47,780 nucleotides of DNA, taken from NCBI GenBank assembly GCA_947626395.1, contig CANQRU010000027.1, positions 1-47,780 of the forward strand, written 5' to 3'. The DNA comes from an uncultured Lachnospiraceae bacterium. GTDB lineage: Bacteria > Bacillota > Clostridia > Lachnospirales > Lachnospiraceae. Positions 1 to 47,780 of the stretch are shown here, in pieces. Under the pieces are notes generated by a model, which had not been told where the DNA came from, made no database searches, and saw nothing but the letters and a program-made list of their open reading frames with translations. Each line of letters begins with the position of its first letter. Position 1 is the first letter of the stretch. A program made the translations under genes and the position numbers.

Positions 1-20
1 AATAAGTCCGTTTCAGCATA

Positions 21-827
21 TCAGTTCCTCTCTATGAACGCGCGGTTCAGGCTGTCGTATTTCCCCCGGGCCAGCGGGATTGCGATCCCGCCCGTCAGAG
101 TCACAGACGTGCGGGAGATCCGCTCCACCGCCTTCAGATTGATGATATAAGAGCGATGAGCACGGTAGAAATCCGCGCTCAGCTTCGCCTCAAACGCCGC
201 GATGCTCTCCTTGATCCTGTAAACGCCCGCGCGGGTGTGAATCTCGATATAATGGGCGAACGATTCCACATAGAGAATGTCCGCCTCATAGAGTTTCATA
301 GTCTCCCCGTCACAGGTTACGATCACCGACGGCGGCTCCGCAGCCAGCCGCGCGGCCGCCCGGTCCAGAACCTCGCAAAGCTTCAGCTCCGACACGGGCT
401 TTACCAGATAATGCAGGGCGTCAACCTCGTACCCTTCTGCGATAAACTCAAAATGAGAGGTTACAAATACGATCTCCGCGCGGCCGCCCTCACGCCGTAT
501 GCGCTTGGCCAGGCCGATTCCATCCATCCCGGCCATCTCCACATCCAGCAGAAGAATGTCAGCCACGCGATCTTCCGCGTACGCGAAGAGAAAGCTTTCC
601 GCTGACGGAAACCCGGATATCTGCACACTGCGCCCCGCCGCATCCGCCCACCGGCGGACCATGTCGCAGAGTTCCTGCCGATCCGCATCGGAATCGTCGC
701 AGACCGCTATTTTCCATACCGTACTGTCTACCAGAGCATCAAACCTTTGCCTTCCTCTTTCACGCGGATTCATATTTTCATTATCCGGAAAATATTTTGC
801 TATCTCTTTCAATTGATGCTCTGTCAT
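21..827 (-). CDS. LytTR-family response regulator
   Basis: A 268-residue two-component response regulator that should bind DNA through a C-terminal LytTR domain. The receiver domain begins near residue 38 (motif KIAVCDD, acidic pair D44/D45), with the probable phospho-acceptor D95 in ILLLDVEM, T123 and the conserved lysine K143 in YLVKP. The LytTR domain fills about residues 168-268. The first ~37 residues are an extension not usual in this family. I keep the ATG at 825-827 because an AAGGGG Shine-Dalgarno lies just upstream, but a later start near VWKIAVCDD cannot be excluded. A partner histidine kinase is not in view and may lie beyond the left edge. Only 19 bases separate the start from the stop of the upstream same-strand gene, so it may be read from that gene's transcript. 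Targets are unknown; LytTR regulators commonly control peptide, bacteriocin or surface functions. Confidence 0.9.
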   Translation of the reverse strand: MTEHQLKEIAKYFPDNENMNPRERGRQRFDALVDSTVWKIAVCDDSDADRQELCDMVRRWADAAGRSVQISGFPSAESFLFAYAEDRVADILLLDVEMAGMDGIGLAKRIRREGGRAEIVFVTSHFEFIAEGYEVDALHYLVKPVSELKLCEVLDRAAARLAAEPPSVIVTCDGETMKLYEADILYVESFAHYIEIHTRAGVYRIKESIAAFEAKLSADFYRAHRSYIINLKAVERISRTSVTLTGGIAIPLARGKYDSLNRAFIERN

Positions 828-846
828 ACTTTTCCCCTTATTCTTT

Positions 847-2259
847 TCACTTTGATCTTTTATAACTTACATTATTGGTATTTCCCGATGCCTCGACTGC
901 ATTACACTCTATCAATATCTGCATATATCTCCAAGCTGTAGTTCTTGATTTCTTTGTCAATTCCATAACCTCTTGAATACTGATGGTTTCTTGAGCAGCT
1001 AATTTTTCAATAATCGGTTCCAGCTTTTTATAATCCTTTGGTTTCAAAACTTGTTTCATACTTGTTTCAAAACTCGTTTCGTTTTTTATTTCACTGACTG
1101 AATTATTATTCTCTTTCCCACTCGAAAGCAGCTCCAGATATCTATCACACGCCTTGCAAAGCACCATAACTCCTGACTTGCTTATATTATATTCCGGCAG
1201 AGGTCCGTCATATCTGGCACAGGCTTCTTTGATCTTATCAAATCCGCGTCCCCACGCTTCGATCATTCCGCTCATAAAAAAGACATTCGCCAGTTTGGGG
1301 TTATAAGGTTTTGAAGAATGTTTCATAAACAGTTTCTCAGTTGAATCCAGACCTTCCGGCATCTCACCATCATTCCAGATATAGATCTTATCTTCATACA
1401 CACTGATCTGGATTGGATTACAGGCACTGTAATCCTTATGAACAATGGCATTCAGCAGGATCTCCCGAAAAGCATCCTGATGAAACATAAACTGCTCCAC
1501 GCGCTGGATCCCCTCATAGGTAATCAACGCTTTCATATATTTCGTATATACCAGGTCAACCGTCTTATCCACCTGCTCGATCAAAGGGCCATGCACCTCA
1601 TCCTGATACCTCAAATCTGCATCAGAATGATCAAAATAACCTATCTTCACGTATGCACCAGTTACCCACTTCTCCGGATCTTTATAAAAGGCCAGCATAG
1701 CCGCCCGAATCAGGTAGCCGTCCTCATCAAACAAATGTAGATTATCCAAAAGGATAGAATCTTCGACTCTTGTTTCCTCCAGTGTCAGTCTGCCACGCCT
1801 TACCGCTTTTTCCTTAAACAATTCTATCGCTTCTTGCTTTAAATCCTCGACTTTCAATTTCAAAACCGGCATACCGTCCCACGTCCTGCCTTGAGCTTTC
1901 AAGAGTGCTTTATCCAATTCTTTTCCGGTAATTGTTCTCATGGTACTGCCGGATCGATAAAAATACTTGCCATGATAACTGATGAGCGCGGGATACTTTT
2001 CCACAATAATTTCAATATACTGCAAACCACCTTCATATATCAAATTGACATCCGCCACAATACCCATTGTATCTGTAATCTTGTTGGGAATGACTTCCAA
2101 CAGTTTCCTGCTGTCCTTATCGCTTATACCAACAATATCGCCATCATCATTCTTGCCAATATAAAGCGTTCCGCCGTAGGCATTTGCATAACCGCAGATC
2201 CATTCCAAATATTCGTCATGCCATGACTCTTTCCATTCTATTGTTTGGTGTTCCAACAT
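847..2259 (-). CDS. AlbA_2 (Schlafen-type) / HATPase_c_4 regulator-like protein
   Basis: A 470-residue protein of the 'putative DNA-binding domain / ATP-dependent DNA helicase RecG-like' group (COG2865). The N-terminal third holds the AlbA_2/Schlafen core (EWKESW near residue 8, then NAYGGTLYIG). A GHKL-type ATP-binding module follows around residues 255-370, with FREILLNAIVHKDYS, WNDGEMPEGL and a G-rich segment at GMIEAWGRGFDKI. The C-terminal ~60 residues look like a winged helix (TISIQEVMELTKKSRTTAWR). Such proteins are found widely in accessory DNA. Proposed roles include transcription control and nucleic-acid binding, and none is settled. The start ATG at 2257-2259 has only a weak AGGGA Shine-Dalgarno. 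The gene and its right flank are clearly more AT-rich than guaA and uvrA, suggesting transfer. Confidence 0.85.
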   Translation of the reverse strand: MLEHQTIEWKESWHDEYLEWICGYANAYGGTLYIGKNDDGDIVGISDKDSRKLLEVIPNKITDTMGIVADVNLIYEGGLQYIEIIVEKYPALISYHGKYFYRSGSTMRTITGKELDKALLKAQGRTWDGMPVLKLKVEDLKQEAIELFKEKAVRRGRLTLEETRVEDSILLDNLHLFDEDGYLIRAAMLAFYKDPEKWVTGAYVKIGYFDHSDADLRYQDEVHGPLIEQVDKTVDLVYTKYMKALITYEGIQRVEQFMFHQDAFREILLNAIVHKDYSACNPIQISVYEDKIYIWNDGEMPEGLDSTEKLFMKHSSKPYNPKLANVFFMSGMIEAWGRGFDKIKEACARYDGPLPEYNISKSGVMVLCKACDRYLELLSSGKENNNSVSEIKNETSFETSMKQVLKPKDYKKLEPIIEKLAAQETISIQEVMELTKKSRTTAWRYMQILIECNAVEASGNTNNVSYKRSK

Positions 2260-2407
2260 AGGATTTCCCTACTTTCTATGTTAAAATTATCATTTTCATT
2301 ATTCTAGGATCTATGCTAAATTTAACTAGAAAATCATATTCTGGTAATTTATATAAAATACATACGCTTCTATGATATCCCCAAAGCCAAACATATTTTT
2401 TAATTAT

Positions 2408-2777
2408 CTATTCTCTTTCAGCTACTGCCACCGGATTATTTATGTTAATAACCGCATAATCACCAAATCGTTTAATTTTATCAATCAAAATCTCCTTATG
2501 CTTCTGAATACACTTTATAGCATCTTCTTCCTTTGGGATTGCAAATGAATTTTCAAGATTTAATTGTTGTAACAAATCCCGGATTGTACTAAATGATATA
2601 TTATGTTCAATATAGAAATCCCATCATAAATCATCGGAATTGTATTCTGAATCTGTTCTTTAGATGCATGTGCAAAAAATCTTTGTATCCCAATATATCG
2701 AAATATGCAATATAATATTCTCTTTCCTCTGGAAGACTCATTTTTGCATTTTTATCTACTTTCTTTTTGCCTATCAT
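2408..2777 (-). pseudogene. Frameshifted remnant of a cyclase-like hypothetical protein
   Basis: Reading the minus strand from an ATG at 2775-2777 gives a protein opening with the motif YYIAYFDILGYKDF, typical of small hypothetical proteins related to class III nucleotide cyclase folds. The frame breaks at a run of six T in the motif's codons (around 2680-2690). The next frame continues sensibly (HASKEQIQNTIPMIYDGI). A second shift near 2620 restores a third stretch ending in RFGDYAVININNPVAVAERE and a stop at 2408-2410. Two frameshifts and a total length well under the usual ~250 residues show a decayed gene. The flanking 2260-2407 is very AT-rich and I see no gene in it. Family assignment rests on the one motif and is tentative. 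Confidence 0.7.
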
Positions 2778-2788
2778 TTTATATATTT

Positions 2789-3223
2789 TTACCAATATCT
2801 GTTTCTAATATCTTCCAGTTCGACTAACGCATTATACAATTCCTGCCGCAGTTCATTTTTTGATAAACCATCTACATAATTTTTAAGGTCAATATAATGC
2901 TGTCTTTCTCTTTCTTCTTCCTTTTTTTCCCATTCTTCTTCCTGTTTCAACAAATCTTCAGCCACATTGGGTTCCGCAGTAAAATAAAGCGCGATCATAT
3001 GTTTACAAATAACCCGCCTACCTGCCGCAAAAGGACAGTTACACACTGATTTTCTGGGATGTTCTTTATCAATGTGCACCAAATAAAGCCGATCATTGCT
3101 TCCTGACACTTGTCCATCATACGAAGCATCTCCAGTTGGTTTCCATGAAATCACCCTTTTCTTTTCATAATAATCCATTCCTCGCCAAACGGAATCAGCG
3201 CTGGCCAATTCAATCAATCCCAT
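2789..3223 (-). CDS. SWIM zinc-finger domain protein
   Basis: A 144-residue protein with a SWIM-type zinc motif: C61-x-C63, then C73-x-H75 in the segment VCNCPFAAGRRVICKHMIAL. SWIM domains bind nucleic acids or proteins and often accompany SNF2 helicases or transposases, but no partner helicase is in view. After the finger comes a strongly charged, Glu-rich helical stretch (residues ~95-115), probably a coiled coil. The N-terminal part (MGLIELASADSVWRGMDYYE) resembles the start of SWIM proteins in other Firmicutes. The ATG at 3221-3223 has a GGAGAG Shine-Dalgarno. Its direct neighbour is the broken cyclase-like gene, so it may belong to the same accessory patch. Cellular role unknown. Confidence 0.8.
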   Translation of the reverse strand: MGLIELASADSVWRGMDYYEKKRVISWKPTGDASYDGQVSGSNDRLYLVHIDKEHPRKSVCNCPFAAGRRVICKHMIALYFTAEPNVAEDLLKQEEEWEKKEEERERQHYIDLKNYVDGLSKNELRQELYNALVELEDIRNRYW

Positions 3224-3370
3224 AAATCTATCTCTCCGATTTCAGAAAATTTCAGTATGTAATCCTGCAAAAGCAATTCTTTCATTTCTAGTTTGAATCT
3301 TTATCAAACAACATTTTAACTGTCTGCTGCAGTTCACCGCTAAAATCGGTCAAATCATCATAGGTTTTCC

Positions 3371-4915
3371 TCACTCAAATTCCACCGTCCCCGGCGGCTT
3401 CGAGGTAATATCGTAAAGTACCCGGTTCACATGCGCGACCTCGTTGACGATCCGGCTGGTGACCCGCTGCAGCACCTCCCAGGGAATCTGGGACGCCTCG
3501 GCGGTCATGAAGTCCACCGTGTTCACAGCACGCAGCGCTACCGCGTAGTCGTAGGTGCGCTCGTCGCCCATGACGCCGACGGAGCGCATATTGGTCAGGG
3601 CCGCGAAATACTGGTCCGGCGTGTGGGGAAGCCCCGCCGCGGCGATCTCCTCCCGGTAGATCGCGTCCGCGTCCTGCACCATCTTCACCTTCTCCGCAGT
3701 CACCTCGCCGACGATCCGGATGCCCAGACCGGGGCCGGGGAACGGCTGGCGGTACACCAGCTTCTCCGGAATGCCAAGCTCCAGGCCGGCCTTGCGCACC
3801 TCATCCTTGAACAGTTCCCGCAGCGGCTCGATGATCTCCTTGAAATCCACATAGTCCGGCAGGCCGCCCACGTTGTGGTGGGACTTGATCACGGCGGACT
3901 CGCCGCCCAGGCCGCTCTCCACCACGTCCGGATAGATGGTTCCCTGCACCAGGAAATCCACTTTGCCGATCTTCTTCGCTTCCTCCTCAAAGACACGTAT
4001 GAATTCTTCGCCGATGATCTTCCGCTTCCGCTCCGGCTCCTCCACACCCTTCAATTTGCTGTAAAATCGCTCCTGGGCGTTGACGCGGATGAAATGCAGG
4101 TCGTAGGGACCATTGGGTCCGAAGACCTCCTCCACCTCGTCGCCCTCGTTCTTCCGAAGCAGGCCGTGATCCACGAACACGCAGGTCAGCTGGTCGCCTA
4201 CCGCCTTGGCCAGCATCACCGCCGCCACCGAGGAATCCACGCCGCCGGACAGGGCGCAGAGCACCTTGCCGCTTCCGACTTTCTCCCGGATCGCTCTGAT
4301 ACTGGTCTCAACAAAGGAATCCATGCGCCAGTCGCCGGCGCAGCCGCAGATCTCATAGACGAAATTATGCAGCATCTTCGAACCTTCCTGGGTGTGCAGC
4401 ACCTCCGGGTGGAACTGGATCGCGTAAAGCCCCCGCTCCGCCCACTCCGCCGCGGCCACCGGGCAGTCCGCCGTATGGGCAGTCACGCGGAAACCGGGAG
4501 CCGGCTTCTCGATATAGTCGTTATGGCTCATCCAGCAGATCGTCTTCTCCGATACATTTCCGAACAGCCTGCTGCTCTGATCCACAGTCACCTCGATCCG
4601 GCCGTATTCCCGGACCGGCGCCTTGCAGACATGGCCGCCCAGCACATAGGACATCAGCTGGGCGCCATAGCACAGCCCCAGAACCGGCACGCCCAGCTCG
4701 AACAGCTCTTTGCCGCAGGAAGGCGCGCCTTCCTCATATACGCTGTTGGGTCCGCCGGTCAGGATGATGCCCTTCGGCTCCATCTCCCGGATCTTCTCCA
4801 GATCCGTCTTATAGGAATAGATCTCACAGTACACATTGCATTCCCGCACCCGGCGCGCCACCAGCTGATTGTACTGGCCGCCGAAATCGATCACCACGAT
4901 CTTCTCTCTGCCCAC
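3371..4915 (-). CDS. guaA: GMP synthase (glutamine-hydrolysing)
   Basis: Catalyses the amination of XMP to GMP with glutamine and ATP, the last step of guanine nucleotide synthesis. I choose the GTG at 4913-4915 ([14 protein letters not shown]) because a perfect AGGAGG lies 7 bases upstream and the resulting 514 residues match the family; an in-frame ATG further upstream would add a non-homologous tail. The class I glutamine amidotransferase domain has the nucleophile C82 (GLCYGAQ) and H169/E171 (FHPEV). The ATP pyrophosphatase domain has the P-loop SGGVDSS at 223-229, and the C-terminal dimerisation domain ends with the classic KPPGTVEFE. The gene stands alone behind its own promoter. I see no purine riboswitch in the short leader. 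Confidence 0.98.
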
Positions 4916-5053
4916 GCTGCATCCTCCTGTATCTGAATCATCAGTCTTCTGTATATCTGCCAATACCCTTCTCAAGAATATCTGCAAAAAATCCTCCTCT
5001 CCGTCTCATACGAAAAAGACAAATCTCTTTACCTCTTGAAAAAGACATTCTTC

Positions 5054-5082
5054 ATTATACAAGCTTTCCTCTAACCGTACAA
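5054..5082 (-). promoter_or_regulatory. guaA promoter
   Basis: On the minus strand TTGTAC (5077-5082) and TATAAT (5054-5059) are separated by 17 bases, a near-consensus vegetative promoter about 140 bases before the guaA GTG. The block between this promoter and the uvrA stop codon (5083-5263) holds no gene. It contains a small TTACA/TGTAA dyad at 5122-5136. Confidence 0.8.
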
Positions 5083-5263
5083 GTATGAAATCGGAGAATA
5101 TATCATTCTTTTTCTATCATATTACATTTATTGTAACAATGCCGGTCGGATATTCGAGATCGCTGCAAATGACTGAACAGGCGCAAATGTAACCTTGCAA
5201 CCCTTGCAACCTGATATATGGGTTCATGGCCTATCTGACTTGTTCTTGCCTCTATACTCAGTA

Positions 5264-8086
5264 TCACAGATACCTCTTCACATACTGCCCCGTATAGGAA
5301 TTCTCGCACGCCGCGATCTCCTCCGGCGTACCCTGAGCGATCACGGTGCCTCCCCGGTCGCCGCCTTCCGGCCCCATATCGATAATATAATCCGCGGTCT
5401 TGATCACATCCAGGTTGTGCTCGATCACGACCACCGTGTTGCCGCCCTCGGCCAGCTTCCGCAGGATCTCCACCAGCTTGTGCACGTCCGCGAAATGAAG
5501 CCCCGTCGTCGGCTCATCCAGGATGTAGATCGTCCTTCCGGTCCCCCTGCGGCTCAGTTCCGTCGCCAGCTTGATCCGCTGGGCCTCGCCGCCGGACAGC
5601 TCCGTCGATGGCTGCCCCAGACGGATGTAGGAAAGTCCCACATCATAGAGCGTCTGGATCTTCCGCTGGATCGATGGAACATTTTCAAAGAACTTCAGCG
5701 CCTCCTCCACGGTCATGTTCAGCACGTCGTAAATACTCTTGCCCTTATACTTGACCTCCAGCGTCTCCCGGTTATAACGCTTGCCGCCGCAGACCTCGCA
5801 GGGCACGTATACGTCCGGCAGGAAATGCATCTCGATCTTGATGATGCCGTCGCCGGAGCAGGCCTCGCACCGTCCGCCCTTCACGTTAAAGCTGAAACGC
5901 CCCTTCTTGTAGCCGCGCTCCTTCGCGTCCGTCGTGGACGCGAACAGATCGCGGATCATGTCAAAGACGCCCGTGTAGGTAGCCGGATTGGACCGGGGCG
6001 TCCGCCCGATCGGCGACTGGTCGATATTGATCACCTTGTCCAGCTTCTCCACGCCGTCGATCCCCGTATGCTTCCCCGCAATCGTCCTGGCCCGGTTCAG
6101 CTTCCGCGCCAGAGACTTATAAAGGATCTCATTCACCAGGGAACTTTTGCCGGAACCGGACACGCCGGTCACGCAGGTCATGACTCCCAGCGGGAAACTC
6201 ACATCGATGTTCTTCAGGTTATTCTCACGCGCGCCCCGCACGGTCAGCCAGCCGCTCGGCTTCTTCCGCTCCTTCGGAACCGGGATTTGCAGCCGGCCGC
6301 TTAAGTATGCGCCAGTGATCGAGCCCTCGCAGGCGATGATATCGTCCACGGTTCCGGCCGCCACCACCTCGCCGCCGTGCTCGCCGGCTCCCGGCCCGAT
6401 GTCCACGATATAGTCTGCCGCGCGCATGGTCTCCTCGTCATGCTCCACCACGATCACCGTATTGCCCAGATCCCGCAGATGGAACAGCGTCTGCAGAAGC
6501 TTTCCATTATCCCGCTGATGCAGGCCGATACTGGGCTCGTCCAGGATATAGGCCACCCCCACCAGGCCGGAGCCGATCTGGGTCGCCAGACGGATCCGCT
6601 GGGCCTCGCCGCCGGACAACGTCCCGGTGGCGCGGGAAAGCGCCAGGTAATCGAGTCCCACATCGATCAGGAACGTGACCCTGGCCCGGATCTCCTTCAG
6701 GATCTGCGCGCCGATGGCCTGCTGCATGCTGCTGAGCTTCAGGCCGTCCAGAAATTCCCTAAACTTCACCACCGACATATCCGTCGCGTCATAGATATTC
6801 AGCCCGCCCACCGTCACCGCCAGGGACGACTGCTTCAGCCTCTTCCCTTTGCACAGGGAGCAGGGCGTGATCCGCATAAAGGTCTCATACTCCGCCTTGC
6901 TGCTCTCGGAAAATGTCTCCCGGTACCGCCGCTCCACATTCTTCAGAAGCCCCTCAAAGGCCACGTCGTAGATGCCGACGCCGCGCTGACCCTTGTAATG
7001 CACTTTCACCTCATGGCCGCCGGTCCCCCGTATCAGCACGTCCTGCACTTCCTTCGGATACTGCTCGAAGGGCGTGTCCAGACTGAAATGGTACTCTTTC
7101 GCCAGCGCGTCCAGGACTGCCCTCGTGAAGCTTCCCGGATCCGCGCAGGACTGCCAGCCCAGCACCACGATGGCCCCCTGCATGATGCTTAAGGACTTGT
7201 CCGGGATCATCAGATCCTCGTCAAATTCCATCTTATAACCCAGACCGAAGCAGTCCGGACAGGCCCCGAAGGGATTATTGAAGGAGAAGCTCCGCGGCTC
7301 CACCTCCTCGATGCTGATGCCGCAGTCCGGGCAGGCGAAGCTCTGACTGAACGTCATGGTCTCGCCGTCCACGACCTCCACCATCATCAGACCGTTGCCC
7401 AGATTCATCGTCGTCTCGATCGAATCGGTCAGCCTTTTCTCGATCCCCGGCCGCACCGCGAGGCGGTCCACGACGATCTCGATATTATGCTTGATATTCT
7501 TGTCCAGCTTGATCTCCTCGGACAGTTCATACTGATTGCCGTCGATCCGCACGCGGGCGTAGCCGCCCCTGCGGGCCTGATCCAGCACCTTCGCGTGCTC
7601 GCCCTTGCGTCCCCGCACCACCGGCGCCAGAAGCAGGAAACGGGTCCTCTCCGGCAGCGCCAGGATCTGATCCACCATCTGGTCCACGCTCTGCTTACGG
7701 ATCTCGCGGCCGCACTTCGGGCAGTGGGGAATGCCGATCCGGGCGTAGAGAAGACGCATATAGTCGTAGATCTCCGTCACCGTTCCCACCGTAGATCTGG
7801 GGTTCCGGTTCGTCGACTTCTGGTCGATGGAAATGGCCGGCGACAGGCCTTCGATGCTCTCCACGTCCGGCTTCTCCATCTGGCCCAGGAACTGCCTTGC
7901 ATAGGAAGACAAAGACTCCATATAGCGCCGCTGTCCCTCCGCGTAGATCGTATCGAAAGCCAGAGAAGACTTGCCTGAACCGCTCAGGCCCGTCAGCACC
8001 ACCAGCTCGTCCCGGGGGATATTGATATCTATATTCTTCAGATTGTGCTCGCTCGCGCCGCGAATCTTGATAAACTGCTTTGCCAT
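5264..8086 (-). CDS. uvrA: Excinuclease ABC subunit A
   Basis: DNA-damage recognition ATPase of nucleotide excision repair. It works with UvrB and UvrC, which are not in this window. The start ATG at 8084-8086 ([20 protein letters not shown]) is preceded by AAGGAG and gives 940 residues, the normal length; the longer open frame upstream runs through the promoter. Visible features are the first Walker A (GLSGSGKSS at 33-41) and a first zinc knuckle (CPKC). A signature [14 protein letters not shown] and Walker B ([13 protein letters not shown]) close the first ABC half, and a second half repeats Walker A ([11 protein letters not shown]), the zinc module (CEAC and CEVC), [12 protein letters not shown] and [10 protein letters not shown]. 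Expression is likely SOS-inducible (see the box at 8209-8222). Confidence 0.98.
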
Positions 8087-8182
8087 TAACAGGAAACTCC
8101 TTCTGAAATTTACTCGTCGCCGGTACGGCGGCCGTATCATACCCCAGCTCCTTAATCCGAAACCCGCACCATCAACGTGAAC

Positions 8183-8222
8183 AGTATAGCATACTCCCGC
8201 AGGAATTGCAAACATTTGTTCG
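8183..8222 (-). promoter_or_regulatory. uvrA promoter with LexA (SOS) box
   Basis: Minus-strand -35 TTGCAA (8206-8211) and -10 TATACT (8183-8188) are 17 bases apart. A 14-base element at 8209-8222 reads CGAACAAATGTTTG, an exact fit to the Bacillus-type LexA box CGAAC-N4-GTTYG, and it overlaps the -35. LexA binding here would block RNA polymerase directly. Confidence 0.88.
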
Positions 8223-8290
8223 AAAAAAATATGCAGGATGAAACTATACAGGCGGAAGACTTTCATCCCCCGCCTGCTGCTCAGAATCAC

Positions 8291-9847
8291 TTATTCCTTC
8301 TCCGTCTCTTTCGCATCCAGTTCCCTCAGCGCTTCCTCCCGGGACTTCGCGCCGGCCTGCCAGCCTTTATTCCGCACCGCTTCCTTCATCGGAAGCCCGG
8401 TGTCGTAATCCAGCTGACGCGGCTCATACTCCTCATTCTCCCGCTGCCTGGTATATCCGTCGTTCGCCCACCGCGGGGTCTTCTCCGGCCTCCACGGCCT
8501 GCACTCCCACTGGTAACCGCGGAACATATCCCGCGTCGCGTTCATATGCTCCAGGATCTTGTCATGAAGCTCGTTCCGCCGCGCGGCGTAAGCCGGATCA
8601 TTGATCAGATTGTGAAGCTCGTAAGGATCCTTCTCCCTGTCGTAGAATTCATCCGTATCCAGCAGATGCACCGCCAGTTCACAGTCGTCCGCCACCACGG
8701 CCCGCATCATCTGCAGTCCGCCGAATCCGTCATGGTCCACTTCATACCGGGTGAACTCCACATAGACCTCGTCGTTGATCCGTACAGACGGATCCTTGAT
8801 CTGCGGCAGCATGCTCTTTCCTTCCAGCAGCTTCGGGACCGGAACTCCCATATAATCCAGGATTGTCGGCGCCAGATCGATGTGGGACGCCGGATAACTG
8901 ACCACCGCGCCCTTCGCCCCGCCGCGGATGATCAGCGGAATATTGGACGCCTCCCGGTAGATCGTAGCGTTCTTCGCCGACAGTCTGTGAGCACCCATCA
9001 TATCTCCATGATCCGACGTGTAAATGACGAGCGCATCCGGCATCAGTTCATCGACGCACTGAAGGATCCGCCCGATCTCCCAGTCCACGAAGCTGTTGCT
9101 GCCGACAAACAGATCCCGCGGCTTGCCCGGTCTCGTGATCTCCTCCACCGTGCGGTTCAGATTATCCCCCGCCCACAACTTCTGATACATGGGCTTGCCT
9201 TCCAGCGTATCGTAAAGCGCCGGCGTATCCTGGGGCCGGAAATCCTCGTACATCGTATTGAACGGGGCCGGGCACAGGGACGGCCCGTGCGGTTCATCGT
9301 AAGACACCGTCAGGAAGAAATCCTGATCGCTGTAATTCTTCAGAAAATCCACAGCCCGGTCCGTACACCGGTGGGCGTAAGTGAATTCCGCCGACATATT
9401 CTCGTCAAAGGACGTCTGCCATGCGCGGGAACGGATCCGCTCCCTCTCCGGCAGTTCATCCAGGTAGCATTTCATATCGTACCAGTACTTCGGATCCCAG
9501 CCGTCAGGGCAGCGCCCCAGTCCGAAATAATCCCCGCCGTCCAGGTGCCACTTGCCGATAAAACCGCAGTGAATGCCGTTGTCCGTCAGGCGCTGGCCGA
9601 CCGTCTTCACATTGTCCCCGATCGGCATGCTGTTCGTCACCATGCCGTTGGAGTGGGGAAATATCCCCGTGAAGATCGCACTTCGGGCCGGCCCGCACAC
9701 AGGCTGGCAGGTGTAGGCGTTCTCATAACGTATGCCCTCGGCCGCCATACGGTCCAGATTCGGCGTCCGGATCCGGCTGTCCCCGTAGCATCCGACCATA
9801 TCTTTCCTGGTACTGTCAGACATCAGTAAAACGACCTGCTTTTTCAT
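8291..9847 (-). CDS. Type I sulfatase (Cys-type), cytosolic
   Basis: An arylsulfatase-family hydrolase (518 residues) that should remove sulfate esters. The sulfatase signature C-x-P-x-R is present as CGPAR with the formylglycine-forming cysteine at residue 51, followed by SAIFTG. Metal-site motifs include MSDSTRKDM at the N-terminus and YTSDHGDMMGAH further on; GKWHLDGG is also conserved. No signal peptide or lipobox is seen, so the enzyme is cytosolic and needs an imported substrate. Because the site is Cys-type, activation needs a formylglycine-generating enzyme (anSME in anaerobes), which is not recognised in this window. The start is ATG 9845-9847 behind GAGGTGAT; an in-frame GTG at 9854 would overlap that ribosome binding site. 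Substrate not determinable. A second sulfatase lies at 17810-19141. Confidence 0.92.
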   Translation of the reverse strand: MKKQVVLLMSDSTRKDMVGCYGDSRIRTPNLDRMAAEGIRYENAYTCQPVCGPARSAIFTGIFPHSNGMVTNSMPIGDNVKTVGQRLTDNGIHCGFIGKWHLDGGDYFGLGRCPDGWDPKYWYDMKCYLDELPERERIRSRAWQTSFDENMSAEFTYAHRCTDRAVDFLKNYSDQDFFLTVSYDEPHGPSLCPAPFNTMYEDFRPQDTPALYDTLEGKPMYQKLWAGDNLNRTVEEITRPGKPRDLFVGSNSFVDWEIGRILQCVDELMPDALVIYTSDHGDMMGAHRLSAKNATIYREASNIPLIIRGGAKGAVVSYPASHIDLAPTILDYMGVPVPKLLEGKSMLPQIKDPSVRINDEVYVEFTRYEVDHDGFGGLQMMRAVVADDCELAVHLLDTDEFYDREKDPYELHNLINDPAYAARRNELHDKILEHMNATRDMFRGYQWECRPWRPEKTPRWANDGYTRQRENEEYEPRQLDYDTGLPMKEAVRNKGWQAGAKSREEALRELDAKETEKE

Positions 9848-9953
9848 ACTTATCACCTCGTAGTCATGCTATGGCTGCGGCCGGCAGCCGTGATAATTTA
9901 CTCCCTGCTCCGCCAGAGATCATCTCATCCCGGCGGCCAATCGGGTCCCCCGT

Positions 9954-11819
9954 CTAACTTGACGGTCCCAGCGGGCCGTTCGATTCGGATGGCGGCGCGA
10001 CAGGTCCTGTCGTTTCAGGCCCGGTCTGCGACGGGCCTTCGGAACCGGGCGCCACCGGTCCGTTGCCGCTGACCGGACCGCCCGGACCGCTGACCGGGCC
10101 GCTGACCGGACCGGCCGGAACCTGGGATTCCGCATCCGGATGCGGCGCGCCGGGATCTGCAGCGGGCTGCGTCTCCTCAGCCGCAGGCTGTGTCTCTTCC
10201 GGAGCCGGCTGCGTCTCTTCCGGCGCAGGCTGCGTCTCCGCGGGAGCGGGCTGCGTCTCCGCCGGCGCAGACTGTGTCCCTGACGACGCGGAAGACCCCT
10301 GAGAAGTCTGCTTTGAACTGCCCGGATAGTCGCTGCTGCCGGAACCGTCTGTCGTGTACACAAGCACAGGATCTCCCGTAGAAATGATCTCATACAGTGA
10401 TTTGGCTACCGATACCGGCAGGTTTACGCAGCCATGGGAACCGTTGGTCAGATAGATCTTACCTCCGAATGCGCCGCGCCAGCTGGCGTCATGCAGGCCG
10501 ATGCCGCCGTTAAACGGCATCCAGTAACTCACCGGAGACTCATACGCATAACTTCCATCCGCTCTCCGTTCACCGCGCAGCACCCTGTTCCTCTGCTTAT
10601 AATTAATGAAATAGGTTCCGACAGGCGTATCGTTCTTCCTGGCATGGCTGCCAGATACAAAATCCGACTCAAGAACCATCTGCCCATCTTTATAAAAATA
10701 CATGTGCTGATCCGTCAGATTCAGTTCCGCATAAGTATCGCCATAATCGTTCGCTCCGTGGCTCTTGGCGGTACTGGAGTAGACCGGCTCCCTGGTCTGG
10801 CTTTCTCCCGTCTCGATCAGCGCGCACAGTTCCGCGGCTTCCTTCTCCTGATCGATCTTCCAGCCGAAAGAACCGCCGTTTATCGTCACCGTGCCTCCGC
10901 CGGTCGTCTTTAACGTCCTGGGCTTGCCCAGCGTATCATACTTATCCGCCAGCCCTTTCACATAAGCCGCGGCCTGCTCCTCATCCAGCACGATCGAGCC
11001 GTCCTCCGCCATGGAGATCCATTCCCTGATCGTGTCCTTATCCAAAACCTCCTGCTGATCCCCAAACTGATAAGTGACCGTCACGGCCAGATAGCCGTTC
11101 AGCTTATCCGCCTTCTCATTAAGCGCGGCGTCGTCAGAGGTAACATTCGGTTCTTTATAGACATCCAGATCCTCAAGCACCACCATCGTATCCAGATTAT
11201 GTACGGCATCCTCGACCGCCTTCTTTACCCGGGTCTTGTTCAGGACAGTCCCTTCCTCCTCCGGGATCACTTTATATCCTTCCCCTTCGATATAATCCGA
11301 CAGGTACGCGTCTATCGGCTCCACCGCCTGCGCGTCGTCCAGAAATACCATTTTCTCGATGCGGTCCTTCAGCATCTCGTCGTCTGCTTCGATCATGGTA
11401 CTGATCTGATACTCTGTCGCTGTGTCCCTGTGATTCCACCAGTCCATCGGATCCTGGGCGGCCAGGTACTGTTCCAGCGATCCGTCAAATACATAATGCA
11501 GTCCGACTTCATCCCCGGTTATCTTCTCCTCGACGCCTCCCCTTCCAACGACCGTCAGAACGTATTCTTCCATTCTCGACGCCACCAGAGCCTCGACTTC
11601 TTCTACGGTCTTCTGGGAAACATCGATCCCGTTCACTACCGTATTCGGGAAAAATACCGTGCGGTACTGTTCCCCTTCGCCTGTGTAGTACATGTAGCCG
11701 GCCGCGCCTGCGATTCCCCCCAGTATCACAGCGACAGCTGCTCCGGCCAGTACTTTGACAGCAATGGAAGCCGGCTTTTTCTTCCGGCTTCTTGGTACAT
11801 TCTTCTCCTCCTCTTCCAT
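9954..11819 (-). CDS. L,D-transpeptidase (YkuD) with PG-binding domains and Pro-rich tail
   Basis: Membrane-anchored cell-wall enzyme predicted to form 3-3 cross-links or attach proteins to peptidoglycan. From the N-terminus: a charged cytoplasmic stretch, one transmembrane helix (~residues 20-43, VKVLAGAAVAVILGGIAGAA), two putative peptidoglycan-binding_4 modules (~55-330), and the YkuD catalytic domain (~370-490) with the motif HGCVNLP containing the catalytic Cys. The last ~115 residues are low complexity: repeated AETQPAP/EETQPAP heptads, then GPVSGP repeats. I prefer the ATG at 11817-11819 (MEEEEKNVP) because an AAAGGA lies upstream. The ATG at 11841 sits only about 8 bases after the predicted transcription start and has no Shine-Dalgarno. 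Confidence 0.92.
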   Translation of the reverse strand: MEEEEKNVPRSRKKKPASIAVKVLAGAAVAVILGGIAGAAGYMYYTGEGEQYRTVFFPNTVVNGIDVSQKTVEEVEALVASRMEEYVLTVVGRGGVEEKITGDEVGLHYVFDGSLEQYLAAQDPMDWWNHRDTATEYQISTMIEADDEMLKDRIEKMVFLDDAQAVEPIDAYLSDYIEGEGYKVIPEEEGTVLNKTRVKKAVEDAVHNLDTMVVLEDLDVYKEPNVTSDDAALNEKADKLNGYLAVTVTYQFGDQQEVLDKDTIREWISMAEDGSIVLDEEQAAAYVKGLADKYDTLGKPRTLKTTGGGTVTINGGSFGWKIDQEKEAAELCALIETGESQTREPVYSSTAKSHGANDYGDTYAELNLTDQHMYFYKDGQMVLESDFVSGSHARKNDTPVGTYFINYKQRNRVLRGERRADGSYAYESPVSYWMPFNGGIGLHDASWRGAFGGKIYLTNGSHGCVNLPVSVAKSLYEIISTGDPVLVYTTDGSGSSDYPGSSKQTSQGSSASSGTQSAPAETQPAPAETQPAPEETQPAPEETQPAAEETQPAADPGAPHPDAESQVPAGPVSGPVSGPGGPVSGNGPVAPGSEGPSQTGPETTGPVAPPSESNGPLGPSS

Positions 11820-11858
11820 CGCACACAGATTCCTTTCACTCATAATTATCTATTCTAC

Positions 11859-11887
11859 AGTATAGACCAATCTTTTCTGACTGTCCA
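11859..11887 (-). promoter_or_regulatory. Promoter of the L,D-transpeptidase gene
   Basis: Minus-strand TGGACA (11882-11887) and TATACT (11859-11864) with 17-base spacing. Transcription would begin near 11852, which supports the downstream ATG as the start of translation. Confidence 0.65.
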
Positions 11888-11934
11888 GATAATTTATGAC
11901 TATTTTTTTCAAAAAAAGCCCCTCATTTATATGC

Positions 11935-11968
11935 AAAACCCGGCTTCCTGCAGAGGAAACCGGGTTTT
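11935..11968 (-). terminator. Rho-independent terminator after mscL
   Basis: Inverted repeat AAAACCCGG / CCGGGTTTT with inner TTCC/GGAA pairing and a six-base loop, 38 bases after the mscL stop. On the minus strand the stem ends in TTTT followed by an AT-rich stretch. The symmetric A and T flanks would allow some activity in both directions. Confidence 0.8.
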
Positions 11969-12006
11969 GTTCCGTATACATATCGGTTATGTATTACATC
12001 CTGAAA

Positions 12007-12459
12007 TTATGCGTTCTTTTCCTTCAGCAGATCGCGGATCTCCGCCAGAAGTTCTTCCGAAGTCGGTCCGGCCGGCTCCGCAGGCGCAGCCTCCTCTTCT
12101 TCCTTCGCCTTAAACTGCGCGGTGATCGTATTGAGCACCTTAATGGCGAAGAAAACGCAGGCCGCGATGATCAGGAAGTTGATAATGTTCTGGATGAAGC
12201 TGCCGTACAGAATCGCCGCTTCCGCGGTAACGACATTCCCCGCTTCGTCAAGAACCGCCGGATGAAGCACCAGCTTATAGTTGGTGAAGGTCGTACCTCC
12301 CGCAATGGCTCCCACGATCGGCATTATGATATCGTTCACCATGGAATTCACGATCGTGCTGAACGCGCCGCCGACGACAACGCCGACCGCCATATCTACG
12401 ACGTTGCCGCGGAAAATGAATTTCTTGAACTCCTCAATCGTATCATGCATCTTTCCCAT
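12007..12459 (-). CDS. mscL: Large-conductance mechanosensitive channel
   Basis: A 150-residue homopentameric channel subunit that opens under membrane tension to release solutes during hypo-osmotic shock. The amphipathic N-terminal helix and pore-lining TM1 are clear (FKKFIFRGNVVDMAVGVVVG, then GGAFSTIVNSMV). TM2 lies around residues 88-110 (NIINFLIIAACVFFAIKVLN). The C-terminal cytoplasmic bundle follows a Glu/Ala/Pro-rich linker (KAKEEEEAAPAEPAGP) and ends in EELLAEIRDLLKEKNA. The start has GAGGAGG nine bases upstream. It is a single gene with its own promoter and terminator, divergent from the ABC importer genes. Confidence 0.97.
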   Translation of the reverse strand: MGKMHDTIEEFKKFIFRGNVVDMAVGVVVGGAFSTIVNSMVNDIIMPIVGAIAGGTTFTNYKLVLHPAVLDEAGNVVTAEAAILYGSFIQNIINFLIIAACVFFAIKVLNTITAQFKAKEEEEAAPAEPAGPTSEELLAEIRDLLKEKNA

Positions 12460-12517
12460 CTGAAACTGCCTCCTCTTCTGTTACGAAACACGTACCGTTA
12501 ATACAACTGCTTTTTTC

Positions 12518-12546
12518 ATTATACATAGCTTCCGGAAAAATGTAAA
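12518..12546 (-). promoter_or_regulatory. mscL promoter
   Basis: Minus-strand TTTACA (12541-12546), 17-base spacer, TATAAT (12518-12523). On the opposite strand a possible -10 (TACAAT) precedes the ABC importer genes near 12610, but I cannot find a convincing -35 for it. Confidence 0.75.
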
Positions 12547-12638
12547 TCCTTTTATCTGATTTTTGCAACAATTGCGACATTTCCCGCCGTCACGCCTTTT
12601 TCTCCGTTACATACAATAATAGGGTAAGGAGGTGCCAT

Positions 12639-13505
12639 ATGAAACCCAAACTGGAAGTGAAGGATCTGAGTTATTCCTACCACGAATTATCGGGCGAGAC
12701 CATCGCCCTTTCCCATATATCCTTTGACGTCAGAGACGGCGAATTCTTCGCGGTCGTCGGTCCGTCCGGCTGCGGAAAATCCACGCTGCTTTCCCTGCTG
12801 TGCGGTCTTCTGGAACCGGAAGAGGGGGACATCCTCATCGACGGCGTTCCCCGCGCCGAAAGCAGCGCCGTCATCGGATACATGCTGCAGCGGGACCATC
12901 TGCTTGAATGGCGGACCATCCTGTCCAATACCGCCCTGGGACTGGAGATCCGGAATCACCAGCGCCTGCCATTCTCCCTCTCCCGCCGGTCCGGCGCCGT
13001 CCCCGTCCGCCGGGCTTTCCTCCCGTCCGGGATCATGCCGCGGCGCAGCCTTGACAGGGAATCCCGGGAAAACCTTCTGGCAATGCTTCGCACCTACGGT
13101 CTGTCTGAATTCTGCGGCGCGAAGCCTTCCCAGCTGTCCGGAGGCATGCGGCAGCGGGCCGCGCTGATCCGTACGCTGGCCTTAAAACCGGACATCCTGC
13201 TTTTGGACGAACCGTTTTCCGCACTCGATTATCAGACAAGACTGGAAGTCTGCGACGACATCAGTTCCATCATTAAGACGCAGAAAAAGACCGCTGTCCT
13301 GATCACCCACGATCTGTCGGAGGCCATCTCCGTGGCAGACCGGATCCTGGTGCTGAGCAGCCGGCCCGGCCGTGTAAAAGCCGTTCTCACGATCACCTTC
13401 GGCCCGGATGCCGCCCGCCCTTTGGAGCGGCGGAACGCGCCGGAATTCTCGGCTTATTTCGATCAGTTATGGAAGGAGTTGAAATGCGATGAAACATCCC
13501 TATGA
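12639..13505 (+). CDS. ABC transporter ATP-binding protein, SsuB/TauB/NrtD type
   Basis: ATPase of an importer of the nitrate/sulfonate/taurine class, 288 residues. Walker A GPSGCGKST is at 41-49, the signature LSGGM at 166-170, Walker B LLLDEPF at ~187-193 and the switch histidine in VLITHDLSEA. Compared with typical SsuB there is an extra basic stretch of about 30 residues at ~107-139 (RLPFSLSRRSGAVPVRRA), between the Q-loop region and the signature motif. The start ATG follows AAGGAGG. The 3' end overlaps the permease gene by 17 bases, so the two are translationally coupled. No substrate-binding protein gene is next to them, so the substrate cannot be inferred beyond the family range (sulfonates, nitrate, thiamine precursors, riboflavin-like compounds). 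Confidence 0.9.
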   Translation: MKPKLEVKDLSYSYHELSGETIALSHISFDVRDGEFFAVVGPSGCGKSTLLSLLCGLLEPEEGDILIDGVPRAESSAVIGYMLQRDHLLEWRTILSNTALGLEIRNHQRLPFSLSRRSGAVPVRRAFLPSGIMPRRSLDRESRENLLAMLRTYGLSEFCGAKPSQLSGGMRQRAALIRTLALKPDILLLDEPFSALDYQTRLEVCDDISSIIKTQKKTAVLITHDLSEAISVADRILVLSSRPGRVKAVLTITFGPDAARPLERRNAPEFSAYFDQLWKELKCDETSL

Positions 13506-14325
13506 CAATACGCCCGATGCGGCGGAAAACGCCGGCAGCTGCCCGAGTCCCCGGCAGCTCGCGTATCTGGAGGCGGAACGCCGCCACCGCGTCCAGGTGC
13601 GGATCGTCCGCGCCATGATCCTGATCCTTTTCCTGGCGCTGTGGGAACTGTTCGCGGAGCTGGATCTGATCGATTCCTTCATCTTCAGCAGCCCGGGCCG
13701 CATCCTGGCCTGCTTCCTTCAGATGACGGCGGACGGCAGTATTTTTCTCCATACGGGGATCACGCTCCTGGAGACCCTGATCAGCTTCTTTCTGACAGTG
13801 GCGATCGCCGTGGCCGCAGCCGTCCTTTTATGGGCGAGCCGCAGTCTTTCGGAGATCCTGGAGCCCTATCTGGTCATGCTCAACAGCCTGCCGAAATCGG
13901 CCATGGCGCCGCTTCTCATCGTCTGGCTCGGCAACAGCATGAAAACGATCATTGCCGCCGCCGTCTCGGTGGCGGTCTTCGGCTCCATCCTGACGCTGCA
14001 TACCGGCTTCATGCAGACCGACGCCGACAAGATCCGCCTGATCACATCATTAGGAGGATCACGCCGGGACGTTCTGACGAAGGTGCTGATCCCCGCGTCC
14101 GTCCCGCTGATCATCAGCAACATGAAGGTCAACGTGGGCCTCTGCCTCGTAGGCGTCATCATCGGGGAATTTCTCTCGGCCAGGGCCGGTCTGGGATACC
14201 TGATCATCTACGCGAGCCAGGTATTTAAAATGGATCTGCTCGTCATGTCGATCGTGATCCTCTGCCTGGTATCCACGGCGTTGTACCAGCTGATAACCGT
14301 CCTGGAAAAAAGGGCCGCCCGCTGA
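13489..14325 (+). CDS. ABC transporter permease, SsuC/TauC type
   Basis: Integral membrane permease (278 residues, about six transmembrane helices) of the BinPDT family that pairs with the preceding ATPase. The cytoplasmic coupling (EAA) region is visible as ITSLGGSRRDVLTKVLIPAS, and the downstream GEFLSARAGLGYLI is typical of SsuC/TauC/ThiX. The N-terminus has an uncommon ~40-residue soluble segment before the first helix (VRAMILILFLALWELFAELD). The start at 13489 lies inside the ATPase gene. A periplasmic-type binding protein, needed for function, must be encoded elsewhere. Nothing nearby suggests the substrate. Confidence 0.9.
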   Translation: MKHPYDNTPDAAENAGSCPSPRQLAYLEAERRHRVQVRIVRAMILILFLALWELFAELDLIDSFIFSSPGRILACFLQMTADGSIFLHTGITLLETLISFFLTVAIAVAAAVLLWASRSLSEILEPYLVMLNSLPKSAMAPLLIVWLGNSMKTIIAAAVSVAVFGSILTLHTGFMQTDADKIRLITSLGGSRRDVLTKVLIPASVPLIISNMKVNVGLCLVGVIIGEFLSARAGLGYLIIYASQVFKMDLLVMSIVILCLVSTALYQLITVLEKRAAR

Positions 14326-14378
14326 TGTCCCGCGGAAATATGCCGGAATTTTCCCGAAATTATTGGCAATTTGTGATA

Positions 14379-14406
14379 TTGGAATTCCTGCGTATTCTGA
14401 TATAAT
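14379..14406 (+). promoter_or_regulatory. Promoter of the ROK regulator gene
   Basis: TTGGAA (14379-14384), 16-base spacer, TATAAT (14401-14406), about 50 bases before the ROK ATG. Confidence 0.75.
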
Positions 14407-14457
14407 AGATCATAAGAGAGAACATTTATTCCGCCGTTATTCAGAAGAGGTGTGCCT

Positions 14458-15645
14458 ATGTACAGCAAGAAGAAAAAGCAGCCGACCAACCGCCGGCGTA
14501 TTCTGGAATGTATCTACCGGAACGCGCCGCTGGCGCGCACGGAGATCGCCGAGATCACCGGCATTACGCCGGCCACTGTGACCAATACGGCCGCGCAGCT
14601 GATCTCCGACGGAGTCATCATGGAAGTCGGCGAGGCGGCGACGGAGGAGGTATCTTCCGGCCGCAGGAGGATCCTGGTAGATATCGTGCCGGACTGCGCC
14701 TATTCCATCGGCGTGGAGTTTTCGGAGAAAGCCCTGGCCGCCTGCATCTGCGATATGAAAGGGAATATCTGCTCTCAGAAGGTCGTGCCGTTTACCGACG
14801 ATCTTCTGCCCAATATCACCCGGCAGGTCACGGATATCATCATGCTCCTGATCGAGTCCTCGAAGCTGGACTGGAAGCAGTTCACGGGCATCGGCATCGC
14901 GCTTCCCGGCCATCTCAGCATCGACGGGAACTCGCTGATCACCAACCGGCAGATCTGGGAGAACTTCCGTCCGGCGGAGATCTCCGACAAATTCCCGATC
15001 CCGGTCGCCATGGAGAATAACGCCAGATGTATGGCTCTCGGAGCTTATTTTTTCCACCCGGACACCGTGCCGGACAGCTTCGCCCTGTTCCATGTGGGCC
15101 GGGGTATGTTCTGCGCCACTATGGTGGACGGCGAACTGTTTTTGGGCAACCATTATATCGCCGGGGAGATCGGACACACCATCGTCAATGAGAACGGCCC
15201 CTTATGCGAGTGCGGCAAGCGGGGCTGCCTGCAGGTCTATTCCAGCGAATCCAGGCTGGTGAGGACCGCGCGGATGCTGTATGAGAATTCTCCCAATACC
15301 ATGCTCCGCACGCTGGCGGAAAGCGCGGATGATATCACGCTGGAGCAGCTGATCACCGCTTACTATATGGGCGACTCGGCGATCGGCGCCCTGATCAACG
15401 ACGCGCTCCGGTACCTCAGTATCTCCACCGCCAACATCGTGATCACGATGAACCCCGGGAAGATCTTCATGCACGGTCAGCTGTTCGCCCACGAAGGCAT
15501 CCGGACCGAGCTGATGGACCATATCAACCGGCAGCTGGCCTTCATCGGCGATCCATACACCAACAGCGTTGAGATCCTGCCCTACTCGATCACCAACGGC
15601 GCCCTCGGCGCATGCGCCCTGGCCATCGACCGGTTTTTCCTGTAG
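14458..15645 (+). CDS. ROK-family transcriptional regulator (NagC/XylR type)
   Basis: A 395-residue sugar-responsive repressor: an N-terminal winged helix (~residues 9-60, NRRRILECIYRNAPLARTEI and ITPATVTNTAAQL) followed by a ROK sugar-binding domain. The zinc motif is C-E-C-G-K-R-G-C-L-Q, with Gln where ROK proteins normally have Glu, and the GEIGH histidine is present. In the position where ROK kinases have END, this protein has ENN (AMENNARCMALG), fitting a regulator without kinase activity. The start ATG at 14458 has GAAGAGG upstream. It is convergent with the sulfatase/DUF4838 end of the carbohydrate operon at 15896-23001 and is the best candidate for its regulator, by position only. The effector sugar is unknown. 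Confidence 0.92.
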   Translation: MYSKKKKQPTNRRRILECIYRNAPLARTEIAEITGITPATVTNTAAQLISDGVIMEVGEAATEEVSSGRRRILVDIVPDCAYSIGVEFSEKALAACICDMKGNICSQKVVPFTDDLLPNITRQVTDIIMLLIESSKLDWKQFTGIGIALPGHLSIDGNSLITNRQIWENFRPAEISDKFPIPVAMENNARCMALGAYFFHPDTVPDSFALFHVGRGMFCATMVDGELFLGNHYIAGEIGHTIVNENGPLCECGKRGCLQVYSSESRLVRTARMLYENSPNTMLRTLAESADDITLEQLITAYYMGDSAIGALINDALRYLSISTANIVITMNPGKIFMHGQLFAHEGIRTELMDHINRQLAFIGDPYTNSVEILPYSITNGALGACALAIDRFFL

Positions 15646-15676
15646 ATCACACTCTCTGCTTCATAAAAAGTACATC

Positions 15677-15709
15677 GGGGACGTCCGCTGCGGTTTGCCG
15701 GACGTCCCC
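15677..15709 (+). terminator. Hairpin terminator after the ROK gene
   Basis: An 11-base-pair perfect stem (GGGGACGTCCG / CGGACGTCCCC) with an 11-base loop, 31 bases after the stop codon. The following sequence is TTACTC rather than a strong T-run, so termination may be inefficient. Confidence 0.65.
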
Positions 15710-15769
15710 TTACTCATACCCATTCCCCTGTTCTGTATTTAAATTCCGCTCCCCCGCAGTCTTCTCCCT

Positions 15770-15832
15770 GCGGCGTATCCCGCTTCCGATACACACTGAT
15801 ACGCCGCCCCTGCCGCGAATCTTCCACGGCAG
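15770..15832. repeat. Two adjacent inverted repeats in the convergent gap
   Basis: GCGGCGTATC at 15770-15779 is repeated inverted at 15798-15807, and CTGCCG at 15810-15815 is repeated inverted at 15827-15832. They lie downstream of both convergent genes. Neither strand shows a T-run, so they are not clear terminators. They could be 3'-end stabilising structures. Confidence 0.5.
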
Positions 15833-15895
15833 ACTGCTTCTTCCGAACTTCTTCGCTTCTCCCGGCTTTTCCGGTTCTCCCGCCCGTGCCCGCGC

Positions 15896-17809
15896 CTACA
15901 TCCGCCGCGGCGCCGCGCATCCGCAGTATTTCCGGAAACCGGTGAAATTCAGCGATACCTCATGTATCCGGTATACATCCAAATATGGCTGAAAGTCAAG
16001 TTCTTTTTCACGGATCGTGTCCATGAACCGCGTCCAGCTCTCCTTCGCCTCAGCCGTCTGCCCCGAGGCCAGCTGAGCGATCGCATCCTCCAGGTACACG
16101 ATATATTCGCAGTGGTACCGCAGGATCTCCTGGAACCGGGCCTGCAGAGCGCCTTCCTGCTTCTTCGCGAGATACGCGCTCTGCGCGAAATTCTCCGTCA
16201 GGATATGGGCCCTGCGCATCCGCTCCGCCATATCCGGATTGGTTCTTGGGCCTTTGTTGTTGAAATAATCGCAGTCGGAAAGTTCCGAAAGCTCCGTCAG
16301 GTAAGTAAGCACATCCTGCCAGCCGTCGCCGTAGGCCGCCTGATAATACTCCTCCACCATATCGTCGAACCTGCTGCCGATATCCAGAAGCTTCCGCCCC
16401 ATCACATAATTCGGCAGATAGTTGGGCATGCCCGCCCTAAACTCCTGGCAGCTGATATGGCCGTTCAGCTTCATCTTCCCCAGCTGGGCGATATCGTCGT
16501 TGATGATCCTGCTGATATGTACATACCCGAAATCGCCGAAATGAGCCCGCCCCAGGTGATAGTCGTATACAAAGCTGTCTCCTGAGAAATGCTCCTGCCA
16601 CGCCCGCAGATGTGCCAGGTTCTGTCCCAGATTCACCGGCAGCGTGATGTGATTGCGCTCGTACGGCGGAACCGGCGGCAGCTCGTCGTCGATCTGATAG
16701 GCGCTGTTAAAGCTGCGGCTGATCGGCGCGAACATCAGCACAAAACGGTCCGGATTCCTGATCTCCTCGGTCACCGGCGGCCACAGCAGTTCCTGATACA
16801 GCAGGAACACGATGCGCGTGTCCATCTTCCTTGCGGACAGCTTCTCGTCGATCACATTCAGGATCCGGATATACTGATCTGTGGGAATGCTCTTTACGCA
16901 TTCCTCGCACTCACAGTGATTATTGCATTCATCCGCCAGCCATACATGCAGGTAATCCACGCCCGGATGGGACTCCGCGTAGCGGACCACGCTCTCGCTG
17001 AACGCCTCCACCACGTCCGGATTGGAATAGCAGAGGTTCGTATTCATCGGAATCCCGTGGAAGAACTCCCTCTTTCCGTTCACCTGCGCCAGCATGGCGC
17101 GCTGCTTCTCCGTGATCTGTATATCGCTGGCCTTCCAGTCCATGGACGGGATCCCGATGCTCTCTCCGGTCCACCCATGGCCCACCATCTGAAGCAGCAG
17201 ATCCCTCTTCTTAAGCTCCTCCGTCATGATGTCAGAATACCTGGCCGCGTCCCGCGCGGTAAATTCCTCCGGCGCGATCAGCGGATTGGCCTCATGGTGG
17301 TACCATCTGGCGAAAAATGTGTACGGGATCTGGAACTGGATGAAACAGGTATTATAACCCATCTTCGGCAGCCAGTCGATGAAATCCAGCGCATTCTCCA
17401 GAGACTCCGACCCTTCGATGCAGACTCCCCTGTGATAATAGCTGGCCGTATGGCTGTACGACTGGTACAGACTGCTCATGTCCTTAATCTGCGGCACCAG
17501 CTCCATGTCCCTGCCCGGCCCCAGGAAACGGCAGCCCAGCAGGTACAGATAATGGTACACGCCGATCAGGACGCTGCGGGCGTTATTTCCGGTGATCCGG
17601 CCGCCTTCGGGCCCTGTCTGGATATCGAAATGGTCGTTGCGGATCTCCGGAGCCTCCACGATCTTCAGATAAAGCGGCCACGACGGTTTCGCCGCGTTTA
17701 CGGTCACTTCCGCCCCTTCAAGCATTCTTTCCAGATACTTTTTCAGTTCGGACGCCGCATACGCCAGCGTCCGGTCATTCTCATCCATATAGATCAGGCT
17801 GATGTTCAT
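15896..17809 (-). CDS. DUF4838 domain protein (glycoside hydrolase-like)
   Basis: A 637-residue protein with the layout of DUF4838 proteins: an N-terminal alpha/beta domain like that of GH67 and GH20-type enzymes (DENDRTLAYAASELKKYLER, then RSVLIGVYHYLYLLGCRFLG), then a predicted TIM-barrel core beginning near YHRGVCIEGSESLENALDFI. Conserved-looking acidic and aromatic segments include VWLADECNNHCECEECVKS and LLYQELLWPP. No signal peptide is present, so it acts in the cytosol. Its ATG directly follows the stop codon of the upstream sulfatase (TAAATG), so the two are translationally coupled. This suggests it cleaves or processes the desulfated sugar. No catalytic activity has been firmly assigned to the family as far as I know. 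The Cys-rich CNNHCECEEC cluster may bind metal. Confidence 0.85.
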   Translation of the reverse strand: MNISLIYMDENDRTLAYAASELKKYLERMLEGAEVTVNAAKPSWPLYLKIVEAPEIRNDHFDIQTGPEGGRITGNNARSVLIGVYHYLYLLGCRFLGPGRDMELVPQIKDMSSLYQSYSHTASYYHRGVCIEGSESLENALDFIDWLPKMGYNTCFIQFQIPYTFFARWYHHEANPLIAPEEFTARDAARYSDIMTEELKKRDLLLQMVGHGWTGESIGIPSMDWKASDIQITEKQRAMLAQVNGKREFFHGIPMNTNLCYSNPDVVEAFSESVVRYAESHPGVDYLHVWLADECNNHCECEECVKSIPTDQYIRILNVIDEKLSARKMDTRIVFLLYQELLWPPVTEEIRNPDRFVLMFAPISRSFNSAYQIDDELPPVPPYERNHITLPVNLGQNLAHLRAWQEHFSGDSFVYDYHLGRAHFGDFGYVHISRIINDDIAQLGKMKLNGHISCQEFRAGMPNYLPNYVMGRKLLDIGSRFDDMVEEYYQAAYGDGWQDVLTYLTELSELSDCDYFNNKGPRTNPDMAERMRRAHILTENFAQSAYLAKKQEGALQARFQEILRYHCEYIVYLEDAIAQLASGQTAEAKESWTRFMDTIREKELDFQPYLDVYRIHEVSLNFTGFRKYCGCAAPRRM

Positions 17810-19141
17810 TTAGTCCTCCTTAATCCGAATCGAGCCCTCCCCTGCACGGGCGGCAAACTGAATCAGCCGGTCTCTCATGGCAACACGTACTTCTTCGTAC
17901 TCCTTATCCCCCAATAAGTTGTGTCTCTCCAGCGGATCGTTCTGAAGATCGAACAGATACCGCTCCTGATACACATCGCTGCCGCTGTCGCCCCGCGGAT
18001 CCTTATCCGGGGCGTAGACCACGTATTTATAACGGCTGCCGCGCAGCGCGCGGCCCACATAACTTTCGCTGATCTGAACATACGCCATGTTCTCCCAGTC
18101 GCCGCAGGAAACCTCCTGAAGAGGCCGTCCCTGGATCCCGTCGTCGATCCGGCACCCGGCCGCCGTCATCAGCGTCCGCGGCAGATCGATCAGGCTGACC
18201 ACTTTCTCCTCCCGGCGCCCCGGCTCAAAACCGGGGCCCTTGATCAGAAGCGGCACATGGATCGTATTCTCAAAGCTGTTGCGCTTGTAATCATCATAAC
18301 CCCCCACCGGCTCATTCGCAAGCGTTTTAAAATGACACCCGTGGTCGCTGGCGTAAACCACCAGCGTATTGTCGTAGAACCCCCGTTCCTTTAAGGCGTC
18401 CACGACCCGGCCGAAATTCGTATCCAGCGCGTTCACGCATCCCAGATAATCCGGGTAGAACTGCTCCCAGTCGCCCTCGCCCGGCCGCAGATCCGGCGGC
18501 GCGACAAAATCTTTATATTTCTCCTTGCTTCCCTCCGGTCCCTCATAATCGTTCCTGTCATTCTGGTGATGAGGTTCGATATGGGAGATAAAGAGGAAAA
18601 ATGGTTTCTCTCCGTCATAATGCTGAATGAAGTCCAGCGCATGGTCCGTGATGCAATCCGTGCGGTAGCCGTCAAATTCCTGCTTGTTTCCATTCTCGTC
18701 ATACACATAACCGCCGTAGCCGTGGGAAGTGAATTCCAGCACGTCGGCGGCTCTCCAGAAGCCGTCGTAGCCTCCCCTGCGCTCCACCGGCACAGGCAGA
18801 GTGGCGTAATTCTCGCCGCCCCTGTCGGAAGCCAGATGCCATTTACCGACATAACCTACTTCATAACCTGCTTCCTTCATCGCTTTCGCCAGGGTACGCT
18901 GATCCTGCGGCAGCGAGATCGCGTTGCGGAAACATCCGGTCTGCGTCGGATAAAGCCCCGTCTGCAGCATGGCCCTCGCCGGGCCGCACACAGGCTGAGG
19001 CGTAATACAGTTCACAAAATTCGTGGCGTCCTCCCGGGCAAACGCGTCAAGCCTGGGAGTCACATCCGGTATCTGACCGTTGCAGCCCAGCGTATCGAAG
19101 CGCTGCTGGTCGGAAAAGAAAAATACGATATTCGGCGCCAT
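17810..19141 (-). CDS. Type I sulfatase (Cys-type), cytosolic
   Basis: Second sulfatase of the window, 443 residues. It has FFFSDQQRFDTLGCNG at the N-terminus (metal site), CGPAR with the formylglycine cysteine C52, GKWHLASDRGG and YASDHGCHFK. No secretion signal is seen. It is translationally coupled to the DUF4838 gene downstream and lies behind the binding-protein gene of an ABC importer, so it probably desulfates an oligosaccharide after uptake. The start has GGGGAGAG six bases upstream. It shares the CGPAR core with the sulfatase at 8291-9847 but is shorter and otherwise divergent. I see no separate promoter in the gap to the binding-protein gene, so it is likely read through the partial terminator at 19190-19223. 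Confidence 0.93.
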   Translation of the reverse strand: MAPNIVFFFSDQQRFDTLGCNGQIPDVTPRLDAFAREDATNFVNCITPQPVCGPARAMLQTGLYPTQTGCFRNAISLPQDQRTLAKAMKEAGYEVGYVGKWHLASDRGGENYATLPVPVERRGGYDGFWRAADVLEFTSHGYGGYVYDENGNKQEFDGYRTDCITDHALDFIQHYDGEKPFFLFISHIEPHHQNDRNDYEGPEGSKEKYKDFVAPPDLRPGEGDWEQFYPDYLGCVNALDTNFGRVVDALKERGFYDNTLVVYASDHGCHFKTLANEPVGGYDDYKRNSFENTIHVPLLIKGPGFEPGRREEKVVSLIDLPRTLMTAAGCRIDDGIQGRPLQEVSCGDWENMAYVQISESYVGRALRGSRYKYVVYAPDKDPRGDSGSDVYQERYLFDLQNDPLERHNLLGDKEYEEVRVAMRDRLIQFAARAGEGSIRIKED

Positions 19142-19189
19142 CTCAAACTCTCCCCTCTCTCAATCACCGCCGGCTGTTCCCGTAAACGG

Positions 19190-19223
19190 TTTTTGAAAAA
19201 GGGAGGGCTTAAAAAGCCCTCCC
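19190..19223 (-). terminator. Rho-independent terminator after the binding-protein gene
   Basis: GGGAGGGCTT / AAGCCCTCCC (19201-19210 and 19214-19223) with a three-base loop, followed on the minus strand by TTTTT. It would reduce transcription into the sulfatase/DUF4838 pair and give the binding protein a higher level. Confidence 0.88.
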
Positions 19224-19286
19224 ATAATTCTGCAAGAGCACAAGGCACTTGTCAACAGGTACATTAATTAAATGGTCTCGGCCGGA

Positions 19287-21050
19287 TTACTTGCCGATGG
19301 TTCTGTTATAGGCGCCCTGCATCGTATCGATCATCTTCTGCACATCGTACTTGTTCAGCTGATCGATATAAGCATCCCACTCGGCGTCGATGTCGTGGCC
19401 CTCGTTCAGCAGCCACTCGTTCTGCTTCTGCTCGACATAAGTCTGGCAGGATTTGCCTTCGTTGTTCAGGAACTGATCTTCCTCCGTCGTGAAGTTCATG
19501 CTGGGCAGCGTGACACTCTGCGGCTGGTTCGCGTAGATGTCCATGGTGACTTCCAGCTTCTTGTCGGTCACGGTCTCGAGGATCATCTTATTGCGGTTCT
19601 CAAAGCTTAAGTTCTTCGGAGCGCCGTCGAACGCGTTGGTGTTCTTTACATAGGTGCTGAAGCTGGTCCCGTCAGGCTCGTTCTCCTCGTTGTAGTGGAC
19701 GGAGCCGTCCGCGTCGATGGCCGTCACACGGTCAAGGCCCTGGTATACCAGGATCGACATCACATCGTCATACAGCAGGTCAACCCACTGAGCCAGCAGC
19801 TCCGGATTCTCGCACTTGTTGGTGATGGAAAGACCGGTGGAGCTGACGCTGATGTGATTGCGGCGGCGGTGAACCTTCGCAGGACCGGAATCCGCAGTCG
19901 CCTTCAGAGGCGTGATGGCTACATACTGGTCGGCGCACTCAGCCGCGAAGCTGGTCGGGCCCCAGGTATAAGCGGAACCGACGATCGGAGTCGGGTTAGC
20001 CAGCTTGCCGTTGTACTGATCCATGGTCTGTACGAAACCGTCGCGATCCCACAGTCCGTCGGTAACGAACTTGCGCAGTTCGCGGATCGCGGTCTTGTAC
20101 TCCTCGGTCAGAGGCAGGTAGACGACCTCGTCGTTGTCATTTACGATAAAGTGGTTCAGCGTGCCGCCGGCCGCGTTGAACGCCTCAGCCTCGCCGTAAG
20201 CGCCGAAGAAGCCGCCGTAGCCGTTGATGTGCTGATACTGGAAGAAGGTATAGGGGATCTCATCGTTAGGATCTCCGTTGCCGTTGGCATCCTGCTCCTT
20301 GAACGCCTTCAGGACATTGTAGTACTCGTCCATCGTCGTCGGGATCTCCAGGCCAAGGTTGTCCAGCCAGGTCTTGTTGATGTAGAGGTTGTCCGGCCAG
20401 TCGCGGCTCGGAGAATCATTGATGGTGCCCCAGGAATAGGTGTGACCGTCAAACGCCTGCGAAAGACCTACCAGGGTCGGGTTCTCTTCCAGAACCTTCT
20501 GATAGTTCGGGCAGTACTGGGCGATCAGATCCTCTACCGGGATGAACACGCCCAGAGGGCCGTACTGGTTCAGATCCGACATGCTTAAGCAGTTATAGCC
20601 CATGAAACCGTCCGGATAATCGCCGGTGGCCAGGATCAGGTTCTTCTGCTCGTTATAGCCGCTGACCGGGAAGCACTCGAAATCGATGTGTACATTGGTT
20701 GCATTCTCCAGCTCCTGGAAGAATTCCATGTTATTATAATCGATCTGAGCTGTCTCCTGCTGAACCGCGAGGGTGAAACTCACCTTCTCATCCGTCAGCT
20801 TCGGTACGTTGTTGGCGATCCAGTCATAAGCCGGCCCCTTCCCGGTCTCTACCGGAGCCGCCGCTTCGGTCTCTGCCGGGGCTGCCGTCTCAGAATTCCC
20901 TGCCGCGGTCGTCGCTGCCGCCGTCGTGCTCGCCGCGGTCGTCGCTGCCGCCGTCGTGGTGGTCTCTCCGCCACCGCCGCCGCAGGCGCTGAGTACCATA
21001 GAGCATACAAGCGCCATAGATACTGCTGATGCTAAAGCTTTTTTCTTCAT
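19287..21050 (-). CDS. Extracellular solute-binding lipoprotein (LplA-like)
   Basis: A 587-residue family-1-like binding lipoprotein of a carbohydrate ABC importer. The start ATG at 21048-21050 follows AAGGAGAGGA. The signal peptide MKKKALASAVSMALVCSMVL ends in the lipobox LSAC with lipidated C23. Residues ~28-70 form a Thr/Ala then Glu/Pro-rich linker typical of Lachnospiraceae lipoproteins. The mature domain contains DANGNGDPNDEIPYTFF, a Ca-binding-like loop common in LplA proteins of this class. The gene order permease-permease-binding protein matches the LplB/LplC/LplA (YteP/YtcP/YtcQ) set, used for polysaccharide fragments such as rhamnogalacturonan pieces. The sulfatase next door suggests a sulfated ligand. 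Confidence 0.93.
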   Translation of the reverse strand: MKKKALASAVSMALVCSMVLSACGGGGGETTTTAAATTAASTTAAATTAAGNSETAAPAETEAAAPVETGKGPAYDWIANNVPKLTDEKVSFTLAVQQETAQIDYNNMEFFQELENATNVHIDFECFPVSGYNEQKNLILATGDYPDGFMGYNCLSMSDLNQYGPLGVFIPVEDLIAQYCPNYQKVLEENPTLVGLSQAFDGHTYSWGTINDSPSRDWPDNLYINKTWLDNLGLEIPTTMDEYYNVLKAFKEQDANGNGDPNDEIPYTFFQYQHINGYGGFFGAYGEAEAFNAAGGTLNHFIVNDNDEVVYLPLTEEYKTAIRELRKFVTDGLWDRDGFVQTMDQYNGKLANPTPIVGSAYTWGPTSFAAECADQYVAITPLKATADSGPAKVHRRRNHISVSSTGLSITNKCENPELLAQWVDLLYDDVMSILVYQGLDRVTAIDADGSVHYNEENEPDGTSFSTYVKNTNAFDGAPKNLSFENRNKMILETVTDKKLEVTMDIYANQPQSVTLPSMNFTTEEDQFLNNEGKSCQTYVEQKQNEWLLNEGHDIDAEWDAYIDQLNKYDVQKMIDTMQGAYNRTIGK

Positions 21051-21093
21051 AGTCCTCTCCTTTTCTTTAAAAACTTTTGGTTCCTCTATCTCA

Positions 21094-22020
21094 TTATCCT
21101 TTAACGGATCCAATGAGAACGCCTTTAACAAAGTGCTTCTGAACGAACGGATACAGGATCATCAGCGGGGCCGCCGATACGATGATGGACACGTACTTGA
21201 TCAGGCCCGCGCGCTCCTGCTGCAGGGCCGCCTGATATACGTCGCCCAGCATCTCCTGGGACACCTGATTCTCGATCAGGATATTCCGCAGAACCAGCTG
21301 CAGCGGGTACTTCGCCTGGTAACGGCCCAGGTAGATCATCGCGTTAAAGTAGGTATTCCACTGCGCTACGCCGTAGAACAGGATCATCATCGCGATGACC
21401 GCCTTGGAAAGAGGCATCGCGACCTCCTTAAAGAACTGCCACTCGGTACAGCCGTCCAGCTGCGCCGATTCACGAAGCTCATCCGGGATCGAGCTCTCGA
21501 AGAAGGTTCTCGCTACGATCAGGTTGTAGGGAACGATCATGCCCGGGAAGATCAGGGACCACATGGTACCCGTCATCTTCAGCTTCTGGACCACCAGGTA
21601 GGTGGGGATCATGCCGCCGCCGAAATACATCGTGAACACGATCAGCATCATGAATACCGGTCGCAGAGGCAGATCCCTGCGGGACAGGGAATACGCCGCC
21701 AGCACCGTGGTGATCGTACTGAAGAACACGCCGGTCACCGTATAGATGATGGAGTTCTTATAACCGGTCATGATCGCGTCGTCCTGGAACACGGCCTTAT
21801 AGCCTTCCAGGGTGATCCCCTTCGGGATCGCCAGGACCTGTCCGGAATTGACCATCGCCGGATCGCTGAAGGAAGCGATCAGCACGAAATAGATCGGGTA
21901 TGCCACGATGAACAAAATCAGTCCCAGGAAGCAGTAGTTGCAGAAATGGAACAGATTGCTTCCTTCCCGTTTATGCATCGCCTTTGTCTTGGCTCTTGCG
22001 CTTGCTGCATTTGCACTCAT
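21094..22020 (-). CDS. Carbohydrate ABC permease, LplC/YtcP type
   Basis: Permease subunit (308 residues, about six transmembrane helices) of a CUT1-like oligosaccharide importer. The coupling motif lies at ELRESAQLDGCTEWQFFKEV, followed by MPLSKAV. The N-terminus is short and basic (KTKAMHKREGSNLF). The start has AAGGGGGTG upstream and lies 12 bases after the stop of the partner permease gene. No ATPase gene is in this operon, as usual for this class. The UgpC/MsmK-like ATPase at 27857-28969 is a plausible shared energiser. Confidence 0.93.
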   Translation of the reverse strand: MSANAASARAKTKAMHKREGSNLFHFCNYCFLGLILFIVAYPIYFVLIASFSDPAMVNSGQVLAIPKGITLEGYKAVFQDDAIMTGYKNSIIYTVTGVFFSTITTVLAAYSLSRRDLPLRPVFMMLIVFTMYFGGGMIPTYLVVQKLKMTGTMWSLIFPGMIVPYNLIVARTFFESSIPDELRESAQLDGCTEWQFFKEVAMPLSKAVIAMMILFYGVAQWNTYFNAMIYLGRYQAKYPLQLVLRNILIENQVSQEMLGDVYQAALQQERAGLIKYVSIIVSAAPLMILYPFVQKHFVKGVLIGSVKG

Positions 22021-22032
22021 CCCGACACCCCC

Positions 22033-23001
22033 TTATACCAGAGACATATCAGCGTACTTCTTCGCGATCTTATTGACGATCAGCAGCAAAGTAAGGCTGA
22101 CGACTGACTCAAACAAACCAATGGCTGCGGAATAACTGAAGTTCGGTACAGAGCTGGCGCCGAATGCCTGCTGGTACACGTAAGTGGAGATAACCTCCGA
22201 CGCCGTCCGGTTCAGCGGATTCTGCATCAGGAAGATCTTCTCATAGCCGACGGTCAGCACACGTCCGGTGTTCATGATCAGAAGGATCACGATGGTCGGC
22301 ATGATGCTGGGGATATCGATGTAGAAGATCCTCTGAAGCACCGACGCGCCGTCCACGATAGCCGATTCATGGAGCTCCGGGCTGACGCCGCTTAGAGCCG
22401 CCGTGTAAACGATGGAATTATATCCCATGTTCTGCCAGATCTCCGAGATCACATAGATCCACGGGAACATGGTCGTGCTTCCCATGAACATGATCGAGAT
22501 CGTCTTATCTCCGGTTATGAGACGAAGGATCTGGTTCAGGATGCCGGTGCTGGGAGCCAGAAACAGGCTCAGCATACCTACGATAATAACCGCGGAAATG
22601 AAATGCGGCGCGTAGATCACGGTCTGCACCACCTTCGCGAACCGCTTGCTTCTGGTCTGGTTCAGCAGAAGCGCGATGATGATCGGCAGCGGGAACCCGA
22701 AGACCAGTCCCATAATGCTGATGGTCAGCGTATTGCGGATGACCATCCAGCAGTCGGCAGAATTAAAGAAGCGGATAAAATGCTTTAATCCTACCCACGG
22801 CGATCCCCAGATGCCGCCCACAAGGTTGTAATCCTTGAACGCGATCTGGATGCCGGCCATCGGAACATACCGGAATATGCCGAAATACAGGATCGCGGGG
22901 ATAAGGAACAGATAAAGCTGCCAGTAGGACTTGGCTCTCGCCATAGCCCTCTTCCGGCCCCTCTTGGCCAGTTCCTTATCATACGTCATTTCGTGTTTCA
23001 T
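22033..23001 (-). CDS. Carbohydrate ABC permease, LplB/YteP type
   Basis: First gene of the carbohydrate operon: a 322-residue permease with the family opening (YWQLYLFLIPAILYFGIFRY, VPMAGIQIAFKDYNL) and the EAA-type coupling motif ELHESAIVDGASVLQRIFYI. It ends in KKYADMSLV, typical for LplB proteins. It pairs with the LplC-like permease as a heterodimer. An AGGGGG Shine-Dalgarno precedes the ATG, and the operon promoter lies about 70 bases upstream. Confidence 0.94.
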   Translation of the reverse strand: MKHEMTYDKELAKRGRKRAMARAKSYWQLYLFLIPAILYFGIFRYVPMAGIQIAFKDYNLVGGIWGSPWVGLKHFIRFFNSADCWMVIRNTLTISIMGLVFGFPLPIIIALLLNQTRSKRFAKVVQTVIYAPHFISAVIIVGMLSLFLAPSTGILNQILRLITGDKTISIMFMGSTTMFPWIYVISEIWQNMGYNSIVYTAALSGVSPELHESAIVDGASVLQRIFYIDIPSIMPTIVILLIMNTGRVLTVGYEKIFLMQNPLNRTASEVISTYVYQQAFGASSVPNFSYSAAIGLFESVVSLTLLLIVNKIAKKYADMSLV

Positions 23002-23069
23002 CTCTTACCCCCTCACTCTTTTCTCGTCCATCGTATGGCAGACGGCGAATTAATTACTTTTTGAAACTT

Positions 23070-23078
23070 ATTATATCA
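23070..23078 (-). promoter_or_regulatory. Extended -10 promoter of the carbohydrate operon
   Basis: Minus-strand TGATATAAT, an extended -10 element, in an AT-rich gap. No consensus -35 is at the right distance, suggesting activator dependence or catabolite control. The remainder of 23079-23240 is AT-rich with no gene. Confidence 0.55.
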
Positions 23079-23239
23079 TAGCACATTTTGTGGAATTTTA
23101 CAATAAGTGTTTCCAATTCATTTGTGTTTTGTTAATTGTGTATAAATACCCATTATTTTATTGTGCAAAATGTTCTTTTATTATTTTAATATCTAAATTA
23201 ATTCACCGCTGAGAAACTTATTTTCTCCAAGCAAAGTCA

Positions 23240-23298
23240 GACAGTAAAAAAATCCGGAAAGAAGAATCTACAGAAAACAGATTCGTCTATCCGGATTT
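23240..23298 (-). terminator. Terminator of the ftsE-ftsX-protease gene cluster
   Basis: Outer stem AAATCCGGA / TCCGGATTT (23250-23258, 23290-23298) with an inner AGAATCT/AGATTC pairing, followed on the minus strand by TTTTTTT (23244-23250). It lies about 130 bases after the protease stop. I see nothing else in 23299-23425. Confidence 0.8.
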
Positions 23299-23425
23299 CT
23301 TTACGCTATTATATCATAATTCAGACAGTATTTCCGCATATTTGCCCAACAGTTCTGTCGATCCGCAGGGGTATTTTTTTAATATGCGGAAAATCTTTCC
23401 TTCCGCCGTTTTGGCGCTGTTCGTT

Positions 23426-24784
23426 TTATTTCCTTTTCAGCGCCCTGATCGCCGCAGCCAGCTGGTTATCCTCGTCGAGTTCCACCACCGCTTCGTTCTT
23501 CAGATCCTCATCCAGATCCACTTCCACGTCCGGCGTCACGCCTACCTCATGGATGCAGACGCCATTCGGAATATAATAGCGGGACGTAGTCAGCTTGATC
23601 GCCGTACCGTCGCCCAGCGGGATCACATTCTGGACGATCCCCTTGCCGAAGGTCTGCGTCCCCACGATCACCGCCGAACCGTACGCCTGCAGCGCGCCGG
23701 AAAACAGCTCAGACGCGCTGGCGGAATTGCCGTTGACCAGCACCGCGATGGGAATATCGATTTCATGATCATCCACCTTCGGATAACCGGGAGTCCTATA
23801 GCCGTAATCGCTGTCCACCCGAATCTGGCCGTCCTTACAGTAGAAATGGTCGCCCTTTCCGTCCTTGTCTTCCGTATAGATCAGAAGGCCGTCCATCTTA
23901 TCTTCCGGAAGCACATAGGCCATCATCTCCACCGCGGTATCCAGCACGCCGCCGGGATTATCCCGCAGGTCGATGACCAGCTTCTCCATGCCCTGTTTCT
24001 CCAGATCGTCGATCGCGGCCGCAAACTGGCCGGATGTAACCGTGTCGAACTGCATGACATAAACATAACCGACTTTATCCTCAAGCATCTGGTGTTCTAC
24101 CGACGGAACCTCCACCTGCCGGCGCTCCACAGTCAGCTCTACCTCCTCGGCCGAATCGCCGCGAAGGACCGTGATCGTCACGAAGGTTCCCTCTTCCCCC
24201 CGGATATCATCCTTTACCAGAAGATCCAGATCCTTGCCTGTCGCCGAGACATCTCCCACTTTATAAAGGATATCGCCCGGCAGCATACCGGCCTCATAGG
24301 CCGGCGCGTCCTTGAACACGCGGACAACCGTGACGACTCCTGTCTTCACGTTCTGCTGCACCATGGCGCCGATGCCGCAGTACTCCCCCGACGTATCCTC
24401 CATCAGGGATTCAAAATCTTCTTTATTATAATATCCGGCATACGGATCATCCAGACCGTACATAAGGCCGACGTAAATGCCGTCCTCTATCTTCTGCGGA
24501 TCCTCATCATAGAGAAAATAGGAATCCACGATATCCTGGATGTATTCCATCTTATCTCCGATCGCATCCAGATCCAGCTGAACATCGTCCGTATTTTCTC
24601 CATCCGTCCGGGAAGCGTCTGTCTGCGTCTCCGACTGCACAAGAGCCTGATTATCGATAACCGTCCGGCCGATCAGGAATATCCCCGCGGACACCCCCAC
24701 CACGATCAGCCCGACGAAGGCCATGACCAGGGCGCCTACAAGGACTCCTTTCCAGAATTTGCTTCTCGCTTCTCCGTTGTCCAT
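23426..24784 (-). CDS. S41 carboxy-terminal processing protease (CtpA/CtpB-like)
   Basis: A membrane-anchored serine protease of 452 residues with an extracellular PDZ-gated catalytic domain. There is one N-terminal transmembrane helix (~residues 13-38) and an S41 N-terminal helical region (YIQDIVDSYFLY). The PDZ domain is at ~135-215 (GIGAMVQQN, then DAPAYEAGMLPGDIL). The catalytic core has S356 in NGNSASASEL, K381 in FGKGIVQ and Q385, which reproduces the Ser-Lys-Gln spacing of Bacillus CtpB. I choose the ATG at 24782-24784 because the AGGAG directly abuts the earlier ATG at 24794. It follows ftsE and ftsX on the same strand. In related genomes a murein hydrolase often sits between ftsX and this protease, and it is absent here. 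Confidence 0.94.
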   Translation of the reverse strand: MDNGEARSKFWKGVLVGALVMAFVGLIVVGVSAGIFLIGRTVIDNQALVQSETQTDASRTDGENTDDVQLDLDAIGDKMEYIQDIVDSYFLYDEDPQKIEDGIYVGLMYGLDDPYAGYYNKEDFESLMEDTSGEYCGIGAMVQQNVKTGVVTVVRVFKDAPAYEAGMLPGDILYKVGDVSATGKDLDLLVKDDIRGEEGTFVTITVLRGDSAEEVELTVERRQVEVPSVEHQMLEDKVGYVYVMQFDTVTSGQFAAAIDDLEKQGMEKLVIDLRDNPGGVLDTAVEMMAYVLPEDKMDGLLIYTEDKDGKGDHFYCKDGQIRVDSDYGYRTPGYPKVDDHEIDIPIAVLVNGNSASASELFSGALQAYGSAVIVGTQTFGKGIVQNVIPLGDGTAIKLTTSRYYIPNGVCIHEVGVTPDVEVDLDEDLKNEAVVELDEDNQLAAAIRALKRK

Positions 24785-24879
24785 ATTCCGACACATCTCC
24801 TCTCACGACAGACAGCCGACTGTCCGCCGGCCGCCGCAAGGTATAAAAGTATAGTATATCTTATCCGGATTCCGTCACA

Positions 24880-25788
24880 TTATACGCGCAGATGCTTCCG
24901 TATCGTAAAGAAGCTGGCGAAGAATCCGATCCCCAGTCCCAGAAGCGTAGCCGCCAGCGCCATATACGGGAAAATAACTTCAAGCGGCAGGAACTGGAAT
25001 ATCCCCGACAGGATCTGGAACCGCTCCTGCACATATCCGACCGCCTGGCGGTACAGATAAAACATGACGCACAGAGGAATGACCGCCCCTAAAAGCCCGA
25101 TGATCACGCCCTCTACCACAAAAGGCGCCCGGACCATCCCGTTGGTTGCGCCGATATAGCGCATGATCTGATTCTCATTCTTCCGGAACGCAGCCGCCAC
25201 ATTGATCGTATTGCTGATCAGGAACACGGACACAGCCAGCAGCACACCGATGATGACCACCGACAGAAGGCCGACGACCGTATTGAAGCTCGTCAGACCC
25301 GCAGCCGCGCTGTTGGAATAATTCACCCGGCGCACGCCGTTCAGATTCTCCAGATACGCCACAAACTGGTCCTGTCTGGAGATATCGTTAAGAAAGATCT
25401 GATAGGAGGAGGAACCCGCCATCGGATTGTCTTCCTCGAAGCCCTCCGCCAGTTCCTCAAGACCTTCGAAGTATTCGTCCTTCATGATATCCCAGGCTTC
25501 GTCTTCCGAGATGAACTCCATATGGTCCACCTCCGGACGCTTCCCGATCTCCGAACCGATCTCCTGAATCTGGCTCACAGTCAGGTTCTCGTCAAAGAAC
25601 ACCGTGATCCCCACGGTCGTCTCCGCCAGCCGCACGATATGCTGAACATTCACAATAATACTGAAGAACATACAAAACAGGAATATACAGGCAGCGATCG
25701 TGGCTATCGAAGCCAGCGAGAACCAGATATTCCTGCAGATATTCCTTACGCCCTGCTTGAAGCAGTACCAAAACGTACTAATCCTCAT
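24880..25788 (-). CDS. ftsX: Cell-division ABC transporter permease FtsX
   Basis: A 302-residue membrane subunit of the FtsEX complex, which transmits ATP-driven changes to cell-wall hydrolases at division or elongation. Four helices are visible: one near the N-terminus (WFSLASIATIAACIFLFCMF), then three near 180-295. The extracellular loop between TM1 and TM2 (~residues 55-170) carries VGITVFFDENLTVSQIQEI, the family hallmark. The start overlaps the end of ftsE by 11 bases. The cognate hydrolase (PcsB/CwlO type) is not in view. Confidence 0.96.
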   Translation of the reverse strand: MRISTFWYCFKQGVRNICRNIWFSLASIATIAACIFLFCMFFSIIVNVQHIVRLAETTVGITVFFDENLTVSQIQEIGSEIGKRPEVDHMEFISEDEAWDIMKDEYFEGLEELAEGFEEDNPMAGSSSYQIFLNDISRQDQFVAYLENLNGVRRVNYSNSAAAGLTSFNTVVGLLSVVIIGVLLAVSVFLISNTINVAAAFRKNENQIMRYIGATNGMVRAPFVVEGVIIGLLGAVIPLCVMFYLYRQAVGYVQERFQILSGIFQFLPLEVIFPYMALAATLLGLGIGFFASFFTIRKHLRV

Positions 25789-26503
25789 AAATCTCTCCGC
25801 CTTCTGTCACCCATTCATCTGCCATATCGCCATAAAATCCGGGCATGCCGTCGCTGACCACGCAGCCGCGTTCCATATAGATCACCCGCTTCTGCATCTT
25901 CTCTACGATCTCATGGCTGTGGGTGACCACGATGACTGTGGTCCCCATCTCATTGATCTCTTCCAGAAGCTTCATGATCTCCATAGCGTTATGGCTGTCC
26001 AGGTTCCCCGTAGGCTCATCGGCCAGAAGAACCTCCGGACGGTTGATCAGCGCCCTGGCGATCGCCACGCGCTGCTGCTCGCCGCCGGACAGCTGGTGCG
26101 GATACATCTTATATTTGGAAGAGAGACCCACCATCTGGAGCATGGCGGGAACCGACTCTCTGATACGCCTGGTCGAAGCGCCTACGACGCGCTGGGCAAA
26201 CGCCACATTCTCGTAGACATTACGGTCTTTCAGGAGGCGGAAATCCTGAAACACGACTCCCAGCCTCCTGCGGTATTTGGGTACATAGCTTCTGGGCATC
26301 TTGCCCAGGTTCATATCGTTGACTACGATGCGTCCCGAAGTCAGTTCCTCTTCCTTCATCAGAAGCTTGAAGATCGTGGTCTTGCCGGAGCCGTTGCGGC
26401 CCATGATGAAGACAAACTCACCGTCGTCAATGGTAATACTTACATTGCGGAGGGCTTTATTGCCCTCCACATATTCCTTGGTTACATTAGAAATCTCTAT
26501 CAT
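25778..26503 (-). CDS. ftsE: Cell-division ATP-binding protein FtsE
   Basis: A 241-residue ATPase partner of FtsX. Walker A is GRNGSGKT at 35-42, with VFQDFRLLKDRNVYENVAFA at the Q-loop, LSGGEQQRVAIARALINRP and the Walker B LLADEPTGNLD. All are characteristic of FtsE. About 15 residues at the C-terminus are acidic (DEWVTEGGEIYED). It lies 16 bases after the PucR-like regulator gene, so that regulator and the ftsEX genes may share a transcript. Confidence 0.97.
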   Translation of the reverse strand: MIEISNVTKEYVEGNKALRNVSITIDDGEFVFIMGRNGSGKTTIFKLLMKEEELTSGRIVVNDMNLGKMPRSYVPKYRRRLGVVFQDFRLLKDRNVYENVAFAQRVVGASTRRIRESVPAMLQMVGLSSKYKMYPHQLSGGEQQRVAIARALINRPEVLLADEPTGNLDSHNAMEIMKLLEEINEMGTTVIVVTHSHEIVEKMQKRVIYMERGCVVSDGMPGFYGDMADEWVTEGGEIYED

Positions 26504-26519
26504 CTGTCAGTCAGGCCCC

Positions 26520-27608
26520 TTAGAAATCCGAATTCTCCATGTATTTCATATACTTGACGACCATGAGGGCAATCTTGAAGGTGATGGCGTCCTCAAAGAC
26601 GCGCAGATCCAGTCCGGTACTCTTCTGCAGCTTGTCCAGACGGTAGACCAGCGTGTTGCGGTGGATATAGAGCTGTCTGGAAGTCTCGGACACATTCAGG
26701 CTGTTCTCGAAAAACTTATTGATCGTCGCCAGCGTCTCGTCGTCGAACTCATCCGGAGACTTGCCGTCGAAGATCTCCTTGATGAACATGCGGCACAGCG
26801 GAAGCGGAAGCTGATAGATCAGACGTCCGATCCCGAGCTTATTGTACGCGTTCACATTCTTATCGCTGTAGAAGATCTTGCCTACATCCAGAGCCATCTT
26901 GGCTTCCTTGTAGGAGCGGGAGACTTCCTTCAGATCGCCGACCACAGTACCGAAGGCCACATGAACCTTGGTCATGGCCTCCGTATTCAGCATATCCAGG
27001 ATCACATTGGCCGTGCGCTCCAGATCCTCATAGGTCTCGCCCTGCTTCACCTCGCGCACCACGATGATGTTCTTCTCATCCACCGCGGTGATGAAATCCT
27101 TCGTCTTGGTCGCGAACAGACTGCGGACCGTCTCAAGGGCGTTGGCGTCCTTCTCATTCTTGGTCTCAATGATATAGACCACACGCTTCACGTTCGTCTC
27201 GATATGAAGCTTCTTCGCCCGGTTATAGATATCCACCAGCAGAAGGTTGTCCAGCAGGAGATTCTTGATAAAGTTGTCCTTGTCAAAACGCTCCTTATAA
27301 GCCACCAGCAGGTTCTGCACCTGGAACGCGGCCAGCTTGCCCACCATATATACGTCTTCACTGCCGCCCTTGGCCAGCAGAATATATTCCAGCTGATGCT
27401 CATCGAATACCTTGAAGAACTGATAACCCTGAATCACCTGACTGTCGGCGGGTGATTCCGCGAACATGAGGATAGCCGCCTCGTCCTGCGCCGGATCCGG
27501 GAATGTGGTGGCCAGCGTCTTGCCCTCCGTATCACAGATACAGAGATCGATCCTGGTGATCGATTTCAATCCGTCAATCGTGGTTTGAAGTATCTGATTC
27601 GAAATCAT
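26520..27608 (-). CDS. CdaR/PucR-type helix-turn-helix regulator
   Basis: A 362-residue regulator of the sugar-diacid/purine (CdaR, PucR) class. The N-terminal ~110 residues look like a sensor domain (TTIDGLKSITRIDLCICDTE, then GYQFFKVFDEHQLEYIL). A central GGDEF-like CdaR region follows (~150-260), and the C-terminus has the PucR helix-turn-helix (FFENSLNVSETSRQLYIHRN, then TLVYRLDKLQKSTGLDLR). The start is ATG 27606-27608 behind GGAGAGAGG; an upstream in-frame ATG at 27641 lies inside the promoter. It precedes ftsE by 16 bases. Effector and targets cannot be inferred from the sequence. Confidence 0.88.
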   Translation of the reverse strand: MISNQILQTTIDGLKSITRIDLCICDTEGKTLATTFPDPAQDEAAILMFAESPADSQVIQGYQFFKVFDEHQLEYILLAKGGSEDVYMVGKLAAFQVQNLLVAYKERFDKDNFIKNLLLDNLLLVDIYNRAKKLHIETNVKRVVYIIETKNEKDANALETVRSLFATKTKDFITAVDEKNIIVVREVKQGETYEDLERTANVILDMLNTEAMTKVHVAFGTVVGDLKEVSRSYKEAKMALDVGKIFYSDKNVNAYNKLGIGRLIYQLPLPLCRMFIKEIFDGKSPDEFDDETLATINKFFENSLNVSETSRQLYIHRNTLVYRLDKLQKSTGLDLRVFEDAITFKIALMVVKYMKYMENSDF

Positions 27609-27646
27609 GGTATCCTCTCTCCTTTTCGTAAATTTACCCATATATT

Positions 27647-27675
27647 ATCTTAATGCAATCACGGGGAAAATGCAA
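27647..27675 (-). promoter_or_regulatory. Promoter of the CdaR/PucR-like gene
   Basis: Minus-strand TTGCAT (27670-27675), 17-base spacer, TAAGAT (27647-27652), about 40 bases before the ATG. Confidence 0.65.
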
Positions 27676-27804
27676 GAACTTTCCTGACCGTTCACACAAA
27701 AATCACAGTGAGCGGGGTCTCCGGGAAACTGTCCCAAATACCGCGCTGGTCTGCTGCAAGAGAACGCAGCCGGCGCACTTTCTGCGTACCAGGCGCATAT
27801 ATGC

Positions 27805-27834
27805 AAAAGGAGCGCCCCGCAAACGGGACGCTCC
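27805..27834 (-). terminator. Terminator of the UgpC/MsmK-like ATPase gene
   Basis: Stem GGAGCG...CGCTCC with an inner CCCG/CGGG pairing and a short A-rich loop at 27809-27834, followed on the minus strand by TTTT (27805-27808). It lies 22 bases after the stop codon. Confidence 0.85.
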
Positions 27835-27856
27835 CTGTCTCTCATAAGATTCGAAA

Positions 27857-28969
27857 CTAGTTGACAATCACCAGCTCGGTGTCCTTGTCGAAGATGTGAA
27901 GCTTGCTGGTATCCAGAGCAACCTTAACCTCATCGCCGACTCTGGCGGTGGTTCTCGGGTTCACGCTGGCCGTGAAGTTCGCATCCACAACATCGAAATA
28001 CAGGTTAACGATGGAACCAAGAAGCTCGTATACGCGAACGGTTGCCTTGATAACGCTGTCTGCGGACTTCTCCAGCCACATCTCATCGTCATGCAGATCC
28101 TCGGGACGGATGCCCAGGGTAACAGTCTTGCCGATGTAGCCCTTATCCTCAAGCACTTTGGCCTTCTCAGCCGGAACTACGATCTTGTGCTCGCCAAAGG
28201 TCAGAACGGTCTTGCCGCCTTCCTTGGAAGCAACAGCGTCAACCATATTCATCTGCGGAGCGCCGATGAATCCGGCCACGAACTTGTTGCCGGGCTTGTC
28301 GTACAGATTCTGCGGAGTATCAACCTGCTGGATAACGCCATCCTTCATAACAACGATCCTGGTACCAAGGGTCATAGCCTCGGTCTGGTCATGGGTTACG
28401 TAGATGATCGTCGCCTGCAGTCTCTGATGCAACTTGGAGATCTCGATACGCATCTGGCCTCTCAGCTTGGCATCCAGGTTGGACAGCGGCTCGTCCATAA
28501 GGAATACCTTCGGGCTACGAACGATTGCACGTCCCATGGCAACACGCTGTCTCTGACCACCGGAAAGAGCCTTCGGCTTACGGTCTAACAGATGCTCCAG
28601 GTCAAGGATCCTTGCCGCCTCATGAACCAGCTTGTCGATCTCGGTCTTCGGGGTCTTGCGCAGCTTCAGGCCGAATGCCATGTTGTCATACACGGACATA
28701 TGCGGATACAGAGCGTAGTTCTGGAAAACCATGGCGATGTCTCTGTCCTTCGGCTCTACGTCGTTGACCAGCTTGCCATCGATGTACAGCTCGCCGGAAG
28801 AAATATCTTCCAGACCAGCGATCATACGCAGGGTGGTGGACTTACCGCAACCAGAGGGACCTACGAAGATGATGAACTCTTTGTCGGCGATCTCAAGGTT
28901 GAAATCCTTTACCGCAACAAATCCGTTGGGGTACGCCTTAGTAATGTTCTTCAGTGACAGACTTGACAT
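27857..28969 (-). CDS. Sugar ABC transporter ATPase, UgpC/MsmK type
   Basis: A 370-residue ATPase that energises CUT1 carbohydrate importers, and in Firmicutes often several different ones. Walker A GPSGCGKST is at 37-45, the signature LSGGQ at 135-139, Walker B VFLMDEPLSNLD from 155 and the H-loop in YVTHDQTEAM. The C-terminal regulatory/OB (TOBE) domain occupies ~235-370. It stands alone as a monocistronic gene with its own promoter and terminator, which fits a shared subunit serving operons such as the permease pair at 21094-23001, which lacks an ATPase. The start has GAGGAGG upstream. Confidence 0.94.
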   Translation of the reverse strand: MSSLSLKNITKAYPNGFVAVKDFNLEIADKEFIIFVGPSGCGKSTTLRMIAGLEDISSGELYIDGKLVNDVEPKDRDIAMVFQNYALYPHMSVYDNMAFGLKLRKTPKTEIDKLVHEAARILDLEHLLDRKPKALSGGQRQRVAMGRAIVRSPKVFLMDEPLSNLDAKLRGQMRIEISKLHQRLQATIIYVTHDQTEAMTLGTRIVVMKDGVIQQVDTPQNLYDKPGNKFVAGFIGAPQMNMVDAVASKEGGKTVLTFGEHKIVVPAEKAKVLEDKGYIGKTVTLGIRPEDLHDDEMWLEKSADSVIKATVRVYELLGSIVNLYFDVVDANFTASVNPRTTARVGDEVKVALDTSKLHIFDKDTELVIVN

Positions 28970-29045
28970 AGCAAATATCCTCCTCTTATGAGTAAATTGA
29001 TATGATCGGGACGCGACACATCTGTCCCTAAATATAACTTCTGCA

Positions 29046-29051
29046 ATTATA
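29046..29051 (-). promoter_or_regulatory. Possible -10 of the UgpC/MsmK-like gene
   Basis: Minus-strand TATAAT about 77 bases before the ATG. I find no good -35 at 16-18 bases, so the assignment is weak. Confidence 0.45.
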
Positions 29052-29165
29052 ATACACGAAACCTGATTTTTTTACCATATTGCAAATTACCAAAAAATTT
29101 TTTTCTAATTTGTCTAATCTGCATATTCCTGTAACAATTTCACCAATGTACCGAAATGACACACG

Positions 29166-29186
29166 AAAAGACCGGCTTATTCGGTC
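29166..29186 (-). terminator. Terminator overlapping the end of the YitT-like gene
   Basis: GACCG / CGGTC with a seven-base loop at 29170-29186 and TTTT on the minus strand directly after it. The stem begins within the stop codon region of the YitT-like gene and ends the thioesterase-cvfB-yitT gene set. Confidence 0.6.
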
Positions 29187-30027
29187 AATATTCTATAAAG
29201 CCTTCCCCAAGGACTTCCCGGACGTCGCTCATTATGACAAACGCCTTCGGATCCATCTCCCAGACCAGCTCCCGGATCCGCACGATCTCCTTGCGGGAAA
29301 CCACGCAGAACAGCATCTTCCGCTCGCGCCCGGAATACATGCCGACGGCCGGGACCGCCGTAACGCCGCGGTCAAGCCGGTAAAGGATCGCCTGGGCGAT
29401 CTCGTCGCTTCTGTCGGAAATGATCAGGGCCTGCTTGGAGAATTTCATGCCCTCCAGGATCCCGTCGGAGACCTTGGACACCATGAAAATGGCGATGCAG
29501 GCGTAAAGCGCGCTGGTGATCCCGAACACCCCCGCGCCGGCCAGTACGATCAGACCGTCCAGCACCTGCATGATCTGCGCGATCGAATAGTGCTTAAGCT
29601 TCCTGCGCATCAGCGCCGCCAGCATGTCCGTCCCGCCGGTGGTGGCCTGCATCAGAAATACAAGACCGGTTCCTGCGCCGGACACGATGCCGCCGAAAAG
29701 CGCCGCCAGGAGAAGATCGTCCACGACCACATGAACCTCCGGGATCACATACAGCGACAGCGAAAGAGCCGCCGTAGCCACCGCCGTCCGCTTGATGAAG
29801 GTAAAGCCCTGCAGACGCCACGAGATCAGAAACAGCGGGATGTTCAGCACTGTATTCGTGAGCCACAGCGGAATATCCGTGTAATTCTTCACGATGATCG
29901 CGATGCCGGTAACGCCGCCGGTGACCAGTCCCACCGGATCGTACATATTCTTGATGGCAAAGCCCATGATAAACGCTCCGACCACGATCAGCGCGTAATC
30001 GACATAAACCGGTCTGTTTTTGAACAT
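29185..30027 (-). CDS. YitT family membrane protein (DUF161 + DUF2179)
   Basis: A 280-residue integral membrane protein of the YitT group. Five to six helices occupy residues ~10-185, with the family motifs NMYDPVGLVTGGVTGIAIIV and MQATTGGTDMLAALM. A soluble C-terminal DUF2179 domain (~210-280) includes RGVTAVPAVGMYSGRERKML. Function is not established. The glycine-rich TGG motifs are conserved across the family, and a transport role is often presumed. It starts three bases after the end of the CvfB-like gene and belongs to the thioesterase-cvfB-yitT run. Confidence 0.9.
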   Translation of the reverse strand: MFKNRPVYVDYALIVVGAFIMGFAIKNMYDPVGLVTGGVTGIAIIVKNYTDIPLWLTNTVLNIPLFLISWRLQGFTFIKRTAVATAALSLSLYVIPEVHVVVDDLLLAALFGGIVSGAGTGLVFLMQATTGGTDMLAALMRRKLKHYSIAQIMQVLDGLIVLAGAGVFGITSALYACIAIFMVSKVSDGILEGMKFSKQALIISDRSDEIAQAILYRLDRGVTAVPAVGMYSGRERKMLFCVVSRKEIVRIRELVWEMDPKAFVIMSDVREVLGEGFIEY

Positions 30028-30030
30028 GGG

Positions 30031-30864
30031 CTACACCTTTTCGATGGAATTCTCCGTGATCCGGATCCTGCCTTCCTTCAGCAGATGTCCCACGGCGCGC
30101 TTAAAAGCGTTCTTGCTTAAATGGAACTCTTCCTTAATTATCTCCGGCGACGCCTTATCGGTGAACGGCAGGTTCCCGCCGCGGGCCTCGATGGCCTCCC
30201 AGACCAGCTGCGCGTCGGCGTCCATCTGAATATAGGACTTCTCCCTGGGGCTCAGATCCAGCTTCCCGTCCGGCCGCACCTTCAGGACCCTCGCTTCCAC
30301 CACATCGCCCGGGCGGACGCTCCCGTACAGTTCCTTCTCCGGGATCATGCCGTAATATTTATTATCCACGGCCACGAACGCGCCCAGGCGCTCATTGATC
30401 TCATAGACGGTTCCCGTCACCCGGTCGTCCTTATGATAAGGAGAATCGCCGCTCATATAGCGGTACACATTCATCGTGGCCGCCAGACGGCCCGACTTGT
30501 CCCGGTAGACGGCGACCAGACACTGCTCTCCCGCCTGTACCGGGTGGTTCTGCTCCTTGAACGGAAGCAGAAGATCCTTCTCAAGGCCCATGTCCAGAAA
30601 CGCGCCGATCTTCCCGACTTCCTTGACCGTAAGAACGCCGACCTCGCCCACGGTAAGCAGCGGCGTCCGCGTGGTGGCGATCAGACGGTCCGAAGAATCC
30701 CTGTAAATAAACACATTCAGCCGGTCGCCGACCGCGGTTCCCTCCGGCACCTGTTTCCTGGGCAGGAGCACCGCCGCCTCATCGCCCTCGGCCTCGCTTA
30801 AGAAGACGCCGAAGTTCTTCTCCCGCACTACCACCAGTTCCTGCATCTTTCCTAACTCGATCAT
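30031..30864 (-). CDS. S1-domain RNA-binding protein, CvfB-like
   Basis: A 277-residue protein of the CvfB/YitL family: several S1-like beta-barrel repeats (GVFLSEAEGDEAAVLLPRKQ, GAFLDMGLEKDLLLPFKEQN, GAFVAVDNKYYGMIPEKELY) and a C-terminal winged helix (LSKNAFKRAVGHLLKEGRIR). In Staphylococcus, CvfB binds RNA and affects virulence gene expression; a general RNA-related regulatory role is likely. The ATG at 30862-30864 has GGAGG four bases upstream and overlaps the thioesterase stop as ATGA, so the two are coupled. Confidence 0.92.
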   Translation of the reverse strand: MIELGKMQELVVVREKNFGVFLSEAEGDEAAVLLPRKQVPEGTAVGDRLNVFIYRDSSDRLIATTRTPLLTVGEVGVLTVKEVGKIGAFLDMGLEKDLLLPFKEQNHPVQAGEQCLVAVYRDKSGRLAATMNVYRYMSGDSPYHKDDRVTGTVYEINERLGAFVAVDNKYYGMIPEKELYGSVRPGDVVEARVLKVRPDGKLDLSPREKSYIQMDADAQLVWEAIEARGGNLPFTDKASPEIIKEEFHLSKNAFKRAVGHLLKEGRIRITENSIEKV

Positions 30865-31610
30865 AATACCTCCGGCGGCTGTGAAAGCCGTCCCTGTCTC
30901 TCCCGCACCCAGACAATGGCGTGCGGACTCCCCGCGCTGTCGCACAGCGCGATCACATATCCTTCCGGAATGCGACTGATCCTGGGAATCATCACATCTC
31001 CCAGATAAGCCGCCTTCTTATATTCAACCCGCAGTTCGGCGATCCGGATACCTTCGGGAAGATACTCCTGAGCGATCTGCACATACTGGGCGTTGTTAAC
31101 ATGGTGATTCGTATCAATATGATGCCTCGCCACCGTGACGGGGCTGCCTTCCTCGTATTCCGCCGGAAACGCGATGCGCCGCGGGGCGTAGTCCATCGGA
31201 ATGCGCTCCTCCAGCGGCCCGTAACCGCGAATCTGATCCTCCCCGGCGCGAACCGGGCGCTTCGCCGCGGTATCGAACATGAACCAGATGGAATTGGCGC
31301 GGACCATATATTCTCCGGCCATATCGCGGATATAAAAGTTGCGGTAGCCGTACATACCGTTGAACTCATAGGGCCAGGTTCCGATCCGGATCTCATCTCC
31401 CAGCTTCGGATACCGGTCGATAATGATCTGCCAGGAGGACAGCCACCAGGCCTGATGACGGCCGCTCAGATAATCCAGTCCCAGCCCTACGGCCTCTGAC
31501 TGAAACGTCGAGCAGTCCTGCAGATAATTTATAATACCCGTAAGGGACATCCCGCCTTCCCCGTCCGGATCAATCTCGCTGTACCGGACGCGGCTTTGAA
31601 ATTCGTACAT
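30861..31610 (-). CDS. Acyl-ACP thioesterase
   Basis: A 249-residue double hot-dog thioesterase (FatA/FatB-like bacterial family) that releases fatty acids from acyl carrier protein. The N-terminal hot dog begins with SRVRYSEIDPDGEGGMSLTG, and the active-site region of the second fold holds HHIDTNHHVNNAQYVQ, which contains the conserved N-x-H-V-N-N element. The ATG at 31608-31610 is behind AGGAAG; an in-frame GTG nine bases earlier is less well placed. It is the first gene of a set with cvfB and yitT. I see no clear promoter in the short gap after the tRNA terminator. Confidence 0.93.
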   Translation of the reverse strand: MYEFQSRVRYSEIDPDGEGGMSLTGIINYLQDCSTFQSEAVGLGLDYLSGRHQAWWLSSWQIIIDRYPKLGDEIRIGTWPYEFNGMYGYRNFYIRDMAGEYMVRANSIWFMFDTAAKRPVRAGEDQIRGYGPLEERIPMDYAPRRIAFPAEYEEGSPVTVARHHIDTNHHVNNAQYVQIAQEYLPEGIRIAELRVEYKKAAYLGDVMIPRISRIPEGYVIALCDSAGSPHAIVWVRERQGRLSQPPEVL

Positions 31611-31688
31611 AAAGGTCACTTCCTGCTAAAAATGTGATCGGCGCGCCGCCGCGCCATAAGCCGGCGGCCCTATCCGCGCGTCTCCGCG

Positions 31689-31721
31689 AAAAAGAAAAAT
31701 CCGGAAGCTGGGGCTTCCGGA
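31689..31721 (-). terminator. Terminator of tRNA-Gln
   Basis: TCCGGAAGC / GCTTCCGGA stem at 31700-31721 with a short loop. On the minus strand it is followed by TTTTTCTTTTT. It lies 12 bases after the tRNA 3' end. Confidence 0.9.
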
Positions 31722-31732
31722 CTTACTTTAGC

Positions 31733-31804
31733 TGGGCTACAAGGATTCGAACCTTGAAAATGACGGAGTCAGAGTCCGTTGCCTTACCATTTGGCGATAG
31801 CCCA
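31733..31804 (-). tRNA. tRNA-Gln (anticodon CUG)
   Basis: A 72-base cloverleaf on the minus strand. Acceptor TGGGCTA pairs with TAGCCCA, the anticodon stem is ACGGA/TCCGT around the loop CTCTGAC (anticodon CTG, reading CAG), and the T arm is CAAGG-TTCGAAT-CCTTG. The 3' CCA is not encoded. It has its own promoter and terminator. Confidence 0.96.
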
Positions 31805-31842
31805 TTAAACTGCTGTCGATGTCTCTCACAGCGACGAAATGT

Positions 31843-31871
31843 ATTATACATCAAGAACTACGGTGCGTCAA
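31843..31871 (-). promoter_or_regulatory. tRNA-Gln promoter
   Basis: Minus-strand TTGACG (31866-31871), 17-base spacer and TATAAT (31843-31848): a near-consensus promoter, about 30 bases before the mature tRNA 5' end. Confidence 0.9.
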
Positions 31872-31896
31872 GTGGTTTTTTGAAAAATATCGGCTC

Positions 31897-32649
31897 TCAG
31901 GATATCAGTTCCCGGCGAAGCTTCCTGACAGCCCGGTGATAGCGGGACAGCACCGTGGCCAGAGGAAGATCGAGGGCGGCGGCGATCTCCCGGTGCTTCA
32001 TAGATGCGATCACATGAAGGTAGATCAGCCGTCTCTCCTGATCCGTCAGGCAGGCCAGGGCCTGCGCAAGCGAATCCCGCGCCGCGGACCGTTCTCCGGT
32101 CAGATCCTCGGAATACGGCTGCCAGGACGGATCCTCCGTATCCAGGCTCTCCAGACTGACAGACGGGTGGAGCGACCGGCGGCGCAGGAGCGCGTAGCAA
32201 CGGTTGCGGACGATCGTAAAGATCCACGCCAGCGGCTTGCCGGAGGAAACATAGGAATCACACTGGGTCCAAACCGTCAGGAACGTATCCTGCATGGCTT
32301 CCTCCGCGTCCTGGGGATTCTGCAGGATCGAGAGGGCGTAGGCGTAAACCGCGCGTGCCGCGGTCTCATAAAGGCTCTTAAACGCTTCGGTATCTCCCTG
32401 CTGCATACGCTGCAGGAAGCCGTCGCAGGCCAGCTGGTCGGCGGCGGAAACCGGTTTTTCGACAGCCGTCTGGCCGCCGGCAGTAAGAAGCCGCTTCTCA
32501 CCAGCCTTCCGCTCACCGGCAGCAAGACGCCTCTTCTCGTCGGCCGCCGTCTCCGGCTCCTCCCCCGCCGGCTGCAGGGCGTCCCCGCGGCCGCCGTCAT
32601 TTTCAGGAACCGCTTCTTCCTGCGGATCCTGCGCAGGCATTCTGTACAT
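31897..32649 (-). CDS. ECF-type RNA polymerase sigma factor with long N-terminal extension
   Basis: A 250-residue sigma-70 family protein. Region 2 lies at ~75-145 (FKSLYETAARAVYAYALSIL, then DAEEAMQDTFLTVWTQCDSY). Region 4 is at the C-terminus (LTDQERRLIYLHVIASMKHR, then EIAAALDLPLATVLSRYHRA). The first ~70 residues are charged, low complexity and without similarity I can recognise, which is long for an ECF factor. GGAGG lies six bases before the ATG, so the extension is likely translated. No anti-sigma gene is adjacent. The gene begins 17 bases after the stop of the cation transporter gene, with a hairpin covering the junction. Confidence 0.9.
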   Translation of the reverse strand: MYRMPAQDPQEEAVPENDGGRGDALQPAGEEPETAADEKRRLAAGERKAGEKRLLTAGGQTAVEKPVSAADQLACDGFLQRMQQGDTEAFKSLYETAARAVYAYALSILQNPQDAEEAMQDTFLTVWTQCDSYVSSGKPLAWIFTIVRNRCYALLRRRSLHPSVSLESLDTEDPSWQPYSEDLTGERSAARDSLAQALACLTDQERRLIYLHVIASMKHREIAAALDLPLATVLSRYHRAVRKLRRELIS

Positions 32650-32683
32650 AAAAAACCTCCGGAACCTTAGTCAGGCTCCGGAG
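32650..32683 (-). promoter_or_regulatory. Hairpin overlapping transporter stop and sigma-factor ribosome binding site
   Basis: CTCCGGA (32658-32664) pairs with TCCGGAG (32677-32683). On the minus strand the 3' arm contains the GGAGG ribosome binding site of the sigma gene and is followed by TTTTTT, so it resembles a terminator placed on the start of the next gene. The loop carries the transporter stop codon. It could couple sigma translation to translation of the transporter. Confidence 0.6.
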
Positions 32684-33857
32684 ATTCTGCACAGTAAGTA
32701 TTCTCAACCGTCATAACGCAATAACATCTGGGATCGGCGCCGTGCACCTGATCCGAAACCTTTGATCTTATTGTGTCCCGCATCTTGTCATTATAATCAC
32801 GCGGAACCACCAAATCAAAGATCAGGTTAATGCGCTCCGTTCCGTCCACGACCCGGAAATCATGAAAGCTTAAACGGGCGTCCAGCCCCGCCAGCACTTC
32901 GCTTAACAGCTCCCGGTACCGGATCGTACGCTCATCGTGGGTCTCCACCGGGTCCATGTGGATCACGAGGAAGATTCCCAGGCTGTGCGCGCAGTCGCGC
33001 TCGATACGGTCGATAAGCTCATGGCTCTCCCGGATATCCACCTCGCTGGCCACCTCCGCATGGATCGTAGCCATACTGTGGGTCGGCCCGTAATTATGGA
33101 CGATCAGGTCATGGGTGCCGATGATGCCGTCGTAGCCCTCGACAAATTCCGATATCTTACGGTAGACCCCGGCGTCGATGGGTTCGCCGATCAGCGGTGC
33201 CAGCGTATCGCGCGCAATTCCGAGTCCCGCCAGCATGACCGCTATGGAGACCAGAAGTCCGATAAACCCGTCAATATTTACGCCCCAGATCCCGAAGACC
33301 AGGATGGAAATGATCGTGGCAGAGGTCGCCGCCACATCTCCCATCGCGTCCGCGGCCGTGGCCGTCATGACCGAAGATCGGATGCGCCTACCCAGGGTGC
33401 GGTTAAACACGGCAAGCCAGCATTTGACCAGAACCGACAGCGCCAGGATCAGGACGGCAAGCCAGCTGAAAGCAAGCTCTTCCGGATGGCGGATCTTGCC
33501 GACGGAAGACTTAAACAGTTCCAGTCCTACCTGGATCACGAAAATAGACACTACAAACGCTGCAATATACTCAATGCGCCCATGCCCGAAAGGATGGTCC
33601 GCGTCCGCCGGTTTCTCCGCCATCCGGACGCCCACGAAACCAACGATAGAACCGGCCGCGTCAGACAGATTGTTGAACGCGTCCGCCATGACCGAGATAC
33701 TCCCTGCCAGAAGCCCGATCGCAAGCTTTACGGCAAACAGAACGAGATTGCAGCAGATCCCCACTATGCTCGCCAGCACGCCGTAAGCGGTACGGACGCC
33801 CGCGTCTTCCGTCTGCTCATGGTTCTTCACAAATCTTCTTACCAGAAAATCCGTCAT
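32667..33857 (-). CDS. Cation diffusion facilitator family transporter
   Basis: A 396-residue CDF efflux protein with about six transmembrane helices (residues ~25-215) and a C-terminal cytoplasmic domain that probably doubles the usual ferredoxin-like fold (residues ~215-396). The TM2 metal site reads ADAFNNLSDAAGS (N and D ligands), and TM5 has AADAMGD with a D-x3-D pair. The substitution of His by Asn/Asp favours Mn2+, Fe2+ or Mg2+ over Zn2+ by comparison with known CDF groups, though this is an inference. The DHPFGHGRIEY motif after TM2 is conserved. AGGGGGG precedes the ATG. Confidence 0.93.
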   Translation of the reverse strand: MTDFLVRRFVKNHEQTEDAGVRTAYGVLASIVGICCNLVLFAVKLAIGLLAGSISVMADAFNNLSDAAGSIVGFVGVRMAEKPADADHPFGHGRIEYIAAFVVSIFVIQVGLELFKSSVGKIRHPEELAFSWLAVLILALSVLVKCWLAVFNRTLGRRIRSSVMTATAADAMGDVAATSATIISILVFGIWGVNIDGFIGLLVSIAVMLAGLGIARDTLAPLIGEPIDAGVYRKISEFVEGYDGIIGTHDLIVHNYGPTHSMATIHAEVASEVDIRESHELIDRIERDCAHSLGIFLVIHMDPVETHDERTIRYRELLSEVLAGLDARLSFHDFRVVDGTERINLIFDLVVPRDYNDKMRDTIRSKVSDQVHGADPRCYCVMTVENTYCAESPEPD

Positions 33858-33916
33858 GTATCGATCCCCCCTTACCGGATCACACCCTCACGTCTCTTTC
33901 TCCGTCAGGGCTGACC

Positions 33917-34426
33917 TTATGCCTCATCCCTTCGCCCGTCTCCGCCCGCTCCGCCGCGAAGCCGCAGCCTGCGGATCAGCGCCGCCACGATCACCATAAA
34001 AAGTGTTCCGAAGCAGACCCCCGCCACATCCAGCCACACGTCGTCCACCTGGGCAGAACGGCCCTCCGTGAACAGCTGCATCGTCTCATCCAAGAACGGC
34101 AGAAACAGGCTTAAGAACGCTTCCGAAGCCACCCGCAGGGACATCGTCAGCCGCCAGCTGCGAAGGCAGTTCCAGAGCAGCAGGCCCAGAAGCGCGAATT
34201 CCGCGAAATGCGCCGTCTTTCTCACGATATGATCCGTAAGCCAGGAACTGTCAAGTCCCGCCCGGTTAAGAGCGGTCTGAAGCATCAAAAGCACAGACCC
34301 GCTCTGCTGCGCCGACACCACCGCCGGTGTCAGAGAATTATGATAAATAAAGCCAAGATACAGAAGAACGACCGCCGTCCATATGTATCTTTCGTTTTTC
34401 CTGCAAAAGCCGCTGACCCGCTCCAT
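33917..34426 (-). CDS. VanZ-like membrane protein
   Basis: A 169-residue VanZ family protein. Features are an N-terminal helix (YIWTAVVLLYLGFIYHNSLT), the conserved DHIVRKTAHFAEFALLGLLL, the ETMQLFTEGRSAQVDDVWLD signature and a final helix. VanZ gives low-level teicoplanin resistance in enterococci; most homologues are of unknown role and are not resistance genes. I choose the ATG at 34424-34426 because GGAG lies seven bases upstream. Longer in-frame options reach 34510 but begin with TTG or lack a ribosome binding site. Confidence 0.88.
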   Translation of the reverse strand: MERVSGFCRKNERYIWTAVVLLYLGFIYHNSLTPAVVSAQQSGSVLLMLQTALNRAGLDSSWLTDHIVRKTAHFAEFALLGLLLWNCLRSWRLTMSLRVASEAFLSLFLPFLDETMQLFTEGRSAQVDDVWLDVAGVCFGTLFMVIVAALIRRLRLRGGAGGDGRRDEA

Positions 34427-34534
34427 GCTCACTCTCCGGTCCATGCAGGAACCGCGCTGTTGGCGCGTTCCCCGCATACTCTCATAACGAAATTCCGCCG
34501 TGGCCGGCAATGACCGCGGCGGTTATATTTTCAC

Positions 34535-34563
34535 ATTATAGTACAAAAATGAAGCGGATACAA
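34535..34563 (-). promoter_or_regulatory. Promoter of the VanZ-like gene
   Basis: Minus-strand TTGTAT (34558-34563), 17-base spacer, TATAAT (34535-34540). Confidence 0.75.
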
Positions 34564-34619
34564 GACCAATCGTTTCGGAATCTGCCAAAGCATATCCGCA
34601 GCCGGCTGCTTTCCGCGTC

Positions 34620-36893
34620 TCACAATTTCCAGATATCCCGGTTGTACTCCTCAACCGTCCGGTCGGAGGAGAAATACCCGGCGTGGCTGATATTGACGAG
34701 CATCTTCCGCGCCCACCCCCGCCTATCCTCGAAATCGGCGTATGCCTTCTCGCGGACACGCACATATTCCCCGAAATCGGGGAACGTCATAAACCAGTCC
34801 TTCCCGATAAGTTCCTCACGAAGCCGCTCCAGATTCTCCTTCTGTCCAAGCCTCAGAAGTTCCGGTCCCACGATGAAATCCACCGCCTCCCGAAGCGCCG
34901 GATCCCTCTCATAATAATCCCGCGCCCGGTAGCTGCCGGCCGCGTACCGGCCGATGACCTGATCGCTCGTATCGCCGAAAAGATAGATATTGTCCGTACC
35001 TACCAGCTGGGCGATCTCCACGTTGGCGCCGTCCAGTGTTCCCAGGGTCACAGCCCCGTTCAGCATCAGCTTCATGTTGCCGGTGCCGCTGGCCTCCCTG
35101 GACGCCAGGGAGATCTGCTCGGAAATATCGCAGGCCGGGATCAGCTTCTCGGCCAGGGTCACATTGTAATTCTCCACCATGACCACCTTCAGATACGGGC
35201 TGACCTGCGGATCATTGTTCACTAACTGCGCCAGGCAGAGGATCAGATGAATGATATCCTTCGCCGTCGCATAGGCCGGCGCCGCCTTGGCTCCGAATAC
35301 CACGGTAACCGGCCGTTTCGGCAAATTGCCGCGGCGGATCTCCAGATATTTATGGATCACATAGAGCGCGTTCATCTGCTGGCGCTTGTATTCGTGGAGA
35401 CGCTTGATCTGCACATCCAGGATCGAATGGCTGTCAATCTCGATGCCCTGCGTTTCCTTCAGATACGCCGCAAGCATATTCCGGTTGCGGTGTTTGATGA
35501 CCTGCAGATCCACAAGCGCCGTACTGTCGTCCAGAAACGCCGTAAGCTTCGTAAGCTGGGAGGCGTCCTTCTTAAATCCGTTCCCGATCCTTGATTCGAT
35601 CCATTCCGCCAGCGGCGGATTGCATTTCAGGAGCCAGCGGCGGAAGGTGATGCCGTTGGTCTTATTATTGAATTTCCCCGGATAGACCTGATAGAACCGG
35701 TTCAGCTCCGAACTCTTCAGGATCTCCGTGTGCAGATGGGCCACGCCGTTGACGCTGAAGCCGTAATGGATGTCGATATGGGCCATGTGCACACGGTCCT
35801 CCCGGTCTATAATGGCCAGAGCATCGTCGTGGAAACGGCGGCGGACCCTGTCGTCCAGCACCTCAATGACCGGCACCAGCTGCGGCGCCGCTTTCTTCAG
35901 ATAGCGGACAGGCCATTTCTCCAGGGCCTCCGCCAGGATCGTATGATTGGTATAGGCGCAGGTCCTCGACACGATAGAAATGGCCTCGTCCATATCGATA
36001 CCCCGCTCCGTCAGAAGCCGGATCAGCTCCGGGATCACCATGGTCGGATGGGTATCGTTGATCTGGATCACCGCGTAGTCGTACAGGTCATGCAGATCGC
36101 TGCCCCTCGCGGTACATTCATCAAGGATATACTGGGCGGCGCTGCTGACCATAAAATACTCCTGGAAGATCCGCAGCAGCTGCCCGGCCTCGCCGCTGTC
36201 ATCCGGATAAAGGAACAGGGTCAGATTCTTCTCGATATCCGTCTTGTCGAAGGAAATACCTTCTCCCACGATGCCCTCGTCCACACTGTCCAGATCGAAC
36301 AGATGAAGCTGGTTCGTCCGGCCCTCGTAACCTGTAACCGCAATATCATACAGGCATGATTTCACAGTCAGGCCGCCAAAGTGTACCGGATAGCTGACAT
36401 CCCGTTTGATAAGCCAGGTGGGAGAGCTGATCCACGGATTGGCCTTTTCCTGCTGCAGATTGTTCTCAAATTCCTGTTTAAACAATCCAAAGTGGTAATT
36501 CAGCCCAATTCCGTCGCCATTCAGGCCAAGTGTGGCGATCGAGTCCAGAAAGCAGGCTGCCAGCCGCCCCAGGCCGCCGTTGCCAAGCGACGGTTCCGGC
36601 TCCAGTTCCTCTATCCGCGCAAGATCCCGGCCGCAGGCGGCCAGCTCCTCCCGTATGGAATCGTACATTCCCAGATTGATCAGGTTATTGGATAAAAGTT
36701 TGCCGATCAGAAATTCGGCAGAGATATAATAGAGTTTCTTCTTACCGGAACCGGCCGCACAGGAACCGGCCGCTCCGGCCCTGGCCTGCGCGGCCTCCTG
36801 CGTCATGGCCAGAAGCGCGCCGTACAGTTCCTCATCGCTGCAGTCCGCGATGGAGCGGTTCAGATGGGCGGTTACGTATTCATTCAGCGTCAT
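34620..36893 (-). CDS. glgP: Glycogen/starch (alpha-glucan) phosphorylase
   Basis: Phosphorolyses alpha-1,4-glucans to glucose 1-phosphate, a central step of glycogen or maltodextrin use. It is 757 residues long, slightly shorter than the ~800 typical. Recognisable parts are [20 protein letters not shown], the [12 protein letters not shown] segment, [15 protein letters not shown] and the pyridoxal-phosphate lysine K608 within [12 protein letters not shown]. Residues ~35-50 are Ala/Gly-rich ([14 protein letters not shown]). The start has GAGGAGA upstream. The gene stands alone, with no other glycogen genes in the window. Confidence 0.95.
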
Positions 36894-37050
36894 AGATGGT
36901 CTCCTCTCGATCAGGCAGAAGCGAACCTCCGCCTGCGGATGTTTTGCTATATGGTAAGTATCACCGCATCTATGACTTTATTTTCTTGCAGATATTTCCA
37001 GCGGATTCAATGAAAAATACTCGCAGCGCATGTTTAAGGGATATTTCGGC

Positions 37051-37082
37051 AAAAATAAACCCCGCGGGATCTCCCGCAGGGT
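37051..37082 (-). terminator. Terminator of the first Rpn-family gene
   Basis: ACCCCGCGGG / CCCGCAGGGT stem with a four-base loop (37059-37082), followed on the minus strand by TTTATTTTTG. It lies five bases after the stop codon. Confidence 0.85.
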
Positions 37083-37087
37083 CCAAT

Positions 37088-38095
37088 TTACAGGTTATAT
37101 TCTTTAAAAAGTTTTCTTCGAAAGGCTCTGTCGGAAGCCGCCTTTATAATCAGGTCATCCTTATGATTCTCCGACAACACAACGATCAAACGTGCCAGAC
37201 GCTCCTGACCGCGTTCCTCTCCACGTTTTTCTCCGCGCCTTTCCCCAATTCGCTCGCCTTGCTCCCTGCCGCGCTTTTCTCCATCCAGTATCAGATCATC
37301 GATCGCTTTGCACATACCGATCTCCTTCCCTTCCCTCTTCTGCCGGCTCACCAGTTTCCTCAATCTCTTCTGTTCCCCCAGCATCGCAAACGCCGCCGAC
37401 ATCTCCACGCTGTCCATGCGATCTAGTTCTTCTCTGTGAGTACTTACATATCTGTACAGTTTCTCTTTATCTTCATTAAATCTTAACATATAAAAGATAT
37501 GCTGTAAACAGCTTTTGTAGTTTTTCGGATCTTTTATCGCCCTGACTGGGATAATGTTTAAGCGATAATCTGCCACGAGCGGCAGCAGTTCCTTTACTTT
37601 CTCACTCTCCCGATCCACTCCCAGCATCTCATGCAGACTCCTGCTGCCGTCCCATTCCTTTCCCAGATACAGCACCAGGTTCACCACCGGACGCAGCCTG
37701 TCTTCTTTCGTGATGCCTGACATCAGTTCCTCCGAACTTCTCAGTTCGCCCTTCTCCCGATGATTTTTCTCCAGCTCCTGCATCTGCCGGCGGTACTCCA
37801 GAGCATCGTAAAGCATATTCCGGACTGGCATTCCGTAGTCTACCTTTGTCTGTGTCTCGTCGAAAAATGTGACCGAGTAGACATCATTTTCCGCCTTCAT
37901 CCGCACGTCGCCGGTCTTCTCGATGGCTCTCCTGCGGCCGTCCTTCTCCACGATGACCCCGTACCTGAGCGGAAGCGGCGTCAAATCCTCCGGCCGTAAC
38001 ACCTGCTCGCCCCTATGGATCAAGCCGTTGATCAGGTCGGCAAATACAGCCGGTCGCTCCAGCATTGCGTTTACTTCTGTATTGATTACCCCCAT
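37088..38095 (-). CDS. Rpn/PDDEXK family protein (putative transposase-nuclease)
   Basis: A 335-residue protein like the 'Rpn family recombination-promoting nuclease/putative transposase' group abundant in Lachnospiraceae. The N-terminal part has FADLINGLIHRGEQVLRPED and later ENDVYSVTFFDETQTKVDYG (likely nuclease core), then NLVLYLGKEWDGSRSLHEML, a common Rpn motif. The C-terminus is a charged helical tail with repeated G-E-R/K patterns (GERIGERRGEKRGEERGQER). The ATG at 38093-38095 (MGVINTEVN) follows GAGGAG. RpnA-type proteins of E. coli promote RecA-independent recombination; activity here is unproven. Confidence 0.82.
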   Translation of the reverse strand: MGVINTEVNAMLERPAVFADLINGLIHRGEQVLRPEDLTPLPLRYGVIVEKDGRRRAIEKTGDVRMKAENDVYSVTFFDETQTKVDYGMPVRNMLYDALEYRRQMQELEKNHREKGELRSSEELMSGITKEDRLRPVVNLVLYLGKEWDGSRSLHEMLGVDRESEKVKELLPLVADYRLNIIPVRAIKDPKNYKSCLQHIFYMLRFNEDKEKLYRYVSTHREELDRMDSVEMSAAFAMLGEQKRLRKLVSRQKREGKEIGMCKAIDDLILDGEKRGREQGERIGERRGEKRGEERGQERLARLIVVLSENHKDDLIIKAASDRAFRRKLFKEYNL

Positions 38096-38216
38096 ACTAC
38101 TCCTCCTCTGCGCTATAATCGTCTTGCTTTTCAAAAATCGTACATCTGCATGGAATCCGCCGGAGAATAGTCCGGATGAAATCAGATTCTTAGATATATG
38201 AAACATTGACAAAATG

Positions 38217-38245
38217 AGTATAGCACAGTGAAAGCGTCAAAGCAA
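38217..38245 (-). promoter_or_regulatory. Promoter of the first Rpn-family gene
   Basis: Minus-strand TTGCTT (38240-38245), 17-base spacer, TATACT (38217-38222), about 120 bases before the ATG. Confidence 0.55.
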
Positions 38246-38576
38246 CCTGTAATCCGTAAAAACTTCTTTGGGTCCTTCTCCAAAAGTTAGCGATTCTTCT
38301 CCATTTTCTGGTGTTTCACCAACTTTTCCCAGACGCTCTTCTCTGCTCTGGGGATGTACAAAAGCTTCTCTGTTTTGTGGTTTTTTCCCTCTGTTAGTGA
38401 TCTTTCCAGTCACAGCTGCTGACTTTCTGTTATTATTTCCAGTTCGGTCAGACCGGCAGAATATCCCCGAAACAGCACAGAATTCCAAATGCCGCGCTGC
38501 GGCATCAGGACTATTTATAATGCTATCGTAACTCTATGGATCACAGACCGGATGTATCACCGATACCCGGCCGGAC
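38246..38576. other. Gap between the two Rpn-family genes, no gene seen
   Basis: An open frame of 83 codons (38237-38488, minus) overlaps the promoter of the downstream Rpn gene, has no clear ribosome binding site and no recognisable motif, so I do not call it. The gap ends in the two REP-like hairpins described separately. Confidence 0.5.
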
Positions 38577-38662
38577 GCCCGCCTTACGGCAGGCTTAAGA
38601 TAAAATGAATTAAAATAAGATAACTGACTTGTCTTTCGCATCGATGCCCGGCTACGCCGGGC
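38577..38662. repeat. Pair of REP-like hairpins
   Basis: GCCCGCC-TTAC-GGCAGGC (38577-38594) and GCCCGGC-TAC-GCCGGGC (38646-38662) are two related hairpins in the same orientation, each followed by TTA, about 50 bases apart. They lie 14 bases downstream of the second Rpn-like gene's stop. Confidence 0.55.
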
Positions 38663-38675
38663 TTATCCTGTCCAA

Positions 38676-39506
38676 TTATTTTCCCTGCAGATGATACTTC
38701 TCAAGCATCTCCGTCAGAAACTCCGGCTCCCGGCTGAGACGTGAGATCTGATCGCTCTCCCCGGCCGCTGTCATCGCTTCGACCAGTCTGAGAATGCGGG
38801 CAGTCGCTTCACGGCCAATAGCCAGACCTTCCTCGCGGCCCTTCTTCTCTCGTTCTCTCAAAAGCTCTTCAAACAACATATATCTCGCCTCCCATGTCCT
38901 GCTCCGCTTCAGACTCATGACACGCTCATGCAGCTTCCGCACTTTCGCATCGTCCGTCCTGCTTACATATTCGTCGGTGGAATTCTCCAGATAATGCAGC
39001 AGATTTACCAGCTCCGCCGGCACATCCGCCTCATTCGTCCCCTTCGTACTGAGAAATACCCTTGCCGCTCCGTCACCAAGCGCAAAATCTTCCTCCAGAC
39101 ACCGGTTCTCAAACGTATACCGATATCTACCCCGTCCAAACGGATCAAACGTGCAGATAAACACCACATATACCGGCTTCAGCTCCGAAAACTCCTGCCC
39201 TGGCTTCAGCGACATCACGTCCATCTCCGCCTGGTGGAAACGGCTCCTCTGCGGCAACGCCTCGCGTCTGTCGTTCTCCATCTCCATATTGTAACGGACT
39301 TCTGCCTCATCGCTCAAATACACATCGAGCCGCAGGCTACGGAACTCGCTGCTGTACAGAAAAGCATGCTCCACGTCCACCTTCACCCTGCCCACCTCGA
39401 TACCAAGCAGGGTCTCCACCAGCAGTTTGCTGGTCTCCTCGTCCTCCGCCGCAGCGGCGAACAGAAAATAATTTGACAGATTCAGGTCTTGAAACTTTGT
39501 TGTCAC
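38676..39506 (-). CDS. Rpn/PDDEXK family putative transposase-nuclease
   Basis: A 276-residue PD-(D/E)XK nuclease-family protein. The start FQDLNLSNYFLFAAAAEDEE, the active-site segment LRLDVYLSDEAEVRYNMEME (D, then E-x-E) and VVFICTFDPFGRGRYRYTFE are diagnostic for the family. The C-terminal third is helical with a charged REREKKGREEGLAIGREATA stretch that many Rpn-like proteins carry. I place the start at the GTG 39504-39506 (VTTKFQDLN), behind GGAGAGGGGG. An ATG at 39546 would lie about six bases after the -10 element and cannot be in a normal leader. It is related in type, but not closely in sequence, to the protein at 37088-38095. Confidence 0.85.
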   Translation of the reverse strand: MTTKFQDLNLSNYFLFAAAAEDEETSKLLVETLLGIEVGRVKVDVEHAFLYSSEFRSLRLDVYLSDEAEVRYNMEMENDRREALPQRSRFHQAEMDVMSLKPGQEFSELKPVYVVFICTFDPFGRGRYRYTFENRCLEEDFALGDGAARVFLSTKGTNEADVPAELVNLLHYLENSTDEYVSRTDDAKVRKLHERVMSLKRSRTWEARYMLFEELLREREKKGREEGLAIGREATARILRLVEAMTAAGESDQISRLSREPEFLTEMLEKYHLQGK

Positions 39507-39553
39507 ACATATCCCCCTCTCCAGTGCTGCCAGGGGATATTCTGCCATAGGAC

Positions 39554-39582
39554 ATTATATCATACCAGAGGTGGTTTGGAAA
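39554..39582 (-). promoter_or_regulatory. Promoter of the second Rpn-family gene
   Basis: Minus-strand TTTCCA (39577-39582), 17-base spacer and TATAAT (39554-39559) with an extended TG. Its position rules out the ATG at 39546 as a start codon. Confidence 0.75.
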
Positions 39583-39657
39583 GGCAGAAAGCGAAAAATC
39601 CAGCGATATTTTGAACATTAGCAGTTGAACTTAAACGCGTTTATCCGCAGAAAAGCA

Positions 39658-39705
39658 ACGAATCTCCGCAGTGATGACTAAAAACGCCGTTACTGGGGGA
39701 TTCGT
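39658..39705. repeat. Imperfect 17-base inverted repeat
   Basis: ACGAATCTCCGCAGTGA (39658-39674) is mirrored by TTACTGGGGGATTCGT ending at 39705, with G-T mismatches and a loop of about 14 bases. It sits at the boundary between the Rpn-family gene and the element remnants. It could be a decayed terminator or an element end. Confidence 0.45.
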
Positions 39706-39716
39706 CATTGATTTGA

Positions 39717-39974
39717 TCAAATTATTATAAGCTTTTCTCCGAAATACTGCAAATAGAAAATTTCGGCTCCCACTATATCTGTATCGCCGGTCACCATCCG
39801 GTCAGCGATTTTCTCGATGCCTACCGCATGGATCGGGAAATCCGGACCGCCACCAGGGGCATGACCCCGAAGGAACGAGAGGCGTTCCTGAAGGACTATA
39901 CCGGCTGGAGGGATAATCCGCCGGAGAACGGGGATTCATTCCTCCCGGTGAATGAGGACGAGTCTCCGTTTTAG
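39717..39974 (+). pseudogene. C-terminal fragment of an unidentified element-type protein
   Basis: An open frame without a start runs from 39717 to the TAG at 39972-39974. It encodes about 85 residues with a protein-like composition (HYICIAGHHPVSDFLDAYRM, MTPKEREAFLKDYTGWRDNP, GDSFLPVNEDESPF). The frame is closed upstream by a stop at 39714 and has no ribosome binding site or start, so it is the tail of a truncated gene. The sequence style is that of proteins in conjugative elements of Clostridia, but I cannot name the family. Confidence 0.55.
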
Positions 39975-40028
39975 TGTGCCGGCAACGGTATGTCCATCAT
40001 CATAGCCCCATCCCTATCAGCCTCATAA

Positions 40029-40079
40029 AGGAGGTGAAGCCGCAATAATCCCATCAAAAAGGGCCTTCACGGTCCTCCT
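40029..40079 (+). other. Hairpin sequestering an AGGAGG motif
   Basis: AGGAGG (40029-40034) can pair with CCTCCT (40074-40079) and GTGAAG (40034-40039) with CTTCAC (40065-40070). A strong ribosome binding site without a convincing reading frame after it suggests the leader of a deleted gene. Bases 40080-40265 contain no gene I can support. Confidence 0.45.
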
Positions 40080-40265
40080 GAGGTACTTAGCCCTAACCAA
40101 GATACCCCCAAAATCCAGCCTAAAAAACGGCCTTCGTTCGTCAAGCCTAGTTGAGGTATGCCATTTTTATGTTTTAATCGATATCAGATCCCTTCAAACC
40201 ATTGGCTTGATAGTGATAAGGAACTAATTGAATTTATCAACTATCAGCTGATGGTTTCGGGTGCA

Positions 40266-40330
40266 AAGAAGCCCCATTTGACGCACAATCTTAACTGCGT
40301 CAGATGGGACTTCTTATTTTCATCTTTTTT
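40266..40330 (+). terminator. Strong orphan hairpin terminator
   Basis: AAGAAGCCCCATTTGACGCA (40266-40285) pairs almost completely with TGCGTCAGATGGGACTTCTT (40296-40315) around a ten-base loop, followed on the plus strand by ATTTTCATCTTTTTT. It terminates plus-strand transcription, yet no intact plus gene precedes it. This supports loss of upstream element genes. Confidence 0.75.
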
Positions 40331-40524
40331 ATGCTTTGTATAACGCACGACAACGACATCAGCGGTGCGGCGGTAATCAGAAATCCAAAATCTAAGACCA
40401 AACGCCCGTTTCCGGTGGCTGGAATGTGGTTCATCCGTATCGGAGGCGGGCGCTTTATTTTTGTTACGTTTGTATGGGGCATTTGTTCTATTTTTTTGAG
40501 TTGAAACGAACTGATAAATGCTTA

Positions 40525-40854
40525 TTATAACTTAGACGCCCTGTAATCCTCTCCCCATGCTTTCATGGCGTCTAAAATCGGCTTGAGACTCTCTCCCAGC
40601 TCCGACAGCGCATACTCCACTCTCGGCGGGACTTCGGGGTAAACGGTACGGGTGATGATCCCATCCGCTTCCATCGACCGCAGGCTGTCTGTCAGCACCT
40701 TTTGACTGATCCCTTCCAGATTCTTTTGAAGCTCATTGAAACGCCACGGGCGCTGGAGCAGATTTCGTATGATTAAAAGTTTCCACTTGTTCCCGATAAG
40801 CTGAACAGTAGTCGCTACGGGACATTCGGGGATGAGTTCGGCTTTCGTTTTCAT
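40525..40854 (-). CDS. HxlR-family regulator with single N-terminal cysteine
   Basis: A 109-residue winged-helix regulator of the HxlR type. Its opening IPECPVATTVQLIGNKWKLL, the wing region FNELQKNLEGISQKVLTDSL and MEADGIITRTVYPEVPPRVE match the family closely. C11 is the only cysteine and occupies the place of the redox-sensing N-terminal cysteine of YodB and HypR, which respond to quinones, diamide or other thiol-active agents. The gene is divergent from the cysteine-repeat peptide operon, and direct repeats lie in both promoter regions, so it most likely controls that operon and itself. The ATG follows GGAGG. Sensing chemistry is inferred from the family. Confidence 0.9.
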   Translation of the reverse strand: MKTKAELIPECPVATTVQLIGNKWKLLIIRNLLQRPWRFNELQKNLEGISQKVLTDSLRSMEADGIITRTVYPEVPPRVEYALSELGESLKPILDAMKAWGEDYRASKL

Positions 40855-40865
40855 AAAGTACCTCC

Positions 40866-40924
40866 GTTACATCAGAAAAAGAATGTTACATTCATATTTT
40901 ACTGCAACACGCTTCAAAATGCAA
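40866..40924 (-). promoter_or_regulatory. hxlR promoter with GTTACAT repeats
   Basis: Minus-strand TTGCAT (40919-40924), 17-base spacer, TAAAAT (40896-40901). Downstream of the -10, GTTACAT occurs twice on the plus strand (40866-40872 and 40885-40891), 19 bases apart, a plausible autoregulatory operator. Confidence 0.6.
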
Positions 40925-41003
40925 TAGCTTCAGACGAGTTCACAAAAAAGTTAAAAACTGATTTTACCGTCAAACGCCCTAAATGCCCAAAAGTTACAAA
41001 AAG

Positions 41004-41059
41004 GTGCGTATCCCCATAAAAAAGTGCGTACTTGTGCGGAGAAAAAATATCCGTACAAT
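41004..41059 (+). promoter_or_regulatory. Promoter/operator of the cysteine-repeat peptide operon
   Basis: TTGTGC (41032-41037), 16-base spacer, TACAAT (41054-41059). Two direct GTGCGTA repeats (41004-41010, 41024-41030) lie 20 bases apart, two helical turns, immediately upstream of the -35. They are a good candidate site for the divergent HxlR regulator. Confidence 0.65.
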
Positions 41060-41111
41060 GATAGATACAGGAGGCAAAAAGCTCCCTGAATCCATAAAGG
41101 AGGACACGATC

Positions 41112-41369
41112 ATGGCACTCTCTAATCTCGCTGGATGGACTGAGGACAAGGCGGCTTCCGCCTGCGGTGCAGCTTGCGGCGCTTCCGATAAGCCTGCGGA
41201 AACTCCCGCTGCTTGCGGTGCTGCTGACAAGCCGGAAGAAAAGCCGGCTGCGTGTGGCTCTGCCTGTGGCGCTGGTGACAAGCCTGCCGAAGCTCCCGCA
41301 GCTTGCGGTGCTGCCGACAAACCCGCCGAGGCTCCTGCTGCTTGCGGTGCTGCTGACAAGCCGGAGTAA
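41112..41369 (+). CDS. ACGX-repeat cysteine-rich peptide (radical SAM substrate candidate)
   Basis: An 85-residue peptide. The ATG at 41112 is preceded by a perfect AAAGGAGG; the open frame extends upstream only through promoter sequence. A 16-residue N-terminus (MALSNLAGWTEDKAAS) leads into a tandem array in which every cysteine lies in A-C-G-A or A-C-G-S: C18, C22, C35, C48, C52, C65, C78, spaced 4, 13, 13, 4, 13, 13. The linkers are variants of DKPAEAP. A radical SAM/SPASM gene follows 92 bases downstream. This matches what I recall as the 'ACGX' peptide family named computationally as a radical SAM partner; the modification and role are unknown to me. No double-Gly or other leader cleavage site is obvious, and no exporter is linked. 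Confidence 0.9.
   Translation: MALSNLAGWTEDKAASACGAACGASDKPAETPAACGAADKPEEKPAACGSACGAGDKPAEAPAACGAADKPAEAPAACGAADKPE
41160..41366 (+). repeat. 90-bp coding tandem repeat in the peptide gene
   Basis: Two 90-base units (41160-41249 and 41250-41339), each encoding one 17-residue double-ACG block and one 13-residue single-ACG block, are followed by a partial single block. The single blocks are nearly identical at the DNA level, suggesting expansion by unequal recombination. Confidence 0.85.
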
Positions 41370-41382
41370 GTTCACCCCAACC

Positions 41383-41425
41383 GTTCCCGGCGGGTGCAAT
41401 CCTGCCGGGAACCACGATTATTTTT
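41383..41425 (+). terminator. Attenuator-like hairpin between peptide and radical SAM genes
   Basis: GTTCCCGGC / GCCGGGAAC (9 pairs, extended by three inner pairs) at 41383-41412 with a six-base loop, followed after eight bases by TTTTT (41421-41425). It would make the peptide mRNA more abundant than the downstream enzyme mRNA, or stabilise a processed peptide transcript. Confidence 0.7.
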
Positions 41426-41461
41426 CGGCTCTGCCGATTTACGATAAAGCGAGGACTGACG

Positions 41462-42496
41462 ATGAAGCAGTATTTCTCTTTTCAATGGCATATCACGGAC
41501 GAGTGCGATCAGCGGTGCAAGCATTGTTACATTTTCTCCGGGGATAAGTGCCATGAACTTAAAAGCATGACTTGGGCGGAGATGGAGGACACCTTCTATA
41601 ATTGCCTTGACTTCTGCGAGGTGTATGGCCGCCGGCCGTATTTCTATCTCACCGGCGGCGATCCCATCCTGCACCCGGATTTCTGGCGGCTGCTGGCGCT
41701 GTTCAAAGAACACAGCGCCCCGTTTACCATTATGGGCAACCCGTTCCACTTGAACGATCAGGTGTGCCGGGAAATGAAATACTACGGCTGCGAGAAGTAC
41801 CAGCTTTCCCTCGATGGTCTCCATGAGACACACGACTGGTTTCGTAAGCCCGGCTCCTTTGACTGCACGATGGAAAAAATCGGCTGCATCAACCGCTCCG
41901 GGATGCGAAGCGTCATCATGACGACGGTATCCAAAACAAACCGCATGGAGGTGCCGGGGATCATTGACGCAGTGGTAGCGGCGGGCGCAAACGTGTTCGC
42001 CTTTTCCCGCTATGTACCCAGCGGCGGCGACCTGGACGCCTCCATGACGCCGCAGGAGTATCGAGAATTGCTGGCAATATGCGATAAGAAATTCAAAGAA
42101 TATGAGGCGGAGGGCTGCCAGACTTATTTCAACAAAAAAGACCATCTCTGGACACTCTACGAGTATGAAACTGGGACTTTCAAAATCCCCGCGGACACCA
42201 AAGAGGGCATGATCTACGGCGGCTGCAACTGTGGCAACTGCCATATCACGATCCTGCCCACCGGCGACGTGTACGCCTGCCGCCGTGTGGCGGACAGCAA
42301 GGTGGGCAACGTATTCTCTGACCGGCTGGCGGATGTGTGGGTATGTGAAATGGAGCAGTACCGGGAGTATGATAAGTTCGCCAAATGCAGCAAGTGTGAA
42401 TTAAAAGCGTGGTGCCGGGGCTGTCCCGCTGTTGCCAAGGGGACAAACGGCGATTTTTACGCCGCCGACCCGCAATGTTGGAAGGATGTGATTTAA
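41462..42496 (+). CDS. Radical SAM/SPASM enzyme, ACGX-system type
   Basis: A 344-residue radical SAM protein. The S-adenosylmethionine cluster motif is C15-x3-C19-x2-C22 (TDECDQRCKHCYIFSGDKC), followed by YLTGGDPILHPDFW. The C-terminal SPASM domain has C255, C257, C260, C273 and then C309, C312, C318, C321, C339, enough for two auxiliary Fe-S clusters. Such enzymes act on RiPP precursors (sulfur-to-carbon thioether links, C-C links) or, as anSME, on sulfatases. Linkage to the cysteine-repeat peptide argues for peptide maturation, possibly at the ACG cysteines. Only about 14 residues precede the cluster motif, so no RRE-type leader-binding domain is present. The start has GAGG upstream, and its stop TAA overlaps the next ATG by one base. 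Confidence 0.93.
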   Translation: MKQYFSFQWHITDECDQRCKHCYIFSGDKCHELKSMTWAEMEDTFYNCLDFCEVYGRRPYFYLTGGDPILHPDFWRLLALFKEHSAPFTIMGNPFHLNDQVCREMKYYGCEKYQLSLDGLHETHDWFRKPGSFDCTMEKIGCINRSGMRSVIMTTVSKTNRMEVPGIIDAVVAAGANVFAFSRYVPSGGDLDASMTPQEYRELLAICDKKFKEYEAEGCQTYFNKKDHLWTLYEYETGTFKIPADTKEGMIYGGCNCGNCHITILPTGDVYACRRVADSKVGNVFSDRLADVWVCEMEQYREYDKFAKCSKCELKAWCRGCPAVAKGTNGDFYAADPQCWKDVI

Positions 42497-43074
42497 TGAA
42501 ACTGCTGGAGCTTATGAAATATCGCCGCTCTATCCGAAAGTATCAGGACAGGCAAATTTCCCGTGAAGATATGGAAACCATCATCGAGGCGGGGACTTAT
42601 GCGCCAAACGCCGGAGGCGGCCAGCGCAGTATCATCGTGGGCATCCGAAACGCCGGACTCGCGGAAAAAATCGGCAGGCTGAACGTCGCCCGGTTTGACC
42701 GTTCAAGGCTGTCCGGCAGCTATGTTTCCACCGAGCAGCCCAGCATTATCGACGACCCGACCATGAAAAGTGGATTCTATGGCGCTCCCTCCGTCTGCGT
42801 TGTTTTCGCCATGAAGAATTTTCTTTACAGCATCCCGGACGCCTTTTGCTGTGCCGAGAACATGGTGCTGATGGCAACGGAGCTTGGCATTTCCTCCTGC
42901 ATTATCGCAAGGGGTGAGGAAACTTTTGATAACGAGATCGGTGCGGTGCTTCTCCGGGAGTGGAACATCCCCGAAAACTATATTGCACGCTGCTTTGTCC
43001 TTTTGGGCTATTGCGAGGGGGAATATCCGAAAGAAAAACCGCGCAAAGAAAACAGGGGCAGGATCATTGAATAA
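42496..43074 (+). CDS. Nitroreductase-family flavoprotein 1
   Basis: A 192-residue nitroreductase-fold protein. The FMN-phosphate motif is KYRRSIRKYQ near residue 8-17, with APNAGGGQRS where typical members have APSGGNxQP, and MVLMATELGISSCIIARGEE in the dimer-interface/FMN region. FMN is the expected cofactor, with NAD(P)H or an Fe-S protein as reductant. Its start overlaps the radical SAM stop (TAATG), giving tight translational coupling. It belongs to a run of three nitroreductase-type genes that are clearly not close copies of one another. Substrate unknown. Confidence 0.9.
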   Translation: MKLLELMKYRRSIRKYQDRQISREDMETIIEAGTYAPNAGGGQRSIIVGIRNAGLAEKIGRLNVARFDRSRLSGSYVSTEQPSIIDDPTMKSGFYGAPSVCVVFAMKNFLYSIPDAFCCAENMVLMATELGISSCIIARGEETFDNEIGAVLLREWNIPENYIARCFVLLGYCEGEYPKEKPRKENRGRIIE

Positions 43075-43102
43075 GTACAGCAGAAAAATATGAGGTAAGT
43101 CT

Positions 43103-43987
43103 ATGGGAATGGAAGAAAAGACCCGTTTTGAACTGGACAAGTCAAAATGTATCAAGTGCGGGAACTGCATAAATGTCTGTTCCGGCATGGTATTAGAGGC
43201 CGGACAGGATGGATACCCGGTCATGAAGCCCTTTGAGCGTTTTGGATGGCGCGGTTGCTGGCGCTGTGAGCATTGTCTGGCCGTATGCCCCGCAGGAGCA
43301 ATATCCATTTTCGGAAAGAAGCCGGAAAATTCCCTGCCGCCCCCGCCGCTTGAAATGGGCGACTATATGGAGCAGTTGGTGGTGAATCGCCGTTCATGCA
43401 GAAGGTACTTAGATAAAAACGTCTCGCCCGACGTGATCAGCCGGATATTGAAAGCGATGGAATCCGCCCCTACCGGCGGAAATTCCTGCGGCGTGGAATA
43501 TACGGTCATTGACGATAAGGAAAGGACGCGGGAGATTTGGAGCGCGGCATATCCTGTCATGGAGCAGAGCGCCAAAAGGCGCAACTACACTTCCAGCTTC
43601 AGCGATTTTTACTACTCGAAGATGAAGCAGTCGGAAAAAACGGTCAGAAAAGGCGATTTACTGTTTTGCGGAGCGCCGCACCTGTTTATCGCTCATGAAA
43701 GATGCGTGGGAAAATGGGCGGAGGACAGCAAGGTGAACTGCAACCTTGCCACCGCCTATTTTGAACTGCTTGCAAATGCCTTTGGATTGGGCACGGTTAT
43801 TATGAGTTACCCCGCTGATGTTTTGCAGGAGCTTGCCCCAGCTGCCAGGGAAATGCTGAATATCCCGGCAGACCATTACATGAACCTAATCGTCGGTTTC
43901 GGATACCCGGAAATCCGCTATGCGCGAGGCGTTCAAAAGGAGCGCGGCGGCAAAATCCACCGATGGACGCAAAGGAAAAGCCGGTAA
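43103..43987 (+). CDS. Ferredoxin-nitroreductase fusion
   Basis: A 294-residue protein with an N-terminal two-[4Fe-4S] domain: CIKCGNCINVC from residue 16 and CWRCEHCLAVCP from residue 52. A Pro-rich linker (SLPPPPLEMGDY) leads to a nitroreductase domain, with NRRSCRRYLDKNV, APTGGNSCGVE and LANAFGLGTVIMSYP. Such fusions pass electrons from ferredoxin-type carriers to FMN. Cysteine occurs inside both normally conserved FMN motifs (RRSCRRY, GGNSCG), which is uncommon. It lies 28 bases after nitroreductase 1. GAGGT precedes the ATG. Confidence 0.92.
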   Translation: MGMEEKTRFELDKSKCIKCGNCINVCSGMVLEAGQDGYPVMKPFERFGWRGCWRCEHCLAVCPAGAISIFGKKPENSLPPPPLEMGDYMEQLVVNRRSCRRYLDKNVSPDVISRILKAMESAPTGGNSCGVEYTVIDDKERTREIWSAAYPVMEQSAKRRNYTSSFSDFYYSKMKQSEKTVRKGDLLFCGAPHLFIAHERCVGKWAEDSKVNCNLATAYFELLANAFGLGTVIMSYPADVLQELAPAAREMLNIPADHYMNLIVGFGYPEIRYARGVQKERGGKIHRWTQRKSR

Positions 43988-44005
43988 GGATATAGGAGGA
44001 CGAAT

Positions 44006-44611
44006 ATGGACTTTATGGATATTTCAAAGAAGCGGATCACTGTCCGGCAATTTTCCCGGACGCCCGTTGAGGAAGAAAAGATACAGAAAATTCTGGAGGC
44101 CGGTCGCTGGTCGCCCACGGCTGTCAATGGGCAGCCGCAGAGAATCCTGGTGCTGAATACGCCGGAGAGCCTTGCAAAAGTACGGGAGTTCTGCTCTTTT
44201 GGTTACGATCAGAAATATGTCGATCTGGCAAAGGAATGTGACGACAAGGATAACGGCAAAGTCAATTTCTATTATGGCGCGCCTTTTGTCCTGTTTGTTT
44301 CCTACGATAAAACCGCCTGCTGGACGCATCCACAAAGCGGAGAAAGCAGCGGCGCAACGGACGCCACGATTGTTGCCACCCACATGATGCTGGAGGCGGC
44401 GAGTATTGACCTCGGAACCGTATGGATCAGCTATTTTGACAAAGCAAAGGCACAGGAACTGCTGCGCCTGCCGGAAACATGGGAACCGGTTTGTATGCTC
44501 TATATCGGCTATCCGGCAGAGGACTTCAAGCCGAATCCGCGTTTGAGCGGACACAGAAAGCCGCTTTCCGAAACCTGTTTTTACAATACGATTCCCTCAA
44601 CGGAGGAATAA
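44006..44611 (+). CDS. Nitroreductase-family flavoprotein 3
   Basis: A 201-residue nitroreductase with KRITVRQFSRTPVEEEKI as the N-terminal FMN motif, SPTAVNGQPQRILV as the second, and THMMLEAASIDLGTVWISYF near the C-terminal side. It resembles the group often annotated as 'nitroreductase family protein' next to radical SAM or Fe-S genes. A TAGGAGG-type ribosome binding site lies 5-6 bases upstream. It is the third nitroreductase of the operon, 18 bases after the fusion gene. Substrate unknown. Confidence 0.92.
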   Translation: MDFMDISKKRITVRQFSRTPVEEEKIQKILEAGRWSPTAVNGQPQRILVLNTPESLAKVREFCSFGYDQKYVDLAKECDDKDNGKVNFYYGAPFVLFVSYDKTACWTHPQSGESSGATDATIVATHMMLEAASIDLGTVWISYFDKAKAQELLRLPETWEPVCMLYIGYPAEDFKPNPRLSGHRKPLSETCFYNTIPSTEE

Positions 44612-44612
44612 C

Positions 44613-45239
44613 ATGGACGCACAAACTTGTCTCAAAAAATTAGAATATGTCGGCGTACTGGCTTTTGCCACGGTGGACAAGAACGGCGCGCCGCAGATAC
44701 GCAATATCTCTGCCATTCACTATGAGCCGGACAGAATGATTTTCTTCACCGCAAAGGGAAAAGCCTTTTGTGAGGAGCTTCTGACCGATGGCCGTGTGCA
44801 GGTGCTGGGCTACACCAAGTATAAAGAAATGATCCGCCTGTCCGCAAAGGCGGTTTCTGTCCCGGAGGACGAACAGGAGAAGTGGATCGACACGATTTTT
44901 GCGGAACAGCCCTATCTCTCCAATGTCTATCCCCGTGACACCCGAAAGCTGGCGGGGATCGTCTTTGAGATTAGGGACGCGGAAGTCGAATATTTCAACC
45001 TCGGCGTCAACCCGATTTTTCGGGAGAGCTACACCATCGGCGCGGGAAACCTCACCCAAAAGGGATATGTCATTTCCGAAAAATGTATCGGCTGCGGCAA
45101 GTGTTTGAAGAACTGCCCCCAGCGGTGCATTGAGCCGGGAAAGCCCTACCACATTCAGCAGAATCACTGCTTACACTGCGGGAATTGCTTTGCGGTCTGC
45201 CCGGTAAAGGCGGTAGAAAAAATAAGATATAAGAAATAA
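44613..45239 (+). CDS. PNPOx-like flavoprotein with C-terminal two-[4Fe-4S] domain
   Basis: A 208-residue protein. Residues ~1-130 form a split-barrel pyridoxamine-5'-phosphate-oxidase-like FMN domain (VGVLAFATVDKNGAPQIRNI, then MIFFTAKGKAFCEEL). Residues ~155-205 form a ferredoxin module with CIGCGKCLKNCPQRC and CLHCGNCFAVCP. The combination suggests an electron carrier or reductase linked to the nitroreductases upstream. The ribosome binding site GGAGG lies within the end of the previous gene. Its stop lies only three bases from the stop of the convergent XRE-cupin gene, and I see no terminator in that space. Confidence 0.92.
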   Translation: MDAQTCLKKLEYVGVLAFATVDKNGAPQIRNISAIHYEPDRMIFFTAKGKAFCEELLTDGRVQVLGYTKYKEMIRLSAKAVSVPEDEQEKWIDTIFAEQPYLSNVYPRDTRKLAGIVFEIRDAEVEYFNLGVNPIFRESYTIGAGNLTQKGYVISEKCIGCGKCLKNCPQRCIEPGKPYHIQQNHCLHCGNCFAVCPVKAVEKIRYKK

Positions 45240-45242
45240 AAA

Positions 45243-45785
45243 CTAAATATAGTAAATCAAAAGCACCATTTTGACGGTCCGGTCTGTTTTGTTACGATAG
45301 CAATGCGCGGCAGACGCATCAAAAAACAGGGCGTCATCTTTTTCGAGCAGGTATTCTTTTTCATTTACTTCGAGAATGGCCTGCCCTTCGATTACCATAA
45401 TGTATTCAGAACTGTTTGTGGAATGTCCAATTGAGGGATGCACGCAGCCGGGTTCCATCTCGATTTGGTACATTTCAAAATTGCGGTACTGATCCTTCGG
45501 ATAGTAACTGAAAATATGATATTTTTTCTCCACCTGTTCATGAATAGCTGCCTTTTTCACATGGACAGCATGGGTTTCCGGTAATTCCATGAGGCTGGTG
45601 TATGGAAGCTGCAAGGCCCCCGTGATTTTCCATATCGTGTTGATTGTCGGGTTGGAATCCCCTTTTTCTATCTGGGAAAGCACTACTTTGCTGACACCCG
45701 CACTTTCGGCCAACTGGCCCAGGCTTAGTTTGCGTTCTTCCCGGATTCGTTTTAGGTTATAGGCAATGATTTCACTGATTTCCAT
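45243..45785 (-). CDS. XRE-family regulator with cupin domain
   Basis: A 180-residue regulator: N-terminal helix-turn-helix (residues ~9-62, LKRIREERKLSLGQLAESAG, VSKVVLSQIEKGDSNPTINT) and C-terminal cupin_2 barrel (~105-178, SSEYIMVIEGQAILEVNEKE, DALFFDASAAHCYRN). This class often regulates adjacent transport or amino-acid genes in response to a small ligand bound in the cupin. It is divergent from azlC/azlD, with a symmetric operator in the shared promoter region, so it is the likely regulator of that pair. AGGAGGGG precedes the ATG. Confidence 0.93.
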   Translation of the reverse strand: MEISEIIAYNLKRIREERKLSLGQLAESAGVSKVVLSQIEKGDSNPTINTIWKITGALQLPYTSLMELPETHAVHVKKAAIHEQVEKKYHIFSYYPKDQYRNFEMYQIEMEPGCVHPSIGHSTNSSEYIMVIEGQAILEVNEKEYLLEKDDALFFDASAAHCYRNKTDRTVKMVLLIYYI

Positions 45786-45814
45786 AGCCCCTCCTGTTAA
45801 TTTTAATTTTCATC

Positions 45815-45867
45815 TTGTAATTTATATCTTACTGTGCTATACTCTGGCTGTAAGACTTATTTTACAA
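45815..45867. promoter_or_regulatory. azlC promoter with symmetric four-box operator
   Basis: The plus-strand promoter is TTGTAA (45815-45820), 17-base spacer, TATACT (45838-45843). Around it are four boxes in mirror order: TTGTAA (45815-45820), TCTTAC (45827-45832), GTAAGA (45850-45855) and TTACAA (45862-45867), with six bases inside each arm and 17 between the arms. This is a likely binding site for the XRE-cupin regulator. Confidence 0.75.
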
Positions 45868-45900
45868 TATGTTCGTTAAAATATCAAGATGGAGGCTGCT

Positions 45901-46599
45901 ATGATTTTCAGAACACTTAGGAAGGCATTTCCCTATACCATTCCAATTTTCGCGGGCTTTTGGTTTTTAGGGCTTGCTTATGGGATATACATGAATGTTT
46001 CCGGCTTTTCATTTGTCTATCCCATGGTTATGAGCCTGATTATTTTTGGCGGATCGCTGGAATTTGTTGCCGTGGAAATGCTGCTCAGTCCATTTGCCCC
46101 GGTGCAGGTATTTATCATGACTCTGCTGATTCAGGCGCGTCATTTGTTCTATGGCCTTTCCATGCTGGATAAATTCAAGGGTATGGGTTGGAAAAAGTAC
46201 TATCTGATTTTCGGGATGTGTGACGAAACCTTTTCAATCAATTATACTGCGGATATTCCCGAAGATGTGGACAGAGGATGGTTCATGTTCTTTGTGACAG
46301 CGCTCAATCATTTTTACTGGTTCTCCGGTGCAACGATTGGCGGGCTTATTGGTTCACACCTCCACTTCAACACGGAAGGAATCAGCTTTGTTATGACAGC
46401 TATGTTTGTCGTCATTTTCCTGGAGCAATGGCTGAAAGAAAAGCGGCATATCTCCGCATATATCGGCCTTGGGGTCTCTGCTGTTTGCCTGATCGTGTTT
46501 GGGCCCGATTCCTTTATGATACCAACCATGATAGCTATTCTGTCCGTGTTGGCAATTTTACGCAAACCGCTCGAAAAACAGGAGGTGACAGAGAAATGA
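45901..46599 (+). CDS. azlC: AzlC-family branched-chain amino acid exporter subunit
   Basis: A 232-residue membrane protein of the AzlC family, which with AzlD exports branched-chain amino acids and analogues (BrnFE in Corynebacterium, AzlCD in Bacillus). Features include [20 protein letters not shown] near the N-terminus, [29 protein letters not shown] and [14 protein letters not shown] choose the ATG at 45901-45903 because GGAGG lies five bases upstream; an earlier ATG at 45889 overlaps that site. Its stop overlaps the azlD start as ATGA. Confidence 0.94.
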
Positions 46600-46925
46600 C
46601 AGTAACGCAGCAAATGGTAACGATTGGTCTGTGTGTTCTTGGAACCATGCTTACAAGGTTTCTTCCGTTTATTGTATTTTCAGAAAACCGGGAAACACCC
46701 TCGTTTATACAATATATTGGCAAATACCTTCCTTCCGCTGTTTTCGGTATGCTCGTGATTTATTGTTTGAAAGATGTCAGTATTTTTCAGGGAACGCATG
46801 GCTTGCCGGAGTTTTTATCAATCGCTGTAACTGCGATGTTACATTTATGGAAACGTCAAATGCTTTTGTCGATTGCCGGTGGAACCGTATGCTATATGCT
46901 TCTTCTTCATTTTGTATTTATTTGA
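46596..46925 (+). CDS. azlD: AzlD-family branched-chain amino acid exporter subunit
   Basis: A 109-residue small membrane subunit with about three to four helices: [20 protein letters not shown] at the N-terminus, [20 protein letters not shown] in the middle and a C-terminal hydrophobic stretch. The TRFLPF motif is characteristic of AzlD. It is coupled to azlC by a four-base overlap with AGGAGG inside the azlC end. After the stop, 79 bases without a gene lead to the convergent sigma-like gene. Confidence 0.93.
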
Positions 46926-47004
46926 GTTATCATAAAAAACATATTTACTACAGTGACTTACTTTCGAGCAACACATATTCTGGAGCGGAGGCACGGCATC
47001 CCTG

Positions 47005-47780
47005 CTACCGTTCAAACGCAATCAGGGTTTCTTTTGGCAGCTTCTCCACTCCGCAGCCAAGCAAAAATTCTATTGCCCTTTTTGCGAAAATGTTTGTCAC
47101 CGTCGTATCCCAATCGGCCAGCCGGACGATCTTTGCTGTGCCGCTCTCAATGTCAAATTGAATCTCGCCCCACTCGCCGTCGCAGTCTGCCTGATACTCG
47201 TAGACTGCGGCGGCGATTTTCTTTTTCCGGCTGGTTTTGGATTTCTGTCTGAGCCGGATCGCGTGAAGCGCACCGGCCTCCACCAGCAGGACGGTCAGCT
47301 TCTCCACAGCCCGCCGGTATGCCCTCTCTGCTCCGCTGGCAGAACTGCCCTCAAACATCACCGCCAAATCCTCGAATGACCTGCGCCGCGACAATGGGCT
47401 GACCCGCCCGCAGGTCATGCAGACGGCGTTGCGTTCCTCCAGCAGCCGCTGCTCCCGGTAGCTCAGTTTCCCAAATGCCGTCTGCACGGCTTCGGCTTGT
47501 ATGCCATTCCAAAGGATGGCGGTATAGTCCCAGGAATCGTCCCGTGTCACATCCTCGCCGGTTTCTTCCGCGTCCTCGTCCTGCACAGCGGCATAGAACG
47601 GAACCTGACTTCGGTTAAACCGCGCCACGGCCAGATACTGCTCCGCCGTTTCCTCAGAGCATCCTTCCTGCTCCGCATACAGTGCAGCCGCCGCTTTCCT
47701 GTCGCCGGATTGGTTGTAGAGCCACGCGATGCCGCGCACATTTTTGTATTCGTCCAGCGAGGAAAAGGAGCCGCTTTCTT
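47005..47780 (-). CDS. Sigma-70-like protein of conjugative-element type (5' end beyond window)
   Basis: The reading frame stays open to the right edge, so the N-terminus is missing; at least 258 residues are encoded. A region-4-like helix-turn-helix is visible (AFGKLSYREQRLLEERNAVC, then RRSFEDLAVMFEGSSASGAE, RAYRRAVEKLTVLL), preceded by an acidic region. The C-terminal ~90 residues (IAAAVYEYQADCDGEWGEIQ, DIESGTAKIVRLADWDTTVT) are an additional domain I cannot name. Proteins of this look occur in integrative conjugative elements of Clostridia, where sigma-like genes sit next to recombination or transfer modules. The assignment to an element is by recall of similar sequences, not by a search. 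Confidence 0.7.
   Translation of the reverse strand, partial: ESGSFSSLDEYKNVRGIAWLYNQSGDRKAAAALYAEQEGCSEETAEQYLAVARFNRSQVPFYAAVQDEDAEETGEDVTRDDSWDYTAILWNGIQAEAVQTAFGKLSYREQRLLEERNAVCMTCGRVSPLSRRRSFEDLAVMFEGSSASGAERAYRRAVEKLTVLLVEAGALHAIRLRQKSKTSRKKKIAAAVYEYQADCDGEWGEIQFDIESGTAKIVRLADWDTTVTNIFAKRAIEFLLGCGVEKLPKETLIAFER

Follow-up and report, generated by a model that had tools for sequence, protein, structure and literature searches.

What is the role of a cysteine-repeat peptide that is encoded next to a radical SAM enzyme and a row of redox enzymes, behind a divergent regulator gene? We addressed this question for a locus of an uncultured Lachnospiraceae bacterium, located on a stretch of 47,780 nucleotides (contig CANQRU010000027.1, here called the window). 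Peptide and enzyme belong to the ACGX system of NCBIfam, in which TIGR04341 (target_ACGX) describes the precursor AcgA and TIGR04340 (rSAM_ACGX) the enzyme AcgM; both window genes lie adjacent and score above the cut-offs (Table 1). As the sequence-only reading of this DNA had suggested, the pair carries computational names only: no paper on the chemistry or role of the ACGX peptide and enzyme was found in an open-access library, the SbtM/SbtA literature gave unrelated papers only among the matches listed, and the names acgA and acgM are already present in a RefSeq plasmid record. We describe here what goes beyond these labels, namely the regulator, an operator-like block, a hairpin, the redox set and an association with SirTM. 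A conserved unit, scattered in its distribution, is well supported: it consists of HxlR, acgA, acgM and one or more oxidoreductases of the NAD(P)H or flavin type, with block and hairpin in common; the chemistry and function of the ACGX system we infer.

Gene content and conservation of the ACGX operon

Every gene that the sequence-only reading had named was recovered by matches to Pfam, TIGR04340 and TIGR04341. The several overlapping starts and stops that it had described come down to one, a single base shared by acgM and NTR1 (TAATG), while the rest of the operon is gapped, with other intergenic distances of 92, 28, 18 and 1 bases. None of eight window proteins, each scanned in its reading frame, has a YcaO, PqqD or peptidase domain, and an Rfam search of positions 40000-46000 gave zero matches.

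Table 1. Positions, strand and supporting matches of the ACGX operon features in the window.
Feature	Position	Strand	Basis
HxlR-family (MarR/DUF24) regulator, divergent	40525..40854	-	Pfam HxlR 114.7 bits, E 1.7e-33; single N-terminal Cys11
Operator-like block AGTTACAAAAAGGTGCGTA-N7-AAAAAAGTGCGTACTTG, between hxlR and acgA	40992..41034	+	conserved among relatives; presumed HxlR binding
acgA, ACGX-repeat precursor peptide, 85 aa	41112..41369	+	TIGR04341 66.4 bits, cut-off 28
GC-rich hairpin, acgA-acgM gap	41383..41412	+	fold z vs dinucleotide shuffles
acgM, ACGX radical SAM/SPASM enzyme	41462..42496	+	TIGR04340 583 bits, cut-off 400
NTR1, nitroreductase-family flavoenzyme	42496..43074	+	Pfam Nitroreductase
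Ferredoxin (two 4Fe-4S sites)-nitroreductase fusion	43103..43987	+	Pfam Fer4 + Nitroreductase
NTR3, nitroreductase-family flavoenzyme	44006..44611	+	Pfam Nitroreductase 114.9 bits
PNPOx-like split-barrel domain fused to two-cluster 4Fe-4S ferredoxin domain (PNPOx-Fd)	44613..45239	+	Pfam PNPOx_N + Fer4

In all 44 non-redundant relatives whose downstream sequence extends over 5.5 kb or more, acgM is followed by a nitroreductase (NTR), an MDR oxidoreductase or PNPOx-Fd, and 41 of them have NTR or MDR. Of the radical SAM relatives that score under the family cut-off, five in all, none has a redox partner, hence the association goes beyond chance; HxlR is absent from the four of these five that could be judged. 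The divergent hxlR is present in 52 of 58 testable non-redundant ACGX loci and missing from six. Tabulating the neighbourhoods of homologues thus bore out the expectation that HxlR and redox neighbours are conserved. That four redox partners belong to the system was right in part: some redox partner is kept in all 44 of these relatives and NTR1 is dedicated, but the exact set can be swapped. An MDR quinone-oxidoreductase-like enzyme replaces the nitroreductase in 14/44 loci and stands alone among the three redox types in 9/44; on the acgM tree, which excludes L117 (acgM split), replacement between NTR and MDR amounts to 14 changes. Among 80 loci of relatives, the Fd-nitroreductase was seen just 10 times. 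NTR1 is a dedicated acgM partner: 11 of its 12 homologues with at least 59% identity, window included, adjoin acgM, and the twelfth lies at a contig start. Of the PNPOx-Fd homologues that share 57% identity or more, 15/21 (window included) are found near acgM, compared to 0/15 at 40-47%. Types of PNPOx-Fd and nitroreductase also occur in SirTM operons that have no ACGX pair. The 66-locus union excludes L139, L142, L147, L160 and L162, whose contigs are shared with other loci, and the five below-cut-off loci.

Within the order, ACGX pairs occur in 29 of 392 genomes; in the genome collection they occupy at least 571 places. The distribution is patchy and partly on plasmids; an archaeal copy is plasmid-borne and has HxlR and redox genes as well. 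AcgM relatives were not found in phage records at E 1e-50. A same-strand ABC-type ATPase-like ORF starting within 5 kb after the acgM start was found in 0/112 loci (regular-expression search; many loci end at contig ends), one lies at 5.3 kb in L144, and in a Roseburia locus an MFS gene lies upstream of hxlR. The earlier statement that no exporter is present therefore holds for the ABC type within the range that the search covered. Among nine downstream clusters with a scanned representative (80 single ORFs and six small clusters were outside the scan), none is a metal transporter or metalloregulator.

The operons of 23/44 relatives contain a SirTM and Zn-macro pair, a class M sirtuin with TQGDYGL (QG for HG) and a macrodomain with Cx4HxC. 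These motifs are conserved, and the best PDB matches are 5a3a for the sirtuin and 8rsi/5kiv for the macrodomain. The window operon genes gave no match to the pair, and this genome has matches to both elsewhere, on contig C4. The pair, whose association is new here, is very labile: sirtuin presence is unclustered on the acgM tree (20 changes over 68 labelled rows, shuffled mean 21, 196/500 shuffles as low), which argues against a fixed role for the sirtuin. SirTM as an obligatory part was rejected on this ground and because 7/26 ACGX genomes are without SirTM.

Regulator, operator-like block and hairpin

The window regulator combines an HxlR domain with an N-terminal Cys, as HxlR/DUF24 thiol sensors do, and is a putative thiol sensor. 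This Cys (Cys11 in the window) is kept in 102/102 aligned HxlR proteins from ACGX loci, duplicates included. In B. subtilis, YodB, HypR and CatR sense HOCl, quinones and diamide via an N-terminal Cys; AzoR1, the nitroreductase YodC and HypO are among the members of their regulons (PMC6943732). The ACGX operon is similar in that an N-terminal-Cys HxlR stands beside nitroreductase or quinone-reductase-like genes. However, the first output here is a peptide/radical SAM pair, and the window HxlR has one Cys, while YodB has two, Cys6 and Cys101 (excerpt of PMC8063818).

The block between hxlR and acgA, which is new here, appears operator-like and conserved, and we infer that HxlR binds it. With up to 10 mismatches in 36 positions it was matched in 73 of 91 hxlR-acgA regions (91 kept of 96, five beyond the length limits), 18 having no clear block, compared to 0 or 1 of 91 in each of ten rounds of dinucleotide shuffling. 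The 7-mer CGTACTT is found in 79/91 regions against a shuffle maximum of 18. The block also precedes L204, a macrodomain-sirtuin operon without ACGX pair that has the same HxlR type. Half-sites in the own genome were one exact, which is the one at acgA, and four with one mismatch; the reversed-pattern control gave six, so that the others are background.

The gap between acgA and acgM folds with z at or below -2 relative to dinucleotide shuffles in 86 of 97 cases, window included, and in 87/97 with single-base shuffles (97 folded of 103, six being too short or long; four loci gave no gap). The window hairpin received no terminator call and has no close T-run. The hairpin, itself new here, is possibly an attenuator or an RNA stabiliser.

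The peptide and its radical SAM enzyme

AcgA of the window has seven Cys, each within Ala-Cys-Gly, and AAAGGAGG sits upstream of its ATG. The acgA ORF is real, since the first 80 codons differ from those of L037, a close relative with nearly the same layout, by 16 synonymous and 0 non-synonymous changes in this single comparison. The peptide was recovered from all but six of 112 loci. In this set, window peptide included, 589 of the 618 Cys having a residue at +4 fit CX3[D/E/C], with D/E at 363 and Cys at a further 226. Asp/Glu is rare one position to either side, with 13 cases at +3 and 9 at +5. Since repeats arise by duplication, the 622 Cys do not count as independent. Each of 105 distinct peptides has at least one CX2-3[DE], the archaeal one as CX2E. 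By its spacing, this Cys-X3-Asp/Glu (or Cys) register, new here, corresponds to that of PapA-type ranthipeptides. PapB joins Cys to Asp/Glu within CX3D/E motifs (PMC9413430). Thioethers at CX3D sites, if formed, would occupy many Cys and make a simple all-thiol redox buffer less likely as the role of AcgA. CX3C is absent from 7/105 distinct peptides, thus a free thiol is not universal.

The CxxxCxxC motif and the SPASM cysteines of AcgM are kept in 24 aligned sequences. AcgM matches five PDB sequences at E 1e-8, among them SkfB (1e-16) and then chain 5wgg (3e-13), which we take to be CteB. The repeated Cys-X3-Asp/Glu of AcgA recalls the ranthipeptide systems PapA/PapB (freyrasin) and SCIFF/CteB (PMC9413430, in part), and AcgM is, like PapB and CteB, a SPASM enzyme with two auxiliary-cluster cysteine sets. 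However, AcgM reaches only 63.2 bits with the PapB model NF047865 (cut-off 340) and has extra Cys at auxiliary cluster I where 5wgg has one, so that there is no clear sign of a cluster position left open to a substrate thiol; the thioether bond here is predicted. The leader MALSNLxGW and the stress-type operon context also set AcgA apart from PapA and SCIFF. The SagB model gave only 16 bits, below 78, and YcaO is absent from the scanned window proteins, neither of which fits an azol(in)e RiPP (TOMM) with a SagB-type oxidase.

Possible roles of the modified peptide

The reading that we prefer, tentatively, is a stress-induced intracellular modified-peptide cassette, in which AcgA is possibly thioether-cyclised and produced in surplus in response to electrophile or thiol stress. 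HxlR would sense such stress via Cys11 and free the operon, and the hairpin would keep AcgA in excess over AcgM. AcgM, as a two-auxiliary-cluster SPASM enzyme, would link Cys to the Asp/Glu four residues on, comparable to PapB acting on PapA, and in each CX3C unit the first Cys would stay free. Neither cleaved nor exported, the product may serve in the cytosol as a stoichiometric peptidyl thiol, be it as scavenger, metal ligand or redox carrier, and nitroreductase, PNPOx-Fd or MDR enzymes would either remove the electrophile by reduction or regenerate the peptide. Where present, SirTM and Zn-macro could gate the peptide by reversible ADP-ribosylation.

It is rather unlikely that the nitroreductases, the Fd-nitroreductase and PNPOx-Fd mainly pass NAD(P)H electrons to the AcgM clusters, with another job, such as signalling or metal binding, for the peptide. 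PapB can be activated and re-set by FMN with NADPH or by flavodoxin in an intermolecular electron transfer (excerpt of PMC10470005). The near-exclusive position of NTR1 beside acgM and the combination of flavin and 4Fe-4S within one protein fit such donors. However, MDR enzymes, the sole redox type at nine loci, should not donate single electrons, as the family is not known to carry flavin or Fe-S; moreover, the four redox genes of the window exceed the need, and the PNPOx-Fd and nitroreductase types also sit in SirTM operons without ACGX pair.

Unlikely, too, is a tailoring role, in which NTR or MDR oxidise or reduce the cross-linked residues of the AcgM-modified peptide on the way to a multi-step RiPP or a mycofactocin-like redox cofactor. 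Nitroreductase-fold enzymes oxidise azolines in other RiPPs, and the dedication of NTR1 and the presence of NTR or MDR in nearly all loci agree with this role, but the domain scan and the SagB score do not, and NTR and MDR are swapped while the repeat motif stays unchanged. Mycofactocin is a RiPP-derived redox cofactor that has been likened to PQQ (PMC8326336, in part). Here as there, a SPASM enzyme and a peptide accompany redox enzymes; in contrast to these systems with their Tyr/Val core, the ACGX peptide has multi-copy Cys repeats, and the scanned window proteins have no peptidase or PqqD domain.

A metal-handling peptide, whose Cys/Asp repeats would bind metal or build Fe-S in a metallothionein-like or bufferin-like manner with ligands tuned by the radical SAM enzyme, is quite improbable: the repeats are Cys-rich, Asp/Glu-rich and of low complexity and the hairpin may raise the acgA message, yet the regulator is of the HxlR type and metal genes are missing from the scanned clusters.

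We consider it equally improbable that SirTM has AcgA as a second carrier substrate in place of lipoylated GcvH-L, with mono-ADP-ribosylation keeping the peptide inactive until, under thiol stress, the Zn-macrodomain releases it to work with the linked flavin/NADPH enzymes. As in the extended SirTM/Zn-macro operon of S. aureus and S. pyogenes (GcvH-L, LplA2, OYE/LLM; excerpts of PMC4518038 and PMC11490716), relatives combine sirtuin and macrodomain with flavin oxidoreductases and a candidate for a small, modified carrier. However, carrier and modifier would be AcgA and AcgM instead of lipoyl GcvH-L and LplA2, and the scan of nine downstream cluster representatives showed neither of the latter two. 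The window operon also lacks the sirtuin-macrodomain pair, and the unclustered sirtuin presence lowers this reading.

An exported bacteriocin or signal with regulator and redox genes as bystanders is very improbable, for although gut anaerobes, a short repeat precursor and patchy, partly plasmid-borne spread would suit it and a transporter may be non-ABC (as the Roseburia MFS gene) or lie outside the operon, no ABC-type ATPase was found within the range searched and HxlR and redox genes are conserved up to the archaeal copy.

Thus, AcgA resembles a tool for the cell's internal stress response more than it does an antibiotic for export. ACGX pairs are widespread though patchy, in families known computationally. 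The CX3D register gives a precise and cheap mass-spectrometry prediction, the conserved block a basis for an inducer screen, and the SirTM/Zn-macro association a testable candidate for what class M sirtuins modify beyond the lipoyl operon. If our preferred reading is true, a radical-SAM peptide would serve stress defence inside the cell.

The operon, its peptide and its putative control elements

The ACGX operon is found on contig C27, of which the window covers positions 1-47780, in a genome of 3.46 Mb, and gene calls and domains agree with the gene set of the sequence-only reading: a divergent HxlR gene, the precursor peptide gene acgA, the radical SAM/SPASM gene acgM, three nitroreductase genes, one of them fused to a ferredoxin, and a gene for a PNPOx-ferredoxin fusion (PNPOx-Fd). 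Both acgA and acgM score over the thresholds of their models, TIGR04341 and TIGR04340. The seven ACG units of the peptide use five DNA spellings, and over the first 80 acgA codons L037, a close relative with nearly the same layout, differs from the window by 16 synonymous changes and by no non-synonymous one; from this, the peptide looks translated and constrained. Upstream of the operon, a PD-(D/E)XK transposase-family gene, next to an ORF without a Pfam match, is a possible trace of mobility. On the other side, an XRE-cupin regulator gene is divergent from an AzlC gene, and a small overlapping ORF after the AzlC gene may be its partner; nothing indicates that the XRE-cupin/AzlC genes belong to the ACGX operon.

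Coordinates of the operon peptide, its surroundings and related loci
Feature	Location	Remark
acgA peptide	window, start 41112	begins MALSNLAGWTEDKAASACGAACGASDKPAET...
PD-(D/E)XK transposase-family gene and neighbour ORF	window, 38676-39548 and 37088-38212	upstream of operon
XRE-cupin regulator and AzlC gene	window, 45243-46925	divergent pair
SirTM-like and macrodomain genes of the window's genome (G000)	contig C4, 36109-37687	unlinked to ACGX operon
DUF1848, DUF5131, another radical SAM protein	L108 10032-10979, L062 11841-12719, L048 2702-3625	recurrent downstream genes
Methanosphaera plasmid pNP174 locus	L117 6440-10024	archaeal version of ACGX operon

Among 105 distinct peptides with 622 cysteines, Gly directly follows Cys in 616 cases. 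Of the 618 cysteines with a residue at +4, 363 have Asp/Glu there and 226 have another Cys, and in 219 of these 226 CX3C arrangements the second Cys has Asp/Glu at its own +4; Asp/Glu occurs at +3 in 13 cases and at +5 in nine. The long-branch members L153 and L165 have other linkers and retain the register, while the Methanosphaera peptide has CX2E. PapB is described to form Cys-Asp/Glu links in CX3D/E motifs and to tolerate CX0-6D (PMC9413430). AcgM carries a CxxxCxxC site and a SPASM cysteine set, and the Cys/Asp-Glu register predicts, but does not prove, thioethers in AcgA. Caution is advisable because AcgM has extra cysteines: a profile alignment places Cys 255, 257 and 260, the last not invariant, against a single Cys in chain 5wgg.

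The hxlR-acgA region contains AGTTACAAAAAGGTnnnTA-N5-9-AAAAAAGTGCGTACTTG (at most 10 mismatches of 36) in 73 of 91 cases, and ten rounds of dinucleotide shuffling gave 0 or 1 of 91. The block ends 68-87 bases before acgA in 67 of the 73 and includes a perfect GTTAC-N5-7-GTAAC palindrome in 18; the blocks are putative sites for an HxlR dimer. Gaps between acgA and acgM folded with z of -2 or below relative to dinucleotide shuffles in 86 of 97 cases (median -3.6), with stems that differ between examples. Such a hairpin would be expected to leave more acgA than acgM message; in the window, its T-run lies several bases off and it was not scored as a terminator.

Distribution and conserved redox partners

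At E ≤ 1e-60, TIGR04340 hits 29 genomes in a sample of 392 from the order, 26 of them over the cut-off, and 11 in a sample of 398 from the phylum, nine of them over it; the window's genome is included in both counts. A scan of genome contigs gave at least 571 confirmed relatives. The 80 nearest to the query are nearly all from MAGs, with titles naming rabbit ('Lapin'), goat, deer and rumen samples; the few isolates are Butyrivibrio, Ruminococcus bromii and Agathobaculum. At E 1e-50, no phage record and four plasmid records held an AcgM relative, the latter representing three plasmids (one in two versions) from Roseburia, Subdoligranulum and the archaeon Methanosphaera. Of the seven Cys-Gly units in the archaeal peptide, six read Ala-Cys-Gly, and the linkers are quite different (CGxE); its locus encodes an HxlR-like protein, an MDR (quinone-oxidoreductase-like) enzyme and, on the opposite strand, PNPOx-Fd, and acgM is divided between two annotated ORFs. 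BREX genes lie nearby. In genome G345, the operon looks decayed: the acgM match has an in-frame stop, the sirtuin is in two pieces, and a search for the peptide found none.

Profiles for HxlR, acgM, nitroreductase, PNPOx-Fd, MDR, sirtuin and macrodomain were built from the 80 loci and scanned over these and 39 stretches from two even samples and three plasmids. At 90% acgM identity, 66 non-redundant loci remained. For 58 of them, 1.5 kb or more of upstream sequence was available, and 52 of these had a divergent HxlR gene. For 44, downstream sequence reached 5.5 kb or more; these had a nitroreductase in 27, MDR in 15 (14 without nitroreductase, nine alone), either in 41, PNPOx-Fd in 27, and at least one of the three in all 44. 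Since the profiles derive from the 80-locus set, its counts are partly by construction and the even sample is fairer (34 rows over the cut-off, five sharing contigs with that set); alone, it gave HxlR in 22/28 and a redox gene in 22/22. Five radical SAM/SPASM relatives that fall short of the TIGR04340 cut-off (L155, L156, L157, L166 and L167) had HxlR in 0/4, redox partners in 0/5, and no ACGX peptide was found. Some of the 80 loci also carry, downstream of acgM, DUF1848 (two loci), DUF5131 (five ORFs) or another radical SAM protein (three ORFs).

NTR1, the first nitroreductase of the operon, is dedicated to acgM neighbourhoods: in the 392 genomes, window included, 11 of 12 homologues with at least 59% identity adjoin acgM and the other lies at a contig start; at 40-48% identity, seven of 12 adjoin acgM. 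PNPOx-Fd homologues are near acgM in 15 of 21 cases at 57% identity or more and in 0 of 15 at 40-47%; of the six exceptions in the upper range, three are near contig ends. On an acgM tree made by a quick method, with SH-aLRT support only and some long branches, the label nitroreductase, MDR or PNPOx-only changes 14 times over 100 labelled rows, below all 200 shuffles (mean 33). Thus, the redox type is clustered yet repeatedly switched.

The sirtuin and macrodomain genes

Both ADP-ribosylation genes occur in 23 of the 44 non-redundant loci (macrodomain 23, sirtuin 24) and in 9/22 of the even sample. Searched against the PDB at E 1e-5, the sirtuin profile matched two sequences, 5a3a (S. pyogenes SirTM) and 8rsn. 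The best macrodomain matches were 8rsi, 5kiv and 8rsl. The sirtuins carry TQGDYGL, including the class M QG, and the macrodomains Cx4HxC and Dx3H; among 53 distinct sirtuin and 49 distinct macrodomain sequences, these positions are conserved in 95% or more. These motifs are as described for SirTM and zinc macrodomains, and 5kiv and 8rsl are structures of the latter (PMC4518038, PMC11490716).

SirTM-like proteins are found in 124 of the 392 genomes, in 19/26 with ACGX versus 105/366 others (Fisher p 8.5e-6, uncorrected for kinship). Around the pair in the window's genome, no recognised HxlR was found in the 14 kb examined. On the acgM tree, sirtuin presence in the operon changes 20 times over 68 labelled rows, compared with a shuffled mean of 21 (196 of 500 as low); the operon sirtuin is therefore gained and lost freely, which speaks against a fixed role there. 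Genomes in which no ACGX gene was detected provided 19 sirtuin loci. At 17 of these, the macrodomain gene adjoins the sirtuin gene or lies close to it, and six have HxlR nearby; one, in G364, begins at a contig end inside an apparent ACGX operon. At L204, the operator-like block recurs together with an HxlR gene of the ACGX type (215 bits), both directly facing the macrodomain-sirtuin genes; the other five HxlR score 157-167 bits.

A possible role in thiol stress

We found no open-licence paper on ACGX with radical SAM, on TIGR04340/TIGR04341 or on acgA/acgM with radical SAM, none linking SirTM with radical SAM, and none joining HxlR with two of radical SAM, RiPP and nitroreductase; given the restriction to open-licence papers, these negatives do not prove absence. 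In B. subtilis, HxlR/DUF24-family sensors are described to respond to HOCl, quinones and diamide, with regulons that include nitro- and azoreductases (PMC6943732; for YodB also PMC8063818). The ACGX operon has the same layout, with peptide and maturase in first place. The redox genes might supply electrons to AcgM (PMC10470005), or their enzymes might tailor the peptide; the peptide might also bind metal. An ordinary exported RiPP is a further alternative, and at 112 loci, many cut by contig ends, a search for ABC-type ATPase-like ORFs on the same strand found none beginning within 5 kb of the acgM start; one lies 5.3 kb away at L144. Because the layout is of the HxlR-regulon type and such an ATPase is not found nearby, the best reading is that AcgA would be a modified, stoichiometric peptide that stays inside the cell and acts in electrophile or thiol stress.
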